DNA from: a virus
Reading direction: 5' to 3' (one strand)
DNA: 31,779 nt
Virus record (IMG/VR): IMGVR_UViG_3300008954_000173
Span: 1-31,779 of that record
Shown here: in pieces, positions 1 through 31,779 of the stretch
Numbering within the stretch: the stretch's first letter is position 1
Layout of the letters: every line of letters begins with the position of its first letter
The notes under the pieces: generated by a model
The model's input: only the letters and a program-made list of their open reading frames with translations
The model's database searches: none
Told to the model about the DNA's origin: nothing
Position numbers and translations under genes: made by a program

Positions 1-2663
<2,663 letters not shown>

Positions 2664-2664
<1 letters not shown>

Positions 2665-4106
2665 TATCGGATGTTTTGTATATCATTGAAAGAATATTCA
2701 AACTTTAAAGTATACTTAATTAATTGTTCGTTTCTTTTTGTTAAATATGTTACTCTTTTGTCAGTTAAAATAACAGGCACTATATTACTATCTATATCTA
2801 ACCAAATATACTGAGATAATAACATTTGCTCTATTATAATGTTGTTATCTTCGTTTATATAGCCAGTGTTTAAAGTTATATTTTTATTACTATTTACATT
2901 AAATTTAACTTTTTTATGTGCTGCTGTATCATAACTTAAAGTTGGTACACCGCCCTCTATACTTTCGTTTATTATGTTTCTTTTATATGTTTTATAATCT
3001 GCATTTTGATCTATTTTATTAGATTTAAAAAACCAAAAATCTTGTTGTATTCCGTTTTTATTTATAAAAGTTGCTTTTATCGGGTTATATATACACTCTT
3101 CTACTATTTCAACATCTATTATTGTTTCCTCTAATGTTGTATCATTTGTTATACATATATTATTAAAGCCGTCTGCACCTTCTGTTATAAATGATACTGC
3201 TGAATTTGTGTTAAATATATTAATTCTTGTTACTGAATCTGTTGTTACTTCTGTTGTGTCTAATCTAAATGTTACGCTATAGTCGTCTGTCCCACCTACA
3301 AAAAAAGGCAACGTTAATACTTCCCCTTTTTTAATGCTTATGTATGTGTTATCTATTAATAAATCTTTTGTAGGGTTATAATTTAAACCTTGAAAATGAC
3401 TATTATAACCGTCAAAAGCTAATAAAGTGTTGTTTTCAATCAAAGAACCACCTATATAATTTGTTGTTATTTTCCAAGATACAAATAAACATGACACACT
3501 AAAAGAGCCATCATAAACATGATTTATATAATCTTTTATTTGTTGGCTTATATCTAAATATAATATATTATCCCCTGAAAACCTTTGTAGTTTTTTATAT
3601 GTGTAATTTGGATCTATAGGTTTGTCTGTTACTACGTCACCACTCCACACGTATAATTCAAAAACAGCATCCAATGGGGATACAATAATACTACCTGTAT
3701 CTATTGGCGCTTTTATAAAGTAAGGACTTCTGCAGTTTATCCTATCATAATAAATATCTGTAGGAGGTAAAGCAATACTATCGATTAAAAAACTTACATT
3801 ACCAGTTGATGATCCTGAAATAAAAGTTTGTGTTTCATTTTTAAATGTTATTACAACCTCATTAACACTCTGTACTATGTCGAATATTGTTAAATCTTCT
3901 TCAGTGTTAAATATATCCGTGTAATTTATCGCGGATCTTTCCCCTATATTTGCTGTTGGTGTTCCTATTTCTACTTCGTTATATGAAGTTCTAGTTATAA
4001 CCCATTTTTTTGTGATAAAAGAAGTTGGCGAACTAATAGATAAACTTAATATTTTATCTTCTGCTAAGTCTTCGTTAAAAGTTATTGTTATTCTACTAAA
4101 TGCCAT
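2664..4106 (-). CDS. Tail/baseplate structural protein, function unassigned
   Basis: 480 aa, beta-rich and with no signal peptide. It has no catalytic motif that I recognise. The stretch CIYNPIKATFINKNG..QDFWFFKSNK (about residues 335-365) resembles a conserved FxNxxGxxDxFxF motif that I have seen in minor tail proteins of Bacteroidota phages. It sits between the gp10-like protein (stop 4115) and the 798-aa tail protein, with which it shares a TAATG stop-start overlap. Both position and composition suggest a tail-tip or distal-tail role. An Ig-like stretch near residues 255-330 (SIKKGEVLTLPFFVGGTDDY...) may be a decoration domain. That it is a virion protein is likely; the specific role is inference. 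Confidence 0.72.
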
Positions 4107-4114
4107 TTTTTTAT

Positions 4115-4618
4115 TTATTTAAATATATTGTCTAAATCTAAGCTAAACGCTTTTAAAACTTCTTCAGGTAGTTTTTTATATTGTTGTTCTAGTGATTTTG
4201 TAAAAAATTCTGTTTTGTCAAAACCTTGATGATATACTGCTTTTGCTACTGCGTATTCGTTTAATCCTTTACTTAATGCCCATTTTTTAAAATGCTTTGC
4301 GCTTATGCCGCCAGATTTGCCAAATTTATATATAGAGTCTTTTCCTTTTATTTTCCAAAGTTTTCCCTTGTTATTTCTTTTATTATATTTACTAGTTGTT
4401 TTTCTTACACCTCCTGCACCCCTTACGCCTTGATCTACAAATTTACCGTAATTATTCATCGAAAATGATATAGTATTATTTACTGTATCTATATTAAATT
4501 TAATACTGTTGTAAAGAGATTTAGACGCATTTTTTTTTGCTTTTGTTAGTCTACTTCTCGACTGTTGCACTACATTTTTACCAAATTTATCCAAAGTATT
4601 TTTTAAATTGTCTCGCAT
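4115..4618 (-). CDS. HK97 gp10-like head-tail joining / tail completion protein
   Basis: 167 aa from the ATG at 4618-4616 (MRDNLKNTLDKFGKNVV). An in-frame ATG at 4666 exists, but it would overlap the upstream gene by 64 nt and adds a low-complexity serine/arginine leader; the chosen start gives a 16-nt overlap. A basic N-terminal helix with QQSRSRLTKAKKNASKSLYNSIK is followed by a beta region with GKFVDQGVRGAGG, the layout of HK97-gp10-like proteins (helix, then the Y-ExG or VDQG segment). The C-terminal half is lysine-rich and includes FGKSGGISAKHFKKWALSKG, which fits family members in Bacteroidota phages. It is placed directly after the tail-terminator-like gene, as in many siphophages. Confidence 0.7.
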   Translation of the reverse strand: MRDNLKNTLDKFGKNVVQQSRSRLTKAKKNASKSLYNSIKFNIDTVNNTISFSMNNYGKFVDQGVRGAGGVRKTTSKYNKRNNKGKLWKIKGKDSIYKFGKSGGISAKHFKKWALSKGLNEYAVAKAVYHQGFDKTEFFTKSLEQQYKKLPEEVLKAFSLDLDNIFK

Positions 4619-5067
4619 ATATCTATAATTACGTCTGGTACTTCTGCTTGAAATTGAACAGTCCAACCTACCAACCTGTTATCATTAGCAAATTGATATA
4701 TTTTTCTTATTGGTGCTGCGTCTCTTACATATATTTTATCATCAAAACTAAATTTTCTTATTTTTTGAAATACCCTTCTTGATACATTAAGCATATCATT
4801 ATAAACTTCTTGTCTATTGTCGTTACCCTTAAACTTTTCGTTTGTTATATTTTGCTCTACATTTACATAATCAACAAAATCAATACTTACATCTAATACG
4901 GTTAGATTTTCTTCAAAATTGCCGTCCTCTACGTCTATATGTGCTATAGCAGGTAAATCATATTTGTAAGCGTTAAAGTCTTCTATATCGCCTTCCGTTA
5001 TTGTTTTTATCCTACTGTCTTGCTCTAAGACTTCTTTTAAACCTTGTATTAACTTAAAATAACTCAT
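4603..5067 (-). CDS. Tail terminator-like protein
   Basis: 154 aa. Short alpha/beta protein ending in RLVGWTVQFQAEVPD.IIDIC, similar to the C-terminal beta strands of tail-terminator proteins (lambda gpU type), which cap the growing tail tube and join it to the head. The N-terminus FKLIQGLKEVLEQDSRIKTITEGDI also fits this fold. The start ATG overlaps the stop of the frameshifted upstream reading frame (ATGA at 5067-5064), and the 3' end overlaps the gp10-like gene by 16 nt. The next gene being gp10-like supports a neck-module assignment. Not confirmed by alignment. Confidence 0.66.
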   Translation of the reverse strand: MSYFKLIQGLKEVLEQDSRIKTITEGDIEDFNAYKYDLPAIAHIDVEDGNFEENLTVLDVSIDFVDYVNVEQNITNEKFKGNDNRQEVYNDMLNVSRRVFQKIRKFSFDDKIYVRDAAPIRKIYQFANDNRLVGWTVQFQAEVPDVIIDICETI

Positions 5068-5827
5068 TTTCTAGGCTTTAATAGTTTTGCTTTGTCGCTT
5101 TCATATGCTAATCTAAGTAATACTTTACCGATTGGCTCATGTTGTACTTGATCGTCTTTAATTCTAACCGCTGAAGCGTAAGTATCAAATGTTTGAAACC
5201 ACCCCCATTTTTTTCCAAATGATTTTGATAATTCATCCGCTTCGCTTCCGTCGCTTTCATATAACTCTGGGTAGCGGTTAACAAGTCTTTCCCTAAATTG
5301 TAAAAAAAAAACAAAGCTCCTTCATAAATCTCATAGGGTAAATCTTTAAAAAAATTAACATCTACTTTAGAATTATAACCTTTTATTGTATAAGTTTTTA
5401 TTTTTTCTTTACTCCACCAATTTTTAAACTCTTTTTCTTCTTCTATTTCTCTATATAAAACATTTATTAAATCTAAATGGTTTTTGTTTGTGTCATTTAA
5501 AAAAGTATCTATGGCGGCATATTCGCCCGCGGTTATATCTTCTAAACTAGGTATAAAACCAAACTCAACACCTTTATATTTAAATCTATTTATAAAAGAA
5601 CTTTTTTCGTTTAATATATTATTTATATTCTCTATAGCTTTTGCATAATCATTAATAGGTAATTCATTAATAACATATAAAGGCAAATTTAAACATATAG
5701 ATAACACTTGTTTTTCATTTACTTCTGTTTCTTCTTCTTCGGCTTTCTTCTGTAACTCTACAATATTGTTAAATTGAGTTATAGTTATATCTTTTTTGTT
5801 TTCAGGTATTTTGTATTTATACTTCAT
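5064..5827 (-). CDS. Tail assembly chaperone-like protein, needs a -1 frameshift at a T10 run
   Basis: The zero frame from ATG 5827 runs 239 aa and stops at 5108. At plus-strand A10 (5302-5311; T10 in the mRNA sense) the -1 frame opens, continues to TGA at 5066-5064 and overlaps the next start as ATGA. The shifted product would be 254 aa. After the T run the -1 frame reads FRERLVNRYPELYES, then KKWGWFQTFDTYA and KVLLRLAYESDKAKLL, with ordinary codons for this genome. The zero frame there uses rare GC-rich codons (CGG, GCG, ACG, CAG). The KWGW..Y/L-AYE pattern resembles a family found near tail genes of Bacteroidota phages, and G/GT-type tail chaperones commonly use -1 frameshifting. The N-terminal part contains GVEFGFIPSLEDITAGEYAA. 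A homopolymer sequencing error is the main alternative. Role as chaperone is inferred. Confidence 0.72.
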
Positions 5828-5856
5828 TGTTTCAAAGTTAGTTAAAAAAATGCATA

Positions 5857-7020
5857 TTATCGTATATCAATGTTTGCTTTTTTGTTTTTTAATACTTCTA
5901 CAGCAAAATATCTCACAGCGTCAATGCCATGATTAAAAGCGTCTATAGGTTTGTTTAATTTATTGCCTTGCTTGTCTTTGTCCCAAGTGTAATTTCTAAA
6001 CTCTTTTATTAGATTTGTACTAGATTTTGTTATTTCTATATCGTACTCATGTAATAAAGATATTCCATAATTAATAGAATCTTTTCCTTTTGCCGCTGCT
6101 TTTATCATAATTCCATTTCTTTTTATTTCTTCGATACTTTTTGGTTCTGCTGCGTCTGCATAAACAAAACGTCTTATATTATCTTTTTTGATTAAGTTTG
6201 ATATATCATTATTTAATAAACCTGTTCTGTAAATAACCTCGTTTAATATTAATTTATTATCATATCTATAACAATCGATTAAGGTTGTCGGGTCGTTTGT
6301 ATATCCAAAGTCCATGCCCGAACCTAAATACTTAGCATTGTTTGGTACATTGTCTATTGCAACCCAATTATTAAATACAACGCCGTCTAAACTTCCTATT
6401 TCACCAAGTCCGTAAACTTTATACCAATTATTCCAAAAGTTGCTTTTGTTTGCTTTTTCTTTTGCTTTTAATATAAAGTCTATTGCAGACTGTGGACACG
6501 CTTCGTTATCCTTGTAAGTAAGGATTATAAAATCCACGTCGTTGTCGTGTTGTATTTCGTTATGAAACCAAAAAGAAGCAGTTGGATTCCAATCTAAATA
6601 TATTTCTTTTTTTGTTCTAGATGCTAATTCTGTATAAGCATGAAATGTCATATTATTACACTCATTCATGTATAATATATCACGCCTTGCACCTCTTAAT
6701 TTTGCATCATTATCCGCACTAAAAAACTCAATATATGATCCGTTTGGAAATGTATATTTACTATCAGTACGGTTAAAATATTTATCATACCATCTATTTG
6801 TCAATAATAGTATCTTTTTAAAATCTTTTAAAGCACCTCTTTTTAAATGGGGTATTGATTCAGCTACTACACTTATTTCTAAATTAGGGGTTTTGCAAGC
6901 TTTATCAATAAGAACAGGCAGTATTCCGAAAGTTTTACCCGCAGAAGTACCGCCTTGTACGCCTTTTATACGTCTTTTACATGCTCTTATTTTATTTATT
7001 GCTGTTGTTCTTTTGAACAT
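5857..7020 (-). CDS. terL: Terminase large subunit (TerL)
   Basis: 387 aa. It translocates DNA into the prohead and cuts the concatemer. The ATPase domain has Walker A GGTSAGKT (residues 23-30), an acidic Walker B ILYMNE (115-120) and a coupling-like segment around DWNPT (143-147). The RNase H-like nuclease domain has MDFGYTNDP (D237), FVYADAAEP (D289) and DAFNHGIDAVRY (D360, D367), giving the usual metal-binding aspartates. Length is slightly short for TerL but both domains are intact. The start lies 3 nt after the stop of the 110-aa gene, and the upstream neighbour but one is small-terminase-like. Confidence 0.97.
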   Translation of the reverse strand: MFKRTTAINKIRACKRRIKGVQGGTSAGKTFGILPVLIDKACKTPNLEISVVAESIPHLKRGALKDFKKILLLTNRWYDKYFNRTDSKYTFPNGSYIEFFSADNDAKLRGARRDILYMNECNNMTFHAYTELASRTKKEIYLDWNPTASFWFHNEIQHDNDVDFIILTYKDNEACPQSAIDFILKAKEKANKSNFWNNWYKVYGLGEIGSLDGVVFNNWVAIDNVPNNAKYLGSGMDFGYTNDPTTLIDCYRYDNKLILNEVIYRTGLLNNDISNLIKKDNIRRFVYADAAEPKSIEEIKRNGIMIKAAAKGKDSINYGISLLHEYDIEITKSSTNLIKEFRNYTWDKDKQGNKLNKPIDAFNHGIDAVRYFAVEVLKNKKANIDIR

Positions 7021-7022
7021 AT

Positions 7023-7355
7023 TTATAGTTTAGACGATCTTTTTAAATCTTCTAATAGCTTTCTTTTTTTTTCTTCCTTAAGTTCGCTTTTTAAATAATT
7101 GTTGTCACTAAATAAATTCAATAACTTTTCAGTTATATCTGTATCATCAAGTTCAACACTATGATACTTCATATTTACAAAGCTGTTGTATTGTCTTAAC
7201 AGTTCACGTTGTTGTCTAACATTGTTCAAAAATAATTGCTTTTTGTATCTATTTAGTATTTCTACCCATTTATCAATATTATCTTGTGAGCAATCTTTAA
7301 AGCAATATTCTAATTCATTGCTTATTATTTCTTGTATAAACTTTCTTTCTTCCAT
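7023..7355 (-). CDS. Hypothetical protein between the terminase genes
   Basis: 110 aa, predicted almost entirely helical and highly charged (FIQEIISNELEYCFKDCSQDNIDKWVEILNRYKK..., C-terminus KSELKEEKKRKLLEDLKR). No family recognised. It sits between the small-terminase-like gene and terL with 9-nt and 2-nt gaps, so it is co-transcribed with packaging genes. A role as packaging cofactor or second terminase component is possible but only contextual. Confidence 0.72.
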   Translation of the reverse strand: MEERKFIQEIISNELEYCFKDCSQDNIDKWVEILNRYKKQLFLNNVRQQRELLRQYNSFVNMKYHSVELDDTDITEKLLNLFSDNNYLKSELKEEKKRKLLEDLKRSSKL

Positions 7356-7364
7356 AATATTAAT

Positions 7365-7631
7365 TTATAAATCATCAGGAAACAAAGGTTGTATTTCAGT
7401 TATATTAACATCTTTTGTTTCTTTCGGTTTGCCAAGTGAATACTCTAATAATATTTTAGCCGCGGGAATGTCTTCTTCGTTAATCGCTTTACCTAACAAC
7501 ATTTTTAAAACACTTTCTAACTTTTCGTAAGTTACAACATTGTTTATAACGTCTTTGTATGGGCTTTTACGCCTGTCTAATCCTTTTGCTTTAGTACTGT
7601 TACCTCCGTTGTTTTTTCTACCGTCTGCCAT
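7365..7631 (-). CDS. Terminase small subunit-like protein
   Basis: 88 aa from ATG 7631 (MADGRKNNGGNSTKAKG). The codon six bases upstream that would extend the frame is TTG, so the ATG is preferred. The pattern ADGR.NNGGNSTKA..LD.RK.PYK followed by a helical region with AKILLEYSLGKPKE is that of small packaging proteins upstream of terL in Bacteroidota phages; the -LLEYSLGKPKE- segment recurs in putative small terminases. It probably binds phage DNA at the packaging start. Only two genes upstream of terL, in the same direction. Function is family- and context-based. Confidence 0.68.
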   Translation of the reverse strand: MADGRKNNGGNSTKAKGLDRRKSPYKDVINNVVTYEKLESVLKMLLGKAINEEDIPAAKILLEYSLGKPKETKDVNITEIQPLFPDDL

Positions 7632-7668
7632 AATCAATACAATTCAATAATTGTTTTTATTATAAATA

Positions 7669-8049
7669 TTATTTATGCTTTTCAATATTAGCATCAATTA
7701 AATTTATCCAATGTTTCCATTTAGACGCCCCGCAACTTACACAAGGTTTTACACTCATGTTTAAATTTTCTCTTAATACTGTTATTATTAATTTTTGTTG
7801 CTGAGTTGTTAAAATGTTTTTATTAGCTCTATTCTTTAATAAATCCCATTGTTTTAACTTATCTTCTGTTAATGGTTTTGACTTCTTAAATAAGCTTCTA
7901 AATTTGTCTTCTAAGTTGTTTAGTGCTTGTTTTCTTTTCTCGCACCCTTCACATTCTCCAACAAGTTTTTTAATTCCTGTTGCTTTTGTTATGCTTTCTA
8001 CTTTATCGCCTAACTTTTTTTTGTTTTTACTACCTTTTGGTCTTGGCAT
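7669..8049 (-). CDS. Putative zinc-binding DNA-associated protein upstream of the terminase genes
   Basis: 126 aa. The N-terminus MPRPKGSKNKKK is an AT-hook-like or HTH-associated basic motif (RPKGSKNK). Two CxxC pairs, CEGCEKR near residue 34 and CVSCGASKWKHW near residue 103, with further histidines at the C-terminus, suggest one split zinc site. The middle is helical and lysine-rich. It is the first gene of the packaging block, so a role in recognising DNA for packaging, or in regulating late genes, is plausible. No named family recognised. Confidence 0.7.
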   Translation of the reverse strand: MPRPKGSKNKKKLGDKVESITKATGIKKLVGECEGCEKRKQALNNLEDKFRSLFKKSKPLTEDKLKQWDLLKNRANKNILTTQQQKLIITVLRENLNMSVKPCVSCGASKWKHWINLIDANIEKHK

Positions 8050-8056
8050 TTTTTAT

Positions 8057-8087
8057 TTTATTTATAATTATTTTACTAATATACAAA
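8057..8087 (-). promoter_or_regulatory. Weak candidate promoter ahead of the packaging block
   Basis: On the minus strand TTTG (8087-8084) is followed after 19 nt by TAAATAAA (8064-8057), 8 nt before the ATG at 8049. The upstream context ATAATTTTG matches the -33 region of the two better promoters in this genome. The -7 element lacks the TTTG half of the Bacteroidota consensus TAnnTTTG, so this is only a candidate. Confidence 0.22.
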
Positions 8088-8198
8088 ATTATAACTTAAT
8101 AATTTTAATGTTAAGTATATTATATTTAAAACAAGTATTATAACACCTATTGTTATAAATGTTAGTAATATAAAATTTTCTATATATGTTTTTTTCAT
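8076..8198 (-). CDS. 40-aa single-span membrane peptide
   Basis: ATG at 8198 gives MKKTYIENFILLTFITIGVI followed by more hydrophobic residues (ILVLNIIYLTLKLL) and a TAG at 8078. One strong membrane helix spans about residues 8-32 with a positively charged N-terminus. It begins 2 nt after the stop of the 82-aa gene and fills an otherwise empty gap of about 150 nt. Real expression is uncertain because AT-rich DNA often gives hydrophobic short frames. Confidence 0.42.
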   Translation of the reverse strand: MKKTYIENFILLTFITIGVIILVLNIIYLTLKLLSYNFVY

Positions 8199-8200
8199 TT

Positions 8201-8449
8201 TTAAAATGGTATTTTGTTATCTTTTAAACCTTTAATACATAATAAAGCGTCTCCTATGTTTATTTTTCTGTACCTGTTAGATATTTTTATACCTCTAGGG
8301 GTTTTATTTTCTTTTCTAGCCATCCCAGATATTGTGTTTATATCAATTTTAGTACATAAAAATTCTAATATACAAGTCTTTTGATTTAATGTTAATTCTT
8401 TTGTTTCTATTGCTATTATTATATCTCTGAAAGTTTTCATAAGTATCAT
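8201..8449 (-). CDS. Small conserved-looking protein, possible DNA binding
   Basis: 82 aa from ATG 8449, or 79 aa from ATG 8440 (MKTFRDIIIA); the A-rich leader TACTAAAA before 8449 slightly favours the longer form. The segment TISGMARKENKTPRGIKIS..YRKINIGDALLCI has the look of an HTH-type adaptor region that discriminates related targets, but no named family is recognised. It follows the accessory hairpin-separated zone and precedes the packaging block. Confidence 0.62.
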   Translation of the reverse strand: MILMKTFRDIIIAIETKELTLNQKTCILEFLCTKIDINTISGMARKENKTPRGIKISNRYRKINIGDALLCIKGLKDNKIPF

Positions 8450-8473
8450 TTTTAGTATTAAACATATTACATT

Positions 8474-8481
8474 GTTAGCAA
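8474..8481 (-). repeat. Possible attC-like end box after the 84-aa gene
   Basis: Plus-strand GTTAGCAA. The TAA stop of the 84-aa gene lies inside it, exactly as the stops of other genes in this zone lie inside their GTTA boxes. The adjacent plus-strand text TTACATT resembles the inner arm of the element at 9666-9690. Only one half is visible, so it may be chance. Confidence 0.25.
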
Positions 8482-8729
8482 TAATGCTCCCTCAGTTCTT
8501 TTACCAAGTATTTAAGAAGCACTTTGCCATATTCCTTTTTTGTTAGGTGTCTGCCGTCTTCGTGCATTAATTCATTTATTGGCATAGCTATTTCAGCTTC
8601 ATTTTCAATATAGTCAATCAATGCACTATTACTAACACTAAATAAAACACATAACTCATTGTAGAGTGCTTGTCCATCTTCTGTGCTTACTGTGTAATCT
8701 TCTGCTAACTTTCTAAGTTTATCTTTCAT
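8475..8729 (-). CDS. Hypothetical acidic small protein
   Basis: 84 aa, mainly helical and acidic, with MKDKLRKLAEDYTVSTEDGQALYNELCVLF at the N-terminus and a basic C-terminal end (KKEYGKVLLKYLVKELREHYC). No family recognised. Its TAA stop lies in a GTTAGC box resembling the end boxes of the hairpin-linked genes upstream. It is the last gene of the accessory zone before the packaging block. Confidence 0.68.
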   Translation of the reverse strand: MKDKLRKLAEDYTVSTEDGQALYNELCVLFSVSNSALIDYIENEAEIAMPINELMHEDGRHLTKKEYGKVLLKYLVKELREHYC

Positions 8730-8755
8730 AATCGTTACGTTTTTTATTCTTGTCC

Positions 8756-8766
8756 ATTGTGTGTAA
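8756..8766 (-). repeat. attC-like R'' box remnant after the 87-aa gene
   Basis: Minus-strand TTACACACAAT. Its complement matches 9 of 11 bases of GTTGTGTGTAG, the box just before the same gene (9074-9064). This is the flanking complementarity seen around other genes of the zone. No inner arm or second box follows, so the site would be truncated or degenerate. Confidence 0.45.
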
Positions 8767-8768
8767 TG

Positions 8769-9032
8769 CTAATTCTCAAGCATTTTATCAATCTCTTTGC
8801 AATTATCAGAAGCATAAGCAACGTGAGAATCAATATACGCCTTTAGAATCTTTCCGTTTTCATCAAACATTACTCCTGCATAAAACTCATCGTACCCACA
8901 TTTCGTAAATCTAACATCGCAATTATAAATATCCTCATATCTTACTACTGTGTTTTTGTCTATTGTTTTTATTTTAGAAGGCTTCATTCCCACCCACTCC
9001 ATAAACTTTTCAAATACTTCTTTGTCTGTCAT
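8769..9032 (-). CDS. Hypothetical cassette-borne small protein
   Basis: 87 aa: MTDKEVFEKFMEWVGMKPSK, then a beta-rich region with YNCDVRFTKCGYDEFYAGVMFDENGKILKAYID and a short C-terminal helix. No family recognised; the FDENGKI segment suggests a compact alpha/beta fold. The gene is bracketed by GTTGTGTGTAG (9074-9064) and TTACACACAAT (8766-8756), complementary at 9 of 11 bases, which marks it as one gene-cassette-like unit. Its base use resembles that of neighbouring 9328-9636 and is less extremely AT-rich than the replication genes. Confidence 0.7.
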   Translation of the reverse strand: MTDKEVFEKFMEWVGMKPSKIKTIDKNTVVRYEDIYNCDVRFTKCGYDEFYAGVMFDENGKILKAYIDSHVAYASDNCKEIDKMLEN

Positions 9033-9063
9033 TTTATTTATTTTTATTCGTTAATAATCCACA

Positions 9064-9122
9064 CTACACACAACAACGTATAAAGCACATTAAAACGTGC
9101 CTTATACAATGCGTTATGCACC
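9064..9122 (-). repeat. attC-like hairpin A
   Basis: Read on plus: CTACACACAAC (9064-9074), spacer AAC, arm GTATAAAGCAC (9078-9088), loop ATTAAAAC, arm GTGCCTTATAC (9097-9107), spacer AATGC, box GTTATGCACC (9113-9122). The arms pair at 10 of 11 positions. The two outer boxes share only AAC/GTT. The minus-strand GGTGCATAAC box is complementary to the GTTATGCACC box in front of the 41-aa gene. Architecture and loop match elements D and F. Confidence 0.7.
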
Positions 9123-9123
9123 A

Positions 9124-9249
9124 TTAGATTCTTCTCTCTAAAAAAGCAATATCTTTATCTATGAGCCTTATGTATCTTTCTAAATTAAAAACTCTTAATC
9201 TCAAATCTTTTATTTCTTCTTCTAATTTTTTTATCTTCTCTTCTTCCAT
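9124..9249 (-). CDS. 41-aa coiled-coil peptide, single-gene cassette
   Basis: ATG at 9249 gives MEEEKIKKLEEEIKDLRLRV, then FNLERYIRLIDKDIAFLERRI and TAA at 9126. The whole peptide is one amphipathic heptad-like helix, probably an oligomerising coiled coil. The gene is framed by GTTATGCACCGTTAG before it (9281-9267 on minus) and CTAATGGTGCATAAC after it (9127-9113), complementary at 14 of 15 bases. That framing and the clean frame support it as a real gene. Function unknown. Confidence 0.6.
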   Translation of the reverse strand: MEEEKIKKLEEEIKDLRLRVFNLERYIRLIDKDIAFLERRI

Positions 9250-9271
9250 TGTAATTCAGTATTTAACTAAC

Positions 9272-9334
9272 GGTGCATAACAACACCTAAAAATAATTTC
9301 GTTCCTCAACTCTTTTTATATTTATCATTATAGA
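9272..9334 (-). repeat. attC-like hairpin B (long-loop type)
   Basis: Read on plus: GGTGCATAAC (9272-9281), spacer AAC, then ACCTAAAAATAATTTCGTTC, CTCAACTCTTTTTATATTTA, and TCATTATAG. It shares ATTTCGTTCCTCAAC and the TTTTTA arm with element C. The arms are only weakly paired (AAAAA/TTTTT) and the last box is ATTATAG instead of GTTAT, so this copy looks diverged. The stop of the 102-aa gene lies at the TTA of CATTA, the same place as in C and D. Confidence 0.58.
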
Positions 9335-9636
9335 GCATTTAAAGAATCAATCTTGTCTTTATTTGCTACTATAAATTTACAGGCAGCTACAAAACTACTG
9401 TATGCAATACCTTGTTCTTTTATGTTATCAAAGTCTAAGCTTTCAGCGTATTCAATCCCTTTGTCTTGTAAAAAACGCTCTATAACAACAGGTATATAAT
9501 CATTATTTTTAAATAACTTTATTAATTCTTGGTACTCTGTGCTATTTATTTGGTCATTAAAGTTTAAATTGGTTCTAGCTTGTCCGTAACGCATACCGTC
9601 TGCAAATGCTATTCTTAGTAAGTCCTCTATTTTCAT
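9328..9636 (-). CDS. Hypothetical protein, accessory zone
   Basis: 102 aa, mostly helical and acidic: MKIEDLLRIAFADGMRYGQA, then a middle section with STEYQELIKLFKNNDYIPVVIERFL, and FVAACKFIVANKDKIDSLNAL at the end. No family recognised. The stop codon is inside element B. Codon use is slightly less AT-biased than in replication genes, in line with a separately acquired gene. Confidence 0.72.
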   Translation of the reverse strand: MKIEDLLRIAFADGMRYGQARTNLNFNDQINSTEYQELIKLFKNNDYIPVVIERFLQDKGIEYAESLDFDNIKEQGIAYSSFVAACKFIVANKDKIDSLNAL

Positions 9637-9665
9637 TTTATGTTTCTGTTTATTCAGTTAAAAAT

Positions 9666-9690
9666 TACGCTTGTTACATTAAAGTTATTC
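9666..9690 (-). repeat. attC-like half element H after the 53-aa gene
   Basis: Read on plus: ACGCTTGTTACATTAAAGTTATTC. It aligns with the second half of element C (ACGCTTTTTACACTAAGCGTTATT) with a few substitutions and small gaps, and the stop of the 53-aa gene lies in the GTTA box as in C and D. The other half is missing; the next gene starts at 9636. Confidence 0.4.
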
Positions 9691-9846
9691 ATTAATAACT
9701 TTTAATACTAAATTTTCAAACTCACTTATTGCCTCACTCAAATCATTTAGTGGTTTTTCTAAATCCTCACTTGTTTCAGGTCTCATAAAACTCATTGCAG
9801 TCAGATGTCCTAAAACATCATTTAATTTTTGTATTGTATCTTTCAT
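9685..9846 (-). CDS. 53-aa small protein sharing its C-terminus with the 68-aa gene
   Basis: ATG at 9846 gives MKDTIQKLNDVLGHLTAMSF, then MRPETSEDLEKPLNDLSEAI and SEFENLVLKVINE. It is helical and acidic. The last ten residues, ENLVLKVINE, match ENLVLKVIDE of the gene ending at 10002, and about 35 nt of DNA across the stop differ at only three positions. This suggests a duplicated or recombined end. The frame is clean and the 5' leader is A-rich. Function unknown. Confidence 0.62.
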   Translation of the reverse strand: MKDTIQKLNDVLGHLTAMSFMRPETSEDLEKPLNDLSEAISEFENLVLKVINE

Positions 9847-9875
9847 TTGTTTTGTTTTTATTTAGTTTAACATTT

Positions 9876-9896
9876 TTTATACAAACCGTTATGTAC
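9876..9896 (-). repeat. attC-like half element E
   Basis: Read on plus: arm TTTATAC (9876-9882), 5-nt spacer AAACC, box GTTATGTAC (9888-9896). Arm, spacer length and box match the second half of element A or C. The box is complementary to GATACATAAC at 9953-9962 over 8 bases, which would delimit a cassette of about 65 nt with no open frame. The opposite half is not visible. Confidence 0.42.
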
Positions 9897-9952
9897 AAGT
9901 GTGTCGCAGAACACGTAACTGCTAATCGGACTTTTAATTTATTGACACACCA
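9897..9952. other. ORF-less segment between two complementary boxes (mini-cassette?)
   Basis: The segment lies between boxes GTTATGTAC and GATACATAAC. It carries an inner 7-bp inverted repeat, GTGTGTC (9899-9905) and GACACAC (9944-9950), so the whole could fold as a two-step hairpin. No convincing coding frame is present on either strand. It could be a non-coding cassette, a deletion remnant, or a structured RNA. Confidence 0.4.
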
Positions 9953-10007
9953 GATACATAACAATAAATATAAAACATTAAAACGCTGTTTACACTCAGC
10001 GTTACTC
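9953..10007 (-). repeat. attC-like hairpin D
   Basis: Read on plus: GATACATAAC (9953-9962), spacer AAT, arm AAATATAAAAC, loop ATTAAAAC, arm region GCTGTTTACAC, spacer TCAGC, box GTTACTC. The first arm and loop match element F and the second arm and box match element C, so D looks like a hybrid. Pairing of the arms is imperfect. The TAA stop of the 68-aa gene (10004-10002) lies within GTTA. Confidence 0.6.
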
Positions 10008-10208
10008 ATCAATAACTTTTAACACTAAATTTTCAATATGCGCTATTTCATCAATTTTAAATAAATTGTAAATATCTACTTCAGAATCTAATAAACTTAT
10101 AGACTCTATTTCCAAAACTGCTGGAGAATTTGTTTGTAACTCTTCTTTGTAATAAGTACCTCTTACCACCAACTCTATTAACTTGTATTCTATTTGTATA
10201 CTTTCCAT
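10002..10208 (-). CDS. 68-aa small protein, accessory zone
   Basis: Chosen start ATG 10208 (MESIQIEYKLIELVVRGTYY); an in-frame ATG at 10256 adds a hydrophobic, phenylalanine/isoleucine-rich leader encoded by near-pure AT and is less likely. The body is acidic with predicted strands, YKEELQTNSPAVLEIESISL, and ends IAHIENLVLKVIDE, a tail shared with the 53-aa gene. No family recognised. Its stop overlaps element D. Confidence 0.62.
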   Translation of the reverse strand: MESIQIEYKLIELVVRGTYYKEELQTNSPAVLEIESISLLDSEVDIYNLFKIDEIAHIENLVLKVIDE

Positions 10209-10240
10209 GTTTGTTTTATTTTCTTCAAATATAAAAATAA

Positions 10241-10477
10241 TTATAATACTACACAATTTTTTTTATTATTTTTATTATATAATTGTGTATTTTCTTTTTT
10301 ACTTAGGTATTTATTTATAAAAACTCTTTCTTTATCTGTTATTATATCCGAAAGCATCCATATATTGTTAAGTTTATATATTTTTACGTCTTTATCTTTA
10401 TTGTTTCTTAATAAATAGTATACATCTTTTTCTGTTACGCTGCTTATTATATATAATTTTTCTTCTTTTATTATCAT
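10241..10477 (-). CDS. Small protein coupled to the replication ATPase
   Basis: 78 aa, MIIKEEKLYIISSVTEKDVYYLLRNNKDKDVKIYKLNNIWMLSDIITDKE..., lysine-rich C-terminus. The start overlaps the stop of the ATPase gene as ATGA (10477-10474), so the two are translationally coupled and probably act together. The alternation of short strands and helices could be a winged-helix-like or adaptor domain, but I do not recognise the family. Confidence 0.66.
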   Translation of the reverse strand: MIIKEEKLYIISSVTEKDVYYLLRNNKDKDVKIYKLNNIWMLSDIITDKERVFINKYLSKKENTQLYNKNNKKNCVVL

Positions 10478-11331
10478 ATAAATTTGTTATTATTTTCTAT
10501 TTGGTTGTAATCGTCTATAATTTGGGGTAGCCATGTGCTAGAATCTACTGTAAAACTAAAATCGTCAAAAGATTTATTCCTAGAATAATCGCATGTTACT
10601 TTTGTAAAATCTCCGTCCGCTTCTGTAAATACAACTGTTTCAGCTTTTTTTAATATGCTACTACCTGCGTGCCCTGTTGGTTTTTTTGTTCCGAATGAAC
10701 TGTGTAAAATACCTGTAATATGTATCTTTTTTTCGTCTGTCCATTTTAAAAGTTTATTAGATAACATTGTAGACTCTTCTAAGTTGTTAAAGTCTTTTAT
10801 TAAATCCGCATAGCCGTCTATTGTTACAAGTCCTATATTGTCTTTGTATTCACTTTCGTATAATGTATATTCAATTAACTCTAAACGCTCTTTAGGTTCT
10901 AATTTACGTAAGCTAAACCCCTCGTAATAGTCATATGTGCCGCCTATCATTTCAGTAACTCGCCTTAAAACTCTTTGTGTATGGAATTTACTTTGTTCTG
11001 TGTCAAACTCTAACACAAATTTATCTTTTGTATTGTGTCCTTTTATATCTGGAAAATAATTATTTGATAGCCCACCAATATAACCCGCTACAATAGCAGA
11101 TTTTAAAAATGTTTTACGTGATTTAGACGCCCCAACTATGCAAGAAAAATCGCCATAAGATCCAAAAGGTATATAATAATTATTGCCTTTATATAAACTT
11201 GTTCCAATACTTACGGCTACAGGTTGCTGTTTTATATCTTCTGATATATCTATTCTTGTTTCTTGTAGTAATTTTTCGTAATTGTTTTCATTTTTATTTT
11301 GTTCTTCTAAGTTTACTTTTAGTTTTTTCAT
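10474..11331 (-). CDS. RecA/DnaB-type replicative ATPase (AAA_25 / RepA-like helicase)
   Basis: 285 aa. Walker A GASKSRKT (residues 67-74), a beta strand FVLEFDTEQ (105-113) with the acidic residue usual in RecA-fold ATPases, Walker B-like IGLVTIDGYADL (166-177), and a later GILHSSFGTKKPTGHAGSSILKKAETVV that fits the arginine/sensor loop of RepA/AAA_25 proteins. These proteins act as hexameric DNA helicases or loaders in phage and plasmid replication. There is no primase or DnaB N-terminal domain, so it probably works with host primase. The upstream initiator with iterons supports a helicase role. Downstream ATGA coupling to a 78-aa protein. Confidence 0.84.
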   Translation of the reverse strand: MKKLKVNLEEQNKNENNYEKLLQETRIDISEDIKQQPVAVSIGTSLYKGNNYYIPFGSYGDFSCIVGASKSRKTFLKSAIVAGYIGGLSNNYFPDIKGHNTKDKFVLEFDTEQSKFHTQRVLRRVTEMIGGTYDYYEGFSLRKLEPKERLELIEYTLYESEYKDNIGLVTIDGYADLIKDFNNLEESTMLSNKLLKWTDEKKIHITGILHSSFGTKKPTGHAGSSILKKAETVVFTEADGDFTKVTCDYSRNKSFDDFSFTVDSSTWLPQIIDDYNQIENNNKFI

Positions 11332-11348
11332 TTATTATTAGTTTGTTA

Positions 11349-11406
11349 AATATTCACAACGGTAAATATAAATCATTAAAACGATTTATATTTTCATGTT
11401 ATAACC
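11349..11406 (-). repeat. attC-like hairpin F
   Basis: Read on plus: AATATTCACAAC (11349-11360), spacer GGT, arm AAATATAAATC (11364-11374), loop ATTAAAAC, arm GATTTATATTT (11383-11393), spacer TCAT, box GTTATAACC (11398-11406). The arms form a perfect 11-bp stem. Minus-strand GGTTATAAC is the exact complement of GTTATAACC in element C, on the other side of the 98-aa gene. A terminator role alone would not explain this. Confidence 0.72.
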
Positions 11407-11408
11407 AA

Positions 11409-11705
11409 TTAAATAAGCTCTTGTCCTGCTAGTATATTAGCAGCTTCTATTTTAGCTAGTTTTTTGGTTTCTTCGTAATCTATGTTTTCAAGCTCGTAAG
11501 CTCTTTTAAGTAACTCGCTTTCTTTTTCAAGAATCGCTTTTATTATGTATTTGTCAAACTGTAAATTGTCGTAAGCTCCTGCTATTGTTACTTTTCTTAA
11601 ATTCTTTTCAGCTATGTAAACACGCTCTTTGTTTACCATATAGCCAGTAGAACTTTCTCTATTACTCTCTATTCTTCTTAGTTTTTCTATACTTTCTAGT
11701 TTCAT
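11409..11705 (-). CDS. Hypothetical helical protein, clean single-gene cassette
   Basis: 98 aa, MKLESIEKLRRIESNRESST, later NLRKVTIAGAYDNLQFDKYIIK and a long helix ESELLKRAYELENIDYEETKKLAKIEAANIL. No family recognised; the frame resembles small helical phage proteins that modulate host factors, but that is only appearance. The gene is delimited by minus-strand GTTATAACC (11731-11723) before it and GGTTATAAC (11406-11398) after it, a 9/9 complementary pair, with its TAA 2 nt before the second box. Its codon use is less AT-extreme than that of the flanking replication genes. Confidence 0.73.
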   Translation of the reverse strand: MKLESIEKLRRIESNRESSTGYMVNKERVYIAEKNLRKVTIAGAYDNLQFDKYIIKAILEKESELLKRAYELENIDYEETKKLAKIEAANILAGQELI

Positions 11706-11722
11706 ATTCCGCTTATTTAAAA

Positions 11723-11785
11723 GGTTATAACAATGTGTAAATAATCATTTCGTTCCTCAACGCTTTTTACACTAAGCGTTATTTG
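11723..11785 (-). repeat. attC-like hairpin C (long-loop type)
   Basis: Read on plus: GGTTATAAC (11723-11731), spacer AAT, arm GTGTAAA (11735-11741), loop region containing CATTTCGTTCCTCAACGC, arm TTTACAC (11766-11772), spacer TAAGC, box GTTATTTG (11778-11785). The 7-bp arms pair perfectly and the GTTAT/ATAAC cores pair outside the spacers. The stop of the 86-aa gene (11781-11779) lies in GTTA. Confidence 0.7.
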
Positions 11786-12039
11786 TTTTTATATCTCTTT
11801 TCTTGATGTAAGTAATATATAACCCTATCAGAAATATATTTATTACTTTTTACTATACTATCAAGTTTTTTATTATTTTTATTGTAAAAATAATTACAAT
11901 CTTTTAACTTTTTAGAAATATTTTTATTTTGTTCTTTTAAAATTTCGTTTGTTTTTTTTAATTTTTTATACTCTATACTAGTAAAATAACCAAACATTAC
12001 AAGAATACACAAAACAATTATATATATTTTATCCCTCAT
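11779..12039 (-). CDS. Single-pass membrane protein with cytoplasmic or periplasmic coiled coil
   Basis: 86 aa. Residues about 5-21 (IYIIVLCILVMFGYFTS) form one membrane helix; the rest is a lysine/asparagine-rich coiled coil ending in QEKRYKNK. It starts 4 nt after the stop of the secreted protein and may be made with it. The N-terminal span is not followed by a lipobox or a clear cleavage site. The stop codon is inside hairpin C. Function unknown; a membrane-associated accessory role such as superinfection exclusion is only a guess. Confidence 0.7.
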   Translation of the reverse strand: MRDKIYIIVLCILVMFGYFTSIEYKKLKKTNEILKEQNKNISKKLKDCNYFYNKNNKKLDSIVKSNKYISDRVIYYLHQEKRYKNK

Positions 12040-12043
12040 GTTT

Positions 12044-12691
12044 CTAATCTTGTATTATACTTAAAACGTCAACGTTGTTACCTCCAAATTCTACATACGT
12101 ACTACCTCCCCCATTAGCAACAAATACAGATAATTCTATTGTGTAAGTTCCTGCAGGTAGTAAAATTTCCCTATAGTTTTTTAAATAATTGTAACCTGTC
12201 ATTATAGTATAATCACTACCATTATTTGTATAATCGTCTCTATCTTCGCTTATCTCTACACCGTTCAATCTTAATACGCTACCTGTTAATCTATTCATAC
12301 CGTTTGTTATAGGTGTATAAAACCAATTACGATAGTAAGTTAGTGATATAGATGAAGATATACGAACTAACCGAGGGTAATCAATTACAAATGTTTCAGT
12401 ATGTAAAACTGTTTCGGGGTCTGTATTACTTAAACCAATTGGAAAGGGTATTATATCTGTTTGATTTTCTATTACAGATTCTACAGCGTCAGCACCTAAA
12501 ACTAACCTCCCGTTATTATCTACGTAAACTTTTGTTAAAACTCCGTTGTTTAATGGATTTGAAGTGTTTAAAGCGTCTATTCTTGTTTCTCCTGCAATAT
12601 GCAGCATATCTAACGGATTTGTTGTTCCGATCCCTACTTGTGCGTTAATTACTCCTGTAATTGATAACGCTAATAATATTAATTTTTTCAT
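12044..12691 (-). CDS. Secreted flavobacterial-type surface protein encoded by the phage
   Basis: 215 aa with a signal peptide MKKLILLALSITGVINA (cleavage probably after A17), then QVGIGTTNPLDMLHIAGETR, the N-terminal signature of many exported and surface proteins of Flavobacteriia. The mature part is beta-rich; the end, GTYTIELSVFVANGGG..YVEFGGN, resembles a jelly-roll/C1q-like sandwich. No type IX secretion C-terminal domain is evident. The gene lies in an early transcription unit next to replication genes, not in the tail region, so it may be a moron that alters the cell surface or blocks other phages. It could also be a virion protein; context argues against it. Confidence 0.75.
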   Translation of the reverse strand: MKKLILLALSITGVINAQVGIGTTNPLDMLHIAGETRIDALNTSNPLNNGVLTKVYVDNNGRLVLGADAVESVIENQTDIIPFPIGLSNTDPETVLHTETFVIDYPRLVRISSSISLTYYRNWFYTPITNGMNRLTGSVLRLNGVEISEDRDDYTNNGSDYTIMTGYNYLKNYREILLPAGTYTIELSVFVANGGGSTYVEFGGNNVDVLSIIQD

Positions 12692-12716
12692 TTTATTATT
12701 TTTTGGAATGTTTAAA

Positions 12717-12899
12717 TTATAAGTTATTCAATATCGAAACAAGCTTCTTGTATTCTTTTTCTTTTTCTTCTATTAATTTATATTTTTCACTAAACATAAA
12801 TTTAATCATTTCTATAAATTGGTCGCTTGTTTTTATCCTTATTTGAGCGTAACTATCTGTTGCACTTACTAATAAGTCAATTCTTTCTCCTACTGTCAT
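12717..12899 (-). CDS. Small helical protein, first gene of the second early unit
   Basis: 60 aa, MTVGERIDLLVSATDSYAQI, then RIKTSDQFIEMIKFMFSEKY and a lysine-rich coiled-coil end. No family recognised. It lies about 24 nt downstream of the -7 box of a candidate promoter and is followed 25 nt later by the secreted protein. Confidence 0.62.
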   Translation of the reverse strand: MTVGERIDLLVSATDSYAQIRIKTSDQFIEMIKFMFSEKYKLIEEKEKEYKKLVSILNNL

Positions 12900-12922
12900 A
12901 ATTTTATTATTTTTTGTTTATG

Positions 12923-12954
12923 CTAATTTATAATAATTTTATTTATAAAACAAA
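12923..12954 (-). promoter_or_regulatory. Bacteroidota-type promoter for the second early unit
   Basis: Minus strand: TTTG (12954-12951), 20-nt spacer, TAAATTAG (12930-12923), a near match to TAnnTTTG. The predicted start of transcription is about 12916, roughly 17 nt before the ATG at 12899. The 19 nt across the -33 box (12947-12965, plus AAAACAAAATTATTTTTAT) are identical to those of the promoter at 18524-18554. Confidence 0.55.
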
Positions 12955-12961
12955 ATTATTT

Positions 12962-13435
12962 TTATTTTTTATAAAAGTTTACAAAGTTGTTTATAATATA
13001 TTCTAATTGATTTTTTACATTTTCTTTTTCGTATGGCTTTGGTTTTTTTATAAAATCTTCTAATTCTTTTTTGTTTTTTATTTTTTGTAGCTCTGAATCG
13101 TTTAACTCTTCTGTTATTTTTTCTATAAAATAATCTATAGGTTTATTTAATAGATCGTACATTTTTTTTTGTACATTATTATTATAAACATCTGTTTTAT
13201 AGTATTTTAATAAATGTGAATAAACGAAAACAAACATTTTCATAAACAGTTCATTGTTTTCTATATTGTTTTTTTTGTTCTTTTCATAAAAATCTATAAC
13301 AGTATTAAATGATATTTTTTCATTTTTTTTAAATTCTTTTTTTGAAAAAGCTTTACTTAATAACCATAGTGCATTATTTATATTATTATACCTACTTTCA
13401 TTTACTTTATTATTCATAATTTCTGAGTTTTTCAT
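12962..13435 (-). CDS. Hypothetical protein coupled to the replication initiator
   Basis: 157 aa, helical and very lysine/asparagine-rich. N-terminal SRYNNINNALWLLSKAFSKKEF, middle NNELFMKMFVFVYSHLLKYY, C-terminal KEDFIKKPKPY-type linker and a final helix (LEYIINNFVNFYKK). The start overlaps the initiator stop as ATGA (13435-13432). In lambda-like layouts the gene after the initiator encodes a helicase loader; this fits by position only, since no AAA+ motifs are visible. Confidence 0.68.
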   Translation of the reverse strand: MKNSEIMNNKVNESRYNNINNALWLLSKAFSKKEFKKNEKISFNTVIDFYEKNKKNNIENNELFMKMFVFVYSHLLKYYKTDVYNNNVQKKMYDLLNKPIDYFIEKITEELNDSELQKIKNKKELEDFIKKPKPYEKENVKNQLEYIINNFVNFYKK

Positions 13436-14187
13436 AACCTTGTTTCTTTTTTAGTTTTTAAATACACTTCATTATCTTGCATATTATAAGCTGAAAACCA
13501 TTTATTAAAGTTTTCTAAAAAATGCCTTGGGTCTGTATGTTGTGTTTTTGAAAATATTTTCTTTTGTTGAAATAAAGCCTTTAGAGCGTTTTTAATATCA
13601 TCTTTGGTATAACAAGACCGTAAGTCTAAATAAGTTTCTAAGAAACCTTCTGTGAGCTTTCTAAGGTGTGATTTGTTGTAAACTTTTGTTTTCTCTTTAT
13701 TCCATAATAAAATAAACTCATCATGTAGATTAATTTCAATTTCTTTTAAATTTCTGTAATCGTAGTTTTTAATTTTAAAATCAGAATAAACCCAACCTTT
13801 TTTATTAATTATATTTATAGTATTATTATTGTGTTCAATTTTTGTACTACCCTTGTTCAAATTTTGTACTACCCCCTGTACAATTTTTGTACTACCGTAG
13901 TACAATTTTTGTACTACCTCTAAATCTGCATAATATTTGTTTGTTTCTGTGCTATTTCCTATCTCTTTTTTTATATATCCTTTGTCTATTAAATTTTTTA
14001 AACTATTAATAACTGTTGTTCTACTTTTAACGCCTGTTATGTTTTTCAAGTAAGTTATTGATCCGTAATATTTACTGTTACCGTCTTTTGAAAAAGAGTA
14101 TATTAAAGCGTATAAAATCAACTCGTGACCCGTTAAGTTTAATTTATTAATAAACCAATCATGTATTATAAAACTTGTCCCACTCAT
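13432..14187 (-). CDS. Replication initiator with iterons inside the gene
   Basis: 251 aa. The N-terminal domain is a winged-helix of the phage O/RepA-like type: NLTGHELILYALIYSFSKDG..YYGSITYLKNITGVKSRTTVINSLKNLIDKGYIKK (about residues 17-76). The middle (about residues 90-118, GSTKIVQGVVQ and GSTKIEH) is encoded by the iteron array, and an asparagine-rich linker follows. The C-terminal domain (about 140-251) includes LRKLTEGFLETYLDLRSCYTKDDIKNALKALFQQ and DPRHFLENFNKWF, as in DnaD/O-type proteins that contact helicase or loader. By analogy with lambda O, the protein binds the repeats in its own gene to open the origin. Downstream coupled gene and ATPase fit this. Confidence 0.84.
   Translation of the reverse strand: MSGTSFIIHDWFINKLNLTGHELILYALIYSFSKDGNSKYYGSITYLKNITGVKSRTTVINSLKNLIDKGYIKKEIGNSTETNKYYADLEVVQKLYYGSTKIVQGVVQNLNKGSTKIEHNNNTINIINKKGWVYSDFKIKNYDYRNLKEIEINLHDEFILLWNKEKTKVYNKSHLRKLTEGFLETYLDLRSCYTKDDIKNALKALFQQKKIFSKTQHTDPRHFLENFNKWFSAYNMQDNEVYLKTKKETRL
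13833..13918. repeat. Four iterons, probable replication origin
   Basis: Units at 13833-13852, 13855-13873, 13878-13896 and 13900-13918, start-to-start 22, 23 and 22 bp, about two helical turns. Units 3 and 4 are identical (GTACAATTTTTGTACTACC); units 1 and 2 differ at two and three positions. Each contains a dyad GTACAA-TTT-TTGTAC, complete in units 3 and 4. An almost pure A/T tract (about 13800-13832) follows in the direction of the gene and could be the unwinding element, the lambda oriO arrangement. Confidence 0.85.
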
Positions 14188-14226
14188 ATTGTAGTATCAT
14201 TTTTGTTATTTGTTATGTAAATTTTT

Positions 14227-14382
14227 TTAAGTTAAATATTGTCTTAATTTTAATTCTACCTCGTAAGGCATTTTTTTCTCGTTACTAAGCCAAACACGCA
14301 AAGAATTATAGTTAATGTCAAGCTGTTTAGCAACAAATTTAATTTTTAAACCTTTGTTATTTATTTTATTTTTTAAACTCAT
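14227..14382 (-). CDS. 51-aa HTH protein
   Basis: ATG at 14382 gives MSLKNKINNKGLKIKFVAKQ, then LDINYNSLRVWLSNEKKMPY and EVELKLRQYLT. The stretch IKFVAKQLDINYNSLRVWLSNEKKMP is a compact XRE/Cro-like helix-turn-helix (first helix with VAKQ, recognition helix with YNSLRVWLS). It lies just upstream of the initiator and may regulate it or the early genes. TATATTTG directly before the gene (minus 14394-14387) resembles a -7 box but no TTTG is at the proper distance. Too short for standard cut-offs. Confidence 0.7.
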   Translation of the reverse strand: MSLKNKINNKGLKIKFVAKQLDINYNSLRVWLSNEKKMPYEVELKLRQYLT

Positions 14383-14413
14383 AAGGCAAATATATAATAA
14401 TTTTTTTTATTGT

Positions 14414-14710
14414 TTATTTGTTTTGTAATTTTTTGTAAATATTTAATGCTTTTTGTTTATCTGTTACGCTCCAATACCCAAATTCTATTTTACGACCGAA
14501 TTTATTTTTTACGCTTACTTGATTGCAAACAATGTCTAAAAAATATCTGTTTCTTAAGTCTGCTATTCGTGCTGTAACGTTTAATACTCCTGTATCTAAC
14601 ATCATTTGCTTACGGTTTATATTGTGTCTTTTAATTAGATAATATAACACCTCTTCTATTTGTTTTTTTGGTCTTGGTAAGCTATTAATTTGTTCTTGTA
14701 TTGTTTTCAT
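14414..14710 (-). CDS. Winged-helix (HTH_39-like) protein
   Basis: 98 aa. QIEEVLYYLIKRHNINRKQMMLDTGVLNVTARIADLRNRYFLDIVCNQV matches the pattern of the HTH_39 type: a helix with xxLxxLxxxxxI, a second with TGVLNVTARIADLR and the wing. The C-terminal segment FGRKIEFGYWSVTDKQKALNIYKKL is typical of this family in phages and genomic islands. Probable DNA-binding regulator or replication accessory protein. No ligand or partner is visible. Confidence 0.75.
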   Translation of the reverse strand: MKTIQEQINSLPRPKKQIEEVLYYLIKRHNINRKQMMLDTGVLNVTARIADLRNRYFLDIVCNQVSVKNKFGRKIEFGYWSVTDKQKALNIYKKLQNK

Positions 14711-14800
14711 AATTAATTAAAATAATAATTAAACTTTCTGTCTTGATAATATATCGTTAAATAATTAATGTTTTTGTATCTCATTGCGCTATAACAAAAA

Positions 14801-15139
14801 CTAGTTTTCTTTAATAGTTTCATATTCTTTGATTTTGATTTGTATAAACTCATTTTCTTTTTTTACTATTTGTTTTGTTACGTTTAATTTATAAATATCT
14901 CTATCGTTAAATTTATATTTCTTTTGTAGTATATCAAGTAATGGTTTTAATCCGTTGTCTATATCCATTAACTTACTACTAACACCGAAAATAATATTTA
15001 TTTGTATTTTGTCTTCAGGTATTTTATAATGTTTTAGTTTTAGTAATAACTCTTTTTCATAAGATTTGTATTTATCGGTTTTAAACCTTCTGCCTTGCCA
15101 ACACTCATTAACTGATAATGCTTTTATATTAATCCTCAT
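14801..15139 (-). CDS. rusA: RusA-family Holliday junction resolvase
   Basis: 112 aa. Cuts four-way DNA junctions formed during recombination or replication. The conserved acidic site is visible as LMDIDNGLKPLLDILQKKY with D59, D61 and D69, followed by FNDRDIYKL (D79, D81). The N-terminal SVNECWQGRRFKT.KYKSYEKE is typical of the family (SVN-x-W-G-R). The start overlaps the HNH gene by 11 nt. It acts in the same module as the Rad52-like and SSB-like proteins. Confidence 0.9.
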   Translation of the reverse strand: MRINIKALSVNECWQGRRFKTDKYKSYEKELLLKLKHYKIPEDKIQINIIFGVSSKLMDIDNGLKPLLDILQKKYKFNDRDIYKLNVTKQIVKKENEFIQIKIKEYETIKEN

Positions 15140-15428
15140 AACTCTCTAATTGCTCTATAAACCATTTATTACAAAACTTAACGCCGTTAGCTTGTAAAAA
15201 TAATCTATGATTGATTAATAAATGTTTCATGTATTTTTTTTTGTCACCGTAAAAGATATGCTCTTTACGTGTTAGTGCCATTAAATTCTCGATTCTGTCT
15301 TCTCCGCATTTTCCACGCCCGATAATATGATGAATATCTACAGCTTTTTCGCCTGTTAATTCGCTTGGAATAAAGTCGCTTAGATCATAACCAAGCGACT
15401 TTAAATATATTTTAGTGTGATTTTTCAT
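15129..15428 (-). CDS. HNH-motif protein (recombination-module nuclease)
   Basis: 99 aa. AVDIHHIIGRGKCGEDRIENLMALTRKEHIFYGD holds the HNH core: DIHH (H33, H34), N48 and H57, followed by a lysine-rich helix. The protein is short, without a separate DNA-binding domain, so it probably acts with partners. It sits between the SSB-like (TAATG overlap at 15428) and RusA genes, which suggests a DNA-processing role (branch or end trimming) rather than homing. It is not near the terminase genes, where packaging HNH proteins usually lie. Confidence 0.82.
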   Translation of the reverse strand: MKNHTKIYLKSLGYDLSDFIPSELTGEKAVDIHHIIGRGKCGEDRIENLMALTRKEHIFYGDKKKYMKHLLINHRLFLQANGVKFCNKWFIEQLESYED

Positions 15429-15790
15429 TAAAAAGGTAAATCGTCATTATCTTCTTTAAAGTCTGTAGAATTTAGCTCGTTAATTGTATCGACTTTAATA
15501 GTTTCGTTTTGTGATTTTTCAACCTTCCAGGCTTCAATAGTATTAAATATATAAACTTCACCTTGTGGGTTTGTCCATTCCCTACCTCTTAAATTAATAC
15601 TAATATTTACAACGTCATCTACTTTATTATATTTTAAAAGATTATCTGCAGTTTTATTATTAGCTTGTAATTTTAGTTTTTGCGTGTATTGTTCGTTAGT
15701 TTCTACAACTAAATCTATACATCTAAAATCAGTATTATTAAATGTTTTTAGTTCACCTATTTCTCTTATTGTTGCGTTTTCTATTTTCAT
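15428..15790 (-). CDS. DUF3127-family single-strand DNA-binding-like protein
   Basis: 120 aa. The OB-like core shows EQYTQKLKLQANNKTADNLL, VDDVVNISINLRGREWTNPQGEVYIFNTIEAWKVE, which matches the DUF3127 pattern (Y-Q, GREW-NP-GE-YF, L-aW). The C-terminus ends NDDLPF, an acidic tip like that of bacterial SSB proteins, used to recruit repair and replication proteins. It probably coats single-stranded DNA during Rad52-mediated annealing or iteron-initiated replication. Overlaps both neighbours by 1-4 nt. Confidence 0.87.
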   Translation of the reverse strand: MKIENATIREIGELKTFNNTDFRCIDLVVETNEQYTQKLKLQANNKTADNLLKYNKVDDVVNISINLRGREWTNPQGEVYIFNTIEAWKVEKSQNETIKVDTINELNSTDFKEDNDDLPF

Positions 15791-16026
15791 TTATTTATTT
15801 TTTTATATTCTATTTCTGATTCGTCTATTAAATTTAATAATTGAATTAAATTATCTCTTGATAATGATATGTAAGTCATATCTTTTGTGTTTATTTTTAC
15901 ACCTCCATCGTTATTAAATTTACATCTTATTGGATCTAATTCCATGTCAATAATTAAAGCTAATAAATTACCCTTATAATTTAATAACTTATTACTATTA
16001 GGAAATATTTTTTTTTCTATATCCAT
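15787..16026 (-). CDS. Hypothetical small protein, recombination/replication operon
   Basis: 79 aa, MDIEKKIFPNSNKLLNYKGN, then ALIIDMELDPIRCKFNNDGGV and TYISLSRDNLIQLLNLIDESEIEYKKINK. Likely alpha/beta; no family recognised. ATGA overlap with the SSB-like gene shows that it is made with it. Very AT-rich codon use, like its neighbours. Confidence 0.65.
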   Translation of the reverse strand: MDIEKKIFPNSNKLLNYKGNLLALIIDMELDPIRCKFNNDGGVKINTKDMTYISLSRDNLIQLLNLIDESEIEYKKINK

Positions 16027-16027
16027 G

Positions 16028-16321
16028 CTATAATTCTACTAAATATTTTAGTAATTGATGTTTTAATTCATTATCATTTTTACACATATTAACAACTGTA
16101 TTAAGAATCATTTTTTTTGCTTTAATAAACGTATCTTTTGATTCTTCCGTTAAGTTTACATATTTATCAGTTGAAAATATAACACTGAATAATTCCCAAT
16201 TACCTAACAAAGATATTAACATGTCCCCATCTTTAATATTATGAGCAACTGAAAATAAAACAGATTTATCATTATCAAATTTATTTCCTTCATTATTTAA
16301 TACTTTAATTATTTTTTTCAT
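16028..16321 (-). CDS. Hypothetical small protein, early operon
   Basis: 97 aa. N-terminal strands and FSVAHNIKDGDMLISLLGNWELFSVIFS, then helical EESKDTFIKAKKMILNTVVNMCKNDNELKHQLLKYL. This two-part layout occurs in small phage early proteins but I cannot name the family. Start overlaps the upstream gene by 4 nt. Confidence 0.64.
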   Translation of the reverse strand: MKKIIKVLNNEGNKFDNDKSVLFSVAHNIKDGDMLISLLGNWELFSVIFSTDKYVNLTEESKDTFIKAKKMILNTVVNMCKNDNELKHQLLKYLVEL

Positions 16322-16503
16322 TTATTTGAATATTTGAATTTATATAGTTTTTCTAATTTATCCCTGTATGATTTAATTTTTTTCATTATTGTAGTAGGGT
16401 TTTTAGTGTTTAATTGTTCTAAATATAATATATGTTCTTTTAAGTTATATATTTTATTGTCAATGTCATTAAAAATGTGGTTGTTGTATATAGAATTATT
16501 CAT
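16318..16503 (-). CDS. Hypothetical 61-aa coiled-coil protein
   Basis: 61 aa, MNNSIYNNHIFNDIDNKIYN followed by LKEHILYLEQLNTKNPTTIM and KKIKSYRDKLEKLYKFKYSNK. Two short helices around an NPTTI turn; no family recognised. Overlaps the next gene by 4 nt within a continuous early operon. An antisense frame of similar length exists but has no leader. Confidence 0.55.
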   Translation of the reverse strand: MNNSIYNNHIFNDIDNKIYNLKEHILYLEQLNTKNPTTIMKKIKSYRDKLEKLYKFKYSNK

Positions 16504-16513
16504 TTATTTATTT

Positions 16514-16774
16514 TTATATTAAACCTTCTTTTATTAAATCTTTAGTTTTATAACCTATTTTAACCGCTGTTAATCTGTTGTAAGATTTTATTTTTTTATT
16601 TAATGTAAACATTACATATAAAGTCCATAAACCAAAGCCGCCCAAAGTAATATAAAATAATATTTGTTTTCCTATGTTACCCATTGATCCGTAAGACCAA
16701 CCAAAAAATAAAAATAATAACCATGTTTTAGTATTGTTTAATTTTCTGTTGTTGTAAATTATTTCTTTTTCCAT
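16514..16774 (-). CDS. TM2-domain-like membrane protein
   Basis: 86 aa. Two membrane helices, about residues 17-30 (TWLLFLFFGWSYGS) and 38-57 (ILFYITLGGFGLWTLYVMFTL), joined by a short GNIGKQ turn, followed by a basic tail. The pattern KTWLL-FFGWSYGSMG-IGKQILFY-TLGG-GLW resembles TM2-domain proteins common in Bacteroidota and their phages. In an early phage operon such a protein could act on the envelope, for example in superinfection exclusion; that is conjecture. Confidence 0.72.
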   Translation of the reverse strand: MEKEIIYNNRKLNNTKTWLLFLFFGWSYGSMGNIGKQILFYITLGGFGLWTLYVMFTLNKKIKSYNRLTAVKIGYKTKDLIKEGLI

Positions 16775-16776
16775 TT

Positions 16777-17091
16777 TTATTTATCGTTTTTTATTATACT
16801 TAATTCTTGTTGCATTGACATAATAACGTCTTTACATGCTTCTAATATTTTACGCGTCATTCTTAACTCTGGTACTTGTTCATCTGCTAAAGTTTTACCA
16901 TAAGCAACACTTTTTTTGCAGTTATAAACAATACTATTGTATTTTTTATAAGCTTCAATATTATATTTAGTTAAATAATATTTGTTTGTTGATAACTCAC
17001 GAAGCATTATTCTCAAATTTTCAGAAGTTACCCAAGCACCAGACTCATAAGATTCTATAATGTCACTAATTTTGTTTAGTATTTTATTCAT
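16777..17091 (-). CDS. Hypothetical helical protein
   Basis: 104 aa. MNKILNKISDIIESYESGAW, VTSENLRIMLRELSTNKYYL, then EAYKKYNSIVYNCKKSVAYGKTLADEQVPELRMTRKILEACKDVIMSMQQE. Entirely helical; the segment AYGKTLADEQVPELRMTRKI reads like a conserved core found in small phage proteins beside recombination genes, but I have no family name. Overlaps the upstream gene by 8 nt. Confidence 0.66.
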   Translation of the reverse strand: MNKILNKISDIIESYESGAWVTSENLRIMLRELSTNKYYLTKYNIEAYKKYNSIVYNCKKSVAYGKTLADEQVPELRMTRKILEACKDVIMSMQQELSIIKNDK

Positions 17092-17578
17092 TAATCCTTT
17101 CTTTTATTATTATACTGTCTTTTGTGTAAACAATTTTTATATTTTTAGGGTCTACTAACTCACCTGTTTCTTCGTCTAGTATAGTTTTGTTTTTAAGACC
17201 TAACAAAAAAGCTGTTTTATATTTACTCTCAGTTTCTTTTAATTTTTTGTACGCTTCGCTTTTTTCAAGTTCTTTTTTTGCTTCTATCACTTCTTTTATA
17301 TTAGTATAATAGTACCTAGTAGAACCATTTTTTACAGTATAACTATATTCTTCATCTTTTAAAGTTTTTTTTCCTTGCTCTAATAAATTTAGTATAGATG
17401 TTAGTGATTTATCTTGTATTTCAGACAAAATACATTCTAAATTTTCTTTTATATTAGATGTTTTTATTTTGGCTAATGCTTTATGTTCTAGTATATCACC
17501 AGATAAAGCATATTTTTTTAATTCGTATAATGCTTTTTCTACTTTTTTTATTTTATTATCTATAATCATAATTTTCAT
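17084..17578 (-). CDS. Coiled-coil protein next to the Rad52-like gene
   Basis: 164 aa, start ATG 17578 or ATG 17569 (MIIDNKIKKVEKAL). Mostly helical, with a central YSYTVKNGSTRYYYTNIKEVIEAKKELEKSEAYKKLKETESKYKTAFL and a C-terminal beta part with DEETGELVDPKNIKIVYTKDSIII. The shape (helical hairpin plus a small beta domain) and position suggest an accessory recombination protein, but no family is certain. Confidence 0.68.
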   Translation of the reverse strand: MKIMIIDNKIKKVEKALYELKKYALSGDILEHKALAKIKTSNIKENLECILSEIQDKSLTSILNLLEQGKKTLKDEEYSYTVKNGSTRYYYTNIKEVIEAKKELEKSEAYKKLKETESKYKTAFLLGLKNKTILDEETGELVDPKNIKIVYTKDSIIIKERINE

Positions 17579-17636
17579 TTATTTGGTTTTGTTCATTTTC
17601 TCTCATAATTAAAAAATACTCTTTTGATCCTTCCAT
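17556..17636 (-). CDS. Possible 26-aa leader-like peptide
   Basis: ATG at 17636 right after the stop of the Rad52-like gene gives MEGSKEYFLIMRENEQNQIN and ENYDYR, ending TAA at 17558 inside the next gene's start region. The pattern K-YF-LIMRE-E is similar to small phage proteins I have seen, but the length makes chance likely. Confidence 0.3.
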   Translation of the reverse strand: MEGSKEYFLIMRENEQNQINENYDYR

Positions 17637-17637
17637 T

Positions 17638-18306
17638 TTATTTTAATGTTAGTGAAAATTCTGTTATTAAATCTTTCATTGCTGCCTGTTTATTTTTATC
17701 AAGACTACTATAATAAGATCTTAACTCCTCTTTAGTCTTACAATCTTTATAAGTTTTTTCTTTTATATTTTTTTTACTAGTGTCATATAAAAACCTCTCA
17801 ATCCCATTACTGTCTACCGCTTGCAGATATGTTAACGTACTATCTTCAAAAACAGTCGTCCATTTCCATTTTTTTAAATCAAGATTATAAGAAGCTTTAA
17901 ATTTAGGTTTATCTTTTCCTGTTGGTAATACTTCGTTATCATTTAATTTAACTTTAATAACTGGGTAATCATAAAGTTCCCTACCTATACCCCAATTAAA
18001 ACACGCCCTTTTAAAACTATCAGAAGCTAAACCTTTCTGTTTTTCTGTTTGACTTTCTGTGCCTATATCTTCTTTATACACCCATTCTTTTATGTTTATA
18101 TTATATATAGATACTCTGCATTTAGTATTATTATCAAAATGTTCTCTTTTCCAATAACCTGCTCCTACGACATTATCAAGTCTATTCATGTCTACTCTAG
18201 CATCTTTATAAGCTAATATTGTTGCGTATTTACCATTATTTATAGATTGTATTCTGAAATCTATTTCATTTGTCTTTAATGGTGTTTGTAGTTTTTCTAA
18301 ATACAT
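17638..18306 (-). CDS. Rad52-like single-strand annealing protein
   Basis: 222 aa. The core of Rad52/22-type phage recombinases is visible: ILAYKDARVDMNRLDNVVG and, at residues 90-113, QKGLASDSFKRACFNWGIGRELYDYP, the most conserved part of the family (SDSFKRA...WGIGR-LY). The end (about 170-222) carries a lysine-rich linker and a helical tail. It anneals complementary single strands, which supports recombination-dependent replication. No dedicated 5'-3' exonuclease was found nearby, so it may use a host one. Second gene of the early operon. Confidence 0.88.
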   Translation of the reverse strand: MYLEKLQTPLKTNEIDFRIQSINNGKYATILAYKDARVDMNRLDNVVGAGYWKREHFDNNTKCRVSIYNINIKEWVYKEDIGTESQTEKQKGLASDSFKRACFNWGIGRELYDYPVIKVKLNDNEVLPTGKDKPKFKASYNLDLKKWKWTTVFEDSTLTYLQAVDSNGIERFLYDTSKKNIKEKTYKDCKTKEELRSYYSSLDKNKQAAMKDLITEFSLTLK

Positions 18307-18310
18307 ATTT

Positions 18311-18502
18311 TTATTTTTTTATTAGTTCGTCAATTGTTAAGCCTGTTAGCTTGCTTAATTTCATCATAGTTTTTAATGTCTTTGGGAATTTTTCAGGTCT
18401 TTTAACATTAACTAGCCATTGATAAGAACAACCTACTTTTTTAGCTACGTCGATCATTTCTAAACCTGTTTTTTGTTTTATTTTATTTACGTCTATTTTC
18501 AT
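18311..18502 (-). CDS. Cro/CI-like HTH regulator, first early gene
   Basis: 63 aa. VNKIKQKTGLEMIDVAKKVGCSYQWLVNVKRPEKFPKTLKTMMKLSKLTGLTIDELIKK is a single XRE-type helix-turn-helix: helix 2 MIDVAKKVG, recognition helix SYQWLVNV, then a dimerising end. It lies about 16-22 nt after the -7 box of the strongest promoter, so it is probably the first protein made and may repress that promoter. No second, opposing repressor gene exists, so it does not look like a lysis-lysogeny switch. Confidence 0.85.
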   Translation of the reverse strand: MKIDVNKIKQKTGLEMIDVAKKVGCSYQWLVNVKRPEKFPKTLKTMMKLSKLTGLTIDELIKK

Positions 18503-18523
18503 AATTAAATTTTAAATTCAATT

Positions 18524-18554
18524 CAAATATAAAATAAATTATAATTAAAACAAA
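18524..18554 (-). promoter_or_regulatory. Strong Bacteroidota promoter for the early operon
   Basis: Minus strand: TTTG (18554-18551), exactly 19 nt, TATATTTG (18531-18524), a full match to TTTG-N19-TAnnTTTG. Start of transcription expected near 18517-18518, 15 nt before ATG 18502. It follows directly behind the late-operon terminator. The 19 bp over the -33 box recur at 12947-12965. Confidence 0.82.
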
Positions 18555-18582
18555 ATTATTTTTATATTATTTGTAAATAAAA

Positions 18583-18608
18583 AAACTGATAGTTGTACCT
18601 ATCAGTTT
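18583..18608 (-). terminator. Intrinsic terminator of the late/lysis operon
   Basis: AAACTGATAG (18583-18592) and CTATCAGTTT (18599-18608) form a perfect 10-bp stem with a 6-nt loop. On the minus strand it is followed by a run of seven T, about 120 nt after the u-spanin stop. It separates late from early transcription. The 120 nt between the stop and the hairpin holds no gene that I can support. Confidence 0.85.
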
Positions 18609-18726
18609 AATATATAAAAATTACCATAATTTAATTTAACTGTCTAATAAATAAAATTTTATAATTATGGAATCAATAATTCTAATATTGATACAAATAT
18701 AATAATAATTTAAATACTATAGTTGT

Positions 18727-19152
18727 TTAAATAAACTTATTTAGTATTTTATTTACGACTATTAAAGAGCCTAAACCGATAAAAATATAAAGTATTAATT
18801 TAGGGTCGTATCTTGTTTCTTTGTCTTTTACGTTTTCTTTTATTCGTTCCTGTGTTTGTTCTTGTATAGTTCTTTCTATAGTTTCCTGTATCTTATCGTT
18901 GATACATTGAAAATCAATTTTACCTTTTGAATCAAAGTTAACATAAGCCGTGTTTGTGCGACCTTTTTTTATTATAGTAGTGTCTTTATAAATAATATTT
19001 GGAACTTTTATAACGGTCGTGTCTGCTTCTTGAAAGCGTGTTATTTTTTCTGTTGTTGTTTTATTAGTGTCTTTAGTTGTTTTAGTTTGTTTCTTACCTT
19101 TAAAAACGCTGCAACTTGTAAATATAAATAATATTAATACTAACTTTTTCAT
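18727..19152 (-). CDS. Unimolecular spanin (u-spanin) candidate
   Basis: 141 aa. The N-terminal signal MKKLVLILFIFTSC ends in a lipobox (FTSC, C14), so the protein would be lipidated and held in the outer membrane. The C-terminus has a membrane helix PKLILYIFIGLGSLIVVNKI (about residues 115-135). Between them is a charged, beta/coiled segment rich in T, K, E, Q. A lipoprotein N-terminus plus a C-terminal inner-membrane span is the arrangement of u-spanins such as T1 gp11, which fuse the two membranes in the last lysis step. It overlaps the DUF5675 gene by 4 nt and closes the lysis cassette. Not shown by homology. Confidence 0.72.
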   Translation of the reverse strand: MKKLVLILFIFTSCSVFKGKKQTKTTKDTNKTTTEKITRFQEADTTVIKVPNIIYKDTTIIKKGRTNTAYVNFDSKGKIDFQCINDKIQETIERTIQEQTQERIKENVKDKETRYDPKLILYIFIGLGSLIVVNKILNKFI

Positions 19153-19568
19153 AAAATCTCTAAAATAAAACCATTAGGGGCAATTTTAAGTAATTTATTT
19201 AATGTTAACTTTGAGTTTGTAACATCTTTGTAACCGTCTTTGTTTATATCTGTTAATGTTTTTCCTACTAATATACACCCTTTTATTTGAGTGTAATAAT
19301 TACCAGAATGTATTAAAATATAACTTCTGTTTGGCACGTTTGTTACATGAAAGTGCTTTTTAAATTTTTCTGAATATCTAGGTTTTATATTATAAATACC
19401 TTTAGGTATACAACTAATTTGTTTAGCGTTTTTAAAATCTGGTAACTCTAAAGTATAACACGAATATATTACATTTATTTCGTTGTAAATAACTAAACTA
19501 CCTAAAGTCTGTTTGTCGCTATAATCAAACCTTTTTAATAAAGCTTTTATTTGCATTTGTCTTGGCAT
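19149..19568 (-). CDS. DUF5675 protein, probable endolysin-position protein
   Basis: 139 aa from ATG 19568; ATG 19556 (MQIKALLKRFDYS) is an alternative that reduces the overlap with the upstream gene. The family signature is clear: YTLELPDF...CIPKGIYNIKPRYS..FKKHFHVTNVPNRSYILIHSGN.....GCILVG. The HSGN (H87) and GC (97-98) motifs probably form the active centre; similarity in pattern to L,D-transpeptidase-type catalytic regions suggests peptidoglycan binding or cutting. No signal peptide, so export would need a holin. It lies between membrane proteins and the spanin, the usual endolysin place. No other lysozyme or amidase was found. Confidence 0.78.
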   Translation of the reverse strand: MPRQMQIKALLKRFDYSDKQTLGSLVIYNEINVIYSCYTLELPDFKNAKQISCIPKGIYNIKPRYSEKFKKHFHVTNVPNRSYILIHSGNYYTQIKGCILVGKTLTDINKDGYKDVTNSKLTLNKLLKIAPNGFILEIL

Positions 19569-19831
19569 TTATCTTTATATCTTGTCTTTAAATAAACAAC
19601 TATAAAATTAAACAAACCACCTTTTTTATTTAATTTGTTATCTTCTTTTTCTAACCATTTTTTAAAATAATATACAATTAGTGTAGATAACAATAAACTT
19701 AATAAAGTACCTAAAAATTGTAAACTCCAATCTGTAAACATTGTTCCCACGTAAGCCGATGTTATATAAGTTGCCAAACTTGTAACATCGCTGTAAATAT
19801 ATTTAGTGACGGCTATAACTTTATCAGGCAT
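19547..19831 (-). CDS. Holin-like membrane protein
   Basis: 94 aa. One clear membrane helix (about residues 37-56, LQFLGTLLSLLLSTLIVYYF) preceded by a moderately hydrophobic amphipathic segment (about 12-34), followed by a basic tail KKWLEKEDNKLNKKGG and more. Size, position before the endolysin candidate and charged C-terminus suit a class II/III holin. Overlaps both neighbours (8 and 22 nt). Confidence 0.62.
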   Translation of the reverse strand: MPDKVIAVTKYIYSDVTSLATYITSAYVGTMFTDWSLQFLGTLLSLLLSTLIVYYFKKWLEKEDNKLNKKGGLFNFIVVYLKTRYKDKCQDKCK

Positions 19832-20045
19832 CCTTATTGTTTTTAAATCTGTTTATTAATACATTTAAAATTTTCATAGTAAATTTACGCGGTATATATA
19901 TAACTATACACGCACAAGACAAGTACAACATTTGGGAATTTGTTAACTTATCATAAAACCACAAGTAAACAGAAAGTAAAACAACTATAAAACCTATTAT
20001 TCTAAAAAAAATTCTAGCTGTTATATTACTTAAAAACTTACTCAT
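19824..20045 (-). CDS. Small two-span membrane protein, holin candidate
   Basis: 73 aa. Two membrane helices, about residues 12-29 (FFRIIGFIVVLLSVYLWF) and 37-51 (QMLYLSCACIVIYIP), then a basic tail. Two-span small proteins in lysis cassettes are often class II holins or antiholins. Three membrane proteins in a row make it unclear which is the holin. Confidence 0.62.
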   Translation of the reverse strand: MSKFLSNITARIFFRIIGFIVVLLSVYLWFYDKLTNSQMLYLSCACIVIYIPRKFTMKILNVLINRFKNNKDA

Positions 20046-20424
20046 TTTTAAAACTTAAAATAATTAAAATAAAAGATACGAATAATATTACAAAACTAAC
20101 TATATTATTGTAAATATTACTACTTATTGAGAATAAAATACTTACAAAACCTATTGCATAATAAAATGCTAGCATGTTATAAGCTATAGATTTACGTAAA
20201 CACAATGCTTTAGGTTTTAACTTATAATTATTGTTAAGTATAAATATTAAACATGTTAACTGACTAAATAAGCCAAAATACCACATATTATATAAATCTA
20301 AGTACTTTAATAAAAAACATATTAATTCAATTATTATAATAGAAAAAACACCGTATCTATAAACACCGTATTTTATTTTTTTAATTAATTTTTTACCTAA
20401 TAACTCGTCTGGTACTGCTGCCAT
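20038..20424 (-). CDS. Four-span membrane protein at the start of the lysis cassette
   Basis: 128 aa. Hydrophobic segments near residues 24-40, 48-64, 84-101 and 107-125, with a short charged N-terminus MAAVPDELLGKKLIKKIKYG. Longer than most holins. It could help lysis, or be a membrane anchor for virion or envelope functions. No family recognised. Its start is 2 nt after the stop of the preceding gene. Confidence 0.66.
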   Translation of the reverse strand: MAAVPDELLGKKLIKKIKYGVYRYGVFSIIIIELICFLLKYLDLYNMWYFGLFSQLTCLIFILNNNYKLKPKALCLRKSIAYNMLAFYYAIGFVSILFSISSNIYNNIVSFVILFVSFILIILSFKNE

Positions 20425-20426
20425 AA

Positions 20427-21104
20427 TTATAAATTGTTAAATTGATTATAAATGTTTTCTGCGTCGATCATGTCTAATTGTTCGGGTATGTTTTCAGCTA
20501 TATTAAAAGCACTGTTTAATTTAGACCATTCATATATTTCTATCCATGTTCTGCATTTTGTTCTAAAATCTACTAAAAAACCCATGAATTTATTCAATCT
20601 ATCTAAGCTATATTCATATTTAAATATTACTAGTTGACTAAATCTATCTCTTTTTGTTCCTGTTGGCGTTAAACCTAAACTTATTAATAAATCATCTAAA
20701 GATTGGTTTGTGTAATCTCGATCCATTTCTTTAACTATAGCGTCTTCTAAATAAACATCTGTTAATTCACCTTTGCAAATTAAATACTTTTTTTCGTACT
20801 CTGATCTTTGAACTTGTAAATATTCATAACTACCAGTTTTATCCATGCTAGACTGTAGCGCACGTATAGATAAACTAGTATATAAGTCTTTTATTCTTGT
20901 TTCGTATATATTTGCATAATTATCATATATATATTGATCTGTCGCGCCTTCTATTATTGTGTTATTTTGACTGTCATATTTTGGTAGTATCTCATTATTT
21001 TGAGGTAATAAATCAATACTATTTATAGGTTGTGTTCCTTCTTCAAAATATTTACATTCAACTATAAAATTATTGTCGTCTAATATACTGTATAATTTAT
21101 TCAT
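20427..21104 (-). CDS. Tail fibre/appendage-associated protein, unassigned
   Basis: 225 aa. N-terminal MNKLYSILDDNNFIVECKYFEEGTQP..., with Y-D-N-IIEGAT in the middle of the first third, is like the start of fibre-assembly and appendage proteins; the rest is helical with SIRALQSSMDKTGSYEYLQVQRSEYEKKYLICKGE and a C-terminal acidic region. TAATG coupling to the preceding fibre-like gene (21104). A chaperone or appendage role is plausible but not demonstrated. Confidence 0.65.
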   Translation of the reverse strand: MNKLYSILDDNNFIVECKYFEEGTQPINSIDLLPQNNEILPKYDSQNNTIIEGATDQYIYDNYANIYETRIKDLYTSLSIRALQSSMDKTGSYEYLQVQRSEYEKKYLICKGELTDVYLEDAIVKEMDRDYTNQSLDDLLISLGLTPTGTKRDRFSQLVIFKYEYSLDRLNKFMGFLVDFRTKCRTWIEIYEWSKLNSAFNIAENIPEQLDMIDAENIYNQFNNL

Positions 21105-21691
21105 TATTCTATATTTATTAACATTAAATTTCTAACTATAACCGTATCTAAAGAACTACCTAACTGTATTTGAAACTCAAAATCTGCGCTTTGTGTTGTG
21201 TCAAAATCTACTTTACTAAAAACATCTGATGTATTTCTGTCTGTGTTGTTTGAACCTGCATTAGCTCGCATTGTGACAGCTTGCGTATCTGTAAAGCTTA
21301 CAGTTCTTTCAAATCCGTAATAGTCTAATGTAGCAGAAATATTTAATTTTGCATATAATAAGCCAGTACTTAAATTATTATTAAATCTAAATCGCAAAGC
21401 GTAAACAGCGTTATTATCTATTTTTTCTATTTCAGCTTTTACATAAAATCTGCTACCCTCTTTAAATGTGTTAGCAGGTATATTTATAGTATAAACAGTT
21501 GTATTTGCTGTTGTACCTGTATGTGATATATTAAAAACTTTATCGATTAATTCTATATCTGAATCGCTAGAAGGCACTAAATTACTTACTTCTATTTTTT
21601 TTGTTTCTCCTGTCTGTACTATAGCTAATTCTTCAGTACCTTCTAAAGGTAATGTAACGCTATTTAAATCTGTTATTTTTTTATCTGACAT
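21104..21691 (-). CDS. Fibre-like appendage protein
   Basis: 195 aa. N-terminal DKKITDLNSVTLPLEGTEELAIVQTGETKKIEVSNLVP is a recurrent phage fibre N-terminus (KITDL-...GTE-L-IVQ-G.TKK). The remaining 140 residues are beta-rich, with FNISHTGTTANTTVYTINIPANTFKEG, probably a jelly-roll head domain for attachment. Located between head-completion genes and lysis, so it may be a head or second tail fibre. TAATG overlap on both sides. Confidence 0.74.
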   Translation of the reverse strand: MSDKKITDLNSVTLPLEGTEELAIVQTGETKKIEVSNLVPSSDSDIELIDKVFNISHTGTTANTTVYTINIPANTFKEGSRFYVKAEIEKIDNNAVYALRFRFNNNLSTGLLYAKLNISATLDYYGFERTVSFTDTQAVTMRANAGSNNTDRNTSDVFSKVDFDTTQSADFEFQIQLGSSLDTVIVRNLMLINIE

Positions 21692-22269
21692 TATAATATA
21701 ATTTTAAAGCCGTTTTCTTGTAATAAATAACTTCCGTTTTCTTGTAATAAATAAAAATCTGTTGCAGGTTCATCTATTATAAAACCTGCACTTAATAAAT
21801 CATCAATATAAAAAGCGGGTTTAGTTTCTTGTGCTTTTATACTTATTTTTGAACCATTGAAAGAAGTTTTGTTTCCTCCTGTTGTAAATTTTACACTTTT
21901 AACTCTGCAGCCATTATATAAACCTAATATTTGATATTTGTTTAATCTAGTTTTTACTATACAACCTATTTTTTTATTTAATAATTGCGCTGTATTTTCA
22001 TAGTCTACATTTATTTGTTTTAAAATACCTGTAATATTTTGATTGTATTTTATACCGTCTGGTAATTGTTCTAAATCTTCAGTAAATATATTTTCATCAG
22101 ATCTTAACTCATATTCATATATAGTAGTAGTAGGATATTTTACTAAAGTGCTTTCATTTACTTCTATTTCATATCTTCTATATTCAGTATATGTAAATAA
22201 ATACATTTTTGTAATACCTCCTATTGTATTGTTACATGGTTCTGTTCTACCTTTGAATATGTTACACAT
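21691..22269 (-). CDS. GRTEPC-family virion protein, second copy
   Basis: 192 aa, starts MCNIFKGRTEPCNNTIGGIT. It shares with the 178-aa protein at 25164-25700 the GRTEPCN-[ST]IGG start, [YF]ELR[AS]D.NIF, TTGG..T-FNG near residue 130, and the A-F end, so the two are paralogues. The family resembles major tail (tube) proteins of Bacteroidota phages. A C-terminal addition ends FYLLQENGSYLLQENGFKII, two copies of an LLQENG motif seen as receptor or tail-end repeats. TAATG overlap upstream and downstream. Confidence 0.72.
   Translation of the reverse strand: MCNIFKGRTEPCNNTIGGITKMYLFTYTEYRRYEIEVNESTLVKYPTTTIYEYELRSDENIFTEDLEQLPDGIKYNQNITGILKQINVDYENTAQLLNKKIGCIVKTRLNKYQILGLYNGCRVKSVKFTTGGNKTSFNGSKISIKAQETKPAFYIDDLLSAGFIIDEPATDFYLLQENGSYLLQENGFKIIL
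21710..21754. repeat. 24-bp direct tandem repeat in the second GRTEPC gene
   Basis: The 21-nt unit starting CCGTTTTCTTGTAATAAATA occurs at 21710-21730 and 21734-21754, period 24 nt (8 codons), so copy number changes keep the frame. It encodes the LLQENG repeats. Confidence 0.85.
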
Positions 22270-22778
22270 TATTTTAAATACCAGTTAAAAGGTTGTCCAT
22301 TATTTTCTTTTGGTTTTTGATCGTAATTATTATCTTGTGTTTTATATTCAGGTATATTATTACCCTCTACACATAAAAACTTATTTAATCTAGTTAAATA
22401 TGTTTCGGCTTTATTTAAATAATTTTGTACTATTTTGTCATCTTCTGACCTTTCGTTAGGTCTTCCGTTTTCTGGCACATGAACTATATTACCGTTGTTT
22501 CTTATTCTATATTTACCATTACTTGAATAATCCGCAAATACTGCCCTGCATAAATATGGTTTTATATAATCTTCATGTATTTTTAAATATAAACCCGCTA
22601 AACTATTAGTGTTATAATCTTCTTGTATTTTTTCATATAAATTTGTACCAAGAATAGGTTCTAAATACATTATTTGTATATCGTCTATTATAAAAGAATA
22701 ACTATTATAATCTACATTAGAGTCTAAAGGAGTGTTTTTTATTATTTCGCTAGATGTTACTAATCTTATTTCTGACAT
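22269..22778 (-). CDS. Head-tail connector, DUF6712-like
   Basis: 169 aa. N-terminal IRLVTSSEIIKNTPLDSNVDYNSYSFIIDDIQIMYLEPILGTNLYEKI and RAVFADYSSNGKYRIRNNGNIVHV match the DUF6712 pattern (helical adaptor of Bacteroidota phages, equivalent to HK97 gp6-type connectors). The C-terminal NKAETYLTRLNKFLC and a proline/asparagine tail complete it. It lies right after the portal gene, as expected. Confidence 0.78.
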   Translation of the reverse strand: MSEIRLVTSSEIIKNTPLDSNVDYNSYSFIIDDIQIMYLEPILGTNLYEKIQEDYNTNSLAGLYLKIHEDYIKPYLCRAVFADYSSNGKYRIRNNGNIVHVPENGRPNERSEDDKIVQNYLNKAETYLTRLNKFLCVEGNNIPEYKTQDNNYDQKPKENNGQPFNWYLK

Positions 22779-22780
22779 AA

Positions 22781-24820
22781 TTATTTATTTACAAATCCGT
22801 TATTTGTCATATTATTTGGTGCTATTGAAACTAAATTGTCATTAGTTGGCACACTATAACCTCTTCTTCTTGCTTCTGATGTTGTTATTGTTTTTGCTAA
22901 AGGGCTGTTAACATCAACTGAACCGTTTTTCTTTAAATAAATAACTCTATTCCATTTGTGCCTGCACGCTCCGCCACCTTTGTAAAGCCATATAGAATAT
23001 GTATCTGCACCGTTTAAGCCCCACCCGGGGTTAACTGCTTTGTTTTCCATTTGTATAATATCCTCTTTCCTGTAAACTTTATTAGCTTTTACCATTTTTT
23101 TACAAAACTCTCTGCTGTTGTCTGATATTTTACCTACATACTTATATCTGATAACTATATCTTCGCTATCTTGCTCGCTTTTTGCGTTTGGTCTTGCTGT
23201 TCCTGTAGAAGCTAATCCAATATTAATCAAATCGTGTGCGTGTTCATCTGTTTCGTATTCCACTTCTTGTTCAGATAATACTATCCAATCTTCACTATTA
23301 AACTCCTCACCTAATTCTATTAGAGCGTCTGCAACTCCTGAGTTTGCTTGTTGTTCTACTTTTAAATCAATACTTAAACCTAACTCTTTTAATTTTGTTT
23401 GCGCCCATCTTATACCCGAATCACCTCCCCAAGCGTCCCACATTAAACCGCCACAACCCTCTGAATAAGGAACATCTTTATATTGTTGGTGTCTTTTAAA
23501 TTGTGCCATTCTTTTTACTGTGTCCAGACTTATAGGTTCACGCTTTGCAAGTTGATTTGCTCTAGTTTTTCCAACTGGTGTGCCACAACTACCCCAACCG
23601 TTTTTATCCGCCCATTCAAGCGCCCTTTTTGCGTTGTTTGTAGCTCCTTCCGGATAGTCTGTGTAACTCTCTAATTCTATTTTGTGTTTAGATAATTCTG
23701 TGTTTTGAGTTTCTATTATGGTTTCTTTTTCTTCTGTCAAAGGTTTAAAGTACAAATTTACGTTTATACCGTAATAATATAATATTTCTTCTAAGCTGTC
23801 TATTATTTCATCCTGCTTAGGTTGTATAACTCTTTTTAGTGTTTGAGCTTCTGCCACGTCTAATTCATCCGCATTTGAACTAAAACCGTTTGCATCTTTA
23901 ACACCAAATAATAAAGGGCTAACTACCTCGTGCGATATTAATATTTTATTTTGTGCTTCTGTACTCGAAAACTGCCATTTATCGTGTGCATCATTTATTT
24001 CTATAACTTCAACTGTTATAGGTTTTTCGCCCTGTTGAAAATTAATTATAAATTTACCCGCGTTATTAGAGCCTGTTAATTGTTGTCTTACTTTTCGTTC
24101 TATTTCGTCTTTTTTATCATCGTCTAAATTATAAGAATCTGGAACATTCACAATATACCCCGCAGACATTCCGTTTTTCATATGTGATATAAGAAAATTA
24201 GATATTTCTTCCTCTAATTCTGCATACTGCAAACCTGATTGATAGGTAGGTAATGAAAAATAATCTTTACCCATTTGATAAGGTTTTATTGCGTAAATTT
24301 CGCGTCCTTCTTTAGACGTTCCGAAAGCAGGTATTTTTATCGGCTTGTTTTCTTCTTTGTTAGGTTTTGACCAATCATTGCTGAAATAATAATTTTTAAT
24401 TTCCCTGTCTAGGTTTTCTATTTCGGGGGCTATTTTATCTACAGAAATATGACTTAATTTATTTAAAGTATTCCCTTTGCTTTTTATAACTTGAATATAA
24501 GCCATACCCTGAATTTGGAAGTCTTTAATTATATTTTTTATATCTTTTTTACTTAATACACTTTTTAACTTAGCGTAATTTGTTAAGTTTTCTTTTTGGT
24601 TTCTAATAGCTAACCCTTTACCATACATTAACCTACAATAACCGTTATTTATAGCTGAGTTTGTCGGACTACCTATATATCGATCATTAACATATTTAAA
24701 GTAGTTATTTTTAACTCCATTTAATACATAATTACCCGCTTTGTTTTCAACTATATTCTGCTTAACATGATTGTTAAAACATATAAAAATCGGTTTATTT
24801 TTACCCTTATTATTAGCCAT
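22781..24820 (-). CDS. Portal protein fused to a YPEGA...DAWGG domain and a MuF-like C-terminus
   Basis: 679 aa. Residues about 1-365 are a portal: SPTNSAINNGYCRLMYGKGL, QGMAYIQVIKSKG, then a stem and wing region with RKVRQQLTGSNNAGKF and ISHEVVSPLLFG. Residues about 386-480 carry YTDYPEGATNNAKRALEWAD, CGTPVGKTRANQLAK and VPYSEGCGGLMWDAWGGDSG, a small domain often embedded in phage head proteins. Residues about 555-680, with SREFCKKM, AVNPGWGLNG and GGGACRHKW, match the C-terminal zinc/His region of MuF-like head morphogenesis proteins (CRH). The fusion of three normally separate functions in one gene is notable. Overlaps the upstream gene by 8 nt. Confidence 0.88.
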   Translation of the reverse strand: MANNKGKNKPIFICFNNHVKQNIVENKAGNYVLNGVKNNYFKYVNDRYIGSPTNSAINNGYCRLMYGKGLAIRNQKENLTNYAKLKSVLSKKDIKNIIKDFQIQGMAYIQVIKSKGNTLNKLSHISVDKIAPEIENLDREIKNYYFSNDWSKPNKEENKPIKIPAFGTSKEGREIYAIKPYQMGKDYFSLPTYQSGLQYAELEEEISNFLISHMKNGMSAGYIVNVPDSYNLDDDKKDEIERKVRQQLTGSNNAGKFIINFQQGEKPITVEVIEINDAHDKWQFSSTEAQNKILISHEVVSPLLFGVKDANGFSSNADELDVAEAQTLKRVIQPKQDEIIDSLEEILYYYGINVNLYFKPLTEEKETIIETQNTELSKHKIELESYTDYPEGATNNAKRALEWADKNGWGSCGTPVGKTRANQLAKREPISLDTVKRMAQFKRHQQYKDVPYSEGCGGLMWDAWGGDSGIRWAQTKLKELGLSIDLKVEQQANSGVADALIELGEEFNSEDWIVLSEQEVEYETDEHAHDLINIGLASTGTARPNAKSEQDSEDIVIRYKYVGKISDNSREFCKKMVKANKVYRKEDIIQMENKAVNPGWGLNGADTYSIWLYKGGGACRHKWNRVIYLKKNGSVDVNSPLAKTITTSEARRRGYSVPTNDNLVSIAPNNMTNNGFVNK

Positions 24821-25109
24821 TTAATTTGAAATTTTGTAAATCTGTTGCATCAGTGCAAAAACCAATACCAAACCAAATTTTTTTATCTTGTAAATTCAAT
24901 ATTTTAATATCGTACTTTCTACCTTCTTTGAAAAAATTAACTGTAAAAGGTACAATTATAAACTCGTTATGTATTGAGCAAACTATATTTTGATCTATTA
25001 TATTGCTGTCTTGCTCTTTATCCTTCAATATAAAACGTACTTCAGTTAATAATTCTCTTGGAATTATTTTTATTGTTTGCTCTGCTGTTGTAGTTCTTAA
25101 TATTTCCAT
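24813..25109 (-). CDS. Hypothetical virion-associated small protein
   Basis: 98 aa from ATG 25109 (MEILRTTTAEQTIKIIPREL). An ATG at 25127 lies inside a terminator-like hairpin loop and is rejected. Beta-rich; TEVRFILKDKEQD, HNEFIIVPFTVNFFKEGRKYDIKIL and KKIWFGIGFCTD suggest an Ig-like or jelly-roll accessory protein (decoration or fibre-type). No family name. Sits between the first GRTEPC gene and the portal. Confidence 0.72.
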   Translation of the reverse strand: MEILRTTTAEQTIKIIPRELLTEVRFILKDKEQDSNIIDQNIVCSIHNEFIIVPFTVNFFKEGRKYDIKILNLQDKKIWFGIGFCTDATDLQNFKLNG

Positions 25110-25111
25110 AT

Positions 25112-25142
25112 AAAAAAAGCTTACCATAAAGATAAGCTTTTT
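25112..25142 (-). terminator. Hairpin/terminator after the first GRTEPC gene
   Basis: Arms AAAAAGCTTA (25114-25123) and TAAGCTTTTT (25133-25142), 9-nt loop; on the minus strand a T7 run follows. A further GAGCTTTTTTT (minus 25164-25153) could pair with the middle arm instead, so the RNA could switch folds. Probably partial termination that keeps capsid and GRTEPC expression above that of the portal. Confidence 0.65.
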
Positions 25143-25163
25143 ATTTTTATTATAAAAAAAGCT

Positions 25164-25700
25164 CTAAGGATTTATATTTGTAGCGCTTACAATAGCCTCT
25201 AAAGCTGTTATAGTTGTTGCGTCAAAAAATGGCGCTGCTATTTTAGAAACTGAAGTAGCTGTCACATTATACCCGTTAAAGTCTGTTCTAGCTCCACCAG
25301 TAGTATTATTACTTGCTGTTACTCTTGCGCCATCAGTAGACCCCATTAATTGATAACCGCCGTTTCTACTAATAGGTATAATATAATGTAAACCTTTTTG
25401 TAATAATTCTATTTGTATATTGCTATCTTTATCTAATTTTTTTAAAGCAACTGTTAATGTTTCGTTAAATACAGATGTGCCTGTATTTTCATCGCTAACA
25501 CCGTCAAAATTAAATATATTTGCGTCTGCTCTTAATTCAAACTTAAAAGCTTCTGTAATTCCTGCGTCTATTGCGGTAACTTCTCCCGCTGTTATAGTGA
25601 AAGCATCTGCCACGTAAGGTATAGCAATAAAAGCGTTTAAACCTCCTATTGAATCATTACACGGTTCTGTTCTTCCGCTTGTTATTGGACAAATTGACAT
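25164..25700 (-). CDS. GRTEPC-family virion protein, likely major tail (tube) or head protein
   Basis: 178 aa, MSICPITSGRTEPCNDSIGG, then FKFELRADANIFNFDGVS, FNETLTVALKKLD, NGGYQLMGSTDGARVTA and TTGGARTDFNGYNVTATSV. These match the layout of major tail proteins in Bacteroidota phages (beta-barrel with a conserved EPC-IGG start). It lies between hairpins directly after the major capsid gene, so high expression is likely. A capsid decoration protein is the alternative. Confidence 0.72.
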   Translation of the reverse strand: MSICPITSGRTEPCNDSIGGLNAFIAIPYVADAFTITAGEVTAIDAGITEAFKFELRADANIFNFDGVSDENTGTSVFNETLTVALKKLDKDSNIQIELLQKGLHYIIPISRNGGYQLMGSTDGARVTASNNTTGGARTDFNGYNVTATSVSKIAAPFFDATTITALEAIVSATNINP

Positions 25701-25716
25701 ATTTTAAAGTTTTTTA

Positions 25717-25740
25717 AAAAGGGGTTTTTACACCCCTTTA
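25717..25740 (-). terminator. Hairpin after the major capsid gene
   Basis: AAAAGGGG (25717-25724), loop TTTTTACA, CCCCTTTA (25733-25740). Minus strand: AAAGGGG...CCCCTTTTT, then TTAAAAAA. GC-rich for this genome. It probably acts as partial terminator or as mRNA 3'-end protector between the capsid and GRTEPC genes. Confidence 0.65.
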
Positions 25741-25751
25741 ATTAATTATTA

Positions 25752-26663
25752 TTAAGCACTTACATAGTATACTATATCTTCAGAATTGTAATATCCAACC
25801 CCTGCGTTATATACCATTGTGCCACGAACAAAACCAGTTAATAATCCTATTTCGTCTTCGTCTACCATTTTTAATTCGTTATGATCTCCTAATAGACCTG
25901 TTGCAAAAACAATATTTTTGCGTTCAAAAACAACAAATGTATTGTCTGCTAATCCGTTAACCTCAGTTAACGTGTATCTACCGTAGGCCATTTGCTTATT
26001 CTCACCACCTAAACCGTTGTTTATTCCTTCATCTATTAATTTAAATCCGTAAGCCTGAAATACATCAGGTGAAACAGCTACAATTAAGTCTTTTCTTCTA
26101 ATAGATACAGGTACAGCCGCTAAAACAGTTTCTAATTCTGCCAAAACTGTAGCTTTTGTAACTGGGTTACCTGATGCCGTCGGTTTTACTACTGCTGCGT
26201 CTGCTGTGAATTGTTTTACTAATCCGTCAAACTCACCCGCATTTGTGTCGTCACCATTCCAAATCTGGTTATCAATTTTTTGCGCGTGTTCTGCTAACAT
26301 TTCTGTCATTATAGCCGTTTGTATGTCCGACGCCATTGTTACATTATGCGCACTAGCTCCCTCTAAATCTTCAGACCATGTTTGTCTGAAATCTTCTTTA
26401 CAAACTTGTATAGGTGTTTTAAATTTCTTAGTTTCTATTGCTTTGTCTGTTAAGTCAATTTGACCCTCAGGAGTAAAGCCACAAGCATAATCTACTGTTC
26501 CGTCTGTATAGCTTATTTTACGTAAGTTATATTTATAATTTACATTTTCTGCCACTGTTAAAAGGTTTAACCTTAAAGTATCCGCTTCCTTAAAAGAAGC
26601 CCCGATAATTTCCCCCGCCGCTTTTCCTGCGTAATTTGATGTTACATTTACTGTTGTTGCCAT
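25752..26663 (-). CDS. Major capsid protein (HK97 fold, Bacteroidota type)
   Basis: 303 aa. Pattern of Bacteroidota phage capsids: GASFKEADTLRLNLLTVAENVNYKYNLRK, KPIQVCKEDFRQTWSEDLEGASAHN, then IWNGDDTNAGEFDGLVKQF, VPVSIRRKDLIVAVSPDVFQAYGFKL and a C-terminal GYYNSEDIVYYVSA. The early arm, spine helix (AIMTEMLAEHAQKIDNQIW) and P/A-domain regions are in the usual order. It follows the XkdF-like protease/scaffold gene by 3 nt. No separate delta domain is needed because the protease gene carries a coiled-coil scaffold. Confidence 0.92.
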   Translation of the reverse strand: MATTVNVTSNYAGKAAGEIIGASFKEADTLRLNLLTVAENVNYKYNLRKISYTDGTVDYACGFTPEGQIDLTDKAIETKKFKTPIQVCKEDFRQTWSEDLEGASAHNVTMASDIQTAIMTEMLAEHAQKIDNQIWNGDDTNAGEFDGLVKQFTADAAVVKPTASGNPVTKATVLAELETVLAAVPVSIRRKDLIVAVSPDVFQAYGFKLIDEGINNGLGGENKQMAYGRYTLTEVNGLADNTFVVFERKNIVFATGLLGDHNELKMVDEDEIGLLTGFVRGTMVYNAGVGYYNSEDIVYYVSA

Positions 26664-26666
26664 TTC

Positions 26667-27788
26667 TTAATTATGTTTTATAATAGTGTTATAAATTCTT
26701 TCTTTTGCGTTTTTTGGTGTTTGTATTGGTGCGCTTTTTAACTCTACAGCTGCAGGAGTTTCATTTAATTGTTTATCAAAATTTTCTTTTTGAGTAGATA
26801 ATTTTAATTCAAAATCTTTTGTTAACTCTTCTTTTTGCTGCTTTAATGCTAAATTTGTTTCTTCTTTAAATTTAACTAATAATGATGCTATATCATCTAA
26901 ACTGAAACCGTTTTTATCTTGTGACATTTCTACTTCTTCTTCATTAGCTTTTAAAATTCTAGCTATTACTCCTTCTTCTTCTACTACAATAATACTACCG
27001 TCTTCTAATTCATGTTCTCCAACTGGTGCGGGTACTTGATCGTCACCGTTTACAATCCAAACGTTTGCACCTTCTTTTAATTCTTCACCTTCGTAACCTA
27101 TTGTCACCTCACCGCCTTTTAATTTAGCGGTTTTAAGTTCGATTTTTACTTCTTGATTTTCTTTTTTTCCTAAAAGCAAAGCTTCTAATTTTTTTAAAAT
27201 CGAGTTGTTTTCTTTTAACTCATCACTCATTTTTACATTTGTTTTTAAATTAACTTCTTCTAAATTAAATAAACCGTCAATAGAAAACCCTTTTATTTCT
27301 CCATTAATAGCTTTGTTGTAAATTTCTTCGTTATCACATTTCATTTTTACGATCCATGCACCGTTTACTATATCTTCTTTTTTTAATCCGTAAGCGTTTG
27401 CAGCGTCGTTTTTACTGTCTTTTACTATCCAACTTTCGACAATAGATACGCCATTTATGGCTTTTTCATGTTCTATTGAACTGTTATGTTGGTAACCATT
27501 TTTTAAAAAATTATGAGCTGCTTTTTTAATTGTTTCTTTTGAAAATATAATTTCGAATTCTTCCCCTCCTTGATTCCTATAAACTGGCTTATCAGGAATT
27601 AAAGCAACGCCAAGTAAAACATTTTCTTTTTTACCTTCTTCGCTTTCTTTTAATTCTATATTTAAACTAGGTTTTTTATTTTTAGATAGTGCAATAAAAA
27701 AGGACTCCATTGCAGGCTGTTCCACTACACTAATAGCGTAAACCCCTTCTTTTTCTTCTTCGTTAAATATTACATTGTATCTTTTCAT
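26667..27788 (-). CDS. Prohead protease (XkdF-like) fused to a scaffold-like coiled coil
   Basis: 373 aa. Residues about 55-180 show the XkdF-type domain: NVLLGVALIPDKPVYRNQ, HNFLKNGYQHNSSIEHEKAINGVSIVESWIVKD and GAWIVKMKCDNEEIYNKAINGEIKGFSIDGLF. H and S/E residues around SSIEHE and the downstream GFSIDG are the likely active area. The C-terminal part (about 185-345) is charged helix with ILKKLEALLLGKKE..., SLLVKFKEETNLALKQQKEE, that is, a scaffold that directs capsid assembly. It is the first gene of the head operon after a 189-nt intergenic region. Confidence 0.83.
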   Translation of the reverse strand: MKRYNVIFNEEEKEGVYAISVVEQPAMESFFIALSKNKKPSLNIELKESEEGKKENVLLGVALIPDKPVYRNQGGEEFEIIFSKETIKKAAHNFLKNGYQHNSSIEHEKAINGVSIVESWIVKDSKNDAANAYGLKKEDIVNGAWIVKMKCDNEEIYNKAINGEIKGFSIDGLFNLEEVNLKTNVKMSDELKENNSILKKLEALLLGKKENQEVKIELKTAKLKGGEVTIGYEGEELKEGANVWIVNGDDQVPAPVGEHELEDGSIIVVEEEGVIARILKANEEEVEMSQDKNGFSLDDIASLLVKFKEETNLALKQQKEELTKDFELKLSTQKENFDKQLNETPAAVELKSAPIQTPKNAKERIYNTIIKHN

Positions 27789-27977
27789 CTTTTAATCATG
27801 ATAAAAAATTCTTATATGTTATGCTAAGTTAATAAAAAAAATCTATAATAGTAAATTTTAACAAATAAATGTTTTTTTATATAATTTTTTTATATATATT
27901 TGGTGTCGAAGATTACTTATAGTTTTATTTTTTATTGGTTAGTAAAACAAAGCTGCTTTTTTTAAAGTGGCTTTTTT
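27789..27977. promoter_or_regulatory. Intergenic region before the head genes, with an imperfect hairpin
   Basis: 189 nt, extremely AT-rich. Close to the tape measure stop, AAAGCTGCTT (27949-27958) and AAGTGGCTTT (27965-27974) pair at 8 of 10 positions with a T6 loop and could terminate transcription in either direction. A promoter for the head genes is expected here, but I find only TTTG and TA-rich boxes at imperfect spacing (TTTG-16-TAGATTTT on minus near 27870-27845), so no confident assignment. Confidence 0.4.
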
Positions 27978-29894
27978 TTATCCTATGCTAGCGCTTTCTA
28001 CCTGATTTCTTTCTATTTGTTGCTGTGTTGTTATGTTTTGACCTACTACATAAGCCTGTATTGGCTGTTGCTCTTCTTGTAAACTTTGCTGTACTTGATT
28101 TACACCACTTGCTCCAACTAAATTAAATGCGGGTGCTTGTTGTGTGGAAACATTGCTAGTTTCGCCACCTGTAGAACCTGCTGAAGAACCCCCGCTTGCG
28201 CCTAATGCGCTTAATCCTTTTGCTGTTGCTGCTAATGTTGCCGCGATACTTATTCCAGAAGCTACATTATTAGCCGCTACAACTGGTACAGCGGGTATAA
28301 CACCTAATTGTGCTACTGTTTTTGCGTTACCTACTTGCGTGTTTATTATGGTTTTTGCTATCCCTGCTGCGCTTTCTGCTATTAATAAACCTGCTTGTAG
28401 TTCCTTGTTTTTTTCAAAAACTTGTTTTAATACAGCTACACCAGACTGTAAGTTATTTAATTGTGCGTTTTGTATTGCTGTTTTTGTATCTGCTTCTATT
28501 TTTTCGTTTTCTATTCTTTTTTTACTTTGTTCGTCTGCATTTAATGTAATTTGTTGGTCAATTTCTTGTAACCTATCTTTTAATTCGTTTTCAGCATCCA
28601 AACGCGCTTGTGTTCCTTTTTCGTAAGAATCAACTTTTATTTGCAGTCTTTCTTTTTCTATTAACCTTTCTTCTTTTAAGATTGTTTTTAATTGCTCTAG
28701 TCTTTTTAACTCGTTTTCTTCTCTTTCTGCTTCAAATTGTTTTGCTCTTAATTGTCTTTGTTCTTCTGCTTCTGCTCCGCTTTGCTCTAGCTCTTGACGC
28801 TCTTTTATTAATGCGGTTTTGTTTGTTTCTTGCTCACTTCTGAAGCTTGTTATCTGAGCTAGTATACCCTCTTTATTTGCTTGCGCTTCTAATAATGCTA
28901 CTTGATTTTCTGTACTGTTGTTTTTTACTACTTGTGCTTGTGCGCTTGCTAGTATTGCGTCAGCTTGTTTTAACATTGCTTTTTCTTGCATGTCTAAAAT
29001 AATAGCTAAATCATTGTTAGCTTTTTCGCGCTCGTCTATACCTTTTAAATCATTATCCCTTAATTGTCTTGCGCTTTCTGCTAATGTGTCGTATTTTTCT
29101 ACTAACAAACTTTGTTGCGCTGCTGCTATTTGTGCGCTTCTAGCTAAATCTATATTTGTTTTTGCTCTTGCTCTTGCGCTTGAAACTTCTACTTTTGAAA
29201 CTTCTTTTATTGTGCTTTCTGTTAATGTGCCTATTTCGTCTACTGCTTCGCCAAAATTATCTATAATTACTTTACCTGCTTTTGCTGTGGATTCTGAAGT
29301 ACTTACTATAGCTTTTTTAGTTTCTAATATACTTTCGTTTAGCTCTTTTATTTTTTCTTTATCATTACCGCCAAAAAAAGATTTTTCCCAAATAACTTGA
29401 GCACTTTGTATAGCTAATTTTATACCTAAAAAGGATATTTTTAATTGGTTTACTGCTATAGTTAATAAACCCCCTATAACTTTACCTAAAGCATCAAACC
29501 CGCCTGTTGCTTCATTAGCTTTGTTTATTGCATCAGAAAGAGCGTTAACAAGGTCGTTGACTACTATACTTATAGACTCCATTATAACCTTAAATGGTCT
29601 CGATATTTTTTCATTTTCAGAAAATGCAGCGGCTAAACTACCTAATAAAGTAACTAGCAAACCTATTCCAGTCGCTTTTATAGCTAAACCTAAACCTTTA
29701 AAACCATTAGATAAACTTTTTATACCTTTTTTTGATTTTTCAGCACCTTTGCCTATTTCATCTACTTTAGTATTTGCAGCTTTCTTAGTTGTTTTATTTA
29801 AGTCTTGTACACTATTATCTAATTTTTCAACGCTTTTTGTTGTTTCGTCTAAATTAGATTTTACTTTTATTTCTATTATTTTTTCGTCTGCCAT
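27978..29894 (-). CDS. Tail tape measure protein
   Basis: 638 aa. N-terminal KVKSNLDETTKSVEKLDNSVQDLNKTTKKA is a coiled coil typical of tape measure starts, followed by GFKGLGLAIKATGIGLLVTLLGSLAAAF (membrane-like stretch about residues 66-90) and long helices with AKIEESER-type repeats (about 230-470). The C-terminal LLIAESAAGIAKTIINTQVGNAKTVAQLGVIPAVPVVAANNVASGISIA is a hydrophobic pore-like region common in these proteins. By length it would set a tail of roughly 90-100 nm. Marks the phage as a long-tailed siphovirus-type. Antisense frames here are shadows. Confidence 0.9.
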   Translation of the reverse strand: MADEKIIEIKVKSNLDETTKSVEKLDNSVQDLNKTTKKAANTKVDEIGKGAEKSKKGIKSLSNGFKGLGLAIKATGIGLLVTLLGSLAAAFSENEKISRPFKVIMESISIVVNDLVNALSDAINKANEATGGFDALGKVIGGLLTIAVNQLKISFLGIKLAIQSAQVIWEKSFFGGNDKEKIKELNESILETKKAIVSTSESTAKAGKVIIDNFGEAVDEIGTLTESTIKEVSKVEVSSARARAKTNIDLARSAQIAAAQQSLLVEKYDTLAESARQLRDNDLKGIDEREKANNDLAIILDMQEKAMLKQADAILASAQAQVVKNNSTENQVALLEAQANKEGILAQITSFRSEQETNKTALIKERQELEQSGAEAEEQRQLRAKQFEAEREENELKRLEQLKTILKEERLIEKERLQIKVDSYEKGTQARLDAENELKDRLQEIDQQITLNADEQSKKRIENEKIEADTKTAIQNAQLNNLQSGVAVLKQVFEKNKELQAGLLIAESAAGIAKTIINTQVGNAKTVAQLGVIPAVPVVAANNVASGISIAATLAATAKGLSALGASGGSSAGSTGGETSNVSTQQAPAFNLVGASGVNQVQQSLQEEQQPIQAYVVGQNITTQQQIERNQVESASIG

Positions 29895-30031
29895 GCTAAT
29901 TTTCTTTTAAATTGAATAAAAACATCTTTTATATTTTTAGGTGTTTTATATTTACCTTTAGCAATATCTATATATATAGATTCACCTGCAAATTTGTTAA
30001 TTTTCAATAATGTTATAATATCCTTTATCAT
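29876..30031 (-). CDS. 51-aa protein before the tape measure gene
   Basis: 51 aa from ATG 30031, which overlaps the preceding stop as TAATG: MIKDIITLLKINKFAGESIY, then IDIAKGKYKTPKNIKDVFIQ and FKRKLAWQTKK. A longer frame from 30082 would overlap the LamG-like gene and is rejected. It overlaps the tape measure start by 19 nt. Its place is that of tail assembly chaperones, but it is short and has no visible frameshift. Confidence 0.66.
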   Translation of the reverse strand: MIKDIITLLKINKFAGESIYIDIAKGKYKTPKNIKDVFIQFKRKLAWQTKK

Positions 30032-31335
30032 TATGGTACGTCGTTTACTATATCTGCTGCTGTCATAAATTGCATAACCCATGTTAAAGATGCTGCAGTA
30101 CCGCTGTCAGTTAAATTTGGGTATGTGTCGCCGTCTCCCATTCTCGACCAGTGAACAGGCTTATCTGTTAAAGTGTTTAAATTAAAAGGCACACCGCCGT
30201 TATATATACTAGAAATATTTGCACTTTGGTCACTATCCCATAACGCTAACTCGTCAATTTTACAATTATTTCTTAATGTATTACCGCCTGAACTTAATTT
30301 AGCTACTTGTAATTCAGATGTTACTAAACCTGTAGTTATTCCAAAGTTAGAATTACTGTTTGTTGTTGTTTGTTGGACTCCATCAATAAATATTTTAAAC
30401 CTAGAATAATAATTGTTAATTTGTCCGCTGCTTGATCCTGTAGTACCTCCATCATAAGTTATCAAATAATGATGCCAAAAACCATCGTTTTGTACGCTAC
30501 CTACTGGCGTGTCAAGCCTTAAATTATTGTTGTTGCTTCCATATTGAAATATAATTTTTTGCCTTGCTGCGTTGTTACCATTCCATGTTAATTTAATATG
30601 ATTGTTGTTTGCTAAGTTAGCGTTTCCAGTATAAAAAATTGTTTGGTTTTGGTTGTTACTTGTACCCGCTTTAAAATAGAATCCTATACTCCAAGCATCA
30701 GAAGCGCCTGAGCCATTACTAGCCCTACCTAAAACGTTTTGTACTATACCCCCATTGCCAAGTAAAAAATCATTTTGATTAAATTGAACACTTTTTGTAT
30801 TTGCAAACGGTGGAGTTGAAACTGTTAATACTATTGTTTCTGAGTCTTCGCCATTGTAATTTATTGCTTTTACTGGTATATTGTATGTTCCACTTACTAA
30901 ACCTGACCCGCCTATTATTTTTCTATCGTTACCGTTTACAGTTGTGATGCCCGGCACATTTGTAAAATCCCACTCATAACCTACGCCAAAATCAGCAGTT
31001 AATTCGTAATTAATGACACTACCTTGCACGCTGTTTATAGTTAAAGGACTTGTTATATTTGGTAGTTCTGTTGTAGGTGTACCGCTAGTTTGAAATATAC
31101 TATTTAATGTATTTACTACGTCTGTAACTGTTCCTATATATGGCGCGTCGTTTTCATCTACAAAATTTGTGTGCGCTTCGTTAGATACTATTTCTATTTG
31201 TTTAGCTAAATCATTTATAGTTACTTTACCGCTTGTGTCAACTGCTTGTAAACTATTTAAAAATTGTGCGCCGTTTGCGTCTTCTATAAAAATAGAATTT
31301 GCGCCCTGATCTTTGTATACTTTTACTGTACTCAT
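30031..31335 (-). CDS. LamG/concanavalin-like receptor-binding tail protein
   Basis: 434 aa. Residues about 1-85 form an attachment region with VKVYKDQGANSIFIEDANGAQFLNSLQA. About 90-175 is an Ig/cadherin-like domain (INSVQGSVINYELTADFGVGYEWDFTN... ending ETIVLTVS). About 180-400 is a LamG/concanavalin A-type sandwich: SVQFNQNDFLLGNGG, WSIGFYFKAGTSN, DGFWHHYLITYDGG, FKIFIDGVQQTT and CKIDELALWDSDQSANISSIYNGGVPFNL, a standard order of strands. It very likely binds cell-surface glycans. Start lies 2 nt after the fibre gene stop (31338). Confidence 0.84.
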   Translation of the reverse strand: MSTVKVYKDQGANSIFIEDANGAQFLNSLQAVDTSGKVTINDLAKQIEIVSNEAHTNFVDENDAPYIGTVTDVVNTLNSIFQTSGTPTTELPNITSPLTINSVQGSVINYELTADFGVGYEWDFTNVPGITTVNGNDRKIIGGSGLVSGTYNIPVKAINYNGEDSETIVLTVSTPPFANTKSVQFNQNDFLLGNGGIVQNVLGRASNGSGASDAWSIGFYFKAGTSNNQNQTIFYTGNANLANNNHIKLTWNGNNAARQKIIFQYGSNNNNLRLDTPVGSVQNDGFWHHYLITYDGGTTGSSSGQINNYYSRFKIFIDGVQQTTTNSNSNFGITTGLVTSELQVAKLSSGGNTLRNNCKIDELALWDSDQSANISSIYNGGVPFNLNTLTDKPVHWSRMGDGDTYPNLTDSGTAASLTWVMQFMTAADIVNDVP

Positions 31336-31337
31336 AA

Positions 31338-31779
31338 TTAAATATTTCTTCTTATTAATTGAATTACACTACCTGCGTTTAATAACGTTCCGTTTGTTGA
31401 TAATTTAACCTGTAATTTTATAGGGTTATCCCTTGTGTTTAAGTCCCCCATGTATATTAAATCAGTATTTAAATTAAATCTATAATCTTGTCCGCTTCCC
31501 GCATCTAATCTACCAACAATTTTCTCTAACGTGTATGTTGCCGCGCCTGTCCCTAATTCATACCTAAATTCTAAAAGAGCGTTATTTGTGTTAGGGTTAA
31601 TTTTATAGTCATTCCTTATTATAATTGTGTCTCCAAGTTCTAATTCAGTAGTATCTATGTACCCCGTAGAAACGTCCATAAATTCAGTAACACCTATAGG
31701 TGCATATGTCTTGTTTGTAAACGCTCCAAGCCCATCATTTGGTATGTCAGTCCAAGTATTAGCAGTTAAATTTATTATT
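31338..31779 (-). CDS. Tail fibre protein, C-terminal part (gene crosses the map junction)
   Basis: The 3' part of the fibre gene whose start is at 265. Joined over the repeat, the protein is 195 aa and ends LLNAGSVIQLIRRNI. The internal ATG at 31679 (MDVSTGYIDTTELELGDTII) is not the start, because the frame stays open upstream to the NDGTGD signature. The C-terminal half is beta-rich (VRDNYKIN-type strands, ALLEFRYELGTGAATYTLEKIVGRLDAGSGQ) and probably forms a jelly-roll tip or adaptor. Confidence 0.82.
   Translation of the reverse strand, partial: IINLTANTWTDIPNDGLGAFTNKTYAPIGVTEFMDVSTGYIDTTELELGDTIIIRNDYKINPNTNNALLEFRYELGTGAATYTLEKIVGRLDAGSGQDYRFNLNTDLIYMGDLNTRDNPIKLQVKLSTNGTLLNAGSVIQLIRRNI
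31661..31779. repeat. Terminal direct repeat, copy 2 (circular map overlap)
   Basis: Identical to 1-119. It continues the fibre reading frame over the junction. See copy 1 for interpretation. Confidence 0.93.

Follow-up and report, generated by a model that had tools for sequence, protein, structure and literature searches.

Evidence for a conserved -1 frame switch at a poly-T run in a Bacteroidetes phage gene whose unslipped product keeps a dual-coded ending

Downstream of terL, phages of a large lineage that infects Bacteroidetes bacteria carry what is, by comparative sequence analysis, almost certainly one gene with two products, made through a conserved -1 switch at a run of Ts. The original prediction had proposed such a switch in a single genome. 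What is new here is that the zero-frame tail, the part of the unslipped protein encoded past the run, is a selected and dual-coded product end, unlike the usual tail-chaperone frameshifts. PHROG 32199 and PHROG 38404, two families of unknown function, are the two parts of this one frame-switched gene, and annotations that split them can be corrected. Our literature search, which covered papers outside subscription journals, returned no paper describing this family.

Layout of the gene

The window is the whole stretch of DNA analysed, an IMG/VR virus record of 31,779 bases with 28% GC and a 119-bp repeat at its ends. The features considered here are as follows.

5108..5827, minus strand: zero-frame CDS, an ORF of 239 aa comprising the N-terminal domain and a zero-frame tail of 64 codons
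5302..5311, minus strand: putative slip site of exactly ten Ts (5311 to 5302); positions 5309-5303 read T TTT TTT in the phase X XXY YYZ
5064..5303, minus strand: -1-frame C-terminal domain with a KWGW motif (PHROG 38404), accessible by frame switch only
5111..5302, minus strand: dual-coding overlap of the zero-frame tail (predicted helical hairpin) and the first part of the -1 domain, judged by openness, third-position and codon-shuffle tests
5857..7020, minus strand: terL, with Terminase_3C and PHROG terL matches; conserved upstream neighbour
4603..5067, minus strand: downstream neighbour of 154 aa, whose ATG overlaps the -1 stop as ATGA

The zero frame runs from the ATG at 5827 to a TAG stop at 5110-5108, and its N-terminal domain belongs to the PHROG 32199 family (E=1.2e-19). 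The T10 run is read in this frame as TTG TTT TTT TTT TAC. A -1 shift at the run leads to a fusion of 254 aa that stops at the TGA at 5066-5064. Neither PHROG 32199 nor PHROG 38404 has an assigned function. No ATG, GTG or TTG was found ahead of the -1 domain in the -1 frame (5064..5303).

The original prediction had placed the end of the zero frame at 5108, the T10 run at 5302-5311 and the close of the -1 frame in an ATGA, and these coordinates and the accompanying counts are correct. It had also described the last zero-frame codons as unusual for this genome. Indeed, the zero-frame tail scores -0.22 bits per codon in codon usage versus 0.95 in the N domain, and the -1 frame scores 0.37 bits per codon in the overlap and 0.8 after it. 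We read the poor score of the tail as a result of dual coding, not as the sign of a meaningless frame.

The -1 relation is constant across relatives

A search with the -1 domain retrieved 80 loci and a search with the N domain one more, and the -1 relation holds in 81/81. With Bacteroidetes MAG contigs, additional IMG/VR contigs and two isolate phages (P12024S and P12024L) included, the count rose to 206/206 loci, among them the source genome. In an enlarged set of relatives with both halves, consisting of IMG/VR contigs, three Bacteroidetes MAG contigs and the isolates P12024S/L, the C domain is read in the -1 frame relative to the N domain, with the shift at the same point, in 347/347 loci (238 distinct junction DNAs); four further loci with only one half were left out. 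The nearest relative of the source genome (L004) is 49% identical to it. Annotations of the two isolates split the halves into distinct hypothetical proteins that directly follow terL (P12024S_38/_39 and P12024L_40/_41).

The phase of the run is equally constant. The in-phase heptamer T TTT TTT (X XXY YYZ) occurs in all 347 loci, which is automatic for runs of nine or more. Sense-strand runs of at least nine Ts are found once in 58,796 codons of the other ORFs in these loci, and the naive codon-usage probability of the slip-site Ts in 58 representatives is about 1e-43.

These results bear out the predicted switch at the T run that gives a fusion. Homologues with a single continuous frame, the finding named in advance as refuting it, were sought in the 347 loci and are absent. 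The prediction had left room for an indel error, and a homopolymer is the classic site of such errors. However, the -1 relation and T TTT TTT are kept across relatives from many assemblies and from isolates, always in the same frame with run lengths of 8, 9 or 10, so this explanation is excluded; an indel, an assembly error or a decaying pseudogene now has a negligible probability, and we rejected it. Separate synthesis of the C domain, from its own start or by translational coupling, would fit the annotation of P12024S_39 and P12024L_41 from an internal ATG. This is very improbable: the source genome and 42/58 representatives have no ATG, GTG or TTG up to eight codons past the slip, the annotated P12024S start falls inside the conserved domain, and the two frames meet at a single point, in every case with a -1 shift. 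We rejected independent initiation.

The zero-frame tail is a second ending on shared DNA

Past the slip site the zero frame stays open for 64 codons in the source genome and for a median of 57 among 58 representatives (<70% identity). In other long ORFs of these loci, the frame in the corresponding phase is open for 9.9 codons on average, so that the tail is open about six times longer than the control frames. Chance would bring an expected 0.5 of 55 representatives to the observed open length, and at the control positions of the source genome the +1 frame is open for at least 64 codons at 0 of 5,717. Across relatives the two endings overlap by about 25-75 codons (64 in the source genome). 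Some lineages have short tails, of 25 codons in P12024S and about 37-41 codons in three other loci (L017, L063 and L064).

The third base of a -1 codon, where changes are often synonymous, is the second base of a zero-frame codon. Among pairs with 90-98% N-domain identity, third-position identity is 0.93 in the overlap, 0.846 after the zero-frame stop and 0.814 in the N domain. The same order is seen at 75-90% identity (0.877, 0.751 and 0.695) and at 55-75% (0.743, 0.686 and 0.591), and it breaks down in pairs below 55% (0.55, 0.61 and 0.503). These values argue that the zero-frame tail slows synonymous change in the -1 frame. When codons were shuffled under the -1 protein, the similarity of zero-frame residues exceeded expectation with z 6.7 (0/200 shuffles), versus -0.2 and 1.7 in controls.

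AlphaFold2 gave the zero-frame protein a mean pLDDT of 90, with a long helix at residues 165-207 that spans the slip, followed by another at 209-231, and the tail is thus predicted to be a helical hairpin. The -1 domain is also predicted to be helical, with moderate confidence (pLDDT 73). Together, the comparative tests argue that the zero-frame tail is itself selected and that evolution has kept both endings on shared DNA. This indicates that an unslipped product can keep a selected ending of its own; the zero frame of tail-chaperone genes usually closes a short way past the slip.

The length of the T run is maintained

The run is 9-10 Ts long in 319/347 loci and 8 in the other 28, which form a single lineage with a GC content of about 50% and retain the heptamer in ribosomal phase. 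To either side of the TTT TTT core, the numbers of Ts are (2,1), (2,2), (1,2), (3,0) or (3,1), each combination totalling nine or ten; (1,0) and (1,1) were never seen, and (2,0) is confined to the T8 lineage. Among 68 representatives (<70% identity) 67 have a run of at least nine; permuting the right flank, in a test that ignores shared ancestry, gives an expectation of 55.6. At least six changes in each flank can be placed on the tree, against one change in the state "run of nine or more", which is too few independent events for a sign test. The pattern suggests that, in all but one lineage, offsetting changes in the flanking codons hold the run at nine or more.

The second TTT ends in T at every locus, and C would be synonymous there in both proteins if the next codon is TAC or TAT. 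Elsewhere, conserved Phe codons change between TTT and TTC 5-13 times on the tree, and the two slip codons stay TTT. Since every locus has an intact T7, we read the few TTC entries in the slip-codon alignment columns as alignment shifts. Downstream of the run, no RNA structure was detected in 70-nt windows of 58 representatives (mean z about 0, for pseudoknot-free structures), and the source genome has no Rfam match. In 17 loci (L014, L024, L103, L123, L148, L152, L159, L168 and relatives) the T run is closely followed by another in-phase heptamer, T TTA AAC, at a place where most relatives have TTA GGG.

RNA polymerase or ribosome

We then propose a model for the expression of the gene. Standard expression would yield the N domain with the zero-frame tail, and a one-base slip on the run of 8-10 Ts would yield the N domain joined to the -1-frame "KWGW" domain. 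It would be RNA polymerase that slips, inserting one additional U as it transcribes the run. We infer this step with about an even chance of being right; the fusion protein is identical whether the ribosome or RNA polymerase slips. The original prediction had named a programmed -1 frameshift, with polymerase slippage as an alternative. The alternative is now slightly ahead, with the ribosome a close second.

The lean towards RNA polymerase comes from three observations: changes in the flanks keep the run at nine or more, no downstream structure was detected, and TTC is never used. Bacterial RNA polymerase slips efficiently on nine As or Ts, and its RNA-DNA hybrid measures 9-10 bp (PMC5009743); on poly(T), the E. 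coli enzyme is more prone to slippage (PMC6260861). The proposal resembles transcriptional slippage in Thermus thermophilus dnaX, where the run is nine long (PMC5009743), and in Shigella mxiE, where an A/T run likewise gives a frame-shifted mRNA. It differs from both in concerning a gene of a phage structural region with a dual-coded zero-frame tail, and in that the slippage is read from sequence alone. Potyvirus P3N-PIPO also involves slippage into a frame that overlaps another coding frame (PMC4552492, PMC5027478), but it uses an RNA virus polymerase and a GAAAAAA site and makes an unrelated protein. Against RNA polymerase stands the T8 lineage with its in-phase heptamer, and Bacteroidetes might also favour a ribosomal site made up of Us only.

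The ribosome could instead make the same two products by slipping back one base at U_UUU_UUU, in the manner of lambda G/GT and P2 E/E+E', a reading whose chance we put somewhat short of even. The heptamer is in phase in every locus, the T8 lineage included, and the known tail-chaperone precedents are ribosomal (PMC5009743; P2 annotation). Our literature search outside subscription papers found no report of transcriptional slippage in a tail chaperone gene, and the studied frameshifts are described as ribosomal (PMC5009743). On the other hand, ribosomes slip weakly at U_UUU_UUU in E. coli (PMC5009743), and in none of the 347 loci (238 distinct junctions) does another slippery heptamer take the place of the T run. 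A ribosomal site needs 7 nt, yet the run is kept at nine or more; the second TTT always ends in T although C is synonymous, and no stimulatory structure is seen downstream. Slippage by both machines, in comparable shares of the fusion, would agree with the presence of both the in-phase heptamer and the run of at least nine; it is improbable, being less simple than one machine. With its hundreds of natural variants, this gene offers a case in which ribosomal and polymerase slippage could be told apart.

A possible tail assembly chaperone pair

As tail assembly chaperones, the two products would form a pair like lambda G/GT. We consider this role probable on the basis of anatomy: a small gene in the structural region has a short form and a fused form with a helical C domain, and a -1 switch joins two ORFs in all 347 loci, as in G/GT-type genes. 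Homology to known tail assembly chaperones is weakly supported by sequence, through PF10109 (Phage_TAC_7) in 2/57 members (E 0.0057), PHROG 166 "tail protein" in 4/57 members (best 2e-5) and an annotated tail assembly chaperone in BFVD (E 0.06). Neither product matched the PDB by sequence or fold, the predicted structures being those of the zero-frame protein and the C domain. Matches to a Rhizobium phage "putative tail protein" (E 0.3-0.9) were judged to be chance after the region was viewed. Of the chaperone identity originally suggested, the anatomy thus fits, the sequence support is weak, and the gene follows terL instead of lying between the tail tube and tape measure genes, as G/GT-type genes do. 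The combined reading, in which RNA polymerase, slipping on a run whose length suits the 9-bp RNA-DNA hybrid, gives rise to a tail-chaperone-like pair with an unslipped ending that is selected and dual coded, is offered tentatively, as somewhat less probable than not.

Like lambda G/GT, the gene is small, lies in a structural region and uses a -1 switch to make a short product and a fusion with an extra C domain. It differs in its long selected zero-frame tail, in using a run of 8-10 Ts only, in its place after terL, with the presumed tape measure gene about 7 kb away, and in that no strong sequence homology was found. P2 E/E+E' (PF10109, the family of the weak match in 2/57 members) also has a T-rich -1 site, TTTTTTG, but its zero frame (E) closes 20 nt past the annotated shift site, and the next gene is the one for the tape measure. 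In the SEA-PHAGES training data the zero frame of tail-chaperone genes stops on average 26 nt after the slip (PMC10885494), whereas here the dual-coded zero frame stops a median of about 170 nt past it.

Gene neighbourhood

The place directly after terL and far from the tape measure gene had been called unusual, but it is the rule for this lineage, since terL is upstream in relatives and the genes at 4603, 4115, 2664 and 268 are downstream. With the terL of the source genome as the only query, terL was detected in 35/58 representatives and was upstream whenever detected; it is also upstream of the gene in P12024S and P12024L. Downstream, the gene at 4603 was detected in 46 of the 58 representatives, that at 4115 in 31, that at 2664 in 41 and that at 268 in 34.

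The presumed tape measure gene (27978-29894) lies several genes downstream of the frame-switch gene, about 7 kb round the circle, and is matched over its whole length by PHROG 32985 only, a family of unknown function. The portal gene (22781-24820) is long (679 aa), with a portal domain followed by a PHROG 2859 (unknown) region and further C-terminal sequence. Two PHROG 19091 paralogues on the minus strand (25164-25700 and 21691-22269) both start with a C..GRTEPC motif; one follows the capsid gene and the other lies a few genes further. One relative of the frame-switch gene (L153, IMGVR_UViG_3300025645_000048) is on a contig of 89,305 bases, about 2.8 times the size of the source genome; this contig may be a larger phage, or a prophage that includes host DNA.

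Follow-up and report, generated by a model that had tools for sequence, protein, structure and literature searches.

The phage DNA analysed here, a window of 31,779 nucleotides (positions 1 to 31,779 of the IMG/VR record IMGVR_UViG_3300008954_000173), harbors an array of integron-type mobile gene cassettes, an assignment held with a probability of about 0.88, although no recombination of these sites has been measured. The phage probably infects Bacteroidota. Each unit contains one recombination site (R'' box, 5-nt spacer, arm, loop, arm, 3/4-nt spacer, R' box) followed by a small gene or a short ORF-less stretch, and terminates with a box complementary to its own R' box. Among other virus contigs with the same site family, near-identical sequences differ by single units of this kind, with the junction at AA|C of the R'' box (G|TT on the other strand). 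It is inferred that a tyrosine recombinase supplied by the host or another element joins a circular cassette to a site at this position, with one folded strand as the substrate. Insertion therefore splits a box pair, such that the matching boxes end up around the gene.

Recombination sites and cassettes of the window

All five complete hairpins are located on the minus (gene) strand and are recovered by a covariance model, namely site C (11724-11785, 66.2 bits), site A (9067-9120, 57.1 bits), site D (9955-10008, 46.3 bits), site F (11353-11405, 45.9 bits), and site B (9274-9334, 41.3 bits). Sites C, F, D, and A were part of the training set, while B was not. The 10-bp helix covaries, with 86.7% of cells paired and 45 cells changed on both sides against 16.9 in shuffles (0/500). 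In contrast, a hairpin search alone is weak evidence; A and F stand out, C is at background, and a loose DNA pattern gave counts near chance. An Rfam search of the window gave no attC-like hit and one chance hit. As lone single-stranded DNA, A (z -2.2) and F (z -2.4) fold as described and their arms pair without bulges, whereas C and D prefer another hairpin and B folds no better than shuffles.

Site C consists of an R'' box ending in AAATAAC, 7-bp arms (GTGTAAA/TTTACAC), a loop of the GTTGAGGAACGAAAT type, and the R' box GTTATAACC (11723-11731). Together with a 98-aa gene (11409-11705), it forms the first cassette (11399-11778, minus strand), which ends at GGTTATAA|C of site F; its boundaries are inferred from the AA|C crossover. 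The box relation is GTTATAACC/GGTTATAAC (9/9). Site F harbors the R'' box GGTTATAAC, arms ATATAAATC/GATTTATAT, loop GTTTTAAT, and R' box GTTGTGAAT. The stretch from F to D does not show the relation and encloses a 285-aa ATPase-like gene (10474-11331, minus strand), recognized only by a weak Pfam hit (AAA_25). As 56-58% identical homologues occur in site-free phages, this is a phage core gene and not a cassette.

The R'' box of site D (GAGTAAC) overlaps the stop codon of the gene at 10002-10208, and its R' box is GTTATGTATC. Site D and about 65 nt form a cassette without an ORF (9889-10001, minus strand) that ends at TACATAA|C of a half site (9888-9895), with the relation GTTATGTA/TACATAAC (8/8). 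An 8/8 match alone is only modestly rare (4% per GTT). Site B has a degenerate R'' box (CTATAAT, i.e., AAT in place of AAC), the loop GTTGAGGAACGAAAT, and the R' box GTTATGCACC (9272-9281). Site B and a 41-aa gene (9124-9249) form the second cassette (9114-9328, minus strand), which ends at GGTGCATAA|C of site A; the boxes GTTATGCACC/GGTGCATAAC match 10/10, extending to a 15-mer with 1 mismatch. Site A carries the R'' box GGTGCATAAC, arms GTATAAGGCAC/GTGCTTTATAC, loop GTTTTAAT, and R' box GTTGTGTGTAG. Site A and an 87-aa gene (8769-9032) form the third cassette (8757-9113, minus strand), which ends at TTACACACAA (half box 8756-8766; 9/11 by inspection of the sequence), the probable end of the array. 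The half copies at 8474 and 9666 have no supporting partner box. PHROGs and Pfam searches of the array genes gave no confident function, and no close relatives of the 102-aa gene were found.

In dinucleotide shuffles, a GTT has such a partner 60-700 nt downstream in 1.3% (9/9), 0.34% (10/10), and 0.04% (15-mer, 1 mismatch) of cases. One match alone is therefore unremarkable, and the two strongest box pairs carry most of the window's own signal. However, the set tested over several arrays is not unremarkable. In this and related phage arrays, 17 adjacent pairs agree at 4.76 of 7 non-core positions against 2.99 under permutation, and in chromosomal arrays, 22 pairs agree at 4.05 against 2.52 (both p<5e-5). 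A later viral set of 20 pairs gives 4.0 against 2.85 (p=2.5e-4). Within one hairpin there is no excess.

Presence, absence, and polarity of cassettes in related viruses

A relative of the window's phage (L008; TerL 80%, TerS 69%, and next gene 47% identical) has five model hits at the syntenic place but shares no array gene, while 15 more distant relatives carry no site. At least 120 viral stretches match one strict version of the site. Whole cassettes are present or absent in viral contigs with the same site family, although this is not seen for the window itself. The contigs L353 and L271, an empty/filled pair, have flanks that are 100% identical over 3,000 nt upstream and 1,000 nt downstream and differ by one 428-nt unit (hairpin, box, gene, complementary box) inserted exactly between AA and C. 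The insert carries its own site and the box pair GTTAGCACCA/TGGTGCTAAC (10/10). At a second locus, L343 and L244 are empty, L348 contains a 282-nt cassette (GTTATAAGCC/GGCTTATAAC, 10/10), and L294 contains 1,180 nt with no recognizable own site, all at the same TAA|C.

Breakpoints were classified over 170 viral sites. The hairpin is shared with the following side only in 27 site pairs and with the preceding side only in 0. Some of the contigs compared are close relatives, so counts of pairs are not counts of independent events, and in 10 site pairs the gene side is shared while the hairpin differs, so some events do not follow the simple AA|C rule. From the breakpoints, phage cassettes are inferred to be site-then-gene, inverted relative to ordinary [gene-attC] cassettes. 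The sequence-only reading had proposed that the small genes were loaded as cassettes by an integron-type integrase that the phage does not encode, possibly a divergent or new system; both points are supported. Its placement of the crossover in the R' box is corrected, as the crossover box is R'' (AA|C, next to the 5-nt spacer), and each hairpin travels with the gene that follows it.

A candidate recombinase in Bacteroidia

No integron-type tyrosine recombinase is found in the window or in the other array-bearing virus records tested, with the exception of one divergent one. TIGR02249 finds none in the window's record and six other records at E 0.01, and A3 finds none in the window's record, which may be incomplete. 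The same site family occurs in Bacteroidia chromosomes, antisense to the genes (48:1), downstream of a tyrosine recombinase. This split in orientation is not an artefact of palindromy, because spacers and loop agree on direction.

The recombinase family is present in 205 of 395 genomes and forms a single clade beside IntI rather than with XerC/D. It harbors Phage_int_SAM_4 plus the catalytic domain, has about 90 extra N-terminal residues, and lacks the IntI-specific additional domain near patch III in all 17 sequences aligned. Five tested members score 189-224 bits against TIGR02249, below the curated cut-off of 265. Arrays lie downstream of it at the chromosomal loci L139, L146, L177, L181, L182, L185, L126, L234, L239, and others, while several other loci show none with the model used. 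It is the most likely enzyme, and it is more likely than not that it acts on the phage sites; however, this assignment is inferred.

Alternative explanations and known systems

Orphan attC clusters (CALIN, clusters of attC sites lacking an integron-integrase) are known in phages (Qi et al. 2023, PMC9892861). The related Polaribacter phage P12002L, included in that study, carries five sites of the same model and orientation, and one of its attC sites recombined with IntI1, although which site was tested is not known here. An ordinary CALIN moved by a conventional IntI of a host or plasmid, with nothing special about Bacteroidota, is possible but unlikely. IntI over the curated cut-off occurs in 1 of 395 Bacteroidia genomes, and there without an array nearby; a search in the order of the first bacterial hit found none in 46 genomes but is uninformative. 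IntegronFinder 2.0 reports complete integrons in Bacteroidetes proper only in Salinibacter (PMC9024848). Moreover, the R' boxes of the window (GTTATAA, GTTGTGA, GTTATGT, GTTATGC, and GTTGTGT) do not fit GTTRRRY, while some in relatives do (e.g., GTTAGGC and GTTAGGT).

A crossover at G|TT of the R' box, yielding gene-then-site cassettes, could account for the ten site pairs that share the gene side but not the hairpin, among them a methyltransferase cassette 98% identical over about 850 nt in P12002L and the viral contig L355. It is nevertheless doubtful given the 27:0 breakpoint count and three inserts in two loci exactly at AA|C. Most hairpins follow a gene end closely, phage genomes are mosaics, and the repeats share loop motifs, which would suit terminators or dispersed repeats combined with homologous or illegitimate recombination between phages. 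However, no run of T follows the stems, box complementarity across a gene is not expected, and the 428-nt insert between identical flanks carries its own different site and complementary ends. This reading is refuted for the L271/L353 pair and is highly improbable overall. Chance pairing in a 28% GC sequence, despite the frequency of 9/9 partners and the several hairpin hits in shuffles, is refuted by the permutation tests in three data sets, the covariation, and the empty/filled pairs.

The sites share with integron attC sites the AAC/GTT cores, two boxes around a stem-loop, exchange between AA and C, box pairs split around the gene, and one gene per cassette. They differ in that the boxes rarely fit GTTRRRY and the site precedes its gene in phages. 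Relative to the phage CALINs already described, the inverted polarity, the non-IntI candidate, and the empty/filled pairs appear new within the papers that could be searched, in which no description of this Bacteroidota system was found. An 'integron-like' subgroup of simple tyrosine recombinases has been reported (PMC8138268, 2021), but no statement linking such members to cassette arrays in Bacteroidota was found there.

It is plausible, and somewhat more likely than not, that Bacteroidota possess their own widespread integron lineage, run by a tyrosine recombinase without the IntI-specific domain and missed by integron-finding tools. In this view, their phages carry a parallel pool of cassettes whose genes point the opposite way relative to the site and exchange them in nature using the host enzyme. 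The empty/filled phage pairs make cassette movement directly testable. Integrons are described as nearly absent from Bacteroidetes and tied to IntI; a cassette system whose candidate enzyme is in about half of sampled Bacteroidia genomes, and lacks the domain held necessary for IntI1, would change the picture of how integrons arose. It would also give phages a precise way of swapping single small genes, repeatedly including DNA methyltransferases.

Hairpin sites and the complementarity of their flanking boxes

The 31,779-nt virus record has a GC content of 28%, and its main genes are on the minus strand. Its large terminase is 52% identical to those of Flavobacterium psychrophilum phages, so a Bacteroidota host is likely. 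All sites are described here in gene orientation, i.e., on the minus strand.

The five hairpins of the array, A (9064-9122), B (9272-9334), D (9953-10007), F (11349-11406), and C (11723-11785), lie where the sequence-only reading had placed them. An alignment of 18 sites from the window and five other contigs supports a single 10-bp helix, in which 86.7% of cells are paired and 45 cells carry changes on both sides, against 16.9 in shuffles (0/500 reach either value), while slid versions of the helix collapse. The covariance model built from this alignment finds all five window sites (41-66 bits), including B, which was not in the training set. Two loop types recur, GTTTTAAT in A, D, and F and GTTGAGGAACGAAAT in B and C. 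However, hairpins alone would be weak evidence in such AT-rich DNA, and as lone strands only A and F fold as drawn. Two array genes, at 9685-9846 and 10002-10208, share a C-terminal end (NLVLKVI[ND]E) and a 53-nt repeat that is 79% identical, suggesting a possible cassette duplication.

In shuffled sequence, a GTT has a 9/9 complementary AAC box 60-700 nt downstream in 1.3% of cases, a 10/10 box in 0.34%, and a 15-mer with one mismatch in 0.04%. Among its five sites, the window shows a 9/9 match (C to F) and a 10/10 match that extends to 15 with one mismatch (B to A). More convincing is the pooled test, from which the GTT/AAC cores were left out. Adjacent sites match at 4.76 of 7 positions in phage arrays (17 pairs) against 2.99 when partners are permuted, and at 4.05 against 2.52 in chromosomal arrays (22 pairs), with no permutation of 20,000 reaching either value. 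In contrast, the two boxes of one hairpin show no excess. A viral set found afterwards by pattern gives 4.0 against 2.85 (p=2.5e-4), although the viral pairs include some related contigs and are therefore not all independent.

Related phages and the presence or absence of single cassettes

A related phage contig, L008, whose terminase, small terminase, and next gene are 80%, 69%, and 47% identical to those of the window, respectively, has five model hits at the same place, upstream of the same conserved genes. None of its array genes has a relative in the window, and its boxes again pair around genes, for example GTTGTAAGTA/TACTTACAAC. Fifteen more distant relatives have no site. The ATPase gene between sites F and D exists in site-free relatives, so that interval is phage core and not a cassette.

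A strict pattern for one site form matched at least 120 viral stretches, among which are near-identical contigs. L353 and L271, two viral contigs from different metagenome records, are identical for 3,000 nt on one side and 1,000 nt on the other, yet L271 has 428 extra nucleotides placed exactly between AA and C of the R'' box. The insert begins with its own site (11-bp arms and a long loop), followed by GTTAGCACCA and the rest of a 115-aa gene whose start lies in the loop, and ends with TGGTGCTAA, 10/10 complementary. At a second locus, the viral contigs L343 and L244 have no insert, L348 has a 282-nt cassette with its own site and GTTATAAGCC/GGCTTATAA, and L294 has 1,180 nt; all three states meet at TAA|C. 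Over 170 usable viral sites, pairs that share one side only keep the hairpin with the following gene in 27 cases and with the preceding gene in none, while in 10 pairs the gene side is shared but the hairpin differs. Thus, a phage cassette is site then gene, and the exchange point is AA|C of R'' (G|TT on the opposite strand).

DNA methyltransferase genes recur in these phage cassettes, as in Polaribacter phage P12002L (29248-32126 and 37305-38816) and the loci L091 (8003-8893) and L355. In P12002L and L355 they are 98% identical over about 850 nt but lie behind different hairpins.

Chromosomal arrays and the candidate recombinase

The integron-integrase family model detects recombinases in all 14 control genomes, yet finds nothing in the window or in six other virus records of up to 202 kb. 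IntI above its cut-off is present in 1 of 395 Bacteroidia genomes, and there without an array. The same site model hits 25 of these 395 genomes, several in clusters. Site orientation is almost perfectly split between the two settings. The chromosomal sites (loci L135-L146 and L177-L191) are antisense to the genes (48 antisense, 1 sense, 7 mixed), whereas viral sites are sense (80 to 6 in loci L243-L322; 29 to 1 in the first set). If the same AA|C box is used in chromosomes, chromosomal cassettes have the usual gene-then-site order and phage cassettes the inverted one. Of note, a single chromosomal cassette in locus L142 (13621-14181) sits inside one otherwise palindromic site, TTGCGGAAC-hairpin-GTTGTAGCA-gene-TGCTACAAC-hairpin-GTTCCGCAA, i.e., a site split by insertion.

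In genomes G102, G253, G430, G396, G138, G007, and G072, the arrays lie just downstream of a tyrosine recombinase, mostly of 360-405 residues (interrupted in G253). In the array next to the recombinase in G007 (contig C149; L185:10200-14100), the genes begin with closely similar N-termini (MYEQVEKPKENK..), as if one gene family had been duplicated cassette by cassette. In genomes G352 and G081, the same recombinase family is followed by arrays of 130-142-nt repeats with boxes such as GTTATGGACT/AGTCCATAAC and GTTAGTGGCA/TGCCACTAAC. The family is found in 205 of 395 genomes. Of 45 minus-strand copies, 19 lie within 1 kb of the contig end on their downstream side, as expected if repeats follow. 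In a tree of 30 sequences, the family forms one group (87/93) next to IntI and apart from XerC/D, and all members lack the IntI-specific domain. It is absent from 13 of 14 array-bearing virus records. The exception is a 48.5-kb virus record with such sites (G454), which encodes a divergent 264-aa recombinase of this family without the N-terminal stretch (L307:6918-7712). The role of this enzyme in moving phage cassettes is inferred from linkage and shared site type.

Relation to known integron cassettes

Integrons or their parts have been described in 21 phages, 17 of them attC clusters without integrase, including Polaribacter phage P12002L, and IntI1 was shown to be active on one of its two tested sites (Qi et al. 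2023, PMC9892861). The covariance model finds five sites in P12002L, all sense to the genes, with boxes such as GTTAGGCAC/GTGCCTAAC. The kind of array is therefore known, and IntI can probably use some members. The published description gives the attC sites of P12002L divergent directions, while the model puts all five in one direction, so one published call may be reversed. IntegronFinder 2.0 reports complete integrons in Bacteroidetes proper only in Salinibacter (PMC9024848), and the insertion characteristic of IntI has been noted as not fully conserved in an integron-like group (PMC8138268). No report of the chromosomal Bacteroidota system or of the inverted polarity was found in the literature searched, which did not extend to preprints or most subscription papers.

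The array in the window is real, exceeds what is expected by chance, and is best explained as integron-type cassettes (probability about 0.88). It adds a further phage to a variant of such arrays that has been little studied, and its interest is raised by the wider pattern.
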